Shown piece after piece: positions 1 to 64,000 of a DNA stretch of 64,000 bases; position 1 is the first letter of the stretch; each line of letters begins with the position of its first letter. The translations under genes and the position numbers were made by a program. The DNA comes from Brevibacillus brevis (GTDB taxonomy: Bacteria; Bacillota; Bacilli; Brevibacillales; Brevibacillaceae): positions 3,752,501 through 3,816,500 of the forward strand of contig NZ_CP041767.1 of NCBI RefSeq assembly GCF_022026395.1, in the 5' to 3' direction. The notes below the pieces were generated by a model. It searched no databases. It saw only the letters and a program-made list of their open reading frames with translations, and was not told where the DNA came from.

Positions 1-195
1 GTAGAAGATGGACATAACGAGCTTACGCAAGGTTCCGTGCAGGCTTCGACCGCTGCTCCTGATTGGGGAGATTTTACCCATACACTGAAAGTGAAAAAAG
101 CGGAGCAGAACAGCACACTAACACTGATCTTGTTTGAAACAAGCATGAAAGACGGCAGCCGAAGAATGGAGCTCATCATTCCACTCCCGGAGTAA
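1..195 (+). CDS. C-terminal fragment of a Gmad2 (spore-germination Ig-like) domain protein
   Basis: The reading frame is open from the first base and ends with a stop at 193-195, so only the last 64 residues are visible. The segment has the pattern of the Gmad2 immunoglobulin-like domain: a VEDGHN start of a strand, a turn with APDWGDF, then LILFETSMKDGSRRMELIIPL at the C-terminus. Gmad2 domains occur in lipoproteins and secreted proteins linked to spore germination and in GerMN-like proteins. The N-terminal part and any partner domain lie outside the window, so the full function cannot be stated. The family assignment is from memory of the motif. Confidence 0.6.
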   Translation, partial: VEDGHNELTQGSVQASTAAPDWGDFTHTLKVKKAEQNSTLTLILFETSMKDGSRRMELIIPLPE

Positions 196-202
196 AGCCT
201 GC

Positions 203-244
203 AAAAAAATCAGACCCTCTCTATTAAAAAGAGAGGGCCTGATT
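203..244 (-). terminator. Rho-independent terminator of the small CxxC gene
   Basis: Arms 209-222 and 231-244 pair (AATCAGaCCCTCTC with GAGAGGGcCTGATT) and on the minus strand the stem runs into seven T. It lies downstream of the minus-strand gene at 305-424. It may also slow plus-strand transcription from the Gmad2 gene, but there is no T run on that side. Confidence 0.7.
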
Positions 245-304
245 GAAAGGGTCTATTATTAGATAGCAGTAGACAGTCAGTTGCCGTATGCCTTGCTTTT
301 ACTT

Positions 305-424
305 TTACTCGCCTTGTTCTTCCTTGAAGCATTCCATGCAGAGTGCACCATTGTTCTCGATTTCATACTCGGTCAAGCGAGCCTGGCAAGACTTGCATTG
401 TTTTTCCGTGAGCACTAAGTTCAA
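305..424 (-). CDS. 39-residue zinc-ribbon-like protein with two CxxC motifs
   Basis: A short minus-strand frame starts at a TTG at 422-424, with GAGGAG about 8 bases upstream, and ends with TAA at 305-307. The 39 residues contain CKSC (10-13) and CMEC (29-32), about 15 residues apart, the layout of a minimal four-cysteine zinc ribbon. There is no signal peptide or membrane segment. A terminator follows directly (203-244), which supports an independent transcription unit. I do not recognise a named family; the nearest idea is the small cytosolic zinc-ribbon proteins found in many Bacilli. Role unknown. Confidence 0.6.
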   Translation of the reverse strand: MNLVLTEKQCKSCQARLTEYEIENNGALCMECFKEEQGE

Positions 425-558
425 GACTATATCTCCTCTCAATGATGTAACGTAGTCTATTTATATTATAACCAAAGATTTATATCAGACAAACAGCTAT
501 CTGTTAAAATTTCGTGAATTTTCAAATATAAAAAATAATAAACAAAGAGGAGATCATC

Positions 559-1305
559 ATGACCTCACCCTATTTTTCACTTTTCCTAGCAGGGGAGCCG
601 TTTCGGCTGTTTTCCCCTTCTCACATTATCACTTTGATTCTTGTGCTCTGTCTGGTCATGCTCACCTATTTATTTCGGCAAAAACTCCAAGCCCCGACAA
701 ACCGACTCACCACCCGTTCCGTACTTGCGGGTGTCTTGCTTTTGTCAGAGGTTTGTTATCAGCTTTGGCATGTTTATACCGAGAGCTGGACGGCTGCTTA
801 CACATTGCCCTTGCAGCTGTGTAGCGTAACCCTCATTCTTTCTACTGTGATGCTTATGACGAGAAGCTACGGTCTGTATGAGATTACGTTTTTTGCCGGG
901 ATTGGCGGCGCCATGCAGGCATTGCTTACACCTGAGTTGTTTTATCCATTTCCACATTTCCGCTTTGTGCATTTTTTTGTAGCCCATGCGGGAATTGTCC
1001 TTGCTTGCCTGTACATGACGTGGGTAGAAGGCTACCGTCCGACCGTCCGTTCGATATGGAAAACGATGGGCTTTTTAAACCTGCTTTTGCTCGTTGCACT
1101 TTTCGTCAACCAATTGACGGGCGGAAATTACTTATTTGTCTCACGCAAACCGGACAATCCCAGTCTGATTGACTTTTTGGGCCCGTATCCGTGGTACATC
1201 GTTTCATTGGAAGGAGTAGCGCTCGCTTTGTTTTTCTTGTTGTACCTGCCCTTTGTCCGAAAGCAGCCGATGGCGAAGGAAGTCAGGAGCGATTTGTCTG
1301 TCTGA
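559..1305 (+). CDS. YwaF/TIGR02206-type integral membrane protein
   Basis: The 248-residue product is strongly hydrophobic with about seven predicted membrane segments. It resembles the TIGR02206 (YwaF) family: an N-terminal FSPSHII segment, LPLQLCSVTLILS, an internal GIGGAMQALLTPEL motif, and LYEITFFAGIGG. The family is found in many Bacilli and its role is unknown. The ATG at 559 has AGAGGAG about 7 bases before it. It is transcribed alone; the next gene is convergent and ends 1 base after its stop. The 5' region 425-558 is AT-rich. Confidence 0.75.
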   Translation: MTSPYFSLFLAGEPFRLFSPSHIITLILVLCLVMLTYLFRQKLQAPTNRLTTRSVLAGVLLLSEVCYQLWHVYTESWTAAYTLPLQLCSVTLILSTVMLMTRSYGLYEITFFAGIGGAMQALLTPELFYPFPHFRFVHFFVAHAGIVLACLYMTWVEGYRPTVRSIWKTMGFLNLLLLVALFVNQLTGGNYLFVSRKPDNPSLIDFLGPYPWYIVSLEGVALALFFLLYLPFVRKQPMAKEVRSDLSV

Positions 1306-1306
1306 A

Positions 1307-2185
1307 TTACGCTTGCTGCTCGTTTACCCAATCTGTGACACACTGCAAAAAGCGTTTGGCAGCCGGTGACTGCTTGGAAAAAGAGGTTGCTGCCACCCCC
1401 AGCGAACGGTAATGCTCCCCTTCGAGCGGGATCATCCGGATATTGGCTGGCAAGCGGAACAAGATCATTTCCGGAAGGATGCTGATCCCGAGCCCATTTT
1501 GCACCATGGCAATAATCGCGTGATCATCTCCCACTTCATATTTGATTCGCGGCTCGATCTGATACTGGGTCAGCAAACGCTGTATATCATTGTCACAGCC
1601 CGTCTTCGGCATGATAAATGTCTCTTCTGCCAATCGGCTCACATGCACCCGCTCCTCTTTGTAGAGCGGGTGTTCCTCTGTCACCAGCAAATACATCTGA
1701 TCCTTTTTCAAAGGAATCCATTCCAAATCCTCTGTTGTCGGTAAGGAGACGAAACCAAAATCAATCTCTCCACTTTGAATCCAACTCTCAATTCCATCGT
1801 AATACCCTTCCATCAGCTTAATCTCGATCGCCGGATACTGGTCTTGGAACCGCTTGAGGATTCCCGGAAGCCACTGTGTGGATACACTCGTGAACGTTCC
1901 AATTCTCACCGTCCCGACCTCCAACCCATTGATGGCAAACACCTCTTGTTTCATCCTCACATGACAGCGCAAGGTCTCGCGCATGAATGGAAGCAGTCGC
2001 TCCCCATTACTCGTGAGGCTAATGCCCGATCGTCCCCTTGTCAAAAGCGAAAACCCATATTCCCGCTCGAGACTCGCAATCGCATGACTAATCGCTGATT
2101 GTGTCAAACCCAGTATTTCTCCAGCTTTGGTTAAGCTCCCCGACTCAATAACGGTGATCACTACCTCAAACTTGTTCAAACTCAC
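1307..2185 (-). CDS. LysR-family transcriptional regulator
   Basis: The 292-residue protein has the LysR layout: a winged HTH over residues 1-60 (LTKAGEILGLTQSAISHAIASLE, with a typical recognition helix) and a periplasmic-binding-like effector domain from about 90 to 290. It is divergent from the EamA transporter at 2331, and a perfect palindrome with T-N11-A spacing sits in the gap 20 bases from its start. The usual logic of such pairs is that the regulator autorepresses and activates the transporter when a co-inducer binds; this is inference. The ligand is unknown. Confidence 0.88.
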   Translation of the reverse strand: MSLNKFEVVITVIESGSLTKAGEILGLTQSAISHAIASLEREYGFSLLTRGRSGISLTSNGERLLPFMRETLRCHVRMKQEVFAINGLEVGTVRIGTFTSVSTQWLPGILKRFQDQYPAIEIKLMEGYYDGIESWIQSGEIDFGFVSLPTTEDLEWIPLKKDQMYLLVTEEHPLYKEERVHVSRLAEETFIMPKTGCDNDIQRLLTQYQIEPRIKYEVGDDHAIIAMVQNGLGISILPEMILFRLPANIRMIPLEGEHYRSLGVAATSFSKQSPAAKRFLQCVTDWVNEQQA

Positions 2186-2204
2186 CCTTCTTCGCCTCCT
2201 TTTT

Positions 2205-2221
2205 CATGAATTCGATTCATG
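2205..2221. promoter_or_regulatory. Probable LysR operator, perfect 7-3-7 palindrome
   Basis: CATGAAT-TCG-ATTCATG is a perfect inverted repeat of 7-base arms with a 3-base centre. It contains TGAAT-N3-ATTCA, i.e. the T-N11-A core (T at 2207, A at 2219) that LysR-type regulators bind. It lies between the divergent LysR (start 2185) and EamA (start 2331) genes, where the regulatory site is expected. Confidence 0.65.
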
Positions 2222-2330
2222 AAAACCATCACAAACATTCATTTTTCTTATTCAAACGATACTCGTATACTGTTTATGGCGCAACACGGATTAGGACCCG
2301 ATTTTCTCGGGCAAGGAGGCTTATCTCATC

Positions 2331-3227
2331 ATGAAACCGCAAGTGAAAGCCGATTTGGCTATGATTTTGGTCACCCTGTTTTGGGGAACCTCGTATGTGT
2401 TTATGCAAATGGGATTGAAGGATTTGGAGACCTTCAATTTGATCGGAATCCGCTTTGGCATTGCTTTTCTACTAGCTGCCGCCTTGTTCCATAAACGCTT
2501 GCGTGGCACGAATCGAAAAACATTGCTCCATGCGTTCGTACTCGGTGCGCTCCTCTTCGGGGTTTTTGCCACCGTCACGAACGGAGTGAAATCGACGACA
2601 GCTTCCCAGGCAGGCTTTCTCGTTAGCTTGACTGTTATCTTTGTTCCGCTCTTATCTATTCTTTTGCGCAACCGCCCGGAAAAAAGAGTCTTCGTGGGCG
2701 CTGGACTGGCCATGATCGGCATCGGTCTTCTCACACTAAGCGCTGAATTTCGAATCAGCCAAGGAGACCTTTTGTGCATCGCTGGCGCCCTCTTTTATGC
2801 TACACATATTACCGTAACGGGCAGATGGGCCAACCAGTCGGATACGATTCAGTTGGGGATTTACCAGCTTGGCTTTACGGCGCTGCTCGGCATTGTTTTT
2901 TCATTTGCACTGGAGACTCCTGCATTGCCGCAGACTACAGAGGCTTGGATCGCCGTCCTCGCCCTTAGCGTATTGTGCAGCGCAATCGGCTTTGTCGTTC
3001 AAACGGTGGCTCAAAAATATACGACCGCCACGCACACGGGTGTTATTTTTTCCTTGGAGCCAGTCTTCGCTGCCCTGTTTGCCTTCTTGGTCACAGGCGA
3101 AACACTGTCTGTTCGCGGGTACATAGGCGCAGGTCTCGTTTTGATCAGTGTGCTGATTGCGGAAATCGATGTGAAGAGCTTGCTGCGCGGAAAGCAGCTG
3201 ACAAAAAACCCGACTCATCTATCCTGA
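2331..3227 (+). CDS. EamA/DMT-superfamily transporter
   Basis: The 298-residue protein has about ten membrane helices in two EamA repeats (roughly residues 8-140 and 150-285). The N-terminal LFWGTSYVFMQMGL and the second-repeat VFAALFAFLVTGE are typical of 10-TMS drug/metabolite transporters, which usually export amino acids or small metabolites. Start: ATG 2331, with GCAAGGAGGC about 9 bases upstream. It is divergent from the LysR gene, which probably regulates it. The last codons fold into the terminator at 3206-3236, so the stop lies inside the hairpin. Confidence 0.85.
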   Translation: MKPQVKADLAMILVTLFWGTSYVFMQMGLKDLETFNLIGIRFGIAFLLAAALFHKRLRGTNRKTLLHAFVLGALLFGVFATVTNGVKSTTASQAGFLVSLTVIFVPLLSILLRNRPEKRVFVGAGLAMIGIGLLTLSAEFRISQGDLLCIAGALFYATHITVTGRWANQSDTIQLGIYQLGFTALLGIVFSFALETPALPQTTEAWIAVLALSVLCSAIGFVVQTVAQKYTTATHTGVIFSLEPVFAALFAFLVTGETLSVRGYIGAGLVLISVLIAEIDVKSLLRGKQLTKNPTHLS

Positions 3228-3236
3228 GTCGGGTTT
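3206..3236. terminator. Bidirectional terminator overlapping the transporter stop codon
   Basis: Arms 3206-3217 and 3225-3236 (AAACCCGACTCA with TGAGTCGGGTTT) form a perfect 12-bp stem. The TGA stop of the transporter (3225-3227) is part of the right arm. On the minus strand the stem is followed by six T, so it can also end the convergent amidohydrolase transcript. Confidence 0.75.
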
Positions 3237-3352
3237 CGCGTATGGGTTAGGCAAGAGCGCAATCTGAAGCAAATCGACGCCATAAACCAGCGGAAGTCCA
3301 GGACTTCCTTTCTTGTCCAGGGCGCCGCTGCTCTGATTTTCGGGTTATTTTT

Positions 3353-4951
3353 TCAAGACGTGTAGCAAACTTTTCCACCAATGATGGTCATCATGACCTT
3401 TGTCGAGAGCAACTCGTCTGGATCGATAGTAAACAGGTCTTTGGAATATACAGTCATATCCGCATATTTTCCACGAGACAGCGTGCCTTTTACATGATCT
3501 TCGTTCGTCACCTGTGCACTGCCCAATGTAAACAGATGAATCGCTTCCTCCATCGTCAGCTTTTCTTGTGGGAAGTATCCATCGTGGGTTTCCCCCGGTG
3601 CCTTGCGTGTGACGGCTGCGTGTATCCCCAACAGAGGATCGATGGGTTCTACTGGTGTATCCGAGCCCGCAGCGCAAATGATTCCATAGTCCATCATCGT
3701 TTTCCAGATGTACGAGTGTTGAATCCGCTCCTGTCCTACGCGATCCATTACCCACGGGAAGTCTCCTGCGAGAAAACGCGGTTGGATATCTGCAATCCGA
3801 TGAGGATGCTTCAAGCGGTCCAGCAGGTCCGGCCGCAAGATTTGTGTGTGTATGAGGCGGTCCCGGTAGGCCACTGCCGGAAACTGATCCAAGCTATCCA
3901 GCACCATCTCCAGTGCTTTGTCGCCAATGGTGTGTACAGCAATGGGCATCCCGAGTCCACGTGCTTGTCGTACCAGCTCTGTCAGCTCGTCTTGCTCATG
4001 CACAGGATAACCGCTGGTGCTCGGATCATCAGCATACGGAGCTGACAGGTAAGCCGTCCTGCGTCCTAATGCCCCATCTGCAAAAATTTTCACCGCACCG
4101 ATTCGCACATGAGCGTTGCCGTAACCAGCCGTCATCTTTAAGTCGCGCAGCTCATGCATATGCGGGTAGTAGACAAGCAGGTTGCTGCGCAGCGCAAGCT
4201 CTTCGCCATTGATGAGCTCATCATAGAGTCGATACGTTTGCGCAAGTCCGCCCAATTCACGCAAATCCTCCGTATGCGCCCCTGTCAATCCATGCGCCAT
4301 TGCATAGTGGATCGAGTTGCGCAGGCTTTGCTTCAACTGATCGTAGTCAGGTCTTGGAATATGCTTCGTAATCAGGTTGGAGGCAGTTTCCAACAACATG
4401 CCTGTTGGCTTTCCGCTTATAGGATCATGTACGATGACTCCCCCCGCAGGCACCTCCATGTCACGATGATAGCCACTTAGCTCCAATGCCTTGCTGTTGA
4501 CCAAATTCGCATGTCCACATATTCGCGCCAGAAGAATCGGGCAATGTGGTGCAGCTTGATCAAGTTCTTCGATGGTAGGAATGCCGCCACCATCCGCGAA
4601 CAAATTCTCATCCCAGCCATAACCTTGTATCCACGCATTTTCAGGTGTGACTTGCGCTTTTTCTTTTAAGAGAAACAGCAGCTCATCCTTGGAGCGAGCT
4701 TTGCTCAAATCCAGTTGCAAAAAGGTCAGACCGAGCCATCCCAAATGCAAGTGGCTGTCAATCAATCCCGGGGTAGCGGTACAACCTTGCAGATCAATGA
4801 CCGTTGCATCACTGCCTCCGTATTGAAGAAGCATGTCTGCATCGCTGCCCAGGTCATGCACAATTCCATCTCGAACGACTAATGCTTGTACGAACAAATG
4901 CCGGGAATCTCCTGTGTAAATGCGTCCATTTCTGAAAATGGTTGTCGCCAT
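3353..4951 (-). CDS. YtcJ-type metal-dependent amidohydrolase (amidohydrolase family 3)
   Basis: The 532-residue enzyme has the amidohydrolase-3 layout: an N-terminal beta-sandwich with GRIYTG, the metal-binding HLH at residues 67-69 (PGLIDSHLHLG), a central VRIGAVKIFADGALG segment, AVHTIGDKA with a metal-ligand His, and GSDTPVEP near the C-terminus with the catalytic Asp. The frame is open for 64 more codons upstream, but the ATG at 4951 has AAGAGGT in front and begins with the conserved ATTIFRNGRIYTG, so I chose it. Substrate unknown; relatives hydrolyse N-acyl or cyclic amide substrates. Cytosolic, apparently monocistronic. Confidence 0.85.
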   Translation of the reverse strand: MATTIFRNGRIYTGDSRHLFVQALVVRDGIVHDLGSDADMLLQYGGSDATVIDLQGCTATPGLIDSHLHLGWLGLTFLQLDLSKARSKDELLFLLKEKAQVTPENAWIQGYGWDENLFADGGGIPTIEELDQAAPHCPILLARICGHANLVNSKALELSGYHRDMEVPAGGVIVHDPISGKPTGMLLETASNLITKHIPRPDYDQLKQSLRNSIHYAMAHGLTGAHTEDLRELGGLAQTYRLYDELINGEELALRSNLLVYYPHMHELRDLKMTAGYGNAHVRIGAVKIFADGALGRRTAYLSAPYADDPSTSGYPVHEQDELTELVRQARGLGMPIAVHTIGDKALEMVLDSLDQFPAVAYRDRLIHTQILRPDLLDRLKHPHRIADIQPRFLAGDFPWVMDRVGQERIQHSYIWKTMMDYGIICAAGSDTPVEPIDPLLGIHAAVTRKAPGETHDGYFPQEKLTMEEAIHLFTLGSAQVTNEDHVKGTLSRGKYADMTVYSKDLFTIDPDELLSTKVMMTIIGGKVCYTS

Positions 4952-5169
4952 CTCGTGACCTCTTTTCTGTTCGCTTCTGTATTTTTCGTATGCCTCCCCT
5001 CTTAATTTGTTTGCTTGTAGTCGTTTTCCTCCCTGAAATGAAATAACGTTCAAAAAATTACGACCTTCTTTTTCATTTGGGAAAACATGGTGTTTACTCA
5101 CTTTCCTGTTGAAAGCAGCAGCGGTAGGGCACGTTATGTTCATGTCCTATTTTTGCGCGGAGGGAACGT

Positions 5170-6480
5170 ATGCAACAAAAAACAAAAAAACGCCTTCCAC
5201 CCTTCCTTCCCATACAGGAGTCCACTGGTCTGAAAATGTCGCACCATGAGCCTTCTCACCAAAAGTCATCAGGCCGTCTGGACAATCAAGCCAAGCTGCT
5301 GCTCCTGGTCAACGCTGTGTTTATTGCCGCTGGCGCCCTTTCTGGCACGTTTGTAAACGTCTATTTGTGGAAGGTAAAAAGTCAATTTGCCCCGATCGCT
5401 TGGTTTACTTTTTCCGCTCATCTCGCGGGTGCGCTTACCTTTTGGCTTGCGGGCTGGTACGTGAAGCGTCTGAACAAAATGAATGTCCTGCGCGCTGGCA
5501 TGGCCGTTTCTGCCCTTTTTTATTTGCTCGTTCTTCTGGCAGGTCCCAAAGCTGTCTCTTATGCTGTACCGCTTGGGCTCGTTCAGGGTATGGCGAATGG
5601 ATTTTTTTGGCTGTCCTTCAACGTGGTGTACTTCGAAATCACGAATGCGGATAACCGCGACCTATTCAACGGTACGGCAGGGCTGCTCGCTTCACTTGGC
5701 GGCATGCTCGCTCCATGGATATCGGGCTTGCTCATTACACGGCTTCCGGGCAACAGCGGCTACTCCCTTATTTTCGGGATTTCTCTTGCGCTATTTGTCA
5801 TCGGCGTGTTCATCAGCTTTTTTCTGAAAAAACGCCAATCGGAAGGGACGTATTCCTGGAGCTTTTCCTTACGTTGTTTGCGAGAGGAGCGCGAGTGGCG
5901 CTGGGCAGCAGGGGCTTTAGCTGGTCAAGGACTGCGTGAAGGTGTATTCGGCTTTGTGATCGGTCTACTCGTCTACATTGCCACGAAAAGCGAGATGACT
6001 CTCGGCAACTACTGGCTGACTACATCTGCCGTCGGACTTGTGAGCTACTTCCTGATCTCCAAATGGTTCACTCCCCGCTTTCGCAAGTGGGGAATGCTCA
6101 CTGGTTCTGTCATCATGTGGGGGATTCTCTTCGTATTTTTTTGGCAGGTGAGCTTTACAACACTGCTTATTTTCGGGATTGCCGTGTCCATTGCTTACCC
6201 ACTGTTTTCAGTGCCCATGCTTTCCACGATTTTTGATCTGATTGGCACGAACGAAGAGAGCGCCCGCAATCGAGTCGAGTATGTCGTGCTGCGAGAGTTC
6301 GCTCTGGACGTTGGTCGGCTGGTGGGGATTCTGATCTTTCTGCTGGTAACGTCTTTGAGCGTCTCTCCTCTTACACTGAATTGGTTGATTTTGTGTATCG
6401 GAATCGGCCCACTCATCGCATGGTTTTGCATGACCAAGCTATTCCGTCACGTTCCTGCTGCTAAAAAAGCAGACAATTGA
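5170..6480 (+). CDS. Major facilitator superfamily transporter
   Basis: The 436-residue protein has a cytosolic N-terminal tail of about 35 residues followed by roughly 12 hydrophobic helices, with a short charged loop in the middle (about residues 215-240). The ATG at 5170 follows GGAGGGAACGT, a very good ribosome binding site, so the polar N-terminal tail is probably real; an internal ATG at residue 23 is the alternative. Nothing identifies the substrate. It is divergent from the amidohydrolase gene and closed by the hairpin at 6506-6540. Confidence 0.85.
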   Translation: MQQKTKKRLPPFLPIQESTGLKMSHHEPSHQKSSGRLDNQAKLLLLVNAVFIAAGALSGTFVNVYLWKVKSQFAPIAWFTFSAHLAGALTFWLAGWYVKRLNKMNVLRAGMAVSALFYLLVLLAGPKAVSYAVPLGLVQGMANGFFWLSFNVVYFEITNADNRDLFNGTAGLLASLGGMLAPWISGLLITRLPGNSGYSLIFGISLALFVIGVFISFFLKKRQSEGTYSWSFSLRCLREEREWRWAAGALAGQGLREGVFGFVIGLLVYIATKSEMTLGNYWLTTSAVGLVSYFLISKWFTPRFRKWGMLTGSVIMWGILFVFFWQVSFTTLLIFGIAVSIAYPLFSVPMLSTIFDLIGTNEESARNRVEYVVLREFALDVGRLVGILIFLLVTSLSVSPLTLNWLILCIGIGPLIAWFCMTKLFRHVPAAKKADN

Positions 6481-6505
6481 ACGAAGCGTGCACCCAGGAG
6501 AAAAC

Positions 6506-6540
6506 AAAACCCGCTTCGGCTGACTTGCCTGGCGGGTTTT
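6506..6540 (+). terminator. Terminator of the MFS gene
   Basis: Arms AAAACCCGC (6506-6514) and GCGGGTTTT (6532-6540) form a 9-bp stem ending in T, 25 bases after the MFS stop. Confidence 0.65.
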
Positions 6541-6545
6541 AGCAA

Positions 6546-6588
6546 CAAAAAACCTTTCCCACTCGGAGGCTAGCTCCCAGGAAAGGTT
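6546..6588 (-). terminator. Terminator of the 6605-6886 gene
   Basis: Arms AACCTTTCC (6551-6559) and GGAAAGGTT (6580-6588) pair; on the minus strand a run of six T follows. It lies 16 bases after the stop of the small minus-strand gene. Confidence 0.7.
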
Positions 6589-6604
6589 GCGCTGGTTTTT
6601 TCGA

Positions 6605-6886
6605 TTATGATTGGGCTACTTTTTCTTTCGCTTTCGTTACGATGTGGTGACCGAGCGGCAAGCCGCGCTGCTCCAGCTCATCCGCTGTCACAATATGGAG
6701 CGTCTCACTTTTACACGGCATGGGCATCAATCCGCCCAATGGACTCATCACTCTTCCGATCGTGTCTGTCTCAATGAGCACGTACAGGCCTTTTTCCTCC
6801 AATTGTTGCATGAATTCTCCCCAACGCTTGGAAGTAATTTGATCGGCGTGCTTGGTGAATATGACACCCATTTCTTGTGCTAGCAT
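6605..6886 (-). CDS. 93-residue protein of unknown function
   Basis: A compact soluble protein with no signal peptide or membrane helix. The N-terminal half has an alpha-helical look (EFMQQLEEKGLYVLIETD) and the centre a hydrophobic GRVMSPLGGLMPMP segment; there is one cysteine. It is flanked by its own terminator (6546-6588) and a 280-base upstream gap, so it appears to be transcribed alone. The start at 6886 has AAGGAGATTTTGC ahead of the ATG. I do not recognise the family. Confidence 0.6.
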   Translation of the reverse strand: MLAQEMGVIFTKHADQITSKRWGEFMQQLEEKGLYVLIETDTIGRVMSPLGGLMPMPCKSETLHIVTADELEQRGLPLGHHIVTKAKEKVAQS

Positions 6887-6981
6887 GCAAAATCTCCTTT
6901 GTTCTATCCGTCAAATATATGCTTCAAAAGATAATCTAACAATACAGGGAAACCTCCCTTCTGGCAAAATCCGTGTAAGCC

Positions 6982-7021
6982 AAAAAAACACGAAAAACGG
7001 TTGTTTTTGACCGCTTTTCGT
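6982..7021 (-). terminator. Terminator of the UvrX/YolD operon
   Basis: Arms ACGAAAAACGGT (6990-7001) and ACCGCTTTTCGT (7010-7021) give a stem of about 11 bp and on the minus strand a run of seven T follows. It lies 147 bases after the YolD-like gene. Confidence 0.65.
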
Positions 7022-7167
7022 TTCAGGAATCTCACATCTTCCTCGCACACACCGTTTCAACGCGGCACGCTGTTTTTTGCCGCTTGCTTTTGAAAAAGAG
7101 GCCTATTTTTGCCGATTTCCTGAGTAATTCTCATATCTTGCCCATCATGTACCTGCATTTCTTCGAT

Positions 7168-7518
7168 TTAGAAGCTCGCTGCCAGCTCCACATGCAGCAA
7201 TCGGGCAAAAGGAACCCAGTGAATCTCGGAGCCTGCCCGAAGCTTGAGGCGTCTCGCCGCTTGATCAATATGGATAATGTGGGCAGACAGGCGTCGCGGC
7301 TCTCGCCCGTCATAATAGGTCAGTGTCAGGATACTCTCTGTCTGAAACGCCTGCCATACCAGCTCGCTCAAGGCGCTGAGCTGCTCCTGATCCAGCTCGG
7401 GTGGTACATAGCGGCGCTCTTCTTCCTTGATCCGCAAATACATTTCCCGATGCTCCGGCAGCACAAACCGACTGGCCACGAATACATTTTCCTTTTTGGA
7501 CACGCGTTTTTCCCTCAT
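7168..7518 (-). CDS. YolD-like family protein
   Basis: The 116-residue protein matches the YolD-like family (PF08863): a KKENVFVASRFVLPEHREM N-terminal segment, a central helical stretch, then LTLTYYDGREPRRLSAHIIHID and a C-terminal IHWVPFARLLHVEL strand. YolD-like proteins are typically encoded next to UvrX-type Y-family polymerases, as in the SPbeta uvrX-yolD pair, and are thought to act with them in SOS mutagenesis. Here it is the third gene of the operon; its ATG overlaps the preceding stop by 4 bases. Expression is probably LexA-controlled through the boxes at 9143-9194. Confidence 0.85.
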   Translation of the reverse strand: MREKRVSKKENVFVASRFVLPEHREMYLRIKEEERRYVPPELDQEQLSALSELVWQAFQTESILTLTYYDGREPRRLSAHIIHIDQAARRLKLRAGSEIHWVPFARLLHVELAASF

Positions 7519-7886
7519 TGCTTGTTCTCTCCTCGCTGTTCATATCGGGTCCATAAATGGACGAGCTCCTGACACTCTGCCCGCAATACCTCAATCGTAT
7601 AGATCGCTTCTCGCACATACCCGCGTTGTCGATAGTGGACGACATACATATGTCCCTGACGTCGTGAGCTGACGACTGTGCACCCTCTTTGCCGCAGGAT
7701 GCGACGCAGCTGGTGATGCTGCCGCTCCGCCCACCGCGAGAGCTCATTGAACATCATCTGATAAGAAAACTTCAACGGCACAATCCGCATCTGCCCCAGA
7801 TCGGCCATGACCGCCCGAAACAAAATGCCAAATAAAATATACTGGCGTATCATTTCCTGCTCGTCAGACACCATCGGCTCCGTCAC
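7515..7886 (-). CDS. Unknown protein between uvrX-like and yolD-like genes
   Basis: The 123-residue protein is rich in Arg and Gln with a hydrophobic N-terminal helix (IRQYILFGILFRAVMADL), then a basic middle (RWAERQHHQLRRILRQRGCTVV) and a beta-rich end. It overlaps both neighbours by 4 bases (GTGA and ATGA junctions), so all three are translationally coupled. I do not recognise a named family. Its fixed position suggests a role in the SOS polymerase module, perhaps DNA contact via the basic segment; that is inference. Confidence 0.7.
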   Translation of the reverse strand: MTEPMVSDEQEMIRQYILFGILFRAVMADLGQMRIVPLKFSYQMMFNELSRWAERQHHQLRRILRQRGCTVVSSRRQGHMYVVHYRQRGYVREAIYTIEVLRAECQELVHLWTRYEQRGENKQ

Positions 7887-9124
7887 TTGTAGTGTCCTCC
7901 GATCTTACGTGCACGCTCTTTCGCCTGTCCTGCTTCCAATACAGAGGTGGCGCGCAGGATGGCGTCCTGACCGTATCGGGTCCGGATATCATCCATAGCT
8001 TGTGCCAACGAACGCCGCTTGTGATTGTCCGTGAACAGATTGAGTTGTACCACGTTGTCAGGGACAAGCTGCCCCAGATTGACCCCGATACTGCGGACGG
8101 GCGTTTCCTGCCAGTGGCGGTCAAACAGAAAGCAGGCCGCTTCGTACAAAGTCATGGCATCATTCGTCTGCTCCGTGAGCTTCATCTGCCGTCCAAAGCC
8201 CGTTCCAGCAGCCAAATCAGCTCCACGACAGCCCACAGACAGAACGGAGCCCATCAGCTCCTTTTTCCTCGCCCGACGGCACACTTCTTCGCACAGCTCT
8301 AAAAGCACCACTTTGATTTCCGCTGCTGTATGGTAATCCCGCGGCAACGTCATGTGATGACCGATCCCTTTTTGTGAATCATAGGAATCCAAAGCCACAG
8401 GTGAATCGTCGATTCCGTGAGCCGTGCGCCACAGCACTTCCCCGTCTACTCCCCAATGCCGGGTGAGGATGGCTGGCCTCATATCTGCAAGCTGCCCGAT
8501 CTGATAGACGCCCATTCGATGAAAATGACGCTTCATGCGTGAGCCTACGCCGAACAGCTTTTCAATCGGAAGCTTCCAGAGCGTATCCGCTAACGTTTCC
8601 CGCTTGAGCCAAAAAACGCCTTCTTCCCGTTTCTTGGCGAAATTATCACAGGCCATCTTGGCCAATACCTTGTTCTCCCCGATGCCTACCCGACAGTTGA
8701 TTCCTGTCTCCATCCAGACGCGCTGCCGAATCTGTGCAGCCATCTGCATCGGATCACCAAACAGGTGAACGCTGCCTGTCACGTCGAGAAACTGCTCGTC
8801 GATCGAGTACGGCTCCACCTTGTCGGTAAATGCCTCGAATATGCGAGTGATTTGCATGGAGATGCGAATGTACATCTCCATGCGCGGACGAACAACGACG
8901 AGCTGGCGACACTTTTGCTGCGCCTGCCACAGCGCTTCGGCCGCGACCACTCCGTATGACTTGGCAATCGGACACGCTGCCAGCACGACTCCACTGCGCC
9001 GCTCCGGATCACCCGCGACGACAATCGGTTTGTTTCGCAGCTCTGGATTGGCCCCTTTCTCGATACTGGCATAAAAGCTCTGCATGTCGATCAAAAATAC
9101 GATCCGCTTGTTCGCATTGGACAT
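7883..9124 (-). CDS. Y-family DNA polymerase, UvrX/DinB-like (SOS repair)
   Basis: The 413-residue protein has Y-family palm motifs: an N-terminal IDMQSFYASIE with the first catalytic Asp at residue 13, and YSIDEQFLDVTG with the second acidic pair near residue 106, followed by the helix-hairpin-helix segment (KLFGVGSRMKRHFHRMG) and a little-finger domain. It is the UvrX/YqjW-type error-prone polymerase rather than classical DinB, judged by the YolD partner. ATG 9124 follows AGGGGA. Two LexA-like boxes and a TATAAT element are immediately upstream, so expression should be SOS-induced. Confidence 0.88.
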   Translation of the reverse strand: MSNANKRIVFLIDMQSFYASIEKGANPELRNKPIVVAGDPERRSGVVLAACPIAKSYGVVAAEALWQAQQKCRQLVVVRPRMEMYIRISMQITRIFEAFTDKVEPYSIDEQFLDVTGSVHLFGDPMQMAAQIRQRVWMETGINCRVGIGENKVLAKMACDNFAKKREEGVFWLKRETLADTLWKLPIEKLFGVGSRMKRHFHRMGVYQIGQLADMRPAILTRHWGVDGEVLWRTAHGIDDSPVALDSYDSQKGIGHHMTLPRDYHTAAEIKVVLLELCEEVCRRARKKELMGSVLSVGCRGADLAAGTGFGRQMKLTEQTNDAMTLYEAACFLFDRHWQETPVRSIGVNLGQLVPDNVVQLNLFTDNHKRRSLAQAMDDIRTRYGQDAILRATSVLEAGQAKERARKIGGHYK

Positions 9125-9142
9125 ACGATCATCCCCTAAATA

Positions 9143-9156
9143 AGAACTTATGTTCC
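9143..9156 (-). promoter_or_regulatory. lexA box: LexA (DinR) box, proximal
   Basis: AGAAC-TTAT-GTTCC: a perfect GAAC-N4-GTTC palindrome 19 bases upstream of the polymerase start, close to the Bacillus consensus CGAAC-N4-GTTCG with both outer bases changed. It lies downstream of the predicted -10. Confidence 0.6.
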
Positions 9157-9172
9157 CTTGTTGCTTTGTTCT

Positions 9173-9178
9173 TATTAT
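9173..9178 (-). promoter_or_regulatory. -10 element of the UvrX operon promoter
   Basis: TATAAT on the minus strand at 9178-9173, lying between the two LexA-like boxes. The -35 region (about 17 bases upstream) is poor (ATAAAA), as in some SOS promoters. Confidence 0.5.
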
Positions 9179-9180
9179 AG

Positions 9181-9194
9181 CAAACGAACGTTCG
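9181..9194 (-). promoter_or_regulatory. lexA box: LexA (DinR) box, distal
   Basis: On the minus strand CGAAC-GTTC-GTTTG, one base away from the Bacillus SOS consensus CGAAC-N4-GTTCG. It sits in the spacer just upstream of the TATAAT, where LexA would block polymerase binding. Confidence 0.7.
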
Positions 9195-9296
9195 TTTTTA
9201 TGCCTGTCTCGCGCAAAAAAAAGCTAGTAATTATTTCCTCTCGGATAAGCACACATCGGTAGGTGTTCCGCAAGCGAGAGCGAATCCAATAAAGGG

Positions 9297-10166
9297 TTAC
9301 TTTTTCACGACAGGAATCCAAATTTCGCTTCGGAAGGTTGGGGATGAAGTGTCTTTATTTTCGTTCCACAAAATCTCCGGACCCTCAGCCTGTTCATAAC
9401 CAGAGGATAAAAACCATTCCGAATAAATCCGGGCCCAGACATCTTGCAGCGTATCGGGAAAAGGACCCACTGCTTCGAAGACCGCCCAGGTGGAAGCAGC
9501 AACTTCAAGTACTGCCAGGTTGTCTGGATAAGCTTTTGTAGTGGCTACGCCGATATAATGATCGAGCTCGCCATATTCCAGCCGACCTTCTGAAAAGTTC
9601 GTGGACGCACTGATCAGTCCTAGTGGTTCGATATCGGATAGCGACTTCAGCTGCTGGATCGTCTCCCTATCTAATGAAGCCCACATAGCCGCAATCTCTG
9701 GATTGACTCCACGATAAATCAGCGGGACTCTTTTTTTCAGACCCACAATACGAAATGCCTCTTTTTCTTCCATGCGGTAGTTCATGGCACTGCCTCCTTT
9801 TATGGATAGATGAAAGGTCATTCGTGGATAAGCCTTCAAGGGTTGGCCGATATGTCTGGCTTCTGTCGGAGTGACTCCATGCACATTCTGAAAAGCTCTG
9901 GCAAAGGAATCAGCCGATCCGTATCCGTATTTGATCGCAATGTCAATGATCCGCTCGTTGCTGTCCGCAAGCTCAAAAGCTGCAAGCGTAATGCGCCGAC
10001 GCCGGATGTACTCGGATAGCGGAACACCAGCGAGAAAAGAAAACATTCTTTTGAAGTGATACTCGGAGCAGCAAGCTACCCGGGCGATTTCTTTATAGTC
10101 AATCTCGCTGGTCAAATTGTCTTCGATGTAGTCCAGAGCCTCATTCAGCTTTACAAGCAAATCCAT
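9297..10166 (-). CDS. AraC-family regulator with GyrI-like effector domain
   Basis: 289 residues. Residues 1-110 hold an AraC/XylS double HTH ([28 protein letters not shown] and [21 protein letters not shown]) at the N-terminus, and 130-289 a GyrI-like/integron-associated small-molecule domain ([19 protein letters not shown], ending in EIWIPVVK). This is the Rob/SoxS-BmrR-like order. The longer frame to 10295 was shortened to the ATG at 10166, which follows AGGGAGG. It is divergent from the VOC/GNAT genes, which it may control. Ligand unknown; relatives sense cationic or aromatic compounds. Confidence 0.85.
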
Positions 10167-10288
10167 GGTAATGACCTCCCTTTCCTCCTCAGAATAGCAG
10201 ATGCAAAATCGGGCGATCCGACATTTCGTGCACGATGATGACGGGTCGATCTTGTGAAAAAAACGCCTATTGAAAGGAGCTCTATCAC

Positions 10289-10651
10289 ATGACAACGACT
10301 TCCCCTCTGCTCCCCCAAATCGGAGCTATTTTTGTAGCCGTCAGCGACATCGAGCGCGCACGCGACTGGTACTGCCGTCTCTTGGGCATTCCCATAGACG
10401 GTGAAATTATGTTCGGGCATATATACTGCATTCCTTTGCAAAGTGGACTGACACTCGTCCTGGACAGCAAAATCTTTCCGAAGCGTATCACAGATGATGC
10501 CCCCTTGTTTCATTTCAACACACTGGATATCGAAGCCTCCTATGCCTTTCTCAAAGAGAGCGGAGTCGAAGTCGTCACCCCTATCCAGCATGGCCACTGG
10601 TTCAACTTCCGCGATCCCGACGGCAATCTGATTATGGTAAGCCAATGTTAA
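10289..10651 (+). CDS. VOC-family (glyoxalase-fold) protein
   Basis: 120 residues with the paired beta-alpha-beta-beta-beta pattern of the vicinal-oxygen-chelate fold: an [23 protein letters not shown] start and a [11 protein letters not shown] end with the usual DPDGN motif. Possible metal ligands include His-51 and Glu-98 regions but I cannot assign them. Substrate unknown; members include glyoxalases, fosfomycin and bleomycin resistance proteins. ATG 10289 follows AAAGGAG. The GNAT gene starts 20 bases after its stop, so the two are probably co-transcribed. Confidence 0.8.
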
Positions 10652-10671
10652 ATGAAAGAGGAGATACACGC

Positions 10672-11157
10672 ATGACCATCCACTTGCGCCGAACTACACC
10701 GGCAGACATTCCTTTCGTATGCGAAGTAGAAAATGCACCAGAGAATGCCCCGTTCATTATTCCGTGGAGCGCAGATCGGCACCATAACGCTCTTGGCGAC
10801 CCGGACATCCTCCATATGATTGCCGAGAAAAAAGAAACAGGCCACCCCGTCGGCTACGTCATCATCGCCGGGCTGACCAATCCTCATCAAAGTATTGAAC
10901 TCATCCGTATCACAATCGCAGCAAAGGGGAACGGCTACGGTCGCAACATCCTGCGTCAGATCAAGCAGTGGGCATTTATCGAGCAAAAGGCCCATCGGCT
11001 CTGGCTGGATGTAAAAGAAACGAACGACCGCGCCCGCAGCCTTTACGTATCCGAAGGGTTTCACATAGAGGGCACCTTGCGCGATTGCCTAAAAGCAGGC
11101 GATACTTACGAATCCTTGATCATTTTATCGATGCTGGCAACGGAATATGACGCTTAA
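10672..11157 (+). CDS. GNAT-family N-acetyltransferase (RimJ/RimL-like)
   Basis: 161 residues. It starts with MTIHLRRTTPADIPFV, has the acetyl-CoA pyrophosphate loop region AAKGNGYGRNILRQIKQWAF and the family's WLDVKETNDRARSLYVSEGF motif, then a closing strand. The pattern fits the RimJ/RimL-type acetyltransferases that modify ribosomal proteins or small amines; the substrate is unknown. An upstream in-frame ATG at 10645 overlaps the VOC stop but lacks a Shine-Dalgarno; the ATG at 10672 follows AGAGGAG and was chosen. It ends 4 bases into the convergent gene. Confidence 0.82.
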   Translation: MTIHLRRTTPADIPFVCEVENAPENAPFIIPWSADRHHNALGDPDILHMIAEKKETGHPVGYVIIAGLTNPHQSIELIRITIAAKGNGYGRNILRQIKQWAFIEQKAHRLWLDVKETNDRARSLYVSEGFHIEGTLRDCLKAGDTYESLIILSMLATEYDA

Positions 11158-12680
11158 GGGGCAAATGCGTCCGGAGTCGTGACGTAGAGCCATTTTCCAT
11201 CGTTGCTCGCTCCCAGAATCGATACACTTGCTGGCAGTCCTTTCACCAGCACAGATTGTTGCTTACGATCGGCATCGAACAGGAAGAGCGACGAAACGGA
11301 CTCCGCCCCTTGTTCAGCTTTTTCCCAATCGATATAAACCAAATGGTGAGTGCCTGGAATCCATACCGCTTCTGGCTTCATTTCCATCAGTTTGACGTCG
11401 CCCTTAAACACTCCTGCATTCCAATACATTTGATAGGCGCCATCCGTCGACTGAATATAGCCAGACCACGCTTCTTTGGGAACCGGTGGATTCCAGCTGA
11501 TCACCTTGCCTGACTGCCAATCGTAGCGTTGACGAAGCTCTTCGAAGCTATCTTCCTCTGTTCTCATTTCAAACGTCGCGTAACGTCCACCATCCATAAA
11601 ACTAACGGGCTGGACTTGCCCATTCATCTCGTCTGTTGGAACCCATCCTTTGATGACACCTGGGAGGCGCCGTTCTTTTCCAGTCTCCAAATCGTACACG
11701 ATCAGATCGAGGTCCTTTTTCTGTTCGGTCTTGCCCACTGCCATCAATACATGCTTGCGATCATGGCTAAAGCTGGCTCCATGTACGTATCCATCTACCT
11801 TGACACGAATGGCAAACTCGCTTTTCGGTACTTCTGTCCCTTTCGGTGGATGAGCGAAAAAGAAGCCGCGACGATCTGCCATGAAATCGCCTGCACCGCT
11901 GTAGTTGTCAGTCAGCTCCACTGGATAAGCAGTCAGCTCTTTTGTCTGTGTGTCATAAATCGAATACAGCATGGCGAAACGGGCATCGCACTCGCAATAT
12001 TCTGTAAATCGCTCCAGTAGCACATACCGTTCCTCGGGGTCGATAAACTGCATGGGAGTCCTGACGGCAAAGTCCGTCATTTTCTCTTTCACCTTGCCAT
12101 CGACTGAGACTCGCCAAATCTGAGACGGAGCAAACACCACCGCCGAGAAATCATTTGTATCGCCAAAGACGGTTCCCTTTACCTTCTTCGCTCCTGCTAC
12201 GCTGACAACATATTCCGTCCAGCTTCTGTCCTTGGCAAGCTCAGGAAGGGTAGCCAGCAATTGCAGTTGACGGTCGTGCACCCAGTGAAACGTAAAAATC
12301 GGCTCCACGAAACCCAAATCCTCTTTTTTGGTCTCTTCCTGGGCATTTTTGCGGATGGCCTCTTCGACTGTTCCACGGTTCACGGCTTCCTTAAAAAAGA
12401 TAGTGTACGCCTGTGGTGCAGGTCCCACAACCGTTCTTCGAGGAGAGCGGAGCTGTGGTGCATCGTTTAGCTGTATAACCACGTCTTCTTTCATCGCCGC
12501 GTAGTCGTAAGGCAGTTCCTTTTGCTTCCATTCCTTTGTCGTTTGGCTAGTCGTATGAGATGGGCCAGTCTGAGCAATCCGACTGTCCGTGGAAGTTGCT
12601 TGCGCGAAGTCGGATCCTGTCATGATAAGCAATGCGAACACAATGGACATACTCATTCCCCGAATTTTTCGCAAAGACAA
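11154..12680 (-). CDS. Secreted protein with beta-propeller-like C-terminal half
   Basis: 508 residues from a TTG start at 12680 (GAGGCGAG upstream; an ATG at residue 9 is the alternative). The first 30 residues form a Sec signal peptide (basic start, hydrophobic core, ATS-like cleavage region). The rest is soluble; the C-terminal two thirds has repeated blades of the type DLIVYDLETGKERRLPG and SLFLFDADRKQQ, as in TolB/WD40-like propellers. No family name recognised; no catalytic motif seen. Probably extracellular and a binding or scaffolding protein. A terminator-like hairpin lies upstream at 12762-12802. Confidence 0.6.
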   Translation of the reverse strand: MSLRKIRGMSMSIVFALLIMTGSDFAQATSTDSRIAQTGPSHTTSQTTKEWKQKELPYDYAAMKEDVVIQLNDAPQLRSPRRTVVGPAPQAYTIFFKEAVNRGTVEEAIRKNAQEETKKEDLGFVEPIFTFHWVHDRQLQLLATLPELAKDRSWTEYVVSVAGAKKVKGTVFGDTNDFSAVVFAPSQIWRVSVDGKVKEKMTDFAVRTPMQFIDPEERYVLLERFTEYCECDARFAMLYSIYDTQTKELTAYPVELTDNYSGAGDFMADRRGFFFAHPPKGTEVPKSEFAIRVKVDGYVHGASFSHDRKHVLMAVGKTEQKKDLDLIVYDLETGKERRLPGVIKGWVPTDEMNGQVQPVSFMDGGRYATFEMRTEEDSFEELRQRYDWQSGKVISWNPPVPKEAWSGYIQSTDGAYQMYWNAGVFKGDVKLMEMKPEAVWIPGTHHLVYIDWEKAEQGAESVSSLFLFDADRKQQSVLVKGLPASVSILGASNDGKWLYVTTPDAFAP

Positions 12681-12761
12681 AAAACTCGCCTCGCTTCCTA
12701 GAAAAATTTACCTTACAGAGGATAGACGTCGAGAGCTTGCTTAAGGTTTCACCCCACAAAA

Positions 12762-12802
12762 GAAAAAGCCTTCTCACACGCGCTTGAACGTGGGAAGACT
12801 TT
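12762..12802 (-). terminator. Terminator downstream of recG
   Basis: An imperfect stem joins 12766-12780 and 12789-12802, followed on the minus strand by a run of five T. It lies 7 bases after the recG stop. Confidence 0.6.
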
Positions 12803-12808
12803 CCTTTC

Positions 12809-14863
12809 TTAATCCAAGACGACACCGTCGAGTACGCCCTCATTCTTCAAATAGTCACGCAGCCAGTGATACTTTTCGTCACGCCAGAAGGAGTCCTCTG
12901 CTACCAGCTTGACCGTCTCCTGTCTCGCTACCTCCAGCGCTTTGTAATCACTTAATAAATCAGCGACTTTAAACTCCGGCAAGCCGCTCTGCTTGGTTCC
13001 AAAAAAATCACCCGGTCCGCGCAATTCCAAATCGCGCTGCGACAGCTCAAATCCATCCGTCGTCTCGCACATGACACGCATCCGCTCTTTTCCAATCTCG
13101 GATTTCGGATCGGCGATCAGCACACAATATGACTGTTCAGAGCCACGTCCTACGCGCCCGCGCAATTGGTGAAGCTGAGCAAGACCAAACCGCTCCGCAT
13201 CATAGATGACCATATAGGTAGCATTCGGCACATTCACACCGACCTCTACGACCGTTGTACTGACCAGGACAGCGTGCTCTGCGGCAAGAAAGGCTTGCAT
13301 GACGGCATCCTTTTCTTTCGCGGGCAGTCGCCCATGCATCAGGCCTACGCCGAATTCAGGGAAAATGTGTGTGAGCTGAGCATGTACATCAATCGCATTT
13401 TGCACATCGAGCTTTTCGGATTCCTCGATAAGCGGACAAATCACGTAGGCCTGTCGTCCTTTTCGTAGCTCATCCCGCATTTGCTCCAGCACAGCCGGAA
13501 ACTGATCATGCTTTTTCCATGTCGTCTCAATCGGTTTGCGCCCCGCAGGCATTTGATCAATCGTAGAAACGTCCATGTCGCCAAATGCCGTAATTGCCAG
13601 TGTTCTCGGAATTGGCGTTGCAGTCATAAACAAGACATCAGGGGACAAGCCTTTATTCCGTAAAATTCGCCGCTGCTCCACACCGAATCGGTGCTGCTCG
13701 TCCGTAATCACGAGACCAAGACGAGAAAAAAAGACATCCTCTTGAATGAGCGCATGGGTACCGACTACGACATCGATTAACCCCATTTGCAGAGAGCCGA
13801 TGACTTCGCGTCTACGTTTCGCCGTCAGCGAGCCCGATAAGAGCGCAACTTGAATGCCGTAATCGGATAGGAGCTTCGTCAACGACTGCACATGCTGCTC
13901 GGCGAGAATCTCCGTCGGTACCATCAACGCTCCTTGATAACCTGCTTTCACCGCAGCAATCAGCGCGATGGCGGCTACAACGGTTTTCCCCGAGCCTACG
14001 TCCCCTTGCAGCAATCGATTCATCGCATGAGGGGCCCGCATGTCGTCCAATATTTCTTTTACTACTCGTTTCTGCGCATCTGTCAGTGGGAACGGCAACC
14101 CTTTGACAAATTCCCGGACCTCTTCCATCGGAATCGCCAAAGCAACGCCTTCCGTTTGCTGCCGATTAATCTTGCGCAATGTTTGCATTTTCAACTGGAA
14201 TAAGAAAAGCTCCTCGAACATAATCCGTCGCCGCGCTTGACGACCATCTTCCGCATTTTCAGGAAAATGAATCGAATGAAAGGCATCCTTCCGCGGCATC
14301 AATCGGTAGCGCTCCACGATATCCGCAGGAAGGATCTCAGGTATCTCCTTGCCATATTGACGCAACGCCTGTTGAATGGTTTTGCGCAGCAGTGTATGCG
14401 TCACATCCCCGCCAAGTGGATAGACAGGGGCGAGCTCGCCTCTTTTTGTCGCGCGTTCGGAGTCTACTTCTGTCATTTCGCTCACTGTGATTTGTAGCTT
14501 GTGCTTGTCCCATTTTCCCGTGACGAGTATTTCCTTGCCTGGCGACAGCCTGCTTTTGACAAACGTCTGATTGAACCAGACAGCCGTCACCACGACACGG
14601 TCCATGACAACCTTGACGGACAGTCGTGATTTTCTTTTTCCAAAAAAACGAACAGAGGGTTCGCCGTACACCGTACCTGCCAGCGTGACCCTCTCTCCGT
14701 CTTTTACTTCAGTCAAATCGCGCACACGGTAATCTTCATAGCGAGACGGGAAATACTCCAGCAAATCGCCAATGCTGTTGATTCCCAGTCCTGCAAATGC
14801 CTTCGCTCGCTCTTCCCCTACCCCGTGCAAAAGGGAGACGGGCGATTGATATGCACCAGCCAT
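12809..14863 (-). CDS. recG: ATP-dependent DNA helicase RecG
   Basis: 684 residues, normal length for RecG. It opens with a wedge/OB domain (residues 1-190, with LEYFPSRYEDYRVRDL), then the helicase core: GDVGSGKTVVAA (motif I, near residue 290), DEQHRFGVEQR (motif II), TATPIPRTLAI (motif III) and LRGRVGRG (motif VI), with a C-terminal RecG domain. It remodels stalled replication forks and branched DNA. Start ATG 14863 lies 2 bases after the sdaAA stop with GGAGAAG in front. In Bacillus subtilis recG also follows the sda genes; the fapR-plsX genes that follow it there are absent here. Confidence 0.97.
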   Translation of the reverse strand: MAGAYQSPVSLLHGVGEERAKAFAGLGINSIGDLLEYFPSRYEDYRVRDLTEVKDGERVTLAGTVYGEPSVRFFGKRKSRLSVKVVMDRVVVTAVWFNQTFVKSRLSPGKEILVTGKWDKHKLQITVSEMTEVDSERATKRGELAPVYPLGGDVTHTLLRKTIQQALRQYGKEIPEILPADIVERYRLMPRKDAFHSIHFPENAEDGRQARRRIMFEELFLFQLKMQTLRKINRQQTEGVALAIPMEEVREFVKGLPFPLTDAQKRVVKEILDDMRAPHAMNRLLQGDVGSGKTVVAAIALIAAVKAGYQGALMVPTEILAEQHVQSLTKLLSDYGIQVALLSGSLTAKRRREVIGSLQMGLIDVVVGTHALIQEDVFFSRLGLVITDEQHRFGVEQRRILRNKGLSPDVLFMTATPIPRTLAITAFGDMDVSTIDQMPAGRKPIETTWKKHDQFPAVLEQMRDELRKGRQAYVICPLIEESEKLDVQNAIDVHAQLTHIFPEFGVGLMHGRLPAKEKDAVMQAFLAAEHAVLVSTTVVEVGVNVPNATYMVIYDAERFGLAQLHQLRGRVGRGSEQSYCVLIADPKSEIGKERMRVMCETTDGFELSQRDLELRGPGDFFGTKQSGLPEFKVADLLSDYKALEVARQETVKLVAEDSFWRDEKYHWLRDYLKNEGVLDGVVLD

Positions 14864-14864
14864 C

Positions 14865-15749
14865 TTACTTCTCCATCCGTACGCCGAACACTTTGGCTTC
14901 GATCATGCGACCCGTTTGCGTGGCAGCAAGACCACCCTGTGCGGTTTCCTTCAGCGTAGTCGGCATAGCACAACCGATTCGGTACATGGCATCGATGACT
15001 TCATCTGTTGGGATTACGCTCTTGATGCCTGCCATTGCCATATCTGCGGCTACTGTCGCAATCGCTGCTCCCATCGCATTTCGTTTGACACATGGTACTT
15101 CAACCAGTCCGGCTACGGGGTCACAGACCAGACCGAGCATATTTTTCAACGCGATCGCTACTGCTTGGGCAGATTCCTCAGGCGTACCGCCAGCCATTTC
15201 TACAATCGCCGCAGCAGCCATGGCTGTTGCAGAGCCTACCTCTGCCTGGCAACCACCCGCAGCACCTGAAATAAACGCATTATTGGCAATGCAATACCCG
15301 ATAGCGCCTGCCGTGAACAAATAATTGACCATTTCTTCACGGGTCGGCTGCAGCTTGTCAGATACGGCAAACAACGTGCCTGGTACAATGCCGCATGCTC
15401 CTGCTGTAGGCGTTGCGACAATCGTGCCCATTGCTGCGTTTACTTCATTAACCGCCACAGACATCGAGACTGCATTCAAAAGTGTGGGACCGGACAAAAA
15501 CGTCTTGGTCTCCATATATGTTTGCAGCTTCTTCGCATCGCCGCCCGTCAACCCGCTATGCGAGCGAATATCTTCGGTAAGCCCGCGACGCACTGCTTTT
15601 TCCATTACATCGAGGTTGGCGTACATATCTTGCATAATGGCATCCCGACTGCGCTGGGAAACTTCCATTTCTGCTTCAATCATCACCTCGGAGATCTTCT
15701 TCCCCTGGGATTCGGCCAACTCTACTAGTTCAGCCACATTACGAAACAT
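14865..15749 (-). CDS. sdaAA: L-serine dehydratase, alpha subunit
   Basis: 294 residues with the serine dehydratase alpha pattern: a MFRNVAELVELAE start, PTAGACGIVPGTLFAV, AGGCQAEVGSATAMAAAA and GLVCDPVAGLVEVPCVKRN. The cysteines in these motifs bind the [4Fe-4S] cluster. With the beta subunit it converts L-serine to pyruvate and ammonia. The frame continues to a GTG at 15761, but that GTG lies inside the GAGGAG site; the ATG at 15749 is at the right distance and matches the family start. It lies directly downstream of sdaAB and upstream of recG. Confidence 0.95.
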   Translation of the reverse strand: MFRNVAELVELAESQGKKISEVMIEAEMEVSQRSRDAIMQDMYANLDVMEKAVRRGLTEDIRSHSGLTGGDAKKLQTYMETKTFLSGPTLLNAVSMSVAVNEVNAAMGTIVATPTAGACGIVPGTLFAVSDKLQPTREEMVNYLFTAGAIGYCIANNAFISGAAGGCQAEVGSATAMAAAAIVEMAGGTPEESAQAVAIALKNMLGLVCDPVAGLVEVPCVKRNAMGAAIATVAADMAMAGIKSVIPTDEVIDAMYRIGCAMPTTLKETAQGGLAATQTGRMIEAKVFGVRMEK

Positions 15750-15787
15750 CTGGTTGTTCACTCCTCTAATCCTGCTCGTCCTTTTGC

Positions 15788-16453
15788 TTAGTTCAATGCG
15801 AGCAGGGATACGTCAAAGATATGGGGAATTTGACGAATTTCCTCCAGTACTTCCGGGGAGATCGTCGAATCGGTTTCGATTGCCATCAAAGCACGCGAAC
15901 CGCGTGTATGTCGAGACACTTCCATGAGTCCCACATTAATGTTGTGCTGCGTCAGCACCTTTGCCACAGCCGCAATCATCCCGAAGCGATCTTCATGCAG
16001 AACCAAGAGCGTCGGTGTATCGAAGCCCAACTGAAAGGAAAACCCGTTCACTTCCAACACTTCGATCTTCCCGCCACCAATGGAGACACCAACGATTTCA
16101 ATCTGACGCTCATCATCAGACAGCTTGATCCGCGCCGTATTCGGGTGCTCTGTCAAAATGTCAGAAGTGGACAACTCCACTTCCATGCCAGCTTTTTCTG
16201 CAATCACCAGCGAATTTTTCAGACGCAAATCCGACGTGTCAAAGTCAAGAATTCCTGCAACAGTCGCCACATCAGAACCATGTCCTTGATACGTTTTTGC
16301 AAATGAACCGTAAAAAACAATTTCTGCTCGCAAAGGCATTCTGCCAAACAGCTTGCGAGCCACACGACCGATACGGGCTGCACCAGCCGTATGGGAGCTA
16401 GATGGTCCAACCATAATTGGACCGATAATATCAAATACGCTTTTGTACTTCAA
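15788..16453 (-). CDS. sdaAB: L-serine dehydratase, beta subunit
   Basis: 221 residues, close to the Bacillus protein (220). It begins LKYKSVFDIIGPIMVGPSSSHTAGAARIG, the serine-binding motif of the beta domain, and ends with an ACT-type domain (DEDRFGMIAAVAKVLTQHNINVGLMEV region). The start is a TTG at 16453 preceded by GGGAGGAG; a longer reading to ATG 16501 lacks a good site. It pairs with SdaAA to deaminate L-serine and is co-transcribed with it, 38 bases apart. Confidence 0.93.
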   Translation of the reverse strand: MKYKSVFDIIGPIMVGPSSSHTAGAARIGRVARKLFGRMPLRAEIVFYGSFAKTYQGHGSDVATVAGILDFDTSDLRLKNSLVIAEKAGMEVELSTSDILTEHPNTARIKLSDDERQIEIVGVSIGGGKIEVLEVNGFSFQLGFDTPTLLVLHEDRFGMIAAVAKVLTQHNINVGLMEVSRHTRGSRALMAIETDSTISPEVLEEIRQIPHIFDVSLLALN

Positions 16454-16682
16454 CCGGTTCTCCTCCCGAATCACAAGGGGTTCAACAAGATTCACTCTCA
16501 TTGTATCCTACAGCCTTTGAAAGCGCTACAGAGGAAACTGTACGTAAAGCAATCATAACCGATTTCCGGAGGCAACATGCGGTCAAATCAGGATAAATGA
16601 AAAAACTCCCTTTGAAAAAAATGGGGACGGGAATCTTCTTTATCATTGCTCTACGCCCAATAATCACCAGAACCTCTGTATA

Positions 16683-16712
16683 AAAAAGAAGCCCCCTGCC
16701 TCAGGGAAGCTC
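16683..16712 (-). terminator. Terminator downstream of degV
   Basis: A stem between GAAGCCCCCTG and CAGGGAAGCTC with a 3-base loop; on the minus strand it is followed by a run of six T. It closes the Asp23-fakA-degV unit, so the sda genes probably have their own promoter in 16454-16680. Confidence 0.65.
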
Positions 16713-16732
16713 CTCTCCATACTGAATATGCC

Positions 16733-17590
16733 TTACCTATCTTTTACCATGACGATCCCGAGTAGACCGGGACCTGTATGCGTACCGATCACCGGACCAA
16801 TCTGTTCCAACCAAGAATCCGTTACCGCAAACTCTTGCTTGAGTCGCTCCAAGAGCTCAGCCGCTTGATCGGGAACACTGCTGTGCAGCACAGCGATTTT
16901 CACTGGCTCGCCTTGCGCGTATTCCTGCAACGCTTCAAATACGCGATTCAGAGCTTTCTTCGTCCCGCGTACCTTGTCAAAAGCAGAGACGTACCCGGCA
17001 GGATCCAGTGTCAAAATCGGCTTGATGTTCAAGAGCGAACCGATGACAGCAGATGCTTTGCCGATTCGACCGCCTTTTTGCAGGAACTCCAGTGTATCCA
17101 CAATAAAGTATACCTGCACCTCATCCAAGTAACGATCAATCTGATCCAGAATTTGCTCCTTGTTCTTGCCTGCTTGAGCGGCTTTGGCAGCCTCTACGCA
17201 GATCATTCCGTGAACAAATGAGGCTTTGCGAGAATCGATCACCGTAATGTCGATATTTTCATCCAACATCGACTTGGCGATCATCGCTGACTGATACGTA
17301 CCCGATAAGGAACCCGATAAGAGTATCGCAATGATTTGCACGTCCTTGCCATATTTCTCATGGATCGCTTTGTACGCTTCAGCAAATTCAAGCGGAGACG
17401 GCTGCGAGGTTGTCGGCATCACGCTCGATTGCTTCAGCTTATCGAAAAACTCCGAAGACGAGATAGTGACCGCGTCCACATACGTTTCCGCCCCAAACAT
17501 GATTTTTAACGGGACGGCCACGATCCCCAATGACTGCCTCGCAGACGCATCGATATCAGACGCACTGTCGGTAAGAATCACAATTGGCAT
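16733..17590 (-). CDS. DegV-family fatty-acid-binding protein (FakB-type)
   Basis: 285 residues with the DegV fold: ILTDSASDI at the start, the TTSQPSPLEF loop, IAILLSGSLSGTYQS, the LEFLQKGGRIGKASAVIG motif and a C-terminal VIGTHTGPGLLGI. DegV proteins (FakB) bind a single fatty acid and present it to the kinase FakA for phosphorylation, feeding host or exogenous fatty acids into phospholipids. The gene lies 45 bases downstream of fakA, which fits a FakA-FakB pair. ATG 17590 follows GAGAGGAG. Confidence 0.92.
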   Translation of the reverse strand: MPIVILTDSASDIDASARQSLGIVAVPLKIMFGAETYVDAVTISSSEFFDKLKQSSVMPTTSQPSPLEFAEAYKAIHEKYGKDVQIIAILLSGSLSGTYQSAMIAKSMLDENIDITVIDSRKASFVHGMICVEAAKAAQAGKNKEQILDQIDRYLDEVQVYFIVDTLEFLQKGGRIGKASAVIGSLLNIKPILTLDPAGYVSAFDKVRGTKKALNRVFEALQEYAQGEPVKIAVLHSSVPDQAAELLERLKQEFAVTDSWLEQIGPVIGTHTGPGLLGIVMVKDR

Positions 17591-17635
17591 TCTCGATCGC
17601 TCCTCTCCCTGTTCATTCGTTCAAAAAATAGGCTT

Positions 17636-19341
17636 TTACTCGACAGAAAAAATGAATGGATACAACGGTTGACCGCCTGCCTGGATCTCAACTTCCACAT
17701 CCGGGTATGAATCGGACAAAGCTTTTTCCAAAGCATGAGCTTGATCTTCTGTCGCATCTTCCCCTAAGAAAATCGTAATGATTTCGGAGTCTTCATCCAC
17801 CATTCCCAAGAGCAGCGTCGTTGCGCAAGCTAACAAGTCAGGATTTGCTGTGACGATTTCTTTCTCGGCCATGCCGATAAAATCGCCTTCTTTGATTTCT
17901 ACCTCACCCATTTGCGTGTCGCGAACCGCGTGCGTCACCATTCCGGTTTTCACCTGAGCAATCGCCTTGGTCATCGCTTGCACGTTCGCTTCCGGCTGGG
18001 CATCTGCACGGAAGCTGACAAGTGCTGCCAACCCCTGTGGAATGCTCTTCGTCGGTATGACAGAAACCGGAACTTCAGCTAGCTCTGATGCCTGCTGTGC
18101 TGCCATGATGATATTGCTGTTGTTTGGCAGGATGATGATGTGCTGGGCATTCAGTCCTGCGACGGCCTTCATGAAGTCCTCTGTGCTCGGGTTCATCGTT
18201 TGGCCGCCCTCTACTACCACATGCACACCCATGCTGCGCAGAATCGTAGCGATTCCCTCACCAGCAGCTACCGCGATCAATCCGTATGGAAGCAACTCTG
18301 TAGCAGGTTTAGCAGCTGTTTCTGGCTTCGCCTGTCCTTTGCTTTCTTCCGCTTTGAGAATGTTCGCATGCTGCTCGCGCATGTTTTCTATCTTCAGTCG
18401 ATGCAGGCTGCCGAATTGCTGAGCGTATTGCAGTACGCTTCCCGGATGCTCTGCATGAATATGTACCTTGACAACTTCCTCATCAGAGACGACCAGTAGT
18501 GAATCACCCATTGTATCCAGATGACTGCGAAACAGTGCCTCTGAAAACGGCTTTTTGTTCGGCTCGGTGCTATGCGCGACATGAACCATAAACTCCGTAC
18601 AGTACCCGTACGTGATGTCTTCTGTTTTCATGTGGATTTGTGCATGATGCTGCTCAGAAATGAGCTTGTCCAACTCTTCCTGACCGATTTTGGGTACCGA
18701 ACGCTCGCGATCGGCGGATAGTTCTTCCCCGCGCAATGCTCGCAAAAACCCTTCATAAATAAACAAGAGACCTTGTCCACCTGAGTCGACTACTCCCACT
18801 TCTTTTAGAACAGGCAGCATTTCCGGCGTACGCAACAGCGTAGCTTGCGCCTGCTCGTATGTTTTTTCCATGACAGAGATAATGTCATCTGACGTGCGTG
18901 CTGCACGCACAGCCATCTCCGCCGCTTCACGGGCAACAGTCAAAATTGTGCCTTCTACCGGCTTCATCACTGCCTGATACGCAGAGTCAACACCAGCTTT
19001 CAAGGCATCGGCAAACTGACGGGCGTTAACCTCATCTTTTCCATTGACTGATTTGCTGAAGCCGCGGAATAACTGGGACAAAATCACGCCGGAGTTACCG
19101 CGCGCGCCCATTAACAGACCTTTTGCCAAAGCAGCAGCCGATTCAGTGATTCGGGGGATTCCTTTCGAGACAGCTCCTCCACACCGGAAGAGAAAGTCAA
19201 ATTCATGTTTGTCCCCGTATCGCCATCCGGCACAGGAAAGACGTTTAATCCATCCACTACTCTGACGTTGTCGGATAAAAGGTTCGCCCCCAGGTAAACC
19301 ATCCGGCTAAACAGCACGCCATCTAGACGCGTATGTACCAA
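17636..19341 (-). pseudogene. fakA: fakA (DhaL/DegV-kinase, YloV), broken by a -1 frameshift
   Basis: Two frames together make one FakA-like protein. The 5' part (TTG 19341, after AAGGAGG) encodes the DhaL N-terminus with DGLNVFPVPDGDTGTNMNL, the ATP-Mg binding motif. The 3' part (from about 19152) starts in ESAAALAKGLLMGARGNSG and continues to a normal C-terminus. They switch frame at a run of five C (19153-19157 as G on the plus strand); a sixth C would give a continuous protein. FakA phosphorylates fatty acids held by DegV/FakB proteins, and degV follows. Homopolymer position makes sequencing error the first explanation. Confidence 0.8.
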
Positions 19342-19354
19342 CTGATGTTCCTCC

Positions 19355-19720
19355 TTACATATCCCTGTCTGTACGAACTCCCTGCACAAAAATATTAACA
19401 GCAGTCACATCAATGCCTACCGTTTGCTCCAAGGTATATCGAACACGGCGTTGAACGTTGCCTGCCACCTCAGAAATTTTCACGCCATAGCTGACGATAA
19501 TGTGCATGTCCAATACTACTTCGCCATTTGTGTTATGAACGACGACACCTTTGCTCAGGTTGTCTCTTCCTAACAGCTCAGCGATTCCATCTTTCAACGC
19601 TTTGCGAGAAGCCATGCCCACAAGTCCAAAAACTTCCATGGCCGCGCCTCCAGCAATCCGTGCGATCACATCTTCTGTAACATCGATCTTTCCTAGCGAT
19701 GTATTCATTTCCACCGTCAT
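19355..19720 (-). CDS. yloU: Asp23/Gls24 family protein (YloU-like)
   Basis: 121 residues with the Asp23/Gls24 pattern: LGKIDVTEDVIARIAGGAAMEVFGLVGM, then GVVVHNTNGEVVLDMHIIVSYGVKI and VRYTLEQTVGIDVTAVNIFVQGV. Such proteins are membrane-associated or alkaline-shock-related; in Bacillus subtilis yloU sits between rpmB and fakA, exactly as here. ATG 19720 follows GAGGAGGAG. It is read divergently from rpmB and is followed by fakA after 13 bases, so the two are co-transcribed. Precise role unknown. Confidence 0.9.
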   Translation of the reverse strand: MTVEMNTSLGKIDVTEDVIARIAGGAAMEVFGLVGMASRKALKDGIAELLGRDNLSKGVVVHNTNGEVVLDMHIIVSYGVKISEVAGNVQRRVRYTLEQTVGIDVTAVNIFVQGVRTDRDM

Positions 19721-19879
19721 GCAAGGACTCCTCCTCTGTTAAACAGCTTGACCGTCATAGGTAAGCGTAACCATGCTTCCTTACAATTCTACACTAACAC
19801 TTAATAGAAATGAAGCGTTTTGTCGATCCTATCAACCCTACGAGAAAGACTGGGTAAATCATCTTGTCAAGTATTGCAA

Positions 19880-19906
19880 TTGACAGCAATGTTGTGCTAA
19901 TATAAT
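19880..19906 (+). promoter_or_regulatory. Sigma-A-like promoter of rpmB
   Basis: TTGACA at 19880-19885 and TATAAT at 19901-19906, spacer 15 bases, which is shorter than ideal. It precedes rpmB by 63 bases. A strong ribosomal-protein promoter is expected here. Confidence 0.55.
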
Positions 19907-19968
19907 CGAGTATTTGTATTTCCCACAAAGGAAATCCCGTTTAGATGTAACAAGGGAGGTGGATCGTA

Positions 19969-20157
19969 ATGGCACGTCGTTGCTTTGTAACAGGTAAATC
20001 TGCTAAAGCTGGAAACGCTCGCTCCCACTCCATGCGCGCAACTCGCCGCACCTGGGGTGTCAACGTACAAAAAGTGCGCATTCTCGTAAATGGAAAACCG
20101 AAGCGCGTTTATGTAAGTACTCGAGCACTGAAATCCGGTCTCGTAACTCGCGTATAG
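19969..20157 (+). CDS. rpmB: 50S ribosomal protein L28
   Basis: 62 residues, the usual bacterial L28 length. [21 protein letters not shown] and [14 protein letters not shown] are family signatures. This is the form without the four zinc-binding cysteines, having only one. AAGGGAGGTGG lies 7 bases before the ATG. It is the only plus-strand gene in a long minus-strand block, flanked by spoVM and the Asp23 gene, the same arrangement as in Bacillus subtilis. Confidence 0.98.
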
Positions 20158-20174
20158 TTAATCTCAGCTATGCG

Positions 20175-20204
20175 AAAAAAAGCACCCTCGAGGTGCTTTT
20201 TTGC
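20175..20204. terminator. Bidirectional terminator of rpmB and spoVM
   Basis: AGCACC and GGTGCT arms at 20181-20197 around a 5-base loop, with A runs on the left and T runs on the right, so it can end transcripts in both directions. Confidence 0.8.
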
Positions 20205-20255
20205 ATTTCTCCCGTTTCTCCACTCTTCTCCCAAAGGAGGCTCGGGGCCGAGACT

Positions 20256-20339
20256 TCACTTTTTCTTGTTGAACGCCTCGATGATGCCCCGAATCATGCC
20301 ACCCAGGAACTTCGGCAACTTGATGGTGTAAAACCGCAT
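20256..20339 (-). CDS. spoVM: Stage V sporulation protein M (SpoVM)
   Basis: A 27-residue peptide on the minus strand, MRFYTIKLPKFLGGMIRGII followed by EAFNKKK. It is almost identical to Bacillus SpoVM over the first 14 residues (KFYTIKLPKFLGG). SpoVM is an amphipathic helix that senses convex curvature of the forespore membrane and anchors SpoIVA during coat assembly; the conserved Pro-9 is present. GAGGAGGGG lies upstream of the ATG at 20339. Location beside rpmB matches Bacillus subtilis. It is probably expressed by the mother cell (sigma-E), but I could not pick a convincing promoter. Confidence 0.93.
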   Translation of the reverse strand: MRFYTIKLPKFLGGMIRGIIEAFNKKK

Positions 20340-20362
20340 GCTACCCCTCCTCACCGAAATTA

Positions 20363-20536
20363 CTACACACGATACAAATACACGCCGGCCCCTATGAGTG
20401 CTAATGCCAATAGGCTATACCAAACCCACGGAGGTGCCCAATACAGGAAAATGGTGATTCCCCCGACAGCCAACGCTACCCCGAGAACACGTCGCAAGGC
20501 GCCCCCCTGTCGCAGGCGATAGGAGCGCAATCCCAT
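20363..20536 (-). CDS. 57-residue membrane protein upstream of spoVM
   Basis: A minus-strand frame starting at ATG 20536, with AAAGGAGGTG 8 bases upstream, and ending at 20363-20365. Residues 1-18 are basic (GLRSYRLRQGGALRRVLG), then come two hydrophobic segments (about 19-33 and 38-55) around a WAPPWVWY turn, so it is a positive-inside double-spanning or hairpin membrane protein. It lies 23 bases upstream of spoVM in the same direction and so is probably co-transcribed with it. Not a family I recognise. Confidence 0.72.
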   Translation of the reverse strand: MGLRSYRLRQGGALRRVLGVALAVGGITIFLYWAPPWVWYSLLALALIGAGVYLYRV

Positions 20537-20647
20537 TTCGCGTAAGCACCTCCTTTAGGTGTTCTCAAAAACGTGCATATTACATCATATTCTGCTGTCG
20601 GATAAACATGTATCCTGCCACCTGAAAAAAGTATATGTCTAAGAAGT

Positions 20648-20681
20648 AAAAAATCAGGCAACGAAAACTCGCTGCCTGATT
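20648..20681 (-). terminator. Terminator of thiT
   Basis: AATCAGGCA (20652-20660) pairs with TGCCTGATT (20673-20681), followed by six T on the minus strand. It separates thiT from the spoVM unit, which must therefore have its own promoter in 20537-20647. Confidence 0.8.
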
Positions 20682-20727
20682 ACATTATGTGGATAGTTTG
20701 TACATGATACCGATTTTTTCCTTTTTC

Positions 20728-21288
20728 TTACGCAACTCGATCGCGTGCAGGAAACAGCAGCTGCGATGCGCTGCTAAGCACAACTGTCAAGACGACTCCC
20801 GCAATAATCATTTCTGGCAACAGATACGTGATGTTATAAATGAGGGAATATTGCCAGACTGGTACACCTTCTGGAGCGTAGCTGCCAAACCAAATAACAC
20901 CCGATAGAAAATGGCAGACAAATCGTCCAATCACGCCGATGAGCAAGCCGCTCCACAGTACCATGATTCGTTGCTTTGTTCCTTCGTAGCCAGACAAGCG
21001 AAAAAGCCCAGCGAGACCAAGCGCACCAAAAGCAAGAGGATAATCCAGCAACAGCTGAACCGGATGGACAACTGTACTGCCCAAGAACAATTGAAGAAAT
21101 CCGACAACAAGCCCTGTCATGACACCAGCAGCGAGTCCACGGCGAACAGCGATCAACGCGATTGGTACCATCACCAGGGACACAGAGCCACCCTGTGGCA
21201 TATCGAAGACCTTGATCTGACTAAAAACAATTGCAAGAGCCGCCATCATCGCCATTTCCAACAAAATGACCAATCGTTGACGATCCAA
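20728..21288 (-). CDS. thiT: Thiamine ECF transporter S component ThiT
   Basis: 186 residues, six membrane helices. The family signature is the FDMPQGGSVSLVMVPIAL region with the following RRGLAAGVMTGLVVGFLQL segment and PVQLLLDYPLAFGALGLAG; these shape the thiamine pocket. ThiT needs the shared EcfA/EcfT module, which is encoded elsewhere. I chose the TTG at 21288 because GGGGAG sits at the right distance; a GTG three codons upstream overlaps that site. No THI-box (TPP riboswitch) is visible in the 100 bases upstream, unlike many thiT genes. It occupies the position of thiN in Bacillus subtilis. Confidence 0.92.
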   Translation of the reverse strand: MDRQRLVILLEMAMMAALAIVFSQIKVFDMPQGGSVSLVMVPIALIAVRRGLAAGVMTGLVVGFLQLFLGSTVVHPVQLLLDYPLAFGALGLAGLFRLSGYEGTKQRIMVLWSGLLIGVIGRFVCHFLSGVIWFGSYAPEGVPVWQYSLIYNITYLLPEMIIAGVVLTVVLSSASQLLFPARDRVA

Positions 21289-21376
21289 AATAGTCACTCC
21301 CCAAAATAGAATAAATAAAAATTTTTTTACACTGATAATGTTTCTGATTCTAGCCCAAGTCTATGCTCGTGTCAAA

Positions 21377-21410
21377 GAAAAAAGCCGCTGCCTCATCGGC
21401 GCTGCGGCTA
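21377..21410 (-). terminator. Terminator of the amino-acid ABC operon
   Basis: AGCCGC (21383-21388) pairs with GCGGCT (21404-21409), with an inner GCC/GGC pair, and six T follow on the minus strand, immediately after the ATPase gene. Confidence 0.75.
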
Positions 21411-21416
21411 GTTGTA

Positions 21417-22139
21417 TTACCGAACCTTCTCCAAAAACTGCTGGGCACGTTCACTTCTTGGCTTTTGGAAAAACTCTTCTGGTGGCGTATCCTCCAAGAG
21501 ACGACCATCATCGAGGAATAAAATACGATCTGACACCTCTTCGGCAAAGCGCATTTCATGCGTGACGATTGCCATGGTCATTCCGCTATCAGCGAGCCCC
21601 TTCATAACCTCCAAAACCTCCTTGACCATCTCTGGGTCGAGGGCAGAGGTCGGCTCGTCAAACAGCATGATTTGCGGTTCCATCACAAGTGATCGGGCAA
21701 TGGCTACACGCTGCTTCTGACCACCTGACAAACGTGATGGAAAGACATCCGCTTTGTCTGCTAGTCCTACGCGCGCCAATAGTTCTCTCGCCTTTTTTTC
21801 CGCTTCCGCCGCAGACATGCCTTTTACTTTCATCGGAGCATAGGTCAAGTTCTTTAACACTGTCATATGCGGAAACAGGTGAAAATGCTGGAAAACCATC
21901 CCGATTTGTTGGCGAATGCCCATCACGTCGGCTTTTGGCGCGGTGATTTCCTGTCCGTTGATTGTAATGGTACCCGTCGTTGGTGTCTCCATCAGGTTGA
22001 TGCAACGCAATAGCGTAGACTTCCCCGATCCAGATGGACCGATGATGGCGACAACCTCCCCTTTACCGATGTTCGTCGTGATGCCCTTCAACACATTCAG
22101 TTGCCCAAATGACTTCGTAATGTTATCGATCTTAATCAC
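21417..22139 (-). CDS. Polar amino-acid ABC transporter, ATP-binding subunit
   Basis: 240 residues with Walker [10 protein letters not shown] (near residue 34), the signature [15 protein letters not shown], Walker [13 protein letters not shown] and the switch His in VTHEMRFA. It groups with GlnQ/ArtM/TcyC-type ATPases that power uptake of polar amino acids. The start is a GTG at 22139, after GGAGGATGAGACTCA, and it overlaps the permease gene by 8 bases, so translation is coupled. It is the last gene of a binding protein - permease - ATPase operon. Confidence 0.93.
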
Positions 22140-22791
22140 TGAGTCTCATCCTCCGTTCCAGTACGCGAGCTACCCAAGTCAGGATCATAACCATGACATA
22201 GTACAGGATACCGGCCATCATGTATGGCTCAAAATAGCGGAAGATGGTGCCTTTGACCACATTCGCGTTCTGCATGATGTCTGCAAGACCAATCGTGGAA
22301 ACGAGTGCGGATTCCTTCAAGAGTGCAATTGTTTCATTGACAAGAGCAGGCAAGATATTTTTGACAGCCTGCGGCAAAATAATGTCGAGCATCATCCGGT
22401 GATAAGGTACCCCAAGCGCTTTGGCCGCTTCCCACTGCCCTTTATCCACCGCCAAAATTCCACCACGAATAGTCTCGGAAATGTATGCACCTGAGTTTAA
22501 TGTAAACGTCAAAACAGCTGCTTCCAGTTGTGAAATATTGTAGCCAGTAAGCTGTGGCGTTGCAAAATATACAAAAGTCAGCTGCAAAATCAAAGGTGTC
22601 CCGCGGAAAACAGACGTGTAGGCAACCGCGAGCCAGTTCAGCAATTTTACATTCGAAATTTTAATGAGTGCGAGGATGGAGCCCCAGAAAAATCCTAATA
22701 CAACCGAAATCAAGGTAACAAGTAGCGTGCCCTTTATCCCTTCCAATATGAAAGGAATATAGGGCACGATTTGTTCAAAATCCAAATTCAT
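22132..22791 (-). CDS. Polar amino-acid ABC transporter, permease subunit
   Basis: 219 residues with about five membrane helices and the HisM/GlnP-type EAA loop ([24 protein letters not shown]), which docks on the ATPase. [15 protein letters not shown] is the other family marker. ATG 22791 was chosen over the ATG two codons upstream because of its distance to GGGGAGA. It probably works as a homodimer. It lies between the binding-protein and ATPase genes of the same operon. Confidence 0.92.
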
Positions 22792-22844
22792 GCCCATTCT
22801 CCCCTCTTGCTGCTTATACAGTTATTCTTCGTTGTCTGGAGAGA

Positions 22845-23651
22845 TTATTGACCGAACCATTTTTGAATCAGCTTGTCCATTTCTCCGTTTTCTTGCATCT
22901 TTTTAATCACTTCATTAAATTTCTGTACGTGCGGCGATCCTTTTGGGAACGCAACAGCGGAGCCATTCTTTTCATTTTCTTCCATTGTGGTGAATTGCAG
23001 AGAGTCATTGTTTGCCACGAAGCCTTTCGCTACCGTGTCCTCAATAATGGCAGCATCTACGCGGCCCGCTTTTACTTCTTCGACGATCTCAGGCAGCTTG
23101 TTCAGTGAAGTGATCTGCAAGCCGGAAACAGTCTTTGCAAGTTCTTTTGCTGCCCCTTCCTGAATAGAGCCGAGCTGTACCGCCACTTTTTTGCCAGCCA
23201 ATTGCTCAGGCTTGGTCAGATTGCTGTCTTTCTTTGCTACGATTGTATTTTTCGCATCGTAATAGATGGTAGAGAAATCAGCGTTCTTCTCGCGCTCAGG
23301 TGTTGCTGTCATGCCCGCCATAACGAAATCCGCGCGATTCGTTTGCAGCGCCGGAATAAGTCCGTCAAAGTTCATGTCGTTAATTTGCAGTTCGTAGCCG
23401 AGCTCTTTTGCAATGTATTTCGCGATATCAATGTCAAAGCCGACAATCTCGTCTTTTCCACTGCTCAGATCGTGATATTCATACGGCTTATAGTCCGCAG
23501 AAGTAGCCATGACCAATGTTTTCTTGTCTCCAGCAGAAGGTGCAGGTGCTTGTCCTGTTGCGGTTTGATTGCCTGTACCACATCCGGCGATTACCACTGC
23601 CGCAAGCATGGAAGTAAGTGCCAGAGAAATAAATGATTTTGTTTTCTTCAT
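22845..23651 (-). CDS. Polar amino-acid ABC transporter, substrate-binding lipoprotein
   Basis: 268 residues. A lipoprotein signal peptide ends in the lipobox VIAGC (Cys near residue 23), followed by a type-3 periplasmic-binding fold (MATSADYKPYEY, GFDIDIAKYIAKELGYEL, FDGLIPALQTNRADFVMAGMT). TPEREKNADFS is typical of the GlnH/ArtP/FliY group, so the ligand is likely a polar or basic amino acid or cystine. The ATG at 23651, after GGGGG, was used rather than the longer frame. It is divergent from the M20 peptidase, with a 245-base shared upstream region. Confidence 0.92.
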   Translation of the reverse strand: MKKTKSFISLALTSMLAAVVIAGCGTGNQTATGQAPAPSAGDKKTLVMATSADYKPYEYHDLSSGKDEIVGFDIDIAKYIAKELGYELQINDMNFDGLIPALQTNRADFVMAGMTATPEREKNADFSTIYYDAKNTIVAKKDSNLTKPEQLAGKKVAVQLGSIQEGAAKELAKTVSGLQITSLNKLPEIVEEVKAGRVDAAIIEDTVAKGFVANNDSLQFTTMEENEKNGSAVAFPKGSPHVQKFNEVIKKMQENGEMDKLIQKWFGQ

Positions 23652-23895
23652 GATGAAACCCCCGTTGTTATGATTTTTACGCATAAAGCAGTCTATTCGT
23701 AGCATTAATTTGCATGAAAACTTATATTTATGCATCACAATGATTATTTTACTCATAATCTGAACAATTTCAATCATTTTTTACTTGTGTTTTAAACACG
23801 GAATATACAGAATTTTATGTACAAATCTTTATTTTTGTGGCAGAAAATCAAACAAGGCTTTATAGTGCTAGTAAAAGGATTTACAGGAGGCTGAC

Positions 23896-25029
23896 ATGGA
23901 GAAAAATTGGACGTCCTATTTTCGGCAGCAGCTCCCAGAAATTATTGAGGAACTGCGTACATATGTAGAGATGGAAACACCCACCCATAACAAGAAAGCT
24001 GTCGATCAATTAGGCAGCCTGATCGCAGAACGCTTTCGCCAATTGGGATGTCGGGTGGAGAGCTTGCCACAAGAGCAATACGGAAATCAGCTGCGCATGG
24101 AGTATGGAAATGGCGATGAACAAATCCTCATTCTCGGTCACTTCGATACCGTAAAAGAGATTGGAACATTAGCTGTTGAGCCTTGTCGCGAGGAAAATGG
24201 CCGACTCTATGGGCCTGGTACATACGACATGAAAGCAGGGATCGTTTTTAGCTATTTCGCCCTGCGTGCCATGATGGAACATAATCTTTCGCCCAAACAT
24301 AAGCTCGTCTTTTTTTGGAACACCGATGAAGAGATCGGCAGTGTTTCCTCCGAAATGCTCATTCGAGAGGAAGCAAAAAGAAGTAAATATGCATTGGTAC
24401 TGGAGCCCGCTGCTGGAGATGGCTCTTTGAAAACAAGCCGCAAAGGCGGCGGAGACTTCATTCTGAAAGTAACAGGCCGCGCTGCACACGCAGGCAATGA
24501 TCACGCCAAGGGGATCAATGCGATTGCTGAGCTGGCTCACCACGTCCTCGCGATTCAATCGTTTACGAATTATGAAGCGGGCACAACCTTGTCTGTCGGC
24601 ACCATTACAGGTGGAAGTGCATCAAATGTCGTGCCTGACTTTGCCATGACTGAAATTGATGTCCGTATCCAAAGTCGCGAGGAAAGCGAACGCATTACCC
24701 GATTGATGAATCAACTGACCCCTGTCCATCCGGAAGCCAAGCTGTTCGTGGAAGGCGGAATCACCAAACCTCCTATGGAACGAACCGCTGGTACCGAGCA
24801 ACTGTTCTTGCACGCACAGGAACAAGCGCGTCTGGAAGGTTTTGAATTGACGGAGCAAGGTGTCGGTGGAACAAGCGATGGAAACTTCGCCGCTGATGCC
24901 GGAACACCAACACTTGACGGTTTGGGACCTGTTGGTGATGGAGCCCACGCTTCTCATGAGCATATCGTCATTGACGCTATTCCTGGCAGGATTGCCGTCA
25001 TGCTTCGGATGTTTTTAACCTTGTCATAA
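23896..25029 (+). CDS. M20-family carboxypeptidase (glutamate carboxypeptidase-like)
   Basis: 377 residues. It has the two-zinc M20 pattern: GHFDTVKEIGTL (His-Asp), YGPGTYDMKAG (Asp), the catalytic pair in NTDEEIGS, VLEPA (Glu) and the C-terminal GAHASHEHI with the last His. A dimerisation domain lies around residues 180-290. It is closest to carboxypeptidase G2-type enzymes that cleave C-terminal glutamate. No signal peptide, so cytosolic. ATG 23896 follows CAGGAGG. It is divergent from an amino-acid ABC operon, which suggests it releases amino acids from acylated or peptidic precursors; inference. Confidence 0.87.
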   Translation: MEKNWTSYFRQQLPEIIEELRTYVEMETPTHNKKAVDQLGSLIAERFRQLGCRVESLPQEQYGNQLRMEYGNGDEQILILGHFDTVKEIGTLAVEPCREENGRLYGPGTYDMKAGIVFSYFALRAMMEHNLSPKHKLVFFWNTDEEIGSVSSEMLIREEAKRSKYALVLEPAAGDGSLKTSRKGGGDFILKVTGRAAHAGNDHAKGINAIAELAHHVLAIQSFTNYEAGTTLSVGTITGGSASNVVPDFAMTEIDVRIQSREESERITRLMNQLTPVHPEAKLFVEGGITKPPMERTAGTEQLFLHAQEQARLEGFELTEQGVGGTSDGNFAADAGTPTLDGLGPVGDGAHASHEHIVIDAIPGRIAVMLRMFLTLS

Positions 25030-25062
25030 TAATTTTACAGGTGTATAATTTTATGGAAAATT

Positions 25063-25092
25063 AAGGCTCCGTCTACTTAACGACGGAGCCTT
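25063..25092 (+). terminator. Terminator of the M20 gene
   Basis: AAGGCTCCGTC (25063-25073) and GACGGAGCCTT (25082-25092) form a perfect 11-bp stem followed by TTAT. Confidence 0.7.
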
Positions 25093-25157
25093 ATCTGCAC
25101 TATTTTTGAATGGGCAATCATATATATTCCTATTCGAATAACAAGGAGAGGGAAAAC

Positions 25158-25580
25158 ATGGAATCAATCACCACATCGCCAAGCAATCCCGTAGGATTTT
25201 GGCTCCGACTCGGTGCCGGTCTGCTAGATGCAATCATTGTCGGACTACCGCTACTACTGATCACCTATATCATTACAGGCAATACAGAAGACAATCTTGT
25301 TACCAATATTATCTCCTCGCTCTACAGCCTACTCGTACCTGTATTTTGGCATGGCTATACGGTGGGAAAAAGAATTGTCGGTATTCGCATCGCCCGAATC
25401 GATGGAGAGCCGGTAGGAGTCGGAACTATGCTGTTACGCAACTTGGTCGGAGGAATCGTGTACGTCATTACACTCGGTCTTGGTATCATCGTCAGCGCCA
25501 TCATGATTGCTGTTCGCCAGGATAAACGCTCGATCCATGATTTGATCGCCGGTACGTATGTAACCTCGAATCAGCCTTAA
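25158..25580 (+). CDS. RDD-family membrane protein
   Basis: 140 residues. The N-terminal GFWLRLGAGLLDAIIVGLPLLL carries the Arg-Asp pair that names the RDD family, followed by a second helix, the GYTVGKRIVGIRIARIDG turn and a third helix ending in RQDKRSIHDLIAGTYV. RDD proteins are small membrane proteins of mostly unknown transport role. The ATG at 25158 follows AAGGAGAGG; an earlier ATG at 25110 lacks a site. It stands alone, with terminators on both sides. Confidence 0.87.
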   Translation: MESITTSPSNPVGFWLRLGAGLLDAIIVGLPLLLITYIITGNTEDNLVTNIISSLYSLLVPVFWHGYTVGKRIVGIRIARIDGEPVGVGTMLLRNLVGGIVYVITLGLGIIVSAIMIAVRQDKRSIHDLIAGTYVTSNQP

Positions 25581-25620
25581 TTACCATTCATCATACATAA
25601 AAATAGCAACTCTGCGACGA

Positions 25621-25655
25621 GCCCCCTTGGAATCAAATCCAAAGGGGCATTTTTA
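25621..25655 (+). terminator. Terminator of the RDD gene
   Basis: GCCCC-TTGGA and TCCAA-GGGGC arms around a 6-base loop (25621-25648), followed by TTTTTATT. Confidence 0.75.
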
Positions 25656-25691
25656 TTAGATTGGCGCCCACAACAGCATGTCCCGACTAGA

Positions 25692-25721
25692 AAAGACCGG
25701 ATATAATCATCCGGCCTTTTT
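25692..25721. terminator. Bidirectional terminator of the PrcB-like gene
   Basis: AAAGaCCGGAT and ATCCGGcCTTT arms with a 6-base loop, flanked by A and T runs; it sits 6 bases beyond the stop of the minus-strand PrcB-like gene. Confidence 0.7.
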
Positions 25722-25726
25722 CACGT

Positions 25727-26191
25727 TTATTGGAACAGCACCTTATCAGTTTTTGCATCCATAAACACCATTGTTGTGTAAGGCGGTAGGCTTGCCCGTA
25801 CTATGATATAAGGTGTGTGCACCGCTGGCATTGTAATATCTTCTGGAGCAGGATTTGTCAGCTCTACATATACCGTGAGCATTTCCCATCCTTGCTCTGT
25901 TCCAACAACCTTCAAACCATAGCCAGAGGTAGGCACTTCACCACGGGAGACTACATACAAGTCACCTTGGCGATGTACACCCTTCTTCGCCTTTACTTTC
26001 CCTACGAAAGCTCGTTCAGCCGCTGACAATGTACTTTCTTTTTCGATAGACAATTTTTTCGTTTGCACGTCTACTTGAGAAGCCGTGATCGACTCCGAAT
26101 GTTTTTGTTCAGCATGCACGGCAGCTTGTGAAAATGGCAGAATGGAGAGAATGGTGAGAACCGCTACACTGTTTTTCCATAACGATTTCAT
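25727..26191 (-). CDS. Secreted PrcB-like (protease complex subunit B C-terminal domain) protein
   Basis: 154 residues. A Sec signal peptide (residues 1-27, ending VHAEQ) precedes a PrcB_C-type domain over about 75-145: GDLYVVSRGEVPTSGYGLKVV, then ELTNPAPEDITMPAVHTPYIIV. Related domains occur in the treponemal protease complex and in many secreted Bacilli proteins; their role is unclear, perhaps inhibitor or scaffold. The start has AGGAGTTG in front of ATG 26191. A perfect 16-bp palindrome lies 47-62 bases upstream and may be its operator. Confidence 0.7.
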   Translation of the reverse strand: MKSLWKNSVAVLTILSILPFSQAAVHAEQKHSESITASQVDVQTKKLSIEKESTLSAAERAFVGKVKAKKGVHRQGDLYVVSRGEVPTSGYGLKVVGTEQGWEMLTVYVELTNPAPEDITMPAVHTPYIIVRASLPPYTTMVFMDAKTDKVLFQ

Positions 26192-26529
26192 ACATGATCA
26201 ACTCCTGATTTTTTTTAGAGGGCGAGAAACATTTCTTGATACTGGCCAGTATCTCTCAGACAGGAAATTTTTACCATCTATCTGGATAATTTGATTTAAT
26301 CATTATATTTATTAAAAAGCAATATTTTCCAAAATGTTTTATTTTTGTTAATTAACTTTTACCATATATACCCAAAAATCCTTGTTATAGCAAGAATAAT
26401 TCAATTTTATTCAATTTGTAATACGAACGATAATTATACTTTTATTTTTATTATTAATTGATTTATCATATAATTAGTTATAATATTCAGATGATTACAA
26501 ACCGATTATAAACAGAGGAAGGCACAAAA
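26192..26529. other. 338-base AT-rich gap
   Basis: No gene seen on either strand. It holds the palindrome at 26238-26253 and a very AT-rich tract (about 26290-26510) with several stop codons in all frames. It separates the cassette from rpe and presumably contains the PrcB-like promoter. Confidence 0.7.
26238..26253. promoter_or_regulatory. Perfect 16-bp palindrome, possible operator
   Basis: GATACTGGCCAGTATC reads the same on both strands. There is no T run beside it, so it is not a terminator; an 8+8 palindrome in an upstream region suggests a dimeric regulator site for the PrcB-like gene. The regulator is unknown. Confidence 0.4.
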
Positions 26530-26562
26530 AAGCTGACGCCGATTGCATATCGTCGTCAGCTT
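26526..26562 (-). terminator. Terminator of the prpC-prkC-rsgA-rpe operon
   Basis: AAGCTGACG (26530-26538) and CGTCAGCTT (26554-26562) form a 9-bp stem with an inner CGA/TCG pairing; six T follow on the minus strand. It lies 20 bases after the rpe stop. Confidence 0.8.
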
Positions 26563-26582
26563 ACAGGAGCTAAGTGTTTTTC

Positions 26583-27233
26583 TTATTGTCCACGAATTGC
26601 AGCGATTGCTTGACCGCGATTTTCCTGATTGAATACGGCGCTTCCCGCAACGAGGACAGTGGCACCTGCTTCCTCGCACAAACGTGCTGTTTGTGCATTG
26701 ACACCGCCATCGATTTCGATTTCCACATGCCCCAAGCCACGCTCGTTCAGCATTTGACGCAACTGGGCAACCTTTGGCACAACGCTGTGAATGAACTTTT
26801 GTCCACCAAAACCAGGGTTCACTGTCATAAGGAGAACCATATCCAAATCAGCGAGGACTGGCTCGATCGTGGAAATCGGTGTAGCCGGGTTCAATACCAC
26901 TCCCGCTTTCACCCCTTGCTCCTTGATCAAGTACAGCGTGCGATGCAGATGACGGCATGCTTCCTGATGAACTGTAATCCAGTCTGCCCCACTTTTCGCG
27001 AATTGCGGAATGTAGCGATCTGGTTCCTCAATCATCAAGTGCACATCGAGAGGCAGCTTGGTCACTGGGCGAATCGCCTCCACAATCAGAGGACCGATCG
27101 TAATGTTTGGAACGAAGTGTCCATCCATCACATCCACGTGAATCCAGTCAGCTCCTCCCTTCTCGACATCGAGAATTTCTTCACCCAGACGGGCAAAATC
27201 AGCAGATAGGATAGAAGGTGCGATTTTTACCAT
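26583..27233 (-). CDS. rpe: Ribulose-phosphate 3-epimerase
   Basis: 216 residues. [14 protein letters not shown] at the start, [15 protein letters not shown] with metal-binding His/Asp, [24 protein letters not shown] and the late EIDGGVN, VAGSAVF phosphate-binding motifs are all present. It interconverts ribulose-5-phosphate and xylulose-5-phosphate in the pentose phosphate pathway; zwf is also in this window. ATG 27233 follows CGGAGG and overlaps the rsgA stop by 7 bases. It is the last gene of its operon. Confidence 0.97.
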
Positions 27234-28117
27234 GGTTTGTTCCTCCGTTGGTATTCTTTTAGCTCGTCGCGGAATTGTTTGTAGTGCTCGTAGCGCTGTT
27301 CGCTGATCTCTCCAGCCTCCAGCGCGGCCTGAACAGCACAAGCTGGCTCGCTTACGTGTAGACAGCCACGGAACTTGCATTCCGAGCTGCGATCGGCAAA
27401 GTCCCGGAAGGATTCCGCCAGGTCAAGCTCGGAGAAATCGATAAATTCCAGTGAACTGAAGCCCGGTGTGTCTGCCACATAGCCGCCGCCCGCAAGCGGA
27501 ATCAGCTCGACATGACGCGTTGTATGCTTTCCACGTCCGAGCTTTTGGCTGACATCTCCTGTCTGCAGGCTGACACCCGGGAACAGCATGTTGATCAGAG
27601 AGGATTTGCCTACACCTGACTGACCGGCAAAAACCGAAATACGGTCCCGCAAAATCTCATGCACGTCCTCTACACCACGCTCATCGGCCGTGGAGGTCGG
27701 AATCACGCGGTACCCGATCGCTTCATACTTCTCCACGATTTCGGTTACCTCTTCTTCCGACACTTGATCGGCTTTGGATAAGACAATCACGGAATCAATC
27801 CCTGCATGCTCCGTGTGCGTCAGGAACTTGTCCAACAGCAACGGACTGAACATCGGCTTGTACATCGAGAAGACAAGTACCGCCTGATCCACATTGGAAA
27901 TGGGCGGACGAACCAACTCATTCGTCCGTTCGCCCACCTCCATGATATAGCCTTCTTCCTCATTGATCACATCGTAGACGACCCAATCCCCAACCAGTGG
28001 GTTTACTTTTGCGTCTTTTTTCTTGAAGAGCCCTCGTGCACGGCAACTGTAGATTCGCCCTTCGTCGGCTACATAATAGAAACCGCTGAGCGCTTTCACA
28101 ATCCGTCCTTCTGGCAT
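27227..28117 (-). CDS. rsgA: Ribosome small-subunit GTPase RsgA (CpgA/YloQ)
   Basis: 296 residues: an N-terminal OB fold (1-65), a circularly permuted GTPase with G4 LSKAD ahead of G1 [12 protein letters not shown] and G3 DTPGF, and a C-terminal zinc domain with [16 protein letters not shown] (Cys-Cys-His-Cys). It acts late in 30S maturation and is a substrate of PrkC in Bacillus, which fits its place after prkC. ATG 28117 follows GTGGAGGGA. Confidence 0.96.
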
Positions 28118-28135
28118 TCATGTCCCTCCACTACA

Positions 28136-30118
28136 CTATGGCAAGCTGCTATAGGAAATCGAATACTTTTGTGCCTCCATAAAGTTGTTCATGTTCGGCC
28201 CTTTGACCAACAGCCTGATCAACGCATCTTTTTGAGGCGACACTACGTATTGCACGTTGTATTCTTTGCTTTCAGTAACCGTCTCAGTCTGCACAACCTT
28301 CGTACCGCTGGCATCCGTTACTTCAATTTGCACTTCCAATGTATCACCAGGCATCACATCGAGATAGACAGGTGAAGTCCCGGTCTTGGCGTCCTGCGGA
28401 TATTGGCCATTGCTGACCTCAAGTGGAATCGCTACGTCCTTTTGCACATCCATTCCTGGATCGTATGGGTGAGTGCTGAGAACAATGCCTGGTTTGTCGG
28501 TTGTATAAGTAGGCACTTCGGTGATTTTCCCGACAGACAGCCCTTTTTTGAACAATTCTATTTGCGCAGCCTCTACGGATTTATTCCGGACATCCGGCAT
28601 TTTCACGAAGGCTTTTCCTTTACTAATCGTGACCGTCACATTCGTTTTGATCGGGAACACCTTTTCATTGGCGGCTGGGGACTGCTTGATAACCGTTCCT
28701 ACCTCGGCCTTGTCGTCCTCTTCCTCTACGAAAGTGACATTCTCCAGTTTAAAACCATTGCTTTTCAATGCTTCCTCTGCTGTTGCCCGCGGCAACGTAA
28801 CCAGATTTGGCATGTTGATCTCTTGTTGTCCTTTGCTTACAAACAAGGTCACAACGGAATTTTCCTTTAATCGCATGGGAGGTGCAGGGTCCTGACGAAT
28901 CACCATTCCCTTTTCTATCGTATCGTTGGCTTCCTCGACGATACGGGCAACAAGTTTGGCATCCTGAATCTTTTTCTCAGCGAGAGTCACTTCGATCCCT
29001 TCTACATGAGGGACCTGTGCCTCTGGTACTGACGGGAACAGATTCAACAGTAAGTTAAATCCGAAGAATGCCAGTACGAAAAACAGTCCGATACCGCCTA
29101 CCCACAGCAGAGCCTTGACCCACCATTGTTTCTTTGCTGGTTTGACATCCTCTTCTTCTGTACGCTGCTCATAGCGGCTACGCCCCGCTCCTCCGGTTTT
29201 GCCATTGGTGTGGCCTTCGAGCATGTCAGGTGTGATGATCGGCACCACTCGCGTCATCTCTTCATCCACCGGGAACGTCAGCTTTTCTTCGTTTAATCGT
29301 TCCGGGAACAGGCAGGTCTCCAAATCTTCTAGCATTTCACTCGCGGATGCGTATCTGAGAAATGGATCCTTTACCAGCGCCTTCAAAATGACATTTTCCA
29401 CACTCTGTGGGATAGCCGGATTGACCTGGCGCGGCTCTGGAAGCGGCTCCTGCAAATGCTTGAGCGCCACTGATATAGGCGAATCACCGGAAAACGGCAG
29501 TTCACCTGTCACCATTTCGTACAAGACGATCCCCAGTGAGTAAATATCAGATTTTTCCCCGGTAATCCCACCGCGTGCCTGCTCTGGCGAAAAATAATGG
29601 ACAGAGCCAAGCATCGCATTCGTATGCGTAATCGTTGCGGAAGTAACGGCTCGCGCAATCCCGAAATCCGTAACCTTCACCCGACCATTTTTTCCAATCA
29701 TAATGTTATGCGGCTTAATATCTCGATGAATGATCTGGTTTTGATGCGCATGATCAAGTGCATCGCAAATTTGCTCGGCGATCCGCACTGCCTCTTCTAC
29801 CGGCAGCGCGCCACGTTGAATGATGACCTCTTTCAACGTATAGCCTTCTATGTACTCCATCACCATATAATGGGTATCGCCATCCTGACCGACATCATAC
29901 ACCCCAACCACATTGGGGTGAGATAAGCTCGCCACCGCCTGCGCTTCACGTCGGAAACGATTGACGAAATCTTCGTCCGTACCAAACTGTGAACGCAACA
30001 CTTTGACTGCCACTGGACGATTCAAAATTAAATCTTTGGCCTTGTATACAATGGCCATACCGCCCCCACCGACGCGGGATTCTATTTGGTATCGTCCTCC
30101 CAGTCGTTGACCTTCCAT
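28136..30118 (-). CDS. prkC: Ser/Thr protein kinase PrkC with PASTA repeats
   Basis: 660 residues: a Hanks-type kinase domain (about 8-265; VGGGGMA glycine loop, AVKVL lysine, HRDIKPHN catalytic loop, DFGIA), a linker, one membrane helix near 338-360, three PASTA domains (about 370-575) and a unique C-terminal domain of about 75 residues. Bacillus PrkC senses muropeptides to trigger spore germination. I preferred the ATG at 30118 (AGAGGGG upstream) over the GTG at 30127 that overlaps prpC by 4 bases. Confidence 0.96.
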   Translation of the reverse strand: MEGQRLGGRYQIESRVGGGGMAIVYKAKDLILNRPVAVKVLRSQFGTDEDFVNRFRREAQAVASLSHPNVVGVYDVGQDGDTHYMVMEYIEGYTLKEVIIQRGALPVEEAVRIAEQICDALDHAHQNQIIHRDIKPHNIMIGKNGRVKVTDFGIARAVTSATITHTNAMLGSVHYFSPEQARGGITGEKSDIYSLGIVLYEMVTGELPFSGDSPISVALKHLQEPLPEPRQVNPAIPQSVENVILKALVKDPFLRYASASEMLEDLETCLFPERLNEEKLTFPVDEEMTRVVPIITPDMLEGHTNGKTGGAGRSRYEQRTEEEDVKPAKKQWWVKALLWVGGIGLFFVLAFFGFNLLLNLFPSVPEAQVPHVEGIEVTLAEKKIQDAKLVARIVEEANDTIEKGMVIRQDPAPPMRLKENSVVTLFVSKGQQEINMPNLVTLPRATAEEALKSNGFKLENVTFVEEEDDKAEVGTVIKQSPAANEKVFPIKTNVTVTISKGKAFVKMPDVRNKSVEAAQIELFKKGLSVGKITEVPTYTTDKPGIVLSTHPYDPGMDVQKDVAIPLEVSNGQYPQDAKTGTSPVYLDVMPGDTLEVQIEVTDASGTKVVQTETVTESKEYNVQYVVSPQKDALIRLLVKGPNMNNFMEAQKYSISYSSLP

Positions 30119-30123
30119 CTCTC

Positions 30124-30879
30124 TCACCCCTCTTTCTGACCGGCATCAAGCGTATTTCGTACGGCAACCAGCGTTATGTTATCTTCCCCACCGGCATCCA
30201 GTGCTTCCTGCACCAAACCGTCCACCTTCGCTTGTAACGATATCTGTTTCTGCAAATTTTCTTCCAAGGAAGGATGACTGACTTTATTGCTCAATCCATC
30301 TGAGCAAATCAAGACGACATCACCCTCTGACCATTCAAACTGTCCAAGATCAATGAGCACATCCGGCTCTGTCCCGAGCGAACGCATGATAACGTTGCGG
30401 TGAGGGTGGACAGACGCCTCCTCGGCTGTAATCTGTCCACTTTTCACCAGCTCATTGACAAGAGAATGGTCTTCTGTTTTCATGACCAGTCCGTCTTGGT
30501 TGTAAAAATACAGACGGCTGTCGCCAATATGCGCGGTAATCACGGAGGATTGGTCAAACAAGGCAGCAACCACAGTTGTGCCCATGCCACTACACTCCGG
30601 ATGTTCAGCCGCATATTCATAGACTTCTTTATTTGCAAGCAGGACGGCGTTCATCAACTGCTCACGCACATCCTCTGCTTCGAGGTCCCCATCTAGGTGA
30701 CGCAGTTCTTTTACTATTCGCTCAACAGCTAGGCGACTGGCAATATCACCAGCCTGATGGCCACCCATACCATCTGCTACAATGGCGAGCACGCGTCCGT
30801 TTAAATCGGTCACACAGGCATAATAGTCCTCGTTAACCTGACGAACGCGGCCAACATGGGATTTCATCGCGATTTCCAT
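30124..30879 (-). CDS. prpC: PP2C-type Ser/Thr phosphatase PrpC
   Basis: 251 residues. PP2C motifs: RQVNEDYY, VADGMGGHQAGDIAS, GSGMGTTVVAAL-like segment, HIGDSRLYFY, VLICSDGLSN and GGEDNITLV, giving the Asp residues that bind Mn2+/Mg2+. It dephosphorylates PrkC and its targets. The operon order prpC-prkC-rsgA-rpe is as in Bacillus. Start ATG 30879, 4 bases after the rlmN stop. Confidence 0.96.
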   Translation of the reverse strand: MEIAMKSHVGRVRQVNEDYYACVTDLNGRVLAIVADGMGGHQAGDIASRLAVERIVKELRHLDGDLEAEDVREQLMNAVLLANKEVYEYAAEHPECSGMGTTVVAALFDQSSVITAHIGDSRLYFYNQDGLVMKTEDHSLVNELVKSGQITAEEASVHPHRNVIMRSLGTEPDVLIDLGQFEWSEGDVVLICSDGLSNKVSHPSLEENLQKQISLQAKVDGLVQEALDAGGEDNITLVAVRNTLDAGQKEG

Positions 30880-30883
30880 GGCA

Positions 30884-31954
30884 TCACCCCACGGTTTCTT
30901 TAGCGTGTTGTGCCCTCAATTGTCCGCAAGCAGCAGCAATGTCACTGCCTTGCTCGCGTCTGATGGTCACATTGATTCCTTTTTCCTCTAAGATGCGTTT
31001 GAACTGAAAAATCTCATTGCGTGGCGTGCGTACATAATCACGCTCTGGTACGTAGTTCACCGGGATCAGATTCACGTGGCAAAGCATGTCGCCAATGAGT
31101 TCAGCCAACTCCTCTGCATGCTCGGGCTGATCGTTTTTCCCGCCGAATAGACCGTACTCAAAACTGATGCGGCGCCCTGTCTTGTTAATGTAATGGTGGC
31201 ATGCTTCCATCAGCTTAGCGAGCGGGAAGCCGCGGTTGATCGGCATTAGCTGGCTTCTCAACTCCGTGTTTGGAGCGTGCAGGGAAATCGCCAAGTTCAC
31301 TTGTCCGCCTCGTTCAGCAAACTCGTAAATCTTCGGCACAATTCCACTGGTGGAAACTGTAATGTGACGAGCACCGATATTCAAGCCACGGTTATCGTTG
31401 ATGACAGACAGGAACGCCATCAGGCTCTCGAAGTTCTCGAAAGGCTCCCCGATCCCCATGACAACAACGTGACTGACGCGCTCACCTTCCGCATCCAATC
31501 TGCGTTGTGCCGTCAATACTTGAGAGACGATTTCACCTGCATCCAGGTTACGTTTTAGTCCCCCTAATGTAGATGCACAAAACGTACATCCGATACGGCA
31601 GCCCACCTGCGTCGTAACACAGATGCTGTTTCCGTAGTTATGACGCATAATCACCGTCTCAATCGCATGCCCATCGACAAGCTGGAACAAAAACTTGATC
31701 GTTCCGTCCTGCGACTCTTGATGTGTGATTTCCTTGAGTGGCTCCATGCGGAATGTATCCGCCAGCTTTTGGCGCAGCTCCTTGGACAAATTGCTCATCT
31801 CTTCAAAAGAAGTGACGCGCTTTACATATAGCCAGTCAAAAATTTGTTGCGCACGAAATGCTTTGTCGCCGGCACTAACCAGCCATTCCTTCATTTCATC
31901 TTGCGTCAAACTGTAAATAAGCGGCTTTGCGCCAGTAAATGTCGTTAACGGCAT
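30884..31954 (-). CDS. rlmN: Dual-specificity 23S rRNA/tRNA adenine-C2 methyltransferase RlmN
   Basis: 356 residues of the radical-SAM RlmN family. The cluster motif is C-x3-C-x2-C (CRIGCTFC), with MGIGEPF, and the catalytic cysteines of the family (one near the C-terminus, in the AACGQL segment). It methylates A2503 of 23S rRNA and A37 of some tRNAs. ATG 31954 follows GGAGATAGA. It lies directly upstream of prpC, an arrangement shared with Bacillus. Confidence 0.96.
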
Positions 31955-32165
31955 TCTATCTCCACATCCTCAAAATCATTGCTTGCCTAAATCCATTCTA
32001 TCATTGTACCTCGTGGGGCGTCTCGCTTCAAACGGTTTTGACATCCAGATTCATAAATGCGTCACTTTTCCTAGTGTAAACCAATCTAAGCGCTCGCAAA
32101 CAAAGGCAAAGGAGTGGCATTTTCCACCTGTTGGTGCGCCACCCCTTGCTTGTACGTCCATTACC

Positions 32166-33512
32166 TTATCCTCTTCGTTTCAATCGCGCGATAAAAAATC
32201 CATCACTCTCGAAATGGTGAGGCAAAATTTGTACGCAGGCTCCGGTTTCATCGACATGCACTCTAACGGCCTCAGGCAGGTCTTGTGCCAGTGTATTATC
32301 GAATACGAAATCAGGGTGTTCTTCAACAAAGCGGCGAACAATCTCCTGATTTTCTGCTGGCTCAATTGTACATGTGCTGTAAACCATGACACCACCCTGA
32401 GCAAGCATCGGCGCCAATGTCTTGAGCAGTTCGTACTGTAGCTGAGCAATCGCACGGACATCTTCCGGCGTTTTGTTCCATTTCAGGTCAGGCTTGCGAC
32501 GAATTACGCCAAATCCGGTGCATGGCGCATCCAGCAAGATTCGATCGAAAGTTCCCAACGCTTTTTCAGGTAGGTCCAGTGCATCACTAACAATTGGCTC
32601 GATGATCGTAATCCCGAGTCTTTTCGCTGCACCAGCAATCAGATCGCGTTTGTGCGGATGCACGTCACTCGCAATGATTTGCCCGCGGTTTTCCATCATT
32701 TCCGCTATGTGCGTTGTTTTTCCACCAGGTGCCGCGCAGGCATCTAATACACGCATGCCTGGTTGGGCTGCAAGAGCTGGTGCTACGAGCATAGAGCTCT
32801 CATCCTGAATCGTGAAGTAGCCTTCCTTGAATAAGCGTGAGCCTGCTGCATGTCCGCCTTCCATCAGAATCGCGTGAGGACTGACAGACGACGTTTGTCC
32901 TTCCAGCCCTTCTTCCGCCAGCTTGTCCAGCACTTGTTCCTTCGTCGTTTTCCATGCATTGACTCGGACTGAGCTATGCGGCGTTCTGTTGTTCGCTTCG
33001 CAAATCGCAATCGTCGTCTCTTCGCCATATACGGCGAGCCACTGACGCACAAGCCATTCTGGATGAGAATAGGCTACAGCGATTTGCAGGGCACGACCGC
33101 CTTTTGGCTGACGCTCCCACACATCCGGCTGGCGCAGCACATTGCGCAAAACACCGTTGACCATCGAAGCAATCCCTTGATGACCGCGTTTCTTGGCGAT
33201 TTCAACTGCTTGGTGTACGGCAGCGCGTTCAGGAATACGGTCCAAAAAACGAATTTGATACAAGCTGAGACGCAGTAAATTGCGGACCCAGGTTTGGACC
33301 TTTTTATTCCCGACAAAATGGGACAGGACATGATCCAGCGTCATTTTTCGCTGAATGGTACCGTAAACAAGCTCTGTCACCAGCCCTGCATCTGCTGCAC
33401 TGAGATTTTCCCGATCAAGGACATTGCGCAGTTCAAGATTGCTGTAGGATTTATGTTCTTCTACCCTATTCAAAACGTCGAGGGCGATATCGCGAGCTCC
33501 CTTTTTTGCCAC
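32166..33512 (-). CDS. rsmB: 16S rRNA (cytosine-C5)-methyltransferase RsmB (Sun)
   Basis: 448 residues. N-terminal NusB-like RNA-binding domain (1-140, with ARDIALDVLNRVE), then a SAM domain with VLDACAAPGGKTTHIAEMM, and the two catalytic cysteines in LDAPCTGFGVIRRKPDLKW and STCTIEPAENQEIV. It methylates C967 of 16S rRNA. It lies between fmt and rlmN as in Bacillus; a 211-base gap without a gene follows it, in which only a weak hairpin without a T run is visible (about 32112-32150). Confidence 0.96.
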   Translation of the reverse strand: MAKKGARDIALDVLNRVEEHKSYSNLELRNVLDRENLSAADAGLVTELVYGTIQRKMTLDHVLSHFVGNKKVQTWVRNLLRLSLYQIRFLDRIPERAAVHQAVEIAKKRGHQGIASMVNGVLRNVLRQPDVWERQPKGGRALQIAVAYSHPEWLVRQWLAVYGEETTIAICEANNRTPHSSVRVNAWKTTKEQVLDKLAEEGLEGQTSSVSPHAILMEGGHAAGSRLFKEGYFTIQDESSMLVAPALAAQPGMRVLDACAAPGGKTTHIAEMMENRGQIIASDVHPHKRDLIAGAAKRLGITIIEPIVSDALDLPEKALGTFDRILLDAPCTGFGVIRRKPDLKWNKTPEDVRAIAQLQYELLKTLAPMLAQGGVMVYSTCTIEPAENQEIVRRFVEEHPDFVFDNTLAQDLPEAVRVHVDETGACVQILPHHFESDGFFIARLKRRG

Positions 33513-33515
33513 GGA

Positions 33516-34466
33516 CTATTCTCCTACCTTTGTGCCGATTTCAATGCTGCTGCCCGCTCCACGCAAAAAGTCGAGAGCACTCATACGTTTTTTGCCTTCT
33601 GGCTGCAATTCGGTTATTTTCACTGCACCACTACCGCAAGTGACAACAATACCGTCTTCCTCGCGAGCGATGATCGTTCCCGGCTCTTTGCCATCGCCGG
33701 ACACAGGCATTTTTTCTACCCACCACAACTTCCAAATCTTGCCCTCACATGTTGTAAATGCGACAGGCCACGGATTCAAGCCACGGACTTGGTTGTAAAT
33801 CTGTTCCGCAGAACGGCTCCAGTCAATTTTCTCGTCTGTACGCTTGATATTCGGGGCAAAAGTCGCTGCTGAATGATCCTGTTGCTCTGCTACAAGCTCT
33901 CCAGCCAGCAGGGGCGGAACGGTAGCAATCAACAGCTCAGAGCCTGCCGCAGCCAATTTGTCATGCAAGGTCCCCACGGTATCGCGCTCCTCAATCGGCA
34001 CGACTACCTTGGACAGCATATCCCCTGCATCGAGAGCTTCGACCATGTACATGATGGTCACGCCTGTTTCCGCTTCTCCCTCGACAATCGATTTATGAAT
34101 CGGGGCACCCCCGCGATATTTCGGCAAAAGAGAGGCGTGTACATTGATGCAGCCATATTTCGGGGCATCGAGCAGTTTTTTAGGCAAAATCTGCCCGTAC
34201 GCCGCTGTAATGATCAGATCGGGCTCGAGGGCCAACACTTCTTCAAGTGCATCCTCAGCCTTGATTTTTTCCGGTTGCAATACCAAAAGTCCATGACGCA
34301 AAGCCGCCTCCTTCACGGGGGGCGGCGTCAATACTTGCTTGCGTCCAACGGGACGATCGGGTTGTGTTACGACTCCAATCACGTTGTAGCCTGCTTCGAG
34401 TACTGCCGTAAGACTCGATACAGCAAAGTCAGGCGTACCCATAAACAGGATGCGAGCATCTTTCAA
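33516..34466 (-). CDS. fmt: Methionyl-tRNA formyltransferase
   Basis: 316 residues. The start [15 protein letters not shown], the formyl-binding [31 protein letters not shown] (Asp) and a C-terminal tRNA-binding domain (with [11 protein letters not shown]) are the family hallmarks. It formylates initiator Met-tRNA. Its partner deformylase gene def lies directly upstream, 4 bases apart. Confidence 0.97.
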
Positions 34467-34470
34467 ATGG

Positions 34471-34947
34471 TTATTCCCCTTCCTGGTTCGGGTTTACTTT
34501 GTACACCTTGTCAGCTACATCGATAAAGAGGACGCCGTTTAAATGATCGATCTCGTGTTGAGCGCAACGTGACAACAGGTCGTCTGCCTCGAGCTCAACC
34601 ACATTCCCGTTACGATCATGACCGCGCAGCTTGATCCACTTGTGGCGACGAACGTCTCCTTGCAGGCCAGGAATACTGAGGCAGCCTTCTGGATAATCGT
34701 ATTGCTCCCCTTCATGCTCAATGATTTCCGGATTGATCATTTCAATCAGTCCATCACCGCAATCCATCACGATGACACGCTTGGAGATGCCCACCTGTGG
34801 AGCAGCCAAGCCTACACCGTCAGCATCGTACATCGTGTCTGCCATATCATCAAGCAGCTTGTGCAAATTGGCATTAAATTTGGTTACGACCATTGCTTTT
34901 TCACGCAAAATCGGATCTGGATGTTTTACAATTGTGCGAATCGCCAT
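34471..34947 (-). CDS. def: Peptide deformylase
   Basis: 158 residues with the three metal motifs [19 protein letters not shown] and [12 protein letters not shown], so it is an active type-1/2 deformylase with Cys and two His as metal ligands. It removes the formyl group added by Fmt. ATG 34947 gives the [15 protein letters not shown] family start; GGAGG lies 11 bases upstream, and an ATG three codons earlier is too close to the site. Confidence 0.97.
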
Positions 34948-34963
34948 GTGTTTCATATCCTCC

Positions 34964-37399
34964 CTAAAGCAGTACGTAAGGGTCGACGTCAATCGTCATC
35001 AATACTTTCTGCTGTTTGTTCCATTCTTCAAACGCAGCCGTCGCCTGAGCGAGCAGGTCCGACAGTTGCGGTTCATCACGATATTTTAGCATGATCTGAA
35101 AACGAAATCTATCCTTCACCCTTGCAATGGGCGAAGCCACAGGGCCCAAGAGAATCGTCGTCTGTGCCAAACGCTGTCGCAAATAGTCAGCCATCGTATG
35201 CGCACCGCGGATCACAACAGGTACCTCTTCGTGGCTAAACGTAATTAAAACGAGACGGAAATACGGCGGGTAGCCTGTTCGTCTGCGCTGCATCATTTCA
35301 TCCTGATAAAATGCGGGATAATCATGCTTGGTCGCATGAACAATGCTGTAGTGCTCCGGCGTATACGTCTGAATCACGACATCTCCGTCCAGCTCATGCC
35401 GTCCTGCACGTCCACCTACCTGCGTCAAAAGCTGAAATGTCTTCTCCGCTGCACGGAAGTCAGGCAGATGCAAGGATGTATCCGCTGCAATGATGCCCGC
35501 CAGCGTCACTCGTGGAAAATCAAGCCCCTTGGCAATCATCTGCGTACCGAGCAAAACGTCGCCTTGACCCGAACGAAATTTGTTTAGCAGCTCTTCGTGA
35601 GAGCCTTTTCGCGAGGTCGTGTCCACGTCCATTCGGATGACCCGGATTCCGGGGAATAGTTTTGCCAGCTCCGCTTCCACCTTTTGCGTTCCGGTACCAA
35701 AAAAGCGTATATGCTCACTTTGACACTCTGGACAATGCTTGGGCTGTGCGATGGTGTATCCACAGTAATGACAGCGTGCTGTATGATTCGTTTTATGATA
35801 AGTAAGCGAGATGTCGCAATGAATGCAGCGCATCGTATAGCCGCAGGAGCGGCACATGACAAAGGTAGAAAAACCTCTTCGGTTAAGGAAAATGACCATC
35901 TGTTCTTCTTTTGCCAGTCGGTCTGCAATCATCTCATGCAGCTTCCGGCTGAACATCGAGCGATTCTGGGCCTGAAGCTCCTCGCGCATATCCACAACAT
36001 GAACCTCTGGCATCGGGCGATTCCCGACACGCTCCGGCATGCGCAACAGCTCGTATCGCCCACGTGTGGCCAATGCATACGTCTCCAAAGCAGGAGTGGC
36101 GCTTCCCATGACGAGGACACCCTGATTCTCTTTCGCTCGCCACAGGGCTACTTCCCGCGCATGATAGCGTGGCGTCTCTTCTTGCTTATACGAGCTCTCA
36201 TGCTCTTCATCGATCACTATCAACCCAACATTCCGAAACGGAGCAAAGATGGCAGAGCGTGCCCCTACCACCACTTTGACCTGATTGCGGATGATCTTGC
36301 GCCACTCGTCATAGCGCTCTCCTTGTGACAACGCACTGTGCAAAACAGCTACGTCTGCGCCAAAACGAGCTTTGAAGCGCTCTACCATTTGCGGAGTCAG
36401 TGAAATTTCCGGAACGAGAAAGATCGCCTCGCGCCCTTTTTCCAAAGCGCGTTCGATTGCTTCGAGATACACTTCGGTCTTACCGCTTCCGGTAACGCCG
36501 TGCAGCAAGTAAGAAGCATACGTTCCCGACTCAATCGATTGCAAGATAGGGGTCAGTGCCGCTTCCTGTAAGGGAGTAAAGACGGGTTTCTGCTTTTCCT
36601 GGAATCGTCGATTGGCGTACGGGTCCCGGTAAACTTCCACTTGCTCGATCGTGATCCAGCCTTTTGATTCCAGACTTTTTAGCGGGGAGCGCGTAATTCC
36701 GTATTCATCCCGCAGCATTTGTACAGATAAGGACTGCTCCTTGTGCATAAGCATCAGTTGAAGGACACGGCGCATCTGCTCTGCCCGTGCTGGCAACGAA
36801 CCAATCGCTTCTTCCAGCTTACCTTCATCCAATAAGCTTCGGACAAATGATTGCTGCTTGCGGGTAATTCTGTCTCTTACCTGATACTCGGTTGCAAGCA
36901 AACCACTCTGTATCCAACCCGGAACAAGCAAATACTCCTCCGCAAATTGCTTCTCCACTTCTGAGAGCGGAATTTGCCGTTTGCGAAACAATTCCCACAG
37001 AAGCCCGGATCTCCCGCATGCTTCTTCGTCTAATGCGTCTGTCGCCGTCAGCCACTTCTCCGACTTCCCTTTGAGCACAGCAGGGAGCATCGCCTGTACA
37101 GCCGTTACCCACGGACACAAGTATTGCTTGGACATCCATTCGCTCATTTTTAGCAGTTCTGGCGTTAGAGGAGGAGTATCGTCTTGTACCTGCACGACAT
37201 CTTTTAGTCGCGAACGGTCTGGTATAGCTTCATCATCCTCTACGATCCCGATGACATAGCCTTGCAGTTGACGGGGGCCAAACGGCACAACCACACGACT
37301 GCCAATGCGAATCAGTGGACGCAACCAAGGCGGAACATGGTAATCAAAAGGTCGATTCGTCCGATTGACCGGAACGTCCACGATAATTTGGGCAATCAT
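34964..37399 (-). CDS. priA: Primosomal replication protein PriA
   Basis: 811 residues. N-terminal DNA-binding domains (1-110), a helicase core with GVTGSGKTEVY (Walker A), VIDEEHESSYK (DEEH), MGSATPALE and VGGRAGR, and eight cysteines in pairs (CRSCGYTMRC, CDIS, CHYCG, CPEC) that bind two zinc ions. It restarts replication at stalled forks. It overlaps the coaBC stop by 4 bases and lies upstream of def, as in Bacillus. Confidence 0.97.
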   Translation of the reverse strand: MIAQIIVDVPVNRTNRPFDYHVPPWLRPLIRIGSRVVVPFGPRQLQGYVIGIVEDDEAIPDRSRLKDVVQVQDDTPPLTPELLKMSEWMSKQYLCPWVTAVQAMLPAVLKGKSEKWLTATDALDEEACGRSGLLWELFRKRQIPLSEVEKQFAEEYLLVPGWIQSGLLATEYQVRDRITRKQQSFVRSLLDEGKLEEAIGSLPARAEQMRRVLQLMLMHKEQSLSVQMLRDEYGITRSPLKSLESKGWITIEQVEVYRDPYANRRFQEKQKPVFTPLQEAALTPILQSIESGTYASYLLHGVTGSGKTEVYLEAIERALEKGREAIFLVPEISLTPQMVERFKARFGADVAVLHSALSQGERYDEWRKIIRNQVKVVVGARSAIFAPFRNVGLIVIDEEHESSYKQEETPRYHAREVALWRAKENQGVLVMGSATPALETYALATRGRYELLRMPERVGNRPMPEVHVVDMREELQAQNRSMFSRKLHEMIADRLAKEEQMVIFLNRRGFSTFVMCRSCGYTMRCIHCDISLTYHKTNHTARCHYCGYTIAQPKHCPECQSEHIRFFGTGTQKVEAELAKLFPGIRVIRMDVDTTSRKGSHEELLNKFRSGQGDVLLGTQMIAKGLDFPRVTLAGIIAADTSLHLPDFRAAEKTFQLLTQVGGRAGRHELDGDVVIQTYTPEHYSIVHATKHDYPAFYQDEMMQRRRTGYPPYFRLVLITFSHEEVPVVIRGAHTMADYLRQRLAQTTILLGPVASPIARVKDRFRFQIMLKYRDEPQLSDLLAQATAAFEEWNKQQKVLMTIDVDPYVLL

Positions 37400-38643
37400 G
37401 ACAGGTCTCGGAGCGGTCTATGCTCTTGCACGGCAAGGACAGCATCAAACAGCTTGTCTGCCACAGCCCGCTTGCTCAATTTATCCAACGCCAGTTGCTC
37501 TCCGCCACGGGTTAGCAAGGTCACGATATTCGTATCGCTCCCCATGCCTGCTCCCTCCAGCAATACATTATTGGCTACAATCATATCGAGATTTTTTCGC
37601 TCCAGCTTGGACTGGGCATGCTGTAACACATTTTGGGTCTCTGCTGCAAAGCCTACGACGAATTGCTTCGTTTTCCGCTCACCAACCGTTTTTAAAATAT
37701 CGGGTGCTTTCTCTAGCACAAGGTCGAGTGGACCGTCACCTTTTTTCATCTTATGTTCAGCTACATGCTTTGGTCGATAATCGGAAACGGCTGCTGATTT
37801 GACGACGATGTCACAGTGCGGCAATTGCTCCATGACGGCATCAAACATTTCTTGTACCGATTCCACCGCGATGAATTCTACTCCATCAGGACGTGCCAAG
37901 GTAGTCGGCCCACTAATCAGTGTGACCTTTGCCCCTCTGTCTCGTGCCGCTTCCGCAATGGCGTAGCCCATTTTTCCTGAAGCATGATTGGTTATGTAAC
38001 GAACGGGATCAATTTTTTCACGAGTCGGTCCCGCTGTGATCAGTACGTGCTTGCCCTGCAAATCCTTTTCTCGGATCGTTTGTCTGGTCTCATCGGAAGC
38101 AAACCATTGACGCACAGCTTCGACGATTTCCTCCGGCTCCGCCAAACGTCCTTTGCCAATCCAGCCACATGCCAATAGCCCGACACCCGGTTCAACAAAC
38201 CGATAACCATAGGCGGTAAGCTTATCCATATTGGCGATAACTGCGGGGTGATTGTACATATTGACGTTCATGGCTGGCGCGACCATGACAGGAGCTTTCG
38301 TAGCCAGTACAGTCGTCGTCAGCATATCATCCGCAATGCCATTTGCCATTTTGCCGATCACGTTGGCTGTTGCTGGCGCGATCAATACGAGATCAGCTCG
38401 ATCAGCCAGTTCAATATGGCTAATCACATGCGGGTCTGGCTCCGTAAATGTATCTGTATAAACAGGCAGGTGAGACAAGGCTTGAAACGTCAAAGGCTGA
38501 ATAAACTGTAAGGCGCCCTCTGTCAAAATGACATGTACCAATGCACCTGCCTGTGTCAGCTTGCTGGTCAGTGCAGCAGCCTTGTAAGCAGCGATGCCGC
38601 CAGATACTCCAAGAACAATACGTTTTCCTGCAAGCGAATGCAT
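37396..38643 (-). CDS. coaBC: Bifunctional phosphopantothenoylcysteine decarboxylase/synthase CoaBC
   Basis: 415 residues. The CoaC flavoprotein half (1-190) has LGVSGGIAAYKAA, PAMNVNMYNHP and the catalytic Cys in GLLACGWIGKGRL; the CoaB half has ITAGPTREKIDPVRYITNHASGKMGYAIA and the late NLDMIVANN motif. It makes 4'-phosphopantetheine for coenzyme A. ATG 38643 follows GGGAGAG; a GTG two codons upstream is too close to it. It is followed by priA (4-base overlap). Confidence 0.96.
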   Translation of the reverse strand: MHSLAGKRIVLGVSGGIAAYKAAALTSKLTQAGALVHVILTEGALQFIQPLTFQALSHLPVYTDTFTEPDPHVISHIELADRADLVLIAPATANVIGKMANGIADDMLTTTVLATKAPVMVAPAMNVNMYNHPAVIANMDKLTAYGYRFVEPGVGLLACGWIGKGRLAEPEEIVEAVRQWFASDETRQTIREKDLQGKHVLITAGPTREKIDPVRYITNHASGKMGYAIAEAARDRGAKVTLISGPTTLARPDGVEFIAVESVQEMFDAVMEQLPHCDIVVKSAAVSDYRPKHVAEHKMKKGDGPLDLVLEKAPDILKTVGERKTKQFVVGFAAETQNVLQHAQSKLERKNLDMIVANNVLLEGAGMGSDTNIVTLLTRGGEQLALDKLSKRAVADKLFDAVLAVQEHRPLRDLS

Positions 38644-38680
38644 CTGCACTCTCTCCCTTCTCCCCTATCCGAAATCCGAA

Positions 38681-38706
38681 AAAAACAACCTCGTGAGGTT
38701 GTTTTT
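38681..38706. terminator. Bidirectional terminator between rpoZ and coaBC
   Basis: AAAAACAACCTC and GAGGTTGTTTTT form a perfect 12-bp stem with a 2-base loop, with extra A and T on each side. It splits the yicC-remA-gmk-rpoZ unit from coaBC-priA, so readthrough or a local promoter drives the latter. Confidence 0.75.
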
Positions 38707-38718
38707 AAAGGTGACTGC

Positions 38719-38925
38719 TTATTTGCGACCGTCCAAAAACTCGTGAACGAGCTCGTCGGAGATGAACTCTTCCAGTGCCAAACCTACAAACTTTTTGGAT
38801 TTTGGTCTCACCACTTGAATTTCGCTGTTTTCGCGAAGCTGACGCGCACGCTTGGATGCGACTGTCACCAGGATGTACTTGCTCTCCGCTTTTTGGGTCA
38901 ATTCGTCAATAGATGGATACAACAT
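38719..38925 (-). CDS. rpoZ: RNA polymerase omega subunit
   Basis: 68 residues with the omega pattern [30 protein letters not shown] and [10 protein letters not shown]. Omega helps assemble and stabilise RNA polymerase. ATG 38925 follows GGAGG with a 12-base spacer; a TTG four codons earlier lies on the site itself. It follows gmk by 4 bases. Confidence 0.95.
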
Positions 38926-38929
38926 AATT

Positions 38930-39550
38930 CTATTCAACCTCCTGTAACCATTTACGATATTTGTGAACCTGACGATCTTTTTTCAGATGTTCCGCTGTAA
39001 TAATTGCTTGGATTCGATCGCAAGCCGATTCGATGACGTCATTTACGACTACATAATCGTAGTGGTCCATGAGCTCGATTTCAGCACGCGCTACTTCCAT
39101 ACGCTTGCGAATGATCTCTTGCGATTCTGTCCCGCGTCCCACAATCCGGTTTTCCAGTTCGTTTAAATCAGGCGGAGCCAGGAACAGGAATGTACCTTGC
39201 GGGAAGCGCTCTTTTACTTGAAGAGCACCCTGAACTTCAATCTCAAGAATGACATCGCGCCCCTCATTGAGCATATCGTCCACGAACTGACGAGGGGTTC
39301 CGTAGTAATTCCCTACGTATTCTGCCCATTCCAGGAGAGCATCTTCTTCAATCATCTGCTTGAACTCTTCCTGGCTTTTAAAAAAGTAATTAACCCCTTC
39401 TACCTCTCCAGGACGAGGCTGGCGTGTGGTAGCAGAAACCGAATACACCAGATCAGGCATCACTTCACGAAGTGCCTTGCATACTGTTCCTTTTCCCACA
39501 CCAGCTGGTCCGGAAAGAACCAAAAGGAGACCACGATCAACCATACTCAT
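38930..39550 (-). CDS. gmk: Guanylate kinase
   Basis: 206 residues with [20 protein letters not shown] (P-loop), [21 protein letters not shown] (GMP-binding Arg/Tyr) and [12 protein letters not shown]. It phosphorylates GMP to GDP. ATG 39550 follows TAGGAGTG. Operon order remA-gmk-rpoZ is as in Bacillus. Confidence 0.97.
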
Positions 39551-39566
39551 TGTTTACACTCCTACT

Positions 39567-39827
39567 TTATTCGTCCGATTCGTCATCCTTCGTTGTCAAG
39601 CGCTGCGCCACTGTTTCAGGCTGTACCGCTGACAAAATCACGTGATCGCTGTCTGTAATAATGACCGCACGTGTACGTCTCCCATAGGTAGCGTCCACTA
39701 GCATGTTGCGATCGCGCGCTTCCTGGATGATCCGTTTGATAGGAGCGGACTCCGGACTTACAATTGAAATAATGCGGTTGGCATTGACGATGTTGCCAAA
39801 ACCGATATTGATTAGCTTGATTGCCAT
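39567..39827 (-). CDS. remA: Extracellular-matrix regulator RemA (DUF370)
   Basis: 86 residues: [66 protein letters not shown]. This is almost identical to Bacillus RemA, a DNA-binding activator of matrix and osmoprotection genes that forms ring-like oligomers. ATG 39827 gives the family start; the frame opens five codons earlier without a better site. It lies between yicC and gmk. Confidence 0.95.
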
Positions 39828-39851
39828 GACGGCCCAGCCCATCCTTTCATG

Positions 39852-40736
39852 CTACTCGACATTCTGTATTTGCTCCCGCATTTTCTCCAGTTCTGTCTTG
39901 ATCTCGACAGCCAAATGCTGAATGCGCAAATGATTCGCTTTGGAAGCAATCGTATTGGCTTCCCGATTCATTTCCTGGAGCAGAAAATCCAGTTTTCGAC
40001 CAATTGCTTCTTCTTTGCCTAATTGATTGGCAAACTGTTGGCAATGACTATCTAAACGGGTCAACTCTTCACTAATATCACTTTTATCAGCGAAAAAGGC
40101 AACCTCTTGCGCTACACGAGCAGGGTCCAATTCAAAAGGTGTCAAACCGGCCCACTCACTAACGCGTTGCTCAAGTCGGCCCTTGTAATCTTCCCTACAA
40201 AGTGGGGCCAACTGGGAGATCTCCCGGGTCCATGTGTTGACGGCAGTCAGGCGACTGGCTAGATCAGCATGCAGCAGTTTACCCTCGGTCTCTTTCATCG
40301 AAACGAGATCCATTGCTGCGGCCCTGACCAGGTCTTGGAGCCACTCTGCCAGCTCCTCCACATTGTCCTCTGACTCTTTGGTATGTATCACGCCAGGAAA
40401 GTGTAGCAGATCCTTGACGGTTAAAGGCGTCTCTAGCGAAAAACGCTGAGTCATCTCGCGGGAAATGGAGACGAGCTGTTCAGCTACATCCCAGTCAATG
40501 TCCATGACCGTAGCAGAAGAATTTTTCCCTTCCACTGAGACAGTGACATCGACACGCCCTCTTCTGACATACTGTGCGACCAACTTACGAATCGAATCCT
40601 CAAGCATATTCCATGCTTTGGGCAGGCGCACGACAATCTCAGAAAAACGGTGATTCACTGCACGAATCTCGACTGTTGCTCGAATGGAGCCTTTGCTATC
40701 TTCTTTTCTACCGTAACCAGTCATGCTTCGAATCAC
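39852..40736 (-). CDS. yloC: YicC/YloC-family endoribonuclease
   Basis: 294 residues. IRSMTGYGRKE at the start, RAVNHRFSEIVVRLPK, and the C-terminal EREANTIASKANHLRIQHLAVEIKTELEKMREQIQNVE family block are present. YicC proteins are endoribonucleases active on structured RNA. The start is a GTG at 40736 behind GGAAGTG. It begins the yloC-remA-gmk-rpoZ operon, driven by the promoter at 40773-40802. Confidence 0.93.
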   Translation of the reverse strand: MIRSMTGYGRKEDSKGSIRATVEIRAVNHRFSEIVVRLPKAWNMLEDSIRKLVAQYVRRGRVDVTVSVEGKNSSATVMDIDWDVAEQLVSISREMTQRFSLETPLTVKDLLHFPGVIHTKESEDNVEELAEWLQDLVRAAAMDLVSMKETEGKLLHADLASRLTAVNTWTREISQLAPLCREDYKGRLEQRVSEWAGLTPFELDPARVAQEVAFFADKSDISEELTRLDSHCQQFANQLGKEEAIGRKLDFLLQEMNREANTIASKANHLRIQHLAVEIKTELEKMREQIQNVE

Positions 40737-40772
40737 AAGTTTTCACTTCCATAGACGCAAAATCGTTAATTT

Positions 40773-40802
40773 ATTATAGGAGACAACTCTTGGCAGTGTC
40801 AA
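40773..40802 (-). promoter_or_regulatory. Sigma-A promoter of the yloC-remA-gmk-rpoZ operon
   Basis: On the minus strand TTGACA (40802-40797) and TATAAT (40778-40773), spacer 18 bases: a near-consensus housekeeping promoter, 37 bases before the GTG start. Confidence 0.8.
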
Positions 40803-40915
40803 CCGAAGCAGCCCCACCATTGAGAAGATTCCTCCTTGCTCTGACTTATGCTACACTGTGACTGGCAGCTGTCTATCTATTATTCTAGCCATTTTTTTGA
40901 TCTGAGGTGACTTTT

Positions 40916-42655
40916 GTGGCATTTGATGGCGTAGTAACCCGCTCCGTTGCGCGGGAATTACATAAACTGGTAGGAGGACGCATCTCGAAAATCCACCAGC
41001 CCCACCATAGCGATATTGTTATGCAAGTACGGACACAAGGAGAAACAGTAAAGTTCCTCCTGTCTGCAAACCCGACCTATCCGAGGCTTCACATCACGAC
41101 AGAAGAATTCACGAATCCGCTGGAAGCTCCGATGTTTTGCATGCTATTGCGCAAGCATTGTGAAGGCGGCGTCATTGAATCTGTCGAGCAAATCGGGATG
41201 GAGCGAATCATTCACATCGATGTACGCACCCGGGATGAGCTGGGTGACACGGCTGTCCGCCGAATTATTGTAGAGATCATGGGCAAGCACAGTAACATCA
41301 TCCTCATCGATCCTGCAACCGGAGTGATTTTGGATAGCGCCATGCATGTGACGCTGGCCATTAGCCAGTACAGACAAGTAACGCCTGGCAGACCTTACGT
41401 CTCTCCTCCGAACCAAGATAAACGCGACCCTCTCACTGTAACCGAGCAAGCGTTTCTTTCTTCCCTCGACTGGAACAGCGGTCGTTTGGACAAGCAAATC
41501 GTAGATGGCTATACCGGGATCAGTCCCTTACTGGCAAAAGAAATTTTGCACAGAGCAGGGCTCGCGAATCGTGAAACATTGTGGGCTGCCTTTTCACAGG
41601 TAATAAAGGCAATCAACGAACATGAATATGCACCATCCATTGTTGAGGCGAATGGCAAAGCGTATTTTCACGTCGTCGAGCTGACTCATCTCTCAAACGG
41701 GGTTACCACCCCCTATCCTTCCGTCCAAGAATGCTTGCAGGCATTTTACGAAGGAAAGGCGCTCCGTGACACTGTCAAGCAACGTGCGCACGATTTGATT
41801 CGCTTTGTCACCTCTGAGCGCAATAAAAATGAAAAGAAAATCGAGAAGCTCGAGCAAACGCTGCAAGATGCGCATGAAGCAGACCAGTTCCGCTTGTACG
41901 GGGAATTGATCACCGCCAATATGCACCAAATGAAGCGAGGGGATCGAGAACTCGTCACAGTTAACTGGTATGACGAAGCGGGAGATACCATCACCATACC
42001 TCTCGACCCATTGAAGACCCCGTCGGAAAATTTGCAGTCGTATTACAAGCGGTATAACAAGGCCAAAAACAGCCTCTCCATCGTGAGTGAGCAGATTGAA
42101 CAAGCGCAGGCTGAACTCTTGTATTTGGACGGCGTATTGGTTCAACTGGAACATGCCACCTTAAAAGATGCCGAAGAAATTCGCGAGGAGCTCGTTGAGC
42201 AAGGCTACATGCGGGATCGTAAAAAACGCGGTCCGCGCAAGAAAAAAGATACCAGACCTGAGCTTGATACATACCTTTCTTCGGACGGCATTGAAATTTT
42301 GGTCGGCAAAAACAATAAACAAAATGAATACTTGACCAACAAGCTCGCATCGTCGCAAGAAACATGGCTGCACACCAAGGATATCCCTGGGTCCCATGTC
42401 GTCATTCGCGCTCGGGAATTTTCGGATAAAACGTTGCTGGAAGCTGCGAATCTGGCGGCTTATTTCAGTCGAGCCAAAGAAGGCAGCCAAATTCCCGTAG
42501 ATTACACGCTCGTCAAGCATGTAAAAAAACCGAGCGGGGCCAAGCCTGGATATGTGATCTACGAGCAGCAACGAACGCTGTATGTAACACCAGATGAAGC
42601 ATTGATCCGCCGTTTAAAATCAAACACCTCTTCTACGAATAGTGCGACTACCTAA
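40916..42655 (+). CDS. rqcH: Ribosome quality-control protein RqcH (NEMF/FbpA, YloA)
   Basis: 579 residues. It has the NFACT-N domain (1-270; FDGVVTRSVARELHKLVGGRISKIHQP), coiled coil (300-430) and the NFACT-R domain (445-560; LVGKNNKQNEYLTNKLASSQETWLHTKDIPGSHVVI). RqcH binds stalled 50S-nascent-chain complexes and adds alanine tails with tRNA-Ala. In B. subtilis YloA is next to yloC. The start used is the GTG at 40916 because GAGGTGA precedes it; an upstream GTG at 40907 overlaps that site. Confidence 0.95.
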   Translation: MAFDGVVTRSVARELHKLVGGRISKIHQPHHSDIVMQVRTQGETVKFLLSANPTYPRLHITTEEFTNPLEAPMFCMLLRKHCEGGVIESVEQIGMERIIHIDVRTRDELGDTAVRRIIVEIMGKHSNIILIDPATGVILDSAMHVTLAISQYRQVTPGRPYVSPPNQDKRDPLTVTEQAFLSSLDWNSGRLDKQIVDGYTGISPLLAKEILHRAGLANRETLWAAFSQVIKAINEHEYAPSIVEANGKAYFHVVELTHLSNGVTTPYPSVQECLQAFYEGKALRDTVKQRAHDLIRFVTSERNKNEKKIEKLEQTLQDAHEADQFRLYGELITANMHQMKRGDRELVTVNWYDEAGDTITIPLDPLKTPSENLQSYYKRYNKAKNSLSIVSEQIEQAQAELLYLDGVLVQLEHATLKDAEEIREELVEQGYMRDRKKRGPRKKKDTRPELDTYLSSDGIEILVGKNNKQNEYLTNKLASSQETWLHTKDIPGSHVVIRAREFSDKTLLEAANLAAYFSRAKEGSQIPVDYTLVKHVKKPSGAKPGYVIYEQQRTLYVTPDEALIRRLKSNTSSTNSATT

Positions 42656-42691
42656 GTTCATACTAAGGGCATGAAAGGTGGTGTTCGCACT

Positions 42692-43033
42692 TTGAACATC
42701 GTTCTCAAGCTCTTGTTTAACGGAATCATCGCCATTCCAGGGCTTTGGTGGTCGGGGACGTCCCTTATGTTTGCTGTGCTCGCAAGCGTGATTGTCAGTT
42801 TACTGGGTTATGTACTGGATTTGACAATCCTCCCACGTACGAACAATACGTTTGCGAGCTCCGCTGATTTCTTGTTCGTGTATGCCTCCTTGTGGCTTGG
42901 CTGTTACTTGTTTGGTCAAACCATATCCTTATCTGGTTTGTTGTTGACGGCATTTGCCATTACGGTGGTCGAATACTTTTTCCATGGTTACCTGCAACGG
43001 CACGGTGTCCACCATTCCAAACATCCGGGCTGA
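42692..43033 (+). CDS. DUF2512-family membrane protein (YndM-like)
   Basis: 113 residues with about four membrane helices. Pattern: LKLLFNGIIAIPGLWW, GYVLDLTILPRTNNTFASSADFLFVYASLWLGCYLF. DUF2512 proteins are small membrane proteins of Bacilli with unknown role. The start is uncertain; the TTG at 42692 lies 10 bases after AAGGTGG, whereas an ATG at 42671 has no clear site. It follows rqcH by 36 bases in the same direction. Confidence 0.7.
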   Translation: MNIVLKLLFNGIIAIPGLWWSGTSLMFAVLASVIVSLLGYVLDLTILPRTNNTFASSADFLFVYASLWLGCYLFGQTISLSGLLLTAFAITVVEYFFHGYLQRHGVHHSKHPG

Positions 43034-43065
43034 AGCATCATTTCTATTTTGGAAGGAGGATCAGG

Positions 43066-43509
43066 ATGAACGTCATTGGCATCATCCAGACCGATCTTAA
43101 CGAATTCAACGTGCTGTTTGAGCAGCAAGGCGGACAAGGCGGAAACGGACAAGGGCAGCAATCACATGACGGCGGACAAAACAACCAACAAGACCAAGAC
43201 AGCGACTCGATGTTTCTCAGTTTTCTCGATGAACAACCGAGTTCAAATGAACACAGCGGGCATGGGAACAGCCAAGGTGGGCAGCAGCAAAATGGCGGCG
43301 GCCCGCAAGAGTTGACCGTTCGCATTAAAGGAATTCCTGAGGGACAAAAAGCAAACTTCCTGCAAATGTATCAAATTCTTCAAGACGCCCAAGACTCCCA
43401 AACCCTTGAAAAAGACCTGACCATTGTCGATCACGGAGATCAAGACCAGGGCTCACAAAAACAAGGGCAGGGTCACAGCTCGGGCAAGCAAAACAAAACC
43501 ACTCATTAA
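43066..43509 (+). CDS. Gln/Gly/Asp/His-rich low-complexity protein
   Basis: 147 residues: a short ordered N-terminus (MNVIGIIQTDLNEFNVLF), a stretch rich in Q, G, N, D and H (about 20-85), a compact hydrophobic segment (VRIKGIPEGQKANFLQMYQILQDAQDSQTLEKDL, 90-125) and a second Q/H/K-rich tail. No signal peptide. GAAGGAGGA precedes the ATG at 43066, and the terminator at 43518 follows, so it is a genuine gene. It lies 32 bases downstream of the DUF2512 gene, likely same operon. Family unknown; a hydrophilic spore or surface protein is possible but unsupported. Confidence 0.65.
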   Translation: MNVIGIIQTDLNEFNVLFEQQGGQGGNGQGQQSHDGGQNNQQDQDSDSMFLSFLDEQPSSNEHSGHGNSQGGQQQNGGGPQELTVRIKGIPEGQKANFLQMYQILQDAQDSQTLEKDLTIVDHGDQDQGSQKQGQGHSSGKQNKTTH

Positions 43510-43517
43510 TTTGAAGG

Positions 43518-43567
43518 CAAAAACAAAAACCACCTGGAAGCTGATTCCAAGTGGTTTTTGTTTTTGT
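43518..43567 (+). terminator. Terminator of the rqcH-DUF2512-Q/G-rich unit
   Basis: AAAAACCACcTGGAA and TTCCAaGTGGTTTTT arms around a 5-base loop, followed by GTTTTTG; A-rich on the left, T-rich on the right. Confidence 0.8.
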
Positions 43568-43569
43568 GC

Positions 43570-43875
43570 TATCGGCAATTCATTGCATTCATAAACGGCC
43601 AAGTCCCCGCTCTGCCGTTGACCTCATGTTTCTATAACCTGCGCTCACACAGGTGGGCGACCCTTCTGCACTTCAGCCTTCCCATGCATCCAAAAAGGAG
43701 GTGGGCCTGACATCCATCACAGTTTCCGTCTCCCAAAAAACACGTATAAGGTTAGAAACATTTACGGCCTATCGTACATCGCAGGATCTTGATATCCCTA
43801 CTTTAACACAGAATGGTCCATTGCTCAACGGATAAAGTTCCCTTTGGACTTTTCCGAGCGCAAAATAGCCTATCG
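43570..43875. other. 306-base gap without a convincing gene
   Basis: There is a good AAGGAGGTGG near 43693, followed by a frame encoding about 42 residues that ends at 43835, but only CTG or ATC codons stand at the correct distance, so I do not call it. Nothing else was seen. Confidence 0.5.
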
Positions 43876-44646
43876 CTACGTCCGCTTTAATTTCGCTTGT
43901 ACAAGCGTCTGAAATTCAGGACGTGCGATCAGGGACGGCTGCTGTTGCTTTTCCCAGGCCAGAGCGTATTCTAGGCTGTTTGTGTGGCAGCGTCCCACCC
44001 CTTCTTTTGTTATAGCATACGCTTGTTTGGGCAGGCGTAATACCGCAGCAACCAATTTTTCAACCTCACTTTCGACTTGACTTGCTTCTACCGCTCGATA
44101 GATCAAGCCGATTTCCTCCGCTTTTTTCCCTGTTATCTTTTCTCCCAGGAGTGCGAGCCGCTTCGCCCACGCGGTACCAACAAGCTTCGGCAAAAGGTAC
44201 GTCCCACCAAAATCCGTTGTCAGACCGATCTGGACAAAAGGCTCCTGCAACAGTGCATCTTCCGTCGCAATGACAAAATCAGCATGCAACGCGAGATTGA
44301 GTCCCGCTCCAACAGCTACTCCCTCGATAACGGCAATCACAGGCTTTGGCATTTGATGCAAATTGGTGATGAAATCATTAATGATCGTCAATGATTGATC
44401 AGCGTCACTCTTATCCGTCAGCGCAGTCAACACGCCCAAATCAGCACCGGAGCAAAAGTTCCCTCCTGCTCCCCGCAAAATAAGCATATCGACTTCCTCA
44501 TCGGCTGAAGCTTTTGCGATCGCGTCCTGCAAAAGCGAAAACATTTCTACCGTCATCGCATTGAGGACATGTGGTCTGTTGAGCGTAATCGTGCAGATTC
44601 CACCAGCTTTTGTTACGATTAATTGCGTTTGATGATCCTGTTCCAT
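43876..44646 (-). CDS. Enoyl-CoA hydratase/isomerase family protein
   Basis: 256 residues of the crotonase fold: ITLNRPHVLNAMTVEMF, LILRGAGGNFCSGADLGVL (oxyanion hole), PVIAVIEGVAVGAGLNLALHADFVIA and FVQIGLTTDFGGTYLLPKLVG. The position usually held by one catalytic Glu is Gly/Thr-rich here, so an isomerase or other activity is possible. ATG 44646 (AAGGGTGAG upstream) was used instead of the longer frame. It lies 17 bases downstream of the CoA-transferase gene; the two form an operon for acyl-CoA or aromatic-acid breakdown (inference). Confidence 0.88.
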   Translation of the reverse strand: MEQDHQTQLIVTKAGGICTITLNRPHVLNAMTVEMFSLLQDAIAKASADEEVDMLILRGAGGNFCSGADLGVLTALTDKSDADQSLTIINDFITNLHQMPKPVIAVIEGVAVGAGLNLALHADFVIATEDALLQEPFVQIGLTTDFGGTYLLPKLVGTAWAKRLALLGEKITGKKAEEIGLIYRAVEASQVESEVEKLVAAVLRLPKQAYAITKEGVGRCHTNSLEYALAWEKQQQPSLIARPEFQTLVQAKLKRT

Positions 44647-44663
44647 GATTTTCTCACCCTTTC

Positions 44664-45839
44664 CTATAAAGAAGCAGCAGGTATAACCCCCTGCCTGTGC
44701 AGCCTGTTCAGATCTTCCTCTGTCAGGTTCAGCTTGCGTTTGAGCAGTTCGTGCGTGTAATCGGTGTGCCATGGGGGTGACAACCTCTCTGCCCTGTAAC
44801 GATGCGAGAAGCTCCCCTCTTGATTGAACGACTTCTTTTCCAAATAAGGAAGCGTATACGCTATCTCCCTGTTCGCAACGTACGGATTGTCTGCCCAGTT
44901 TTCCCAATCTTCAACAGCGGTCAGACAGCAATCCACTTCGCTGCCCAACTCACTCCACTCGGCTTGGGTTCTGGACAGAAACAGTGCTTTCATATCGTCA
45001 AACACTTCTGGATACTCAGCAACGCTCGCCAGGTGGCATAGCTCCCAGTCTGCTCTTCCTACCGCGCGGCAAAAATTGAGCCAGAACTTCTCTTCCAGGG
45101 CAGCAAGCGCGACATACTGACCGTCTGCTGTCTCAAAAACCTGGTACGCCAGCAAATTCCCTCTTCCTGTTTCCCGTCCAATCGACGAACTGTATGTCAT
45201 AAACAGCGCATGAAGCCCTGTCCAAGAACTAAACAAGTCAGCCGATGATACATCCAAATAAGCTCCTCGTCCTGTCCGCGCACGTTGCACAAGCGCCGCA
45301 CATATTTGTTCACTGGCATACAGCCCAAGCGCGTAATCAGTAAGCGGAGTATCAGCAACAACGGGCTTTCCTTCCAGATCGCGAACCAGCGAGAGAAATC
45401 CGCTTACTGCCTGGACATTCAAGTCATGCCCCCCTATTTGGTATAGCTCCCCGCTTTGACCATAGCCCGTCACAGAACAATAAATAACCGCAGGGTGCAT
45501 CTCCCACAGGCGATCATAATCAAGTCCCAAATGTCGCATCACACCGGGTCGATAGCTTTCCACCACGACATCAGCCTGTCTGGCCAGAGCAAACGCGAGC
45601 GCTTTTCCCTCATTTGTCCGCAAATTCAAGGAAATACTTTTATGATTGCGATGTGAACGCAGGTAAAACGCTCCCGTCTCTCTAGCTTCGGATTGAGTTG
45701 GCCTGGTTAACGATGAGTGAGCATTGTCGTGATACGGTTCCACCTCGATGACCTCTGCCCCCAAATCAGCCAGGCGCATCGTACAAATCGGACCTGGAAG
45801 ATGGCGAGAAAAATCGACTATCGTCACTCCTGTCAGCAT
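44664..45839 (-). CDS. CaiB/BaiF-family CoA transferase or racemase
   Basis: 391 residues of the type III CoA-transferase family: VTIVDFSRHLPGPICTMRLADLGAEVIEVE at the start, FYLRSHRNHKSISLNLRTNEG, DVVVESYRPGVMRHLGLDY and YCSVTGYGQSGE. The first GDD/Asp region characteristic of formyl-CoA transferase is only partly recognisable; alpha-methylacyl-CoA racemases share the fold. ATG 45839 follows GGGGGAG. Forms an operon with the downstream hydratase. Confidence 0.85.
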   Translation of the reverse strand: MLTGVTIVDFSRHLPGPICTMRLADLGAEVIEVEPYHDNAHSSLTRPTQSEARETGAFYLRSHRNHKSISLNLRTNEGKALAFALARQADVVVESYRPGVMRHLGLDYDRLWEMHPAVIYCSVTGYGQSGELYQIGGHDLNVQAVSGFLSLVRDLEGKPVVADTPLTDYALGLYASEQICAALVQRARTGRGAYLDVSSADLFSSWTGLHALFMTYSSSIGRETGRGNLLAYQVFETADGQYVALAALEEKFWLNFCRAVGRADWELCHLASVAEYPEVFDDMKALFLSRTQAEWSELGSEVDCCLTAVEDWENWADNPYVANREIAYTLPYLEKKSFNQEGSFSHRYRAERLSPPWHTDYTHELLKRKLNLTEEDLNRLHRQGVIPAASL

Positions 45840-45929
45840 GATTTGACTCCCCCTTCACCGACTACACTCATTTGGAATTCGAGATGAACGACTGTTCACC
45901 CTCTTTTTTAATGGAAAATTCAAACAAAT

Positions 45930-45960
45930 AAAAAAAGCCGTCCCCTGCGGAACGACTTTC
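45930..45960 (-). terminator. Terminator of the DUF4870 gene
   Basis: AAGTCGTtCC and GGaCGGCTT arms, imperfect, followed by seven T on the minus strand, 11 bases past the DUF4870 stop. Confidence 0.6.
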
Positions 45961-45970
45961 CCAAGAACGG

Positions 45971-46321
45971 TTATTTGATAAACCGGAGAGTGAGCGGGTA
46001 ACGGAATTCCTTTCCCTCATTCGCTTTCACCGCAGCGATAATAACGAAAATCGCCCAAAAAATAAAGAGGGCTCCCAATAATAGTACGCCAATAAAAATA
46101 ATGATCAACAAACTTGAAATGGCGGCATAAATCGTCACCGAGATACTAAAATTCAAGGCCTCTTTTCCATGCTGATAAAAAAAGGCTCCTTCTTCACGTT
46201 TGATCAACCATACGATTAAAGGTCCTAGTACATTGCCGAACGGAACGATAAAACCAAGGAAGGCAGATAGATGTACGATCATCGCCCACATTCGTTCCTC
46301 TTTCCCATTCAGGAATTGCAT
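45971..46321 (-). CDS. DUF4870 (Tic20-like) membrane protein
   Basis: 116 residues, about three to four hydrophobic helices: ERMWAMIVHLSAFLGFIVPFGNVLGPLIVWLIKREE, then FYQHGKEALNFSISVTIYAAIS and AVKANEGKEFRYPLTLRFI. These are DUF4870 markers. ATG 46321 follows GGAGG at 7 bases; an ATG two codons earlier is too near. Role unknown. Confidence 0.87.
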   Translation of the reverse strand: MQFLNGKEERMWAMIVHLSAFLGFIVPFGNVLGPLIVWLIKREEGAFFYQHGKEALNFSISVTIYAAISSLLIIIFIGVLLLGALFIFWAIFVIIAAVKANEGKEFRYPLTLRFIK

Positions 46322-46385
46322 ACCCATACCTCCATTAATCCTTTTCCTCTATTGTACGACAAATTGTGCAAAACTTGCGAAAAAA

Positions 46386-46411
46386 CGAAAAAAGCGCCAC
46401 TTTGGCGCCTT
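46386..46411 (-). terminator. Terminator of the coat-like gene
   Basis: AAAGCGCCA and TGGCGCCTTT arms (46391-46411), 3-base loop, with a T run on the minus strand; 6 bases beyond the stop of the Cys/Gly/Tyr-rich gene. Confidence 0.75.
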
Positions 46412-46417
46412 TCTCTA

Positions 46418-46669
46418 TTAATACTTGCTCTCGTGACTTCCACCGTAACCGCCGCCGTATCCGCCACCATAAGAGGAGCCGTAACCATCGTAACCGCCGT
46501 AACCGCCGCCGAAGTGGTCATAACCACCAAAGTGACCGTGTCCACAGCTACGACCGTATGGTTTACAATGGGTTTTGTAGTGTGGCTTGTAGAAGCAATG
46601 CTTTCTGTACACTTTCTTTTCGCAGCATTTAAAGCATCTGCGACGAGATCTTCTGCATCCGCAACTCAT
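46418..46669 (-). CDS. Cys-His-Arg-rich and Gly-Tyr-repeat protein, spore-coat-like
   Basis: 83 residues in two parts. Residues 1-45 are basic and rich in Cys (7) and His (MSCGCRRSRRRCFKCCEKKVYRKH and HYKTHCKP). Residues 46-78 form a Gly-Tyr-Gly repeat (GGYDHFGGGYGGYDGY and so on). Cross-linkable Tyr-rich and Cys-rich repeats are characteristic of spore coat or exosporium proteins, a role I infer rather than see. ATG 46669 follows GGAAGGGGTG. No signal peptide. Confidence 0.6.
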   Translation of the reverse strand: MSCGCRRSRRRCFKCCEKKVYRKHCFYKPHYKTHCKPYGRSCGHGHFGGYDHFGGGYGGYDGYGSSYGGGYGGGYGGSHESKY

Positions 46670-46950
46670 TAACCTCACCCCTTCCTGTTCGTTACATCTA
46701 CAAGGTATGTAGGTGAAGACATATCGGCATGGACAGAAGTCTATATACGAATCAAAATCAGCGGATGTCTCGTAGGCAATTCACTAGCAGGAGTGGTCAA
46801 ACGCTGATTGGATCGCACTTTTTCCGGCGCTGCGAATGGAAATGATCGTATAGGAATTCAAAATCTATCGTCAACAGGAGCAAAGGCATGAAGCCTGTAT
46901 ACGGGGTCATACTAATTCAGATGACAATTCCTTAGGAAGAAGGTGCCTTC
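46670..46950. other. 281-base gap between coat-like gene and yjzC
   Basis: No full gene seen. It contains the divergent promoters. A 15-codon ATG frame (46888-46935, CAGGAG upstream) ends 15 bases before yjzC and is the only small coding candidate. Confidence 0.5.
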
Positions 46951-47121
46951 GTGGGAGAACACAGCCGTTTTCGTGAAGGAGAAAAGTCTCCGAAAAATGC
47001 CGTATACATGGAGATTGGTGAGTCCGGTGCAAGCGTGCAGGACCCGATGATCATCGAGCTTTCCAGAGGGGAAAAGTTCCCCGCTACACGAAATAAAAAT
47101 CGCGTATGGACACAAAAGTAA
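46951..47121 (+). CDS. yjzC: YjzC-family small protein
   Basis: 56 residues from a GTG start at 46951 (GAAGAAGG upstream). The sequence VGEHSRFREGEKSPKNAVYM, followed by EIGESGASVQDP and SRGEKFPATRNKNRVWTQK, matches YjzC of Bacillus (GQQHRFRPGQKAPN, EIGETGS, GDKFPENTNHNRQWTYK) position by position. YjzC is a conserved small protein of unknown function. Terminator at 47131-47170 follows. A length cut-off would miss it. Confidence 0.82.
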   Translation: MGEHSRFREGEKSPKNAVYMEIGESGASVQDPMIIELSRGEKFPATRNKNRVWTQK

Positions 47122-47130
47122 GAATGCAAA

Positions 47131-47170
47131 AACCAACCTGGCAACATGCACAAGGTTGGTTCTCTTTTTT
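47131..47170 (+). terminator. Terminator of yjzC
   Basis: AACCAACCT (47131-47139) and AGGTTGGTT (47153-47161), 9-bp stem, then CTCTTTTTT. Confidence 0.75.
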
Positions 47171-47171
47171 C

Positions 47172-47423
47172 CTAAATGTCGTCGTCTTCGTCGTCGTTTT
47201 CTTCCTCTTCGTCTTCTTCATCGCCGCTCAAGTAAATAATGGTGACACCCAAGCTCTCCAACAACGAAAGGACTTCTTTGTTCAACTCCTGATCCATGAG
47301 CAATCCCAGGCTTTCCACGAGCTCGAGCTCTTCCAGTTCGCCCTGTTCAGCATCCTCGATCAGTTCTATGATTTCGGTCATTCGCTTTTTTTCCAATACA
47401 GCTACGAGTTCATCTCTTGTCAT
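47172..47423 (-). CDS. Acidic protein resembling sigma region 1.1 / RNA polymerase delta
   Basis: 83 residues, very acidic. Residues 1-65 are helical, with ELVAVLEKKRMTEIIELIEDAEQGELEELELVESLG and a closing NKEVLSLLESLGVTIIYLSGD; this end resembles the EEYYEFLGEQGVELI motif of sigma-A region 1.1. The last 16 residues are almost all Asp/Glu (EEDEEEENDDEDDDI), like the tail of the delta subunit RpoE. Both relations are weak and from memory. No HTH of the RpoE winged type is obvious. Role unknown; a nucleic-acid-mimic or polymerase-binding protein is possible. Confidence 0.55.
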   Translation of the reverse strand: MTRDELVAVLEKKRMTEIIELIEDAEQGELEELELVESLGLLMDQELNKEVLSLLESLGVTIIYLSGDEEDEEEENDDEDDDI

Positions 47424-47514
47424 AAATGGTTTTACACCTCATTTTCTACTCTCTATGCTTTATAATAGTACATAAACGAACCATTGAAAACCAAGCAGTG
47501 AGGTGAAGATCACC

Positions 47515-48048
47515 ATGTATCCGCAACCGTATCTGGATTATTTGATCCAATTTCATGTAGAACGCGATTATTTTGAGTGTCATGAGATTCTCGAGGAGTA
47601 TTGGAAAAGCGCTCCTCCCCATGAGCGACAGCCAGTGTGGGTAGGTTTGATTCAAATCTCCGTCGCTCTTTATCACCAGAGACGCGGGAATCAGTCAGGT
47701 GCAATCAAAATGCTCACGAGCGCCATTTCCCTTGTCAAAAAGCATCATCTTGACATTCAGAAGCTCGGGTTGGATAGTGCCAGTCTGGTAAGCCTGCTTG
47801 AAGAGCGCCTGACGGAAATGCAAAATGGTCTGCCCTATCGAAGCCTGTCCTTGCCGATGTCCGATTCCTTGAAAAAAGCGTATCAAGAGGCTTGTGCGAT
47901 GCAAAATCACCCAGAAGATCGGGATAGCGATATGCAAGACGCCTACTTGCTGAATAAGCATACCTTGAGGGATCGCAGCGACGTTTTGGCAGAACGCCAG
48001 CACCAGCTACAAATGCGCGAAGCACGTCGAAACAACGAGTCAAGCTAA
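47515..48048 (+). CDS. DUF309-family protein
   Basis: 177 residues. The DUF309 signature is FHVERDYFECHEILEEYWKSAPP with a WVGLIQISVALYHQRRGNQSGAIKML segment; the conserved H, E and Y..H residues suggest a small helical bundle, possibly metal-binding. The C-terminal 70 residues are hydrophilic. ATG 47515 follows GAGGTGA. The stop overlaps by 4 bases the convergent gene at 48045. Function unknown. Confidence 0.85.
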   Translation: MYPQPYLDYLIQFHVERDYFECHEILEEYWKSAPPHERQPVWVGLIQISVALYHQRRGNQSGAIKMLTSAISLVKKHHLDIQKLGLDSASLVSLLEERLTEMQNGLPYRSLSLPMSDSLKKAYQEACAMQNHPEDRDSDMQDAYLLNKHTLRDRSDVLAERQHQLQMREARRNNESS

Positions 48049-48596
48049 TCTGTGTACAACTGCAAAAAAGTGGCTGGGACAGCATCACTCAAACAATAGC
48101 GCTCACCCACTCGGTAAAAGCAAATGCCGGCTTCATGGGCCTCCTTTGCATTCACAGTGACGAGGCGCAATGTGTCTGTAGGCTCTCCGATATGCTCCGG
48201 TCTATCCGCAAGCTGCACATACTCACTGGCAATCGGCAACAGACCGCCAGTGAGTACTTGTTTCAATAACTTTCGATGTGTCCCGTAGTAGAGAACGTCA
48301 GGGGGCACGATCTCCATGAGCCTGCTTTTTGCAATCGAGGGCAAAAAGCCGTAGGTAACTCGAATGAGTGCTCCTCCGTCCCATTCGATACTTCGCTCCG
48401 GATCGAATTCCATGACTTGGTGAAGATCTTGCCTCGTTATATATGCGCACCCTTTCAGCGTATGAAGATATTTCAGCAACGGCTCGACCGGGGTATACCC
48501 ATACGTGTCATAGTAGAGTTGAAATGCTTCACTGTTTTGCCGAAGTATACTGAGCAGTCGCTTGCGAAGTCTCGTTTCTTCATGAATGGCCAGCAT
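48045..48596 (-). CDS. Tpt1/KptA-like (RNA 2'-phosphotransferase fold) protein with altered catalytic residues
   Basis: 183 residues aligning by eye with KptA/Tpt1, which removes splice-junction 2'-phosphates with NAD+. Matching segments: LLSILRQNSEAFQLYY (14-29), DPERSIEWDGGALIRVTYG (65-83), PPDVLYYGTHRKLLKQVLTGGLLP (98-121), VQLAD, and AGICFY with a C-terminal CLSDAVPATFLQLY. The family's Arg-His-Arg-Arg set here reads Arg-19, Gln-20, Arg-79 and Ser-124, and the VHLS motif is VQLA. So the His and last Arg are replaced, and classical activity is doubtful. No operon partner; tail-to-tail with DUF309. Confidence 0.6.
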   Translation of the reverse strand: MLAIHEETRLRKRLLSILRQNSEAFQLYYDTYGYTPVEPLLKYLHTLKGCAYITRQDLHQVMEFDPERSIEWDGGALIRVTYGFLPSIAKSRLMEIVPPDVLYYGTHRKLLKQVLTGGLLPIASEYVQLADRPEHIGEPTDTLRLVTVNAKEAHEAGICFYRVGERYCLSDAVPATFLQLYTD

Positions 48597-48620
48597 CCGT
48601 TCCGCCCTCCTCCTATCCGG

Positions 48621-49301
48621 TCAATAAATCCAGAGAACCACAGCTATTGCCAGACCCAAATCCGCGAGTAAATGGCTAATCCAGTTTGGATAAATCGAAG
48701 GAAACATTTCTTTCATCCATCCCCATATCAGCCCAGCGCCCAAAACCAACGAGGTAATTAACAAGCCGTTTCGAAAACCAAATAAGATCGTAGAGATAAT
48801 CAGGTGATACAAAGAATAAAAGAAGCCAGAAAGGAAAATGGACATCAAGCGGGACAAGGATGCACGAAACCGCTGCAATACGAAGCCTCGCCAAAACAAT
48901 TCTTCCAGCAGCGAGTTAATGAAAATAAGATAGCCAGCAAAAACCAAAATCCAGCGGCGCTCAATCCCCCATGCTTCCATACCTGCTCGAACGACTTCCG
49001 GTCTTCCCGGTTCCTGCAAGAGCAACCAAAGTCCAGCCAGCACTCCTGTCAACATCAGAACGCCAAGTGCCAGTCCGTATAAAGTACCCTGCCATTCAAA
49101 ACTTCCCCACGCGAAACGCCAGTGCTTTCGCAAATCTCCCTCCCACCATGCGTGAATGACGGGAATACAGATGCAAACGAGCACATGAAAAGAAAAGAAC
49201 GTGATAATGACGCTATGCTTTTCCACCAGTCCGTAAAAGATCGTGAGTGTCGCAGCAAATCCGTACACGATCAACAGTAGTAACGTTCGTTTTCGCGCCA
49301 T
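48621..49301 (-). CDS. CPBP-family intramembrane metalloprotease
   Basis: 226 residues, about seven membrane helices. The CPBP (Abi) motifs are present: EELFWRGFVLQRF, FYSLYHLI and NWISHLLADLG, giving the two Glu and His residues of the metalloprotease active site. Members process prenylated proteins, mature bacteriocins or confer bacteriocin immunity; here nothing shows which. It lies 24 bases from the Tpt1-like gene's start, in the same direction. Confidence 0.83.
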   Translation of the reverse strand: MARKRTLLLLIVYGFAATLTIFYGLVEKHSVIITFFSFHVLVCICIPVIHAWWEGDLRKHWRFAWGSFEWQGTLYGLALGVLMLTGVLAGLWLLLQEPGRPEVVRAGMEAWGIERRWILVFAGYLIFINSLLEELFWRGFVLQRFRASLSRLMSIFLSGFFYSLYHLIISTILFGFRNGLLITSLVLGAGLIWGWMKEMFPSIYPNWISHLLADLGLAIAVVLWIY

Positions 49302-49494
49302 TTACGAATAGCTCCTTTTGTGCGTAATGGCCGCAGTATTGCGTTAGTTTGTCCGTTATAAATACGAAGAATACCCACAGAGACAATAAATATACAAGCG
49401 TTTGCATGAATGCTATACTAGATAAATCGCTTTTTATCAAAAAATGGTTCGATTCAAATTTTTACCTATCTAACGAATGTTTGGAGTGGCTCTC

Positions 49495-50694
49495 ATGTTA
49501 TGGCGTAATCGTACCTTTCTGCTTTTAATGAGCGGAGAGATCGTCGCGGGAGCGGGCATGTGGATTTCGATTATTGCCAATCTTGCGTTCATGCAGAAAC
49601 TTGTTCCTTCTGATACGGTGAAGGGCTTGATTCTGATGTGTGGATTGGTGGTCAGCATTCTCCTCGCCCCTAAAGCGGGTGTGGTGATTGACATGTACGA
49701 CAAAGGCAAGATCATGCTGTTTGCCAGTGTGGTCCGAACACTCAGCCCAGTCTTCATGTTCCCTGCTCTTGCAAACGATTCTCTTCTGTGGATGATCGTA
49801 TCTTTGATCGTGATGCAATGCTCTGCTGCTTTTTATTTTCCGACCGTGCAGGCTTCCTTGCCAGCCATCCTTTCCCAGGACGAGTTACTCAAGGCAAACA
49901 GCGCATATTTGAATATTTCTACCCTCTCGCGCATTGGGGGAACAGCAATCGGCGGTATACTCGTTGCATCCATGGACCTGTCCATGCTGTATGTCTGCTC
50001 TATCATCGCGTATGCAGTACTCGCTGTGGTCACGCTCTTTCTCCGCATTCCACCCGTCACTTCTCGGAAAATTCAGGAAAAAGTGGAGTTCCGCGAAGTA
50101 CTGACGATCTCGCGGCAAGACCCGGCTTTGTTTGTCGGGTTGATTAATAATGGGTTGATCACCTTGTTCCTTGGCGGTGTGAACCTGATGATCTTGAACT
50201 TTAGCGAGCTGCAGCAGGAACCTCAGCTCATGGGATGGATCTATGCAGCAGAAGGAATCAGCATTTTGATTGGAGGGCTCTTGGCCAAACGTTGGATAGG
50301 CCGCAGAAACCTCGTGGCAGCGTCCACCATCATGCTCTTCTTCTTCGCGCTGTCCCAGTTTGGCATGTCATTCGCGGATAACAAATTCATGGTGCTTGCT
50401 TCCTTCTCCGTGTTCGGCTTTGTCGTTGCTTTCTTCTTTCCGGTCATCGCAACGATTTTCCAGAAGCGCCTACCTCCACACCAGCAAGGGCGATTCTTTT
50501 CTTTCAAAAGCATGCTGGATCGTGGGTTCTTCTTGTTGGCTCTCGCAATTACAGGAGTTGGGCTGGACCTTCTCGGCATTAGCGGCTACCTCCTCTTCAT
50601 CGGCTCGCTGACATTGCTCTTTGGCTTGTTGACTTTCATCTACAGTAAAAAGCATAAGCTGGATGTCCGCTCCCACGATGAAGCAGCTGCCTAG
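49495..50694 (+). CDS. MFS transporter (MFS_3-like)
   Basis: 399 residues with about 12 membrane helices. N-terminal RNRTFLLLMSGEIVAGAGMWI and the FPTVQASLPAILSQDELLKANSAYLNIST loop fit the MFS_3/transmembrane secretion effector group that includes macrolide and enterobactin exporters. ATG 49495 follows TTGGAGTGG; an ATG six codons earlier is less likely. Substrate unknown. Confidence 0.85.
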   Translation: MLWRNRTFLLLMSGEIVAGAGMWISIIANLAFMQKLVPSDTVKGLILMCGLVVSILLAPKAGVVIDMYDKGKIMLFASVVRTLSPVFMFPALANDSLLWMIVSLIVMQCSAAFYFPTVQASLPAILSQDELLKANSAYLNISTLSRIGGTAIGGILVASMDLSMLYVCSIIAYAVLAVVTLFLRIPPVTSRKIQEKVEFREVLTISRQDPALFVGLINNGLITLFLGGVNLMILNFSELQQEPQLMGWIYAAEGISILIGGLLAKRWIGRRNLVAASTIMLFFFALSQFGMSFADNKFMVLASFSVFGFVVAFFFPVIATIFQKRLPPHQQGRFFSFKSMLDRGFFLLALAITGVGLDLLGISGYLLFIGSLTLLFGLLTFIYSKKHKLDVRSHDEAAA

Positions 50695-50791
50695 TATCGG
50701 CATATAACGTACCATGACAAACGCTTTCCTATCGACCATGCTTTGGTGTACACTATTGAAGTATGTTGAACACTTATGGAGGCGTTTTTCC

Positions 50792-51271
50792 ATGCAGATA
50801 CTTTCCTCTCCCGTTTTGGGAATCTTGCTGCCTCTCGTGATGGCTATTGCAGTGATCTTTTTGAGAATGCGTCGGCAAAAAAAGCCGGCTTCTGCAAAAA
50901 GCATTATTTTGCCACCATTCTTTATGGCGACAGGGTTTGCGATGTTTTTGTTCCCGGAGGCGCAATTACCGCCCAAGTTTGATATTGCAGCCTTTGTGGT
51001 TGGGGTTATCTTTTCGATTCCGTTGATTATGACATCACGTTTTGAAATCATTGGGCAAGATGTGTATCTGAAACGGTCCCGTGCGTTTTTCTTCATTTTG
51101 TCCGGTCTGTTGGTCATCCGGCTGATTATTAAACTGTTGATCAATGATAGCTTTACACCGATTCAAACAGGTGGACTGTTCTTCTTGCTCGCATTCGGTA
51201 TGCTCGTGCCTTGGCGTATCGCGATGCTGGTGATGTACCGGAACTTAACCAAAAAGACGTTTGGTACCTAA
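50792..51271 (+). CDS. ccdC: CcdC-family membrane protein
   Basis: 159 residues with five hydrophobic helices. Match to CcdC: RMRRQKKPASAKSIILPPFFMATGFAMFLFPE, FVVGVIFSIPLIMTSRFE, DVYLKRSRAFFFILSGLLVIRLIIKL. CcdC is linked to cytochrome c maturation in Bacillus, though its role is dispensable there. ATG 50792 follows GGAGGC. It is followed by the terminator at 51276. Confidence 0.85.
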   Translation: MQILSSPVLGILLPLVMAIAVIFLRMRRQKKPASAKSIILPPFFMATGFAMFLFPEAQLPPKFDIAAFVVGVIFSIPLIMTSRFEIIGQDVYLKRSRAFFFILSGLLVIRLIIKLLINDSFTPIQTGGLFFLLAFGMLVPWRIAMLVMYRNLTKKTFGT

Positions 51272-51275
51272 TAGA

Positions 51276-51305
51276 AAACCACCTCCAATGCGAGGTGGTT
51301 TCTTT
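51276..51305. terminator. Terminator of ccdC
   Basis: AAACCACCTC and GAGGTGGTTT arms, 6-base loop, T-rich tail. On the other strand an A/T-rich side lets it also end the convergent NUDIX gene. Confidence 0.8.
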
Positions 51306-51306
51306 C

Positions 51307-51714
51307 TTAAAATTCTACATAAAACGGATGCTCTTCTTCTCGCAAACACAACTCAATCCGTTGCCGGAAGTTTTTCCAGGTGACCATCTCCAGCGCTTCC
51401 TCTACCGGAAAAAAGCCTGCCTGCAAGCATTCCGGGGTCGTGATCAATTTTCCGCCGATCGGTTTGGCTAAAAATAACGCATTGCAGAGGCTTTTCCTCA
51501 CATTTTGAAAAATACCGCAAAATTTCGTCACTTCAATCTCTAAACCGCACTCTTCCTTCGTCTCTCGAATGGCTGCCTCCTTGAGAGATTCGCCCTCTTC
51601 TACTTTTCCACCGGGCATTTCCCATCCTCTGCGCGGACCCTTGATCAATAAAATCTCCTGACGCTCATTGATAATAATCGCTGCTGTGGAAATCGTATGC
51701 CGAGGTGATCCCAT
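51307..51714 (-). CDS. NUDIX hydrolase
   Basis: 135 residues. The Nudix box G-x5-E-x7-RE-x2-EE-x-G is intact in GGKVEEGESLKEAAIRETKEECG (residues 45-67), with RGWEMPGG before it. NUDIX enzymes cleave nucleoside diphosphate derivatives; the substrate cannot be read here. ATG 51714 follows GGGAGGC; the frame is open further upstream but without a site. It lies 25 bases downstream of the broken VOC gene. Confidence 0.88.
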   Translation of the reverse strand: MGSPRHTISTAAIIINERQEILLIKGPRRGWEMPGGKVEEGESLKEAAIRETKEECGLEIEVTKFCGIFQNVRKSLCNALFLAKPIGGKLITTPECLQAGFFPVEEALEMVTWKNFRQRIELCLREEEHPFYVEF

Positions 51715-51739
51715 ATGTACGCCTCCCTTTTTTAAACGA

Positions 51740-52556
51740 CTACTCCAGCGCTGCCAGAAAGTAAGATCCTCCACCAATCTTATACTCGCTATTCTTGCAT
51801 GCTCCTGCGAGCTTCGCAAAAAACGGTCTTTGCCCGCGATTTTTCCATGCCGTCTGCGCCAATCCCTCCTCAGTCGGTTGGCAAAGCACTACATTTCCCC
51901 CCGGAAGTTCAAATGCTTGGCAGATAGCCCCCAGTTTTTTATCGTGGAATACTTCGCTCTTCTCCCACCCAAACCAGCTTTGCCAACGGGCTGTCGCTTC
52001 TTCCAGATCCTTTACTGCATAGCCTACTGACTGGAGATGAGCTGCACCGTTCGGATGTGCGGCAATCATACCGCGATTCGTCAAATCTTCTCTTCTCTCT
52101 TCATCCGTTTGCGACCATTCAATGAGAAATGGCGGGAGAAGAGCACTATCTGTATCTTCGAGAAACAACATCCGCCACCGAAGCGTCGTACCATCATCAC
52201 GCGTACTGATTTCCCGCAACAGGTCCAGTAACCTGCAAGCCTTGGCTTCGCAGGCGCTCTGCCCACGCATCCATCTCGTTGGTCCGAAGCGCAATCTGAC
52301 CGAATCCTTCCCCCTTTGCTTCATCCTCGATACATTGACGTACGAGCGGATTCTCTGATTGTCGAGCAAGCTCCTGGTGTTCAACCGCCAAAAATTCAAC
52401 ATAAGAAAGCCCGAAATAACTAAGGCTATTCCATGTCCCCCAAGACGCATGACGCCCTCCAGCTACCGCATGAAAACCCGCTTGGCAAAATTGTTCCGCT
52501 GCTTCCTGTGGAGTCCGATGTACAAAATGAACCAAATGATCAAAAGTTAATCGCAC
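51740..52556 (-). pseudogene. Glyoxalase-like (VOC) gene broken by a +1 frameshift
   Basis: Two frames join as one protein of the glyoxalase-like domain family (PF13468-type). The 5' part (GTG 52556) encodes HLVHFVHRTPQEAAEQF, RHASWGTWNSLSYFGLSYVEF and QIALRTNEMDAWAERLRSQGL; the 3' part continues with STRDDGTTLRWRMLFLED, PPFLIEWSQTDEERREDL and the second VOC half. The frame changes at 52210-52215 (GGGAAA on the minus strand, TTTCCC on plus); removing one base there would restore about 270 residues. Like fakA, the site is a homopolymer, so sequencing error is possible. Confidence 0.75.
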
Positions 52557-52634
52557 CTTTTTTCGCCCCTTTTTCGTATTACTTATAGGATATCAAACTT
52601 CATTTATGTAAGGATAGAAAGACAAGGGGGAAAA

Positions 52635-53804
52635 ATGAACGAGAACAGATCAAGCCGGATACATGCTCGGCGCAAGCGCTCACGCAGAAAATGGGTACGT
52701 ATGGGAAAGAACACGCTCCTATTTAGCTTGTTGGCCATCTTCGTCGTCGGAACCTACTACCTATTCCAAATTGCCATGGATGGAGAACATGCCAACCCGA
52801 ACACACAGCCTACTCCTGACAATACCGCGAACCAAAAGACTTCTGTGCAGCTCACCTTTGTCGGTGACATCATGATGTCAGGAAATGTTGAGAAAACCTT
52901 ACTCGCAAACAGCTATGACTACCCATATAAACATGTAAGCTCGCTCTTTTTGCAAGATGATATCACCATTGCCAATTTGGAGACGCCTATCACCGTCACA
53001 GGTGTTGCCGCTCAAAACAAGGAGTATGTCTACAAATCATCGCCACTTGCTGTTCCTGCCATGAAAAACGCGGGGATTGATGTGGTGAATCTCGCCAATA
53101 ACCACTCCATGGACCAAGGAGTTCCAGGATTGTTGGATACTTTTGACGCTTTGGACGAAAACCGGATTGAATACGTCGGCGCCGGTAAAGATGCCAGCCG
53201 TGCCTATTCACCTGTATTCATAGAAAAGAACGGCATCAAGATCGCGATTCTCGGCTTCAGCAGGGTCATTCCCGAAACGAGCTGGTTTGCAGGAGATTCC
53301 CAGCCAGGTATGGCCGCTTCCTATGATCCTACACTGGCAGTGAAAGCGATCCAGGATGCGAACAGCCAAGCTGATCTCGTCGTGGTGATTGCACACTGGG
53401 GCAAGGAACGCTCCGACTATCCTGTCGATCATCAAAAAGAGCTGTCCCGTGCCTACATCGATGCTGGTGCAGATTTGATTGTCGGCGGTCATCCCCACGT
53501 ACTTCAAGGCTTTGAACGATACAACGACAAATGGATTGCGTACAGTCTTGGCAATTTCATTTTTACACGGTCAAACGAACCCAAGACTTGGGAAACGATG
53601 GTCCTGCAAGCAAGCTGTACGAAAAGCGGCGATTGTGAACTGACGATGCTTCCGTTTCACGCAGAATTGGGACAAGCCGTACCCATGAATGAAAGCAATG
53701 GCGCTGCCCTGCTAAAACGCATCGAATCCATTTCTGAGAGTGTCGACATTCAAAGTGACGGGCGTGTGCAGCCACGTGCTAAAGCAGTGGAGACTGCCCC
53801 CTGA
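52635..53804 (+). CDS. CapA-family poly-gamma-glutamate system protein
   Basis: 389 residues. A basic N-terminus and one membrane helix (about 31-50) lead to a CapA metallophosphatase-like domain: FVGDIMMSGNVE, IANLETPIT, NLANNHSMDQGV, AHWGKERSDYP and GGHPHVLQG supply the metal-binding Asp, Asn and His residues. In pgs operons CapA/PgsA acts in polyglutamate export; here no capB or capC is near, so a lone enzyme on the cell surface. ATG 52635 follows AAGGGGG. Confidence 0.85.
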   Translation: MNENRSSRIHARRKRSRRKWVRMGKNTLLFSLLAIFVVGTYYLFQIAMDGEHANPNTQPTPDNTANQKTSVQLTFVGDIMMSGNVEKTLLANSYDYPYKHVSSLFLQDDITIANLETPITVTGVAAQNKEYVYKSSPLAVPAMKNAGIDVVNLANNHSMDQGVPGLLDTFDALDENRIEYVGAGKDASRAYSPVFIEKNGIKIAILGFSRVIPETSWFAGDSQPGMAASYDPTLAVKAIQDANSQADLVVVIAHWGKERSDYPVDHQKELSRAYIDAGADLIVGGHPHVLQGFERYNDKWIAYSLGNFIFTRSNEPKTWETMVLQASCTKSGDCELTMLPFHAELGQAVPMNESNGAALLKRIESISESVDIQSDGRVQPRAKAVETAP

Positions 53805-53810
53805 CAAAAG

Positions 53811-53846
53811 AAGCCGTGTTTCCAGATACCTAGAAATACGGCTTTT
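53811..53846. terminator. Terminator between capA-like gene and hom
   Basis: AAGCCGTgTTTC and GAAAtACGGCTT arms with TTTTC on the plus side; partly T-rich on the minus side, so shared by the convergent genes. Confidence 0.7.
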
Positions 53847-53867
53847 CTTCATATGATTCCTCTTCCT

Positions 53868-55133
53868 TTACGCAGATTCAAGAACAGGGAAGCAGCGCAC
53901 TTCTAAGCCAAAATCATTTTTCAACAAAGACTCATGCTCTTCACTGATTCCTGTCACGATCAAGCCTGCGCGCAAGACGCCACCCAAATCGAATTGGACT
54001 TTTAGCTTATGTACGTTCACTCCTGCCTGCTGAAGGAAATGCAAGACTCGGTCTGGCGTCGCAGTATGACATGAGCCCTCAAGATAACACAGGACGTGTT
54101 CTGCCGAGTCCGATGTAGCTCCAGCTTTGTCAGCCGTTTTTTCTTTCCAGGTAGGATGCGGCGTGAATGGCTGTGTCAATAAATAGGCCAAATCCTCCAC
54201 GACTGCACTTGCTGTAGGAAGCTCTCCCGCCCCTCTTCCTGTAAACAGCAAGTCTCCCACGATGTTGCCGGATAGCTGGACAGCATTAAATGCGTCGTGG
54301 ATTTGCGCCAACGGATGGCTCAGCGGAAGCATGGTTGGTTCAACAGATAGGCGAATTCCTTTCTCAGCTTGATAGGCCTGTGCGATCAGCTTGATCCGAT
54401 ACCCCAGCTCGCTTGCAATCCGAATGTGACCTGCTGACAAATCTGCAATTCCTTTACGAACAACATCCGCTAAAGGCAGCGATTCTCCGTAAACAAGCTG
54501 TGCCAAGATATACAATTTGTACATAGCATCGAAGCCTTCTACATCCGAACGAGGGTCTGCTTCCGCATAGCCCAGCTCCTGCGCTTGCTTGAGCACCTCC
54601 TGATATGAGAGCTGCTCTGCTTCCATTTTCGTCAAGATGAAGTTCGTTGTTCCGTTGAGAATACCGCGAACACCTTGGATATCATTCGTGCGAAGGAACT
54701 GCCTCAGCACACTCAAGATCGGGATGCCCCCTGCCACACTCGCTTCATAGGCAAGATGCACTTGATGCTGATTTGCCAAATCGACTAGCTCTGTTCCTTT
54801 TTTCGCCAGGAGCTCTTTGTTGGCAGTTACCACATGGCAGCCCTTTTTGATCAAAGCACGAACGTAGTCATAGGTAGGTTCTACACCGCCCATGACCTCC
54901 ACCACGATATCCACATCGCTTCTCAATACATCCTCAAAATCTGTTGTCAATAAAGCCGGGTCGACATGAACCGCCCGCTCTTTTTCCGAGTCACGCACCA
55001 ATGCCTTGACGATCTCAATTCGTTTTCCCAGACGAGTAGCCAGCTTCTCCTGTTGCGAGCGAATCGTTTTGATTACGCCTCCACCCACTGTCCCCAATCC
55101 CAATAATCCTACGCGTACCACTTCTGCACTCAT
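53868..55133 (-). CDS. hom: Homoserine dehydrogenase
   Basis: 421 residues. An N-terminal NAD(P) fold begins VRVGLLGLGTVGGGV, then VEVMGGVEPT, TANKELLAKKG, ASVAGGIPIL (catalytic Lys/Glu region), GILNGTTNFILTKM and AEADPRSDVEGFDAMYKL; the C-terminal ACT domain is present (about 340-421). It makes homoserine, the branch point to threonine and methionine. The ATG at 55133 follows GGGGTGG. It is preceded by two SAM-I riboswitches, which puts it under SAM repression. Bacillus subtilis hom is not known to be an S-box gene. Confidence 0.95.
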   Translation of the reverse strand: MSAEVVRVGLLGLGTVGGGVIKTIRSQQEKLATRLGKRIEIVKALVRDSEKERAVHVDPALLTTDFEDVLRSDVDIVVEVMGGVEPTYDYVRALIKKGCHVVTANKELLAKKGTELVDLANQHQVHLAYEASVAGGIPILSVLRQFLRTNDIQGVRGILNGTTNFILTKMEAEQLSYQEVLKQAQELGYAEADPRSDVEGFDAMYKLYILAQLVYGESLPLADVVRKGIADLSAGHIRIASELGYRIKLIAQAYQAEKGIRLSVEPTMLPLSHPLAQIHDAFNAVQLSGNIVGDLLFTGRGAGELPTASAVVEDLAYLLTQPFTPHPTWKEKTADKAGATSDSAEHVLCYLEGSCHTATPDRVLHFLQQAGVNVHKLKVQFDLGGVLRAGLIVTGISEEHESLLKNDFGLEVRCFPVLESA

Positions 55134-55162
55134 TCTAACCACCCCATACCCCGAATTTTGGA

Positions 55163-55199
55163 TAAAAAGAAAAAGCCATCTTCGATAAGAAGAAGGCTT
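55163..55199 (-). terminator. Terminator of the proximal SAM-I riboswitch
   Basis: On the minus strand AAGCCtTCTTC and GAAGAtGGCTT arms with a 5-base loop, then TTTTTCTTTTT. It lies 30 bases before the hom start and is the expression platform of the second S-box. Confidence 0.85.
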
Positions 55200-55220
55200 G
55201 TAAGTAGCTAATGCTCCCCC

Positions 55221-55331
55221 TCCTTATCTCCCAGGACGTATATGTCCTGCAGGAATTGGCACCTTGTCACAAAATATGCGTGACGGTTGCCGGGCTTCAT
55301 CGGGCCAGTCCCTCCACCTCTCTGGATAAAG
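55221..55331 (-). promoter_or_regulatory. SAM-I riboswitch (S-box), proximal copy
   Basis: The minus strand contains all S-box core elements: GATAAAG.. P1 strand, GAGAGGTGGAGGGACTGGCCC, GATGAAGCCCGGCAACC, a variable stem, then AAGGTGCCAATTCCTGC and the closing P1 strand CCTTATC/GATAAAG. It binds S-adenosylmethionine and then favours the terminator at 55163-55199. It is the second in line before hom. Confidence 0.93.
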
Positions 55332-55344
55332 AAAATATGAAATT

Positions 55345-55373
55345 AAAAAACCTTCTTCGCTAAGAAGAAGGTT
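55345..55373 (-). terminator. Terminator of the distal SAM-I riboswitch
   Basis: AACCTTCTTC and GAAGAAGGTT form a perfect 10-bp stem with a 5-base loop, followed by six T and an AT-rich tail on the minus strand. Confidence 0.88.
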
Positions 55374-55395
55374 CATCTACCAATGGAGTAACCCG

Positions 55396-55503
55396 CTTCT
55401 TATCTTTCGAGACGAAACGTCTCGCAGGAATTGGCACCTTGTCGCTATATGCAACGGTTGCCGGGCTTCATCGGGCCAGACCCTCCACCTCTCTGGATAA
55501 GAA
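55396..55503 (-). promoter_or_regulatory. SAM-I riboswitch (S-box), distal copy
   Basis: Same core as the proximal copy: GAGAGGTGGAGGGTCTGGCCC, GATGAAGCCCGGCAACC, a short variable arm, AAGGTGCCAATTCCTGC, with P1 TTCTTATC pairing with GATAAGAA. The two copies are alike in the core but differ in the P3/P4 loops. It is the first to be transcribed and has its own terminator. Confidence 0.94.
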
Positions 55504-55524
55504 CCATTTATGCTGTTGAGCTTT

Positions 55525-55553
55525 ATTCTAAGAAATTCCAAGGCAAGCGTCAA
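55525..55553 (-). promoter_or_regulatory. Sigma-A promoter of the SAM-riboswitch-hom unit
   Basis: On the minus strand TTGACG (55553-55548) and TAGAAT (55530-55525), spacer 17 bases. It starts transcription about 15-20 bases before the first aptamer. Confidence 0.75.
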
Positions 55554-55598
55554 CAAAATTCTTTCTTTTCTGATTGCAAGCTGATTTTGGCAAAGCTT

Positions 55599-55736
55599 TC
55601 AGTTGTAGGTGAACAGGCTTTCTACCTCTTCCATACTGCAGCAAGTGCAATGAAACACGCCCTCGTGGCAGTCCTCAGGCAGCTCCTTTTCCTCAACATA
55701 TCCGCACCATTGGCAAATAAAAACTTGAATCATCAT
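55599..55736 (-). CDS. 45-residue zinc-ribbon-like protein behind a cobalamin riboswitch
   Basis: MMIQVFICQWCGYVEEKELP begins the protein. Cysteines lie at 8, 11, 23, 30, 32 and 33 and His at 24 and 29, arranged as CxxC ... CH ... HCxCC, which looks like a zinc or cobalt site. No membrane helix or signal. The ATG at 55736 overlaps the previous ORF's TGA and is preceded by GAGGAGGAGGG, a strong site, so translation is coupled to it. It lies between the cobalamin riboswitch and the hom promoter. I do not know a named family. A cobalt, zinc or B12-related role is only suggested by the riboswitch. Confidence 0.6.
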   Translation of the reverse strand: MMIQVFICQWCGYVEEKELPEDCHEGVFHCTCCSMEEVESLFTYN

Positions 55737-55861
55737 ACGCCCTCCTCCTCTTTTATCCTGCCCAAAATAAAAAAAGCATTTTCCGCTCGACCGTGACGAT
55801 CGTTAGAAAATGCCAGAAAAGGAGGGACGTACTTGTCCACTCGCTGTTTTTCGCAAGCCAT
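55733..55861 (-). CDS. 42-residue ORF running through the cobalamin-riboswitch terminator
   Basis: ATG 55861 follows TAGGGAGGTG by 7 bases, at the end of the cobalamin aptamer. The product is basic and hydrophilic (MACEKQRVDKYVPPFLAFSN, then ..AENAFFILGRIKEEEGV). Its coding region includes the intrinsic terminator at 55764-55813, so translating ribosomes would cover or melt it. The stop TGA overlaps the next gene's ATG. This could be a leader peptide, a real small protein, or chance; I favour leader or uncalled small gene, at low confidence. Confidence 0.4.
   Translation of the reverse strand: MACEKQRVDKYVPPFLAFSNDRHGRAENAFFILGRIKEEEGV
55764..55813 (-). terminator. Terminator of the cobalamin riboswitch
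   Basis: On the minus strand GCATTTTC and GAAAATGC arms (55776-55783 and 55806-55813) with an inner CGA/TCG hairpin, then TTTTTTTATTTT. It is the expected OFF structure when B12 is bound. Confidence 0.85.
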
Positions 55862-55884
55862 CTCTAACACCTCCCTATCTCCCG

Positions 55885-56092
55885 TAGGTCTATCAGTGTT
55901 GTCGAAACAGGCAGGTCTCCTGACTATGGGTTCATCGTCTAGCGTCGCCTTCCCCGTCTATTTGGATAGACCAGTGGCTTGTTGGACGCTGACTCCCCTC
56001 TTACAGTGGCGGGACCGTGTCGGATTTGCACCGAGCTTCCCTATTATCCTTGGGGCGAATTGGTAACGCCCTAAGGAACCTGTTTCCACCTA
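55885..56092 (-). promoter_or_regulatory. Cobalamin (adenosylcobalamin) riboswitch
   Basis: The minus strand has the conserved sequence GGTGCAAATCC region (CGGTGCAAATCCGAC), the GCCACTGTA core, and the B12 box AGTCAGGAGACCTGCCTG at the 3' end, with TAGGT/ACCTA closing P1. It sits 31 bases after the DinB-like gene. The aptamer is followed by the 55764-55813 terminator and two small ORFs. Confidence 0.92.
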
Positions 56093-56123
56093 TGAAATTG
56101 TCTTTTCTTGCTACTCTCCTCAG

Positions 56124-56687
56124 TTATTTTTCCGTGTATTGCGAACCTTGTTCGTGGGCCAGTTGCCATTCCTTCCCCAAATACCGCTCTTTCAAAATGG
56201 TAGTGTGGTGAGCTTCATGTCCAGCAATCACGTAGGCCAATGTCCTTGCAGATAGTTTGTTTCCGTTGGCAAGTCCTGTACGCGTCCATGCTTCCGGAGA
56301 GATTCCGCGGACCTGCGCGATGGTGGAAGCACGAACAGCCTTGTACTCTTCCAATAAATCTGAGAGGTCTCTTAGTTGAAAGCCCCCGTGTTCAACAAAA
56401 GCATTCTCATCAAAACCGACGAGGGGTGTCTGATCTCCTCTCGCAATTCTCAACAAGCGATAGCTCATGATGCGTTCTGTATCGACGAGATGACCCAAAA
56501 CCTCTTTTACCGTCCATTTGCCTGGTGCATACCGATAATCAATTTGCTCGGGCGCAAGTGAGGAAAATAATGCGACTTGCCTCTCTCCTTGTTGTGTGAG
56601 GATCGTTTGCAGCTCCCCCTCCGGTACAAGTCCAATATAATAGTCAAAATAAGCAGCGTATTCATCCCGCTCTGGTCGTCTGAGCAT
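56124..56687 (-). CDS. DinB-fold (DinB_2) protein, putative metal-dependent thiol transferase
   Basis: 187 residues of the DinB/YfiT four-helix bundle. The metal-binding histidines are LGHLVDTERIMSYRL (His ~65) and AGHEAHHTTILKERYL (two His near 155). Relatives include bacillithiol S-transferases and damage-inducible proteins. ATG 56687 follows GAGGAGTGGG; an ATG at 56708 that overlaps the upstream stop has no site. It ends the minus-strand run coming from zwf. Confidence 0.82.
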   Translation of the reverse strand: MLRRPERDEYAAYFDYYIGLVPEGELQTILTQQGERQVALFSSLAPEQIDYRYAPGKWTVKEVLGHLVDTERIMSYRLLRIARGDQTPLVGFDENAFVEHGGFQLRDLSDLLEEYKAVRASTIAQVRGISPEAWTRTGLANGNKLSARTLAYVIAGHEAHHTTILKERYLGKEWQLAHEQGSQYTEK

Positions 56688-56704
56688 ACGTTTCCCACTC
56701 CTCG

Positions 56705-57346
56705 TCATTCAGTTTCGATAGACAAATTGCTATGTAAACCTTCAAACAATAGGACCCTTGCCGGGGCTGCATCGGTGCCAATCAGCTTGAGTGGGGCAGC
56801 TACCAGAAAGTACTCGCCTGGTGGGACCTCTGCTAGCCGCAAGCCTTCTATGACAATGACTCCCGCTGCAAACAGCTTTTTATGTGTGGGGTGACCCTCC
56901 TGGCTACGTTCGATTCCAAGTGCATCAGTGCCAATGCCCCGCACCCCCAGCTCACTTACATATTCTGCACCTTCCTCTGACAGAAAGATGAATTCAAAAG
57001 AGAACGCCTCTTCAAAAGAGTTTTTCGTTTTAAACAGGACAAAATCTCCTCGCGCAAGATCGAATCTCTCCAAGTCAGCGCGTGTGATCCTGTCTTCTAC
57101 CGCTGTGAGATCGAGAACCTTGCAATTGCCAACTAGCTTCTCCAAGGAAATACTCTCAAATGTATCGCCAGCATTCACCATGTGCAGGGGAGCATCCACA
57201 TGGGTACCCGTGTGAAGGTCCATATCGATTCTCGATTCGGTTACATACCCACTGGTAGCCGTATGTATTTTCGGCTGCTTTTCCGGCTTGTTTTTATATA
57301 CCGTCATTCCTTCGTACACGGTGGCGGTTACATCATACATTTTCAT
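56705..57346 (-). CDS. Cyclase-family protein (kynurenine formamidase-like)
   Basis: 213 residues. The metal motif H-x-GTH-x-DAP-x-H is intact (DLHTGTHVDAPLH, residues 42-54), with YDVTATVYEGMTVY before it and VIVIEGLRL near the end. Family members include kynurenine formamidase and other amide hydrolases. A second member of the family is at 59980-60600. It overlaps or abuts the DinB gene and follows the oxidoreductase by 21 bases. Confidence 0.82.
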   Translation of the reverse strand: MKMYDVTATVYEGMTVYKNKPEKQPKIHTATSGYVTESRIDMDLHTGTHVDAPLHMVNAGDTFESISLEKLVGNCKVLDLTAVEDRITRADLERFDLARGDFVLFKTKNSFEEAFSFEFIFLSEEGAEYVSELGVRGIGTDALGIERSQEGHPTHKKLFAAGVIVIEGLRLAEVPPGEYFLVAAPLKLIGTDAAPARVLLFEGLHSNLSIETE

Positions 57347-57367
57347 CCCAAACCCACTCCCCTTTGC

Positions 57368-58357
57368 CTACTGTTTTTTTCGATCCGCTGGAAAAGCAAT
57401 GCCCATCTGTCTTCTCGCTTCATCCATGACCTGCATGGCCATTTTGGAAACTTCATGCGAATTCGTTGCGGATTGTCTGGCCCCAATCCTTGCCAAGCGC
57501 AAGAATTCTCTTATTTCATAGTGCATAGTCTTCGGGGTCTGTGGCCTTGTTACTTGCTCGATTCGTCCGTCCCTGTAACGAATGTCCACTTCTTTGAGAT
57601 GGTTGATTCGATCGATTACCATCGTGGCGTCCTCCCCTTGAATTTCTGCTGGCTGATAGGAGGTCGTAATTTTCGAGTAGCTAATGATGGCATCCATCTG
57701 GCGATATTTCAACAGCATACTGCCTTCTCCATCCACGCCAGAATCAAGCACAATTCCTCCTGCTTTGACGTCGTCTGGTCTGCCAAAAAGGATGAGTAAC
57801 GGATATAGACAATAGATACCGATGTCCATCAAGGCTCCGTTTGAAAAAGCAGGATCAAAAGCACGTAAAACCTTCCCTTCGCGGTAGGCGTCATAGCGCG
57901 AAGAATATTGGCAATTGCTCGCAATAAAACGTCGTATTTTTCCCAGCTTGTGAAGGTTGTCTTGTATCGCAAAAAAATTGGGCAACAGTGTAGATTTGAC
58001 AGCCTCCATGAGAAGCACGTCATTTCTTTTCGCTGCCTCGATCATTTCTTCTACCTCAATTGCATTGGAAGCGAGTGGCTTTTCACACAATACGTGCAGC
58101 CCCGCGTCCATGCACTGGATCGCTTGTTCCGCGTGGCAGGAGTTGGGGCTCGCAATATAGACCGCGTCAATATTTTTGCTTGCAGCCATTTCTTCTAGGC
58201 TGCTATAGGCGAATGGAGCATGGTACTTGTCAGCGATTTCCTTGGCGCGTTCGATGGTACGTGAATAAACAGCCTGAAGAGAAAATCCTTCTACTTCTTG
58301 ACCAGCCTGGATAAATTCCTCGGTGATCCAGTTCGTTCCGATTACGCCAAATCGCAT
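57368..58357 (-). CDS. Gfo/Idh/MocA-family oxidoreductase
   Basis: 329 residues: N-terminal Rossmann fold (FGVIGTNWITEEFIQAG), IDAVYIASPNSCHAEQAIQCM and the catalytic CEKPLAS motif, then a C-terminal dimerisation/substrate sheet. Typical substrates are sugars or inositols with NAD(P). ATG 58357 follows GGGAGCGG. It lies 23 bases downstream of zwf, so likely co-transcribed. Confidence 0.9.
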   Translation of the reverse strand: MRFGVIGTNWITEEFIQAGQEVEGFSLQAVYSRTIERAKEIADKYHAPFAYSSLEEMAASKNIDAVYIASPNSCHAEQAIQCMDAGLHVLCEKPLASNAIEVEEMIEAAKRNDVLLMEAVKSTLLPNFFAIQDNLHKLGKIRRFIASNCQYSSRYDAYREGKVLRAFDPAFSNGALMDIGIYCLYPLLILFGRPDDVKAGGIVLDSGVDGEGSMLLKYRQMDAIISYSKITTSYQPAEIQGEDATMVIDRINHLKEVDIRYRDGRIEQVTRPQTPKTMHYEIREFLRLARIGARQSATNSHEVSKMAMQVMDEARRQMGIAFPADRKKQ

Positions 58358-58380
58358 CTCATCCGCTCCCTTTTCTTTTT

Positions 58381-59880
58381 CTATCTCGTTGCAGTGACTG
58401 GCACTCGTTCTTCGACCTTATCCAGCCACCACACGAATCCGTCTGCTGCAAGCAATTGCTCTGCGGCCTTTGGTCCGAATGAGCCGGCTTCATACGTAAA
58501 GAGCGGTACCAAATTTTCAGCGAAGGCTTCCAAAATCGGTGTCACCCACTCCCACGACAACCGGACCTCATCCCAATGCGCAAAGTAAGTGGAATCCCCC
58601 CGGAGTGCATCGAACAAGAGCAGCTCGTACGCTTCTGGCACGTCTTTTGTCCCTGCACTGAAATCTACCGTCACCGGCTCAATCTTACCGCTATTTGTCG
58701 GATTCTTACTATTTACCTGCAAAGCAATACCTTCGTTCGGATTCACGCTAATAATCAACAAATTAGGCGATGTCGTTTCATTTTGCTCCTGATATAGCTT
58801 TTCGTGCGGATTTTTGAACTCAATGACGATCCTTGTTGATTTTTCTTGCAGTCTTTTGCCCGTGCGAATATAAAAAGGTACCCCTTGCCAAAACGGGTCA
58901 TCAATCCAGACACGAGTGGCAATATACGTTTCTGTCATGGAAACTGGATCGACACCAGGCTCGTCCCTGTAGCCAGCTACAGGCGTTCCTTGAATATGTC
59001 CTGCGCTATACTGACCGCGAATAACGTGGGTCCCGACTTCTTCTTTCTTCATCGGACGCACGGCTGCCATTACCTTGCGTTTTTCTTCGCGGATATGAGC
59101 GGATGTGATTCGCTTCGGAAGCTGCATGGCGATGATCATGAGCATTTGCAACATGTGATTTTGAAGCATGTCACGCAGTGCTCCAACTGGCTCGTAATAT
59201 CCAGCCCGATCCTCGACGCCGACCGTTTCATTCGCCGTAATTTGCACGTTGGCGATGAACTGATTGTTCCAGAGAGCCTGAAAGACCGGGTTCGCAAATT
59301 CGAGAGCCTCGAGGTTTTGCACCATCGGTTTTCCCAAGTAATGGTCAATGCGATAAATTTCTTCTTCCGAAAATGCTTTCCCCAGCTTTTCATTCAATTC
59401 TTTCGCGGATTGCAAATCATGTCCAAACGGTTTTTCAATGATCAGGCGCTTCCAGCCTGTCGTTGAACCGAGCCCGCTGGCTTTGACATTGGTTGCAATT
59501 CCCTCGAAAAATTGCGGGGCCACTGACAAGTAAAACATCCGGTTTTGCGGAATCTGCAGCTCTTGCTCTCTTTGCAGGACTAGATCATGTAACGTAACAT
59601 AAGCACGCGGTTCCATGACATCTACTTCCGCATAGCGACAAGCAGACAAGAAAGCATCTAGTTCGTGGGAATCAATCTGGGCCCGACGGGAAAACTCATG
59701 GACAGAATGGCGAACAGATTCCTGAAATTCGTCATCAGACCACGCCCTTCTCCCCACGCCGATAATCGAAAAAGCGGCAGGCAACTTTTGATCGACATAT
59801 AAATTGAAGAGCGCAGGGAAAATTTTGCGTTTTGCTAAATCTCCTGTCGCGCCAAAAAGGACAAAGGTCATCGCTTCCAT
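58381..59880 (-). CDS. zwf: Glucose-6-phosphate 1-dehydrogenase
   Basis: 499 residues. VLFGATGDLAKRKIFPALF (NADP site), the IEKPFGHDLQSA segment and the catalytic RIDHYLGKPMVQNL are complete, and the C-terminal FIRTGKRL domain is present. It makes 6-phosphogluconolactone in the pentose phosphate pathway, whose rpe is also in this window. It begins the likely zwf-oxidoreductase-cyclase-DinB operon. Confidence 0.96.
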   Translation of the reverse strand: MEAMTFVLFGATGDLAKRKIFPALFNLYVDQKLPAAFSIIGVGRRAWSDDEFQESVRHSVHEFSRRAQIDSHELDAFLSACRYAEVDVMEPRAYVTLHDLVLQREQELQIPQNRMFYLSVAPQFFEGIATNVKASGLGSTTGWKRLIIEKPFGHDLQSAKELNEKLGKAFSEEEIYRIDHYLGKPMVQNLEALEFANPVFQALWNNQFIANVQITANETVGVEDRAGYYEPVGALRDMLQNHMLQMLMIIAMQLPKRITSAHIREEKRKVMAAVRPMKKEEVGTHVIRGQYSAGHIQGTPVAGYRDEPGVDPVSMTETYIATRVWIDDPFWQGVPFYIRTGKRLQEKSTRIVIEFKNPHEKLYQEQNETTSPNLLIISVNPNEGIALQVNSKNPTNSGKIEPVTVDFSAGTKDVPEAYELLLFDALRGDSTYFAHWDEVRLSWEWVTPILEAFAENLVPLFTYEAGSFGPKAAEQLLAADGFVWWLDKVEERVPVTATR

Positions 59881-59979
59881 CTACTTTTTCATTCCCTTCA
59901 TACGTACGCCGTAATGATGGTTTTTTTGTCGTTACCCTGTTATTATTCGAGAAAATCACTGCTTTATCAATATGCAGCC

Positions 59980-60600
59980 TTACGAACGACGCAAGATTGC
60001 ACGTACCGGACTTCCATCTGCTTCTACCAAAGACAGCGGCAGTGCGATCAGTTCGTAATCTCCCGGTTCGACATGATCGAGCAGAAGCCCCTCCAAAATA
60101 TGAATATCCTGCTGGTGAAGTCCATGATGAGCAGCCAGTTCCTTGCTGTCTAGCGGATCGACAGATGGGACATCTACTCCAATCAGCCGAATGCCTTTTT
60201 GGGCGAGAAACGCTGGCAAGTCCGCTCGCAGATGACAGATGGTTGACGGAAATTGATGGGGATCGCTCCATGATAACGTTTTGAGCAGCAAGCGTTCGAC
60301 CCCCTCCAGATCAACCTGGACAAAATCTTCTGGGCCAATGCTAGAACGTCCAGTAAGCTCCACCACTCTTGCCTCTCCGATGTACAAGTCTAGGGGCAAT
60401 TCAGCTATTTTTCGGCCATCGTCATCGAAATGAAACGGAGCATCCACATGGGTACCTGTGTGAACACTCATGGTTACTTTACCGACATTGACTGAGCCAC
60501 TCTCCGTTTTGGGCCAGTTTACTACATAGTGAAAGGGAGTGTCACCTGGCCAGGTCGGCATACCTGCCATGAACGGACGGGATATATCTATTATTTTCAT
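59980..60600 (-). CDS. Cyclase-family protein (kynurenine formamidase-like), second copy
   Basis: 206 residues with IDISRPFMAGMPTWPGDTPF, the metal motif in SVHTGTHVDAPFHF, GVDVPSVDPLDSKELAAHH and a closing ALPLSLVEADGSPVRAILR. It is more like bona fide kynurenine formamidase KynB than the first copy. ATG 60600 follows GGTGGAG. No kynA or kynU is in the window. Confidence 0.85.
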   Translation of the reverse strand: MKIIDISRPFMAGMPTWPGDTPFHYVVNWPKTESGSVNVGKVTMSVHTGTHVDAPFHFDDDGRKIAELPLDLYIGEARVVELTGRSSIGPEDFVQVDLEGVERLLLKTLSWSDPHQFPSTICHLRADLPAFLAQKGIRLIGVDVPSVDPLDSKELAAHHGLHQQDIHILEGLLLDHVEPGDYELIALPLSLVEADGSPVRAILRRS

Positions 60601-60687
60601 CGCGTATTCTCCACCTTCCAGCAACTGTTAGCGCCTATACTCAGCGTACAAAAAAGACTGTATTGAGTCAATATTCTAACATTTGCA

Positions 60688-60727
60688 CAAAAAAGACCGC
60701 AGCTTGATAGCGTGCCGACAGTCTTTT
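60688..60727 (-). terminator. Terminator of the AAA+ gene
   Basis: AAAGAC and GTCTTTT arms with imperfect inner pairs and TTTTTT on the minus strand, 9 bases beyond the AAA+ stop. Confidence 0.6.
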
Positions 60728-60735
60728 CGTTGATT

Positions 60736-61914
60736 TCAGATTCTACTGTGAAGAGATAGGTAGTCCCACACTTCATCATAAATTCCGTTGTCATCCACTT
60801 GCTTCAAATGTTCTTTCAAAGTCCTCAACCACTCAATGGTTGTTGGATACGTAGCTGCAATGGCCTCACGCAGATCGCTCATTTGAATCGGGCGATCGAC
60901 CCCTTTTGTTACGATATCATGCCATACTTGCTCCGTCGCGAGCTCCACCACGTACTCGATGTCTGCCCCCGAATAAAACTCTGTCCATCCTGCCAATTGC
61001 TCATAATCGAGCATCTCAGAGGGACGGCCCTCCAGTTTTAAGCGAAAAATATCCTCCCGTGCTTGCCGATCTGGCGGTCCGACAAAAATCCAGTGATCAA
61101 ACCCAGCCGCTCGAAGCATGGAAGGCTCCAACTCCCATGGAACATTGGTTGCGCCCATTAGGACGAATCGTTCGTCGTACTCGCCCGCCTCCGCTATCTG
61201 CTGAAGCCATTTGGAATCGATCCCCTGTCTAGGATAGGAGTTCGCATGCTCTTCATCATGGCTGGAAGCGTCCAGTTCATCTAAAAAGAACAGAAACGGT
61301 TTATTGGCAGGGACTGTCGCTAGTAAATCGTGGATGTTGAAACGTCTGTTTGACGGCGTATACATACTTCGACCGCCTGTGATTGCCATAGAGAAAAAAT
61401 GAGCCTGACATTCTTCTGCGGTTGCTTTTGCCAGCAAAGATTTTCCGCACCCCGAAGGTCCGTAAAGTAAAAGGGTACTTTTCTTTTGAGGCAGCCGTTG
61501 TGAGATAGGCTGTAGGAGTCTTTGAAAGATTATCTCTTTTACTCTTCCATGCCCGCCGACCGTTCCAAAACCCGCCGTTTTCTCAACGAGTTGAACCGAT
61601 TTCGCGGTGGTCTTCCCTTTGCCCCCTTCAATGACGCGTATCTTAGGTGAAAACATCGTAGTGTATGTAGAGGAATCCTTCTGATTGATCCCTTTTAACG
61701 TCCGCGAATAGGGGAATTCTTTTTGTAGCTTGTTGAGCTCGATCACAATTTTTTCCTTCATCGCTTCATTACCATAGGCAAGGGCCTGCGTAAACGCCTG
61801 TAAAGCCTCCGTACGATCCCCCTGCTCAGCATGCTCTAACCCTAACAACAGCCATACTGGTGCATTGCGTTGATCGCTCGTCAACATGCTTTTCAGTATT
61901 TCTATCTTCGTCAT
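60736..61914 (-). CDS. AAA+ ATPase of the Cdc48/spastin-like type with N-terminal TPR-like region
   Basis: 392 residues. Residues 1-65 have a TPR-like LGLEHAEQGDRTEALQAFTQAL repeat; residues 135-345 hold an AAA+ module with Walker A LYGPSGCGKSLLAKATAEE, Walker B LFFLDELDA, a sensor MGATNVPWELEPSMLRAAGFD (arginine-finger-like) and the FYSGADIEYVVELA signature of Cdc48/spastin-class ATPases. One AAA domain only. The ATG at 61914 follows AGAGGATG. It is 184 bases from the three tail-collar genes and in the same direction. The remodelled substrate is unknown. Confidence 0.83.
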   Translation of the reverse strand: MTKIEILKSMLTSDQRNAPVWLLLGLEHAEQGDRTEALQAFTQALAYGNEAMKEKIVIELNKLQKEFPYSRTLKGINQKDSSTYTTMFSPKIRVIEGGKGKTTAKSVQLVEKTAGFGTVGGHGRVKEIIFQRLLQPISQRLPQKKSTLLLYGPSGCGKSLLAKATAEECQAHFFSMAITGGRSMYTPSNRRFNIHDLLATVPANKPFLFFLDELDASSHDEEHANSYPRQGIDSKWLQQIAEAGEYDERFVLMGATNVPWELEPSMLRAAGFDHWIFVGPPDRQAREDIFRLKLEGRPSEMLDYEQLAGWTEFYSGADIEYVVELATEQVWHDIVTKGVDRPIQMSDLREAIAATYPTTIEWLRTLKEHLKQVDDNGIYDEVWDYLSLHSRI

Positions 61915-62097
61915 CTGCTTCATCCTCTGCGATCGTTCTGCTTCAAGCGATCGTTTAGTATCACGGACATATCCATTATAATGCATACGTCTCGCAAGAA
62001 GAATACGAAAAGTAGGAAAAGATGGAAGAAGGGCTGTGACTATCATTCGAAAAAGACGCCTCCTGCTACACAGCATCGGGCGTCCAAGATCCAGTCT

Positions 62098-62622
62098 CTA
62101 TCCTCTCGACGGAAAAGCTCCACCTTCCACACAAATGATAAACGAGAGTCCGAGATAAGGTTGCATATTATTATGAGGCTGAGTCCCGCCTGTGATTCCA
62201 ATTGCTTGCTGACTAAGCTGTGTCCCATCACTCGTGTTGGAGTAAGGAATGATACCTCCCCGGCCACCAGTGGATGACCATTTTGACCCTGTTGGCGTAT
62301 CCCCTGTAGGAGCTGTGCACACATTCGGAACGTGAGTATGAACCGGAATTTGGTTTTGCAGAAGTGTTATATTGGCAGCGCCATCTGTCTGACCTGCCGT
62401 ACGCGGTGTCAAGCCAGGTCCTGCCCCCTGATTCATCGGGGCTGCGCCTCTTAAATTGGGAAGCGCAAATGTGGTCTTGCCATCTCCGCCATACTTTGAA
62501 CCCAATATCGAATACAAAACAGGATTGGAAGAGATCGTAAGCAATTGTCCATCACAAAAAGCCCAGTCCCTTGGCGGGAAGCTGCCAGCGAAAATACGAA
62601 TTTCTCCAATATACGGATCCAT
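62098..62622 (-). CDS. Phage tail-collar domain protein, copy 1
   Basis: 174 residues. YIGEIRIFAGSFPPRDWAFCDGQLL, LYSILGSKYGGDGKTTFALPNLRG and a C-terminal GGTQPHNNMQPYLGLSFIICVEG are the tail-collar (MDP, microcystin-dependent-protein-like) motifs; the conserved YGGDG and PNLRG are intact. No signal peptide. GGAGGC precedes the ATG. It is the third in transcription order of a tandem set with 35-45 percent apparent identity. Confidence 0.9.
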   Translation of the reverse strand: MDPYIGEIRIFAGSFPPRDWAFCDGQLLTISSNPVLYSILGSKYGGDGKTTFALPNLRGAAPMNQGAGPGLTPRTAGQTDGAANITLLQNQIPVHTHVPNVCTAPTGDTPTGSKWSSTGGRGGIIPYSNTSDGTQLSQQAIGITGGTQPHNNMQPYLGLSFIICVEGGAFPSRG

Positions 62623-62637
62623 ATGATAGTGCCTCCT

Positions 62638-63147
62638 TTAGTTTCTTGACGGGTAAATCCCTTGAATCGCGATGCAAAAATTCCCGACCAAATACGGCTG
62701 CATATTGGTATGAGGTGCACTGTTTCCTACCGTTTGCAACGCACTCTCACTCATCGTCGTATCAGGGGTTGTCCCATAGGTTGTAGTGGATGCTTGTGCC
62801 CAGTAGTTCCCAGCGCTAATTTTTTCAGAGGCTGCTGCATTCGAGCCGGTTGCCATATGGGTATGGGCGGGTATCTCGCTTGTCGAAAGTACATGACTTT
62901 CTTCGCCGGCTGACAGACCGCGCGTAACGATGGGGCGATCCTGTTGATTGTTTACATGAACAGGGACACGCCCTCTTAAATCCGGTAAAGCAAACGTGTT
63001 TTTCCCGTCCCCCCCATAAGCAACTCCTAACAAGGAATACAGTGCCTGGTTTGTATTGATAGGCAACAGCGCTCCATTACAAAAAGCCCAACCCTTTGGC
63101 GCAAATGGAAAGGGAAAAAATCGAATTTCTCCAAGAAATGGTTCCAT
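62638..63147 (-). CDS. Phage tail-collar domain protein, copy 2
   Basis: 169 residues: FLGEIRFFPFPFAPKGWAFCNGALL, LGVAYGGDGKNTFALPDLRGRVP and SAPHTNMQPYLVGNFCIAIQG. Same fold as copies 1 and 3. Its own GGAGG precedes ATG 63147. It lies 16 bases from copy 1. Confidence 0.9.
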   Translation of the reverse strand: MEPFLGEIRFFPFPFAPKGWAFCNGALLPINTNQALYSLLGVAYGGDGKNTFALPDLRGRVPVHVNNQQDRPIVTRGLSAGEESHVLSTSEIPAHTHMATGSNAAASEKISAGNYWAQASTTTYGTTPDTTMSESALQTVGNSAPHTNMQPYLVGNFCIAIQGIYPSRN

Positions 63148-63174
63148 GTAAAATCCTCCTGTTCGATTGGAATG

Positions 63175-63690
63175 TTAATTTTGTTGAGGATAAATCCCAT
63201 ACAGGGCAATGATGAAATTAATAACCGTAGACGGCATCAGGTTACTGTGTGGTTGATTTCCACCTACAGCACTCAAGCTGGACGCGTTCATCAATCCATC
63301 AGGTGCATTTGTTGAATATAGCTGCGTATTCTTTGCCCATACAGCATTGGCAGGGCTGTTCTGCGTTCCTGGCTGCGATGATGCATGGACCGTATGTGTA
63401 TGCGCGGGCAATTGTGGGATGGTTAAGGTGACGGATTCTACACCATTTTTTTCACCTATCACGAAGTTAGTTCCTGTACGCGGATTTTTCCCTTGATGGA
63501 GCGGGATACGTCCTCGTAAATCAGGCAACGCAAAAGTCGTTTGTCCATCCCCGCCATATGTGGTTCCAATCAAACTAAATAACGTGTCGTATTCAGAAAT
63601 AGATAAGATCTGTCCTTCGCATAATGCCCATCCTTGTGGTGCATAATCTCCTCCAAACATCCTGATTTCTCCAAGAAATGGCTCTGCCAT
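63175..63690 (-). CDS. Phage tail-collar domain protein, copy 3
   Basis: 171 residues: FLGEIRMFGGDYAPQGWALCEGQIL, LIGTTYGGDGQTTFALPDLRGRIP and GGNQPHSNLMPSTVINFIIALYG. It is first in the transcript, after the GNAT gene. GGAGGAAGC precedes ATG 63690. Confidence 0.9.
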   Translation of the reverse strand: MAEPFLGEIRMFGGDYAPQGWALCEGQILSISEYDTLFSLIGTTYGGDGQTTFALPDLRGRIPLHQGKNPRTGTNFVIGEKNGVESVTLTIPQLPAHTHTVHASSQPGTQNSPANAVWAKNTQLYSTNAPDGLMNASSLSAVGGNQPHSNLMPSTVINFIIALYGIYPQQN

Positions 63691-63744
63691 GTTGCTTCCT
63701 CCTTATGTAATGTGGTTATTCCCTTTGTCAAGCGACCAGCCTGG

Positions 63745-64000
63745 TCATTTTTGCAAAAGTGGCTGCCATTCCATTTGGATATACAGCCCCGTTGAGTCTG
63801 TCACGATGAAATGAAGTCGTTCATATAATCGAAAGGCAGGATTCCCTTGTAAAACATGTAAACGGATCGGTAATGGGACAGCTTCAGCCTCTTTTTGCAG
63901 TTCGCCCATAATGCCAGAACCAACACCCTGTCCCCGATAAGCAGGCAGCAAAGAAATATCGACAAGATGCAGTGCATCTCCGCTCGCATCCGTGATCAAA
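63745..64000 (-). CDS. GNAT-family acetyltransferase, cut by window edge
   Basis: The minus-strand frame is open to the window end. The visible 85 codons encode the acetyl-CoA-binding core: LVDISLLPAYRGQGVGSGIM (Q/RxxGxG/A), then LHVLQGNPAFRLYERLHF. The N-terminal half lies beyond 64000. It precedes the three tail-collar genes by 54 bases in the same direction; such a GNAT-collar combination recurs in Bacilli to my memory, without known function. Confidence 0.75.
   Translation of the reverse strand, partial: LITDASGDALHLVDISLLPAYRGQGVGSGIMGELQKEAEAVPLPIRLHVLQGNPAFRLYERLHFIVTDSTGLYIQMEWQPLLQK

Follow-up and report, generated by a model that had tools for sequence, protein, structure and literature searches.

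Architecture of the locus

The window is a 64,000-nucleotide stretch of Brevibacillus brevis (contig NZ_CP041767.1, positions 3,752,501 to 3,816,500), taken from a genome of 6.16 Mb in one contig that carries seven cobalamin riboswitches. Read 5' to 3' on the minus strand, the locus consists of a DinB gene, a cobalamin riboswitch, its platform and terminator, the gene of a mini-protein (hereafter the mini-gene), a sigma-A promoter, two SAM-I riboswitches and hom:

56708-56124, minus strand: DinB-superfamily gene, directly upstream of the cobalamin leader (PF12867, 82.5 bits)
56098-55893, minus strand: cobalamin riboswitch aptamer of the mini-gene (RF00174, Rfam, 117 bits)
55770..55875, minus strand: expression platform of the cobalamin switch, antiterminator and then terminator (fold and motifs)
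55870-55733, minus strand: first small ORF with a GTG/ATG start, probably not a gene (ORF list)
55736-55599, minus strand: mini-gene, 44-45 aa, CxWCGY...CxCC (ORF and conservation)
55553-55525, minus strand: sigma-A promoter TTGACG-17-TAGAAT of the SAM-SAM-hom unit (motif scan and conservation)
55503-55397, minus strand: SAM-I riboswitch 1 (Rfam, 103.6 bits), with its terminator at 55374-55348
55332-55221, minus strand: SAM-I riboswitch 2 (Rfam, 97.6 bits), with its terminator at about 55198-55174
53868..55142, minus strand: hom, homoserine dehydrogenase (PF00742, PF03447)

According to the ORF list of the window, no gene on the same strand lies directly behind hom. The promoter scan of the window listed none before the cobalamin aptamer, and a -10 element resembling GGTAAAAT was seen by eye before the cobalamin leader in several relatives; transcripts of the DinB gene may also read through into this leader. 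Elsewhere in the window a 6S RNA was recognized at 43600-43790 on the minus strand (70.9 bits against a cut-off of 46.4). Comparisons were made over 39 genomes, namely 26 of Brevibacillus (the window's own included) and 13 of sister genera.

The SAM-SAM-hom unit

The preliminary description, made from the sequence alone, had placed one B12 aptamer and two complete SAM-I aptamers before hom, and all three were recovered by Rfam above their cut-offs. The two SAM-I copies scored well above the gathering cut-off of 44.4 bits (RF00162). The terminator proposed for each aptamer was borne out by folding, with z-scores of -2.98 for the cobalamin hairpin and -4.18 and -3.71 for those of SAM 1 (-14.2 kcal/mol) and SAM 2 (-11.1 kcal/mol); a simple terminator scan listed the hairpin after SAM 1 alone, one found against 1.3 expected. 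In the window a single gene is thus preceded by two aptamers that both have a terminator of their own, the arrangement of a pseudo-cooperative double SAM-I switch, the other loci being scored on their aptamers.

As a motif the proposed sigma-A promoter is at chance level in the window (one found, 1.3 expected), yet it is retained as TTGACG-17-TA[G/C]AAT, 23-26 nt upstream of the first SAM motif, in all 23 hom loci. Tandem SAM-I aptamers are likewise present in all of these loci (the window and nine others, plus a further 13), and the latter 13 have neither a cobalamin switch nor a mini-gene there. The three remaining genomes of the genus have a paralogous hom only, for which no SAM switch was found. 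A second homoserine dehydrogenase paralogue was noted at G000:C1:1974229-1975179. From this conservation, the promoter, both SAM-I switches and hom are taken to form a self-standing unit across the genus.

The cobalamin riboswitch and its platform

The cobalamin aptamer matched RF00174 over its full length (positions 1-189, E = 1.2e-28, gathering cut-off 31.5 bits). Downstream lie an antiterminator element, GGAGGTGTTAGA, and then a terminator, GGCATTTTCTAAC...GGAAAATGC-T7, and by eye the GTTAGA of the former is able to pair with the TCTAAC of the terminator arm. The longer segment folds at -17.3 kcal/mol and the terminator core at -12.2 kcal/mol. On the basis of this antiterminator/terminator anatomy, the aptamer is predicted to bind cobalamin and to switch expression.

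The platform carries the motifs GAGGTGTTAG ... CATTTTCTAAC, the second within the terminator, which are those of the metE switches. Among the 48 switches with loci at hand, a subset of the genus from which the degenerate switch of genome G007 was left out, both motifs occur in 10/10 mini-gene and 15/15 metE switches and in 0/23 other cobalamin switches, although they were picked after inspection of the metE and mini-gene sequences. One of these 23, which precedes a thioesterase gene in G008, shows the first motif together with a variant form of the second. The antiterminator motif is missing from the degenerate switch of G007 (49.3 bits). In the aptamer tree the 10 mini-gene switches form one group on the metE side, with a support (91/84) that is below the usual mark and a bootstrap that had not settled; the metE switches do not form a single group.

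Within the 15 genomes that have the mini-gene, 10 mini-genes possess their own metE-type switch, that of G008 lies behind a metE switch, that of G007 lies behind the degenerate one, and three have lost the aptamer. In these three (G002, G010 and G013) the aptamer and the start of the first small ORF are deleted directly upstream of a retained mini-gene (loci L010, L015 and L021), and the terminator is left in G002 and G010. Because the aptamer is gone while the terminator stays, the mini-gene of G002 and G010 may be off. From these comparisons the cobalamin switch is assigned to the second small ORF, the mini-gene.

At G000:C1:3278770-3282852, nrdI and metE operons adjoin and are preceded by cobalamin switches whose platforms differ.

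The two small ORFs and the mini-protein

Two small coupled ORFs had been described between the cobalamin and SAM switches. Both exist as open frames and overlap by 4 nt. The first, which starts inside GGAGGTGTTAGA and crosses the terminator hairpin, is probably no gene. Read from the same GTG, it extends to the mini-gene in five of the ten relatives with the switch (window counted) and fails in the other five, being shifted in G006, ending after 30 codons in G021, 6 in G015 and 22 in G003, and running in another frame in G023. Its pN/pS is 0.70 in five close relatives, from 40 differences summed over pairs that are not independent. A leader peptide was rejected because the start region coincides with the antiterminator and the body with the terminator, because only half of the relatives reach the mini-gene, and because the start is deleted in three genomes. 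The first small ORF is probably antiterminator and terminator read as codons, that is, RNA and not a gene.

The Cys-rich product, formerly assigned to the ORF nearest the B12 aptamer, is in fact encoded by the second ORF. This product is MIQVFICQWCGYVEEKELPEDCHEGVFHCTCCSMEEVESLFTYN, possibly with an extra Met in front. The mini-gene was found in 15 of the 26 Brevibacillus genomes and in none of the 13 sister-genus genomes (15/39 overall). Residues C7, W9, C10, G11, C29, C31 and C32 are invariant both in the 15 sequences and in 21 aligned rows, and Y12 and E14 are invariant in the 15 and not quite so in the 21. The pN/pS is 0.32 over all pairs of the 15 and 0.36 in a close clade of eight; the protein of G013 (dN/dS 0.79 against that of the window, on few changes) seems to drift. 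In G015 (L017, 1501 onward) the mini-ORF extends to 77 aa (relative P0005), up to the SAM promoter.

The statement that the mini-protein belongs to no known family held, in that none of the curated families scanned was matched above its cut-off, the nearest being rubredoxin-like and zinc-ribbon models. The rubredoxin-like domain RUBY_RBDX (PF21349) gave 18.3 bits with the protein of the window against a cut-off of 26.5, and 9 of the 15 members match it at E up to 10. Public names of the relatives are inconsistent: nine of the 15 homologous clusters are named, all of them Brevibacillus, and one homologue (P0008) is called SR1P in a public source. The AlphaFold model, with two short strands, is of moderate quality only (pLDDT 71.9, pTM 0.46). 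Foldseek returned nothing for this model at E of 0.001 or better (best E 1.4), and the best hit in a search of solved structures was to one knuckle alone of RPB9 (E 0.054). Through its conserved cysteines, the mini-protein would probably bind one metal ion.

Co-inheritance with metE and the thioesterase

While metH was above its cut-off in all 26 Brevibacillus genomes, metE (TIGR01371) was found at full length in 13, with pieces or traces in four more. The mini-gene is present in 15 of the 17 genomes with metE or its trace and in none of the nine without (counts for both, mini-gene only, metE only and neither of 15/0/2/9; Fisher 1.8e-5, kinship ignored), and against full-length metE only the counts are 12/3/1/10 (p = 0.001). 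Mapped on the MetH tree, presence of the mini-gene needs at least five changes. In five independent pairs metE or its trace went the same way in four, the opposite way in none and did not differ in one (sign test p = 0.125); full metE alone gave about 2.9 agreeing and 0.1 opposing, and the controls nrdI and SAM-hom gave 0/5 and 0.7/5. None of the pair tests is significant, five pairs (4 against 0) being unable to reach significance by themselves. The mini-gene is thus both a client of a metE-type switch and inherited with metE, as would be a member of a metE-type B12 regulon. A link with the B12-controlled nrdIEF was also considered and discarded (14/1/7/4; 0/5 pairs).

A 4HBT thioesterase of the metE type was found in 15 of the 17 genomes with metE or its trace and in none of the nine others. 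In 14 genomes it adjoins metE or its remnant, and in G008 it stands behind a cobalamin switch of its own. G013 lacks it, and G002 retains only its start. These thioesterases are 75-100% identical to that of G007, and their best NCBIfam match, below the cut-off, is YciA. Nine genomes lack mini-gene, metE and this thioesterase and possess more distant thioesterases. One of the nine is G020, whereas in its sister G021 both mini-gene and metE are present, separated by about 0.44 Mb. The thioesterase follows metE behind a B12 switch in loci L107 (3783-4277), L051 (6501-6983) and L083, and in G008 it has a metE-type switch of its own; perhaps, as a guess, a B12-repressed thioesterase handles acyl-CoAs that accumulate once B12-dependent mutases no longer work.

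Several genomes depart from strict coupling. Full metE and thioesterase occur without the mini-gene in G014, full metE occurs with a mini-gene devoid of its aptamer in G002 and G010, and the mini-gene is kept beside a broken metE in G007, G013 and G023. In the sister genera metE is present in 6 of 13 genomes and the mini-gene in none; no Cys-rich mini-gene lies beside metE in these six loci, and a pattern scan of all 16 metE loci gave two hits (G021 and G015) that by eye were taken as chance ORFs. Given the loss in G014, the possibly silenced mini-genes, the broken metE copies and the sister-genus metE without a mini-gene, the mini-protein would be at most a helpful accessory of MetE, and MetE as its partner is put forward tentatively, at somewhat less than an even chance.

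The mini-protein may instead serve the thioesterase or some other function in B12 shortage, which appears rather unlikely. In G007 thioesterase and mini-gene still follow one another despite the decay of metE to a remnant, and among the 15 genomes with the mini-gene the loss of the aptamer (G002, G013 and G010) overlaps that of the thioesterase (G002 and G013; Fisher p = 0.029, with small numbers and two close relatives). Against this, the mini-gene remains open without the thioesterase in G002 and G013, and its association with the thioesterase (13/2/2/9) is looser than that with metE or its trace.

Arrangement in relatives and possible read-through into hom

The mini-gene lies directly upstream of SAM-SAM-hom in 10 of the 23 hom loci, and in 8 of the 23 it does so together with its cobalamin switch. 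The preliminary description had named elements lying far apart in related genomes as grounds for refutation, and this was partly the case. In G003 and G023 the mini-gene is about 12 kb and about 14 kb from hom, respectively, located after a putative ogt (by eye) and before a second cobalamin switch and an ABC transporter; G010 is arranged likewise, with the mini-gene 8 kb from hom and no aptamer. Unrelated places away from hom are occupied in G008, in the order cobalamin switch, metE, mini-gene, and in G007, in the order degenerate cobalamin switch, metE remnant, thioesterase, mini-gene. Nearness to hom is thus common, with direct contact as one arrangement among several, because elsewhere the mini-gene is 8-14 kb off or at unrelated places.

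The second cobalamin switch directly after the mini-gene (L047, 6735-6931; L049, 7198-7389) precedes the ABC transporter and a methyltransferase-like gene. The best matches of this transporter, below the cut-off, include nickel and opine uptake; cobalt uptake is perhaps its function, as a guess. G014 has lost the mini-gene, and what remains ahead of its SAM promoter (L126, about 1000-1050) is, by eye, a short sequence resembling the cobalamin aptamer.

Ten loci were scanned for terminators from the mini-gene stop to the SAM promoter, and none was listed in the nine that have a spacer; in L017 the spacer is taken up by the long ORF. The longer spacer of G021 (L016) contains a hairpin of -13.1 kcal/mol followed by CCGTTTTT, which is terminator-like and was missed by the scan; the other eight are without such a structure. 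Since eight of nine spacers show no terminator, read-through into the SAM leader is possible, and transcripts from the B12 switch could run into SAM-SAM-hom.

It was proposed in the preliminary description that B12 and SAM signals are combined on hom. In its strongest form, this would be a true triple switch, with cobalamin, SAM and SAM aptamers in series, full expression only at low B12 and low SAM (NOR-like) and an incidental mini-ORF. The terminator-free spacers are consistent with it, a cobalamin switch followed by two SAM switches on hom1 has already been published (9% of hom1 with such tandems in Bacillota; PMC12452182), and AdoCbl/SAM-I pairs are known as NOR gates (PMC9481103). A mixed tandem of the NOR kind, however, has neither gene nor promoter between its switches, whereas a conserved mini-gene and the SAM promoter intervene here. 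The promoter stands right before SAM 1 in every hom locus, including the 13 without cobalamin switch or mini-gene; the intervening ORF is under purifying selection and accompanies the cobalamin switch at other places too; and a terminator-like hairpin follows the mini-gene of G021. A triple switch is accordingly considered improbable. Because SAM-SAM-hom is self-standing and a cobalamin switch lies directly before it in only eight of 23 loci, the evidence argues little for a combined B12 and SAM signal beyond the possible read-through.

A probable pair of adjacent transcription units

The locus is best explained, with good though not full confidence, as two adjacent transcription units: a B12-OFF switch of the metE type controlling a mini-gene that is a split-off member of a module, and a SAM-OFF unit of promoter, two SAM-I switches and hom. 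When cobalamin is plentiful, the terminator would form and the mini-gene would be silent; when B12 is scarce, GTTAGA would pair with the terminator arm and the Cys-rich mini-protein would be made, the direction being that of the known class. Comparison of the genomes shows metE, 4HBT thioesterase and mini-protein to be gained and lost largely together, and they are taken as one B12-repressed module from which the mini-gene would have split off. The module stands in a row in G007 and is split elsewhere, most parts having a copy of the switch, which suggests a history of splitting. The SAM-OFF unit occurs without the B12 unit in most genomes of the genus, and where the two meet, transcripts from the B12 switch may run on into SAM-SAM-hom, giving a minor B12-plus-SAM control of hom.

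That the mini-ORF is untranslated and its RNA alone matters, as its very small size and the inconsistent public names might suggest, is most improbable given the pN/pS over the 15 sequences, the invariant cysteines and a frame that stays open in different gene settings.

As for function, it may be guessed that the mini-protein would help MetE, by supplying it with zinc or protecting its thiols, or else the thioesterase, during B12 shortage. It is a more speculative and rather doubtful extension that it founds a family of B12-repressed, metal-binding MetE helpers, produced only where MetE has to take over from MetH, and that a three-gene B12-shortage module (MetE, thioesterase and mini-protein) has been scattered with copies of one riboswitch. 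A tempting three-input switch on hom is in this way replaced by a testable reading, in which the control, the place and the inheritance of a tiny conserved protein are all in line with a role in the shift from B12-dependent to B12-free methionine synthesis.

Comparison with known systems

The mini-protein shares a CxxCGY knuckle and a second CxxC with the rubredoxin-like domain of rubrerythrin (PF21349) and with zinc ribbons, and differs from PF21349 by an extra cysteine (CxCC), a length of 44 aa, a stand-alone occurrence and a score below the cut-off. SR1P, a small Cys-rich GapA-binding peptide of bacilli, is comparable in size and cysteine content; the mini-gene is instead under B12 control, and SR1P was not among the 11 families matched by the 15 members at E up to 10, its model presumably being present in the family library used. 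No paper on the mini-protein was met in the literature searched on B12 riboswitches, MetE and zinc, or Brevibacillus cobalamin switches.

Among the closest systems is B12-controlled metE itself, which has the same platform and belongs to the same regulon as the mini-gene switch; the mini-gene as a further client of this type was not met in the literature searched on B12 riboswitches and MetE. In E. coli, cysteines 643 and 726 of MetE bind the catalytic zinc, and the enzyme loses activity when cysteine 645 is glutathionylated, with weakened zinc binding (PMC521173). As a guess, a Cys-rich mini-protein produced alongside MetE could provide zinc or protect the thiols; a dedicated MetE helper was not met in the literature searched on MetE, zinc, B12 riboswitches and small proteins.

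Among known multiple switches, three AdoCbl/SAM-I pairs, eight SAM-I/AdoCbl pairs tied to metE and 164 double SAM-I switches have been described (PMC9481103). The SAM-I/AdoCbl tandem of Bacillus clausii metE in the same source likewise brings B12 and SAM signals together at methionine synthesis, both OFF. It differs in being one leader on one gene, metE, whereas the Brevibacillus locus would comprise two units, B12 acting on the mini-gene and SAM on hom.

The tandem listed as 'Cobalamin SAM SAM' before hom1, for which contiguity means one intergenic region (PMC12452182, 2025), shares with the Brevibacillus locus the three aptamers, their order and a monocistronic hom. The name Brevibacillus is absent from the main text of that paper. 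There the contiguous switches are taken to act on hom1, whereas a conserved gene and a promoter stand between them in Brevibacillus. The mini-gene, if unannotated, would yield such a listing, which suggests that annotation missing small ORFs could create apparent multi-riboswitch leaders.
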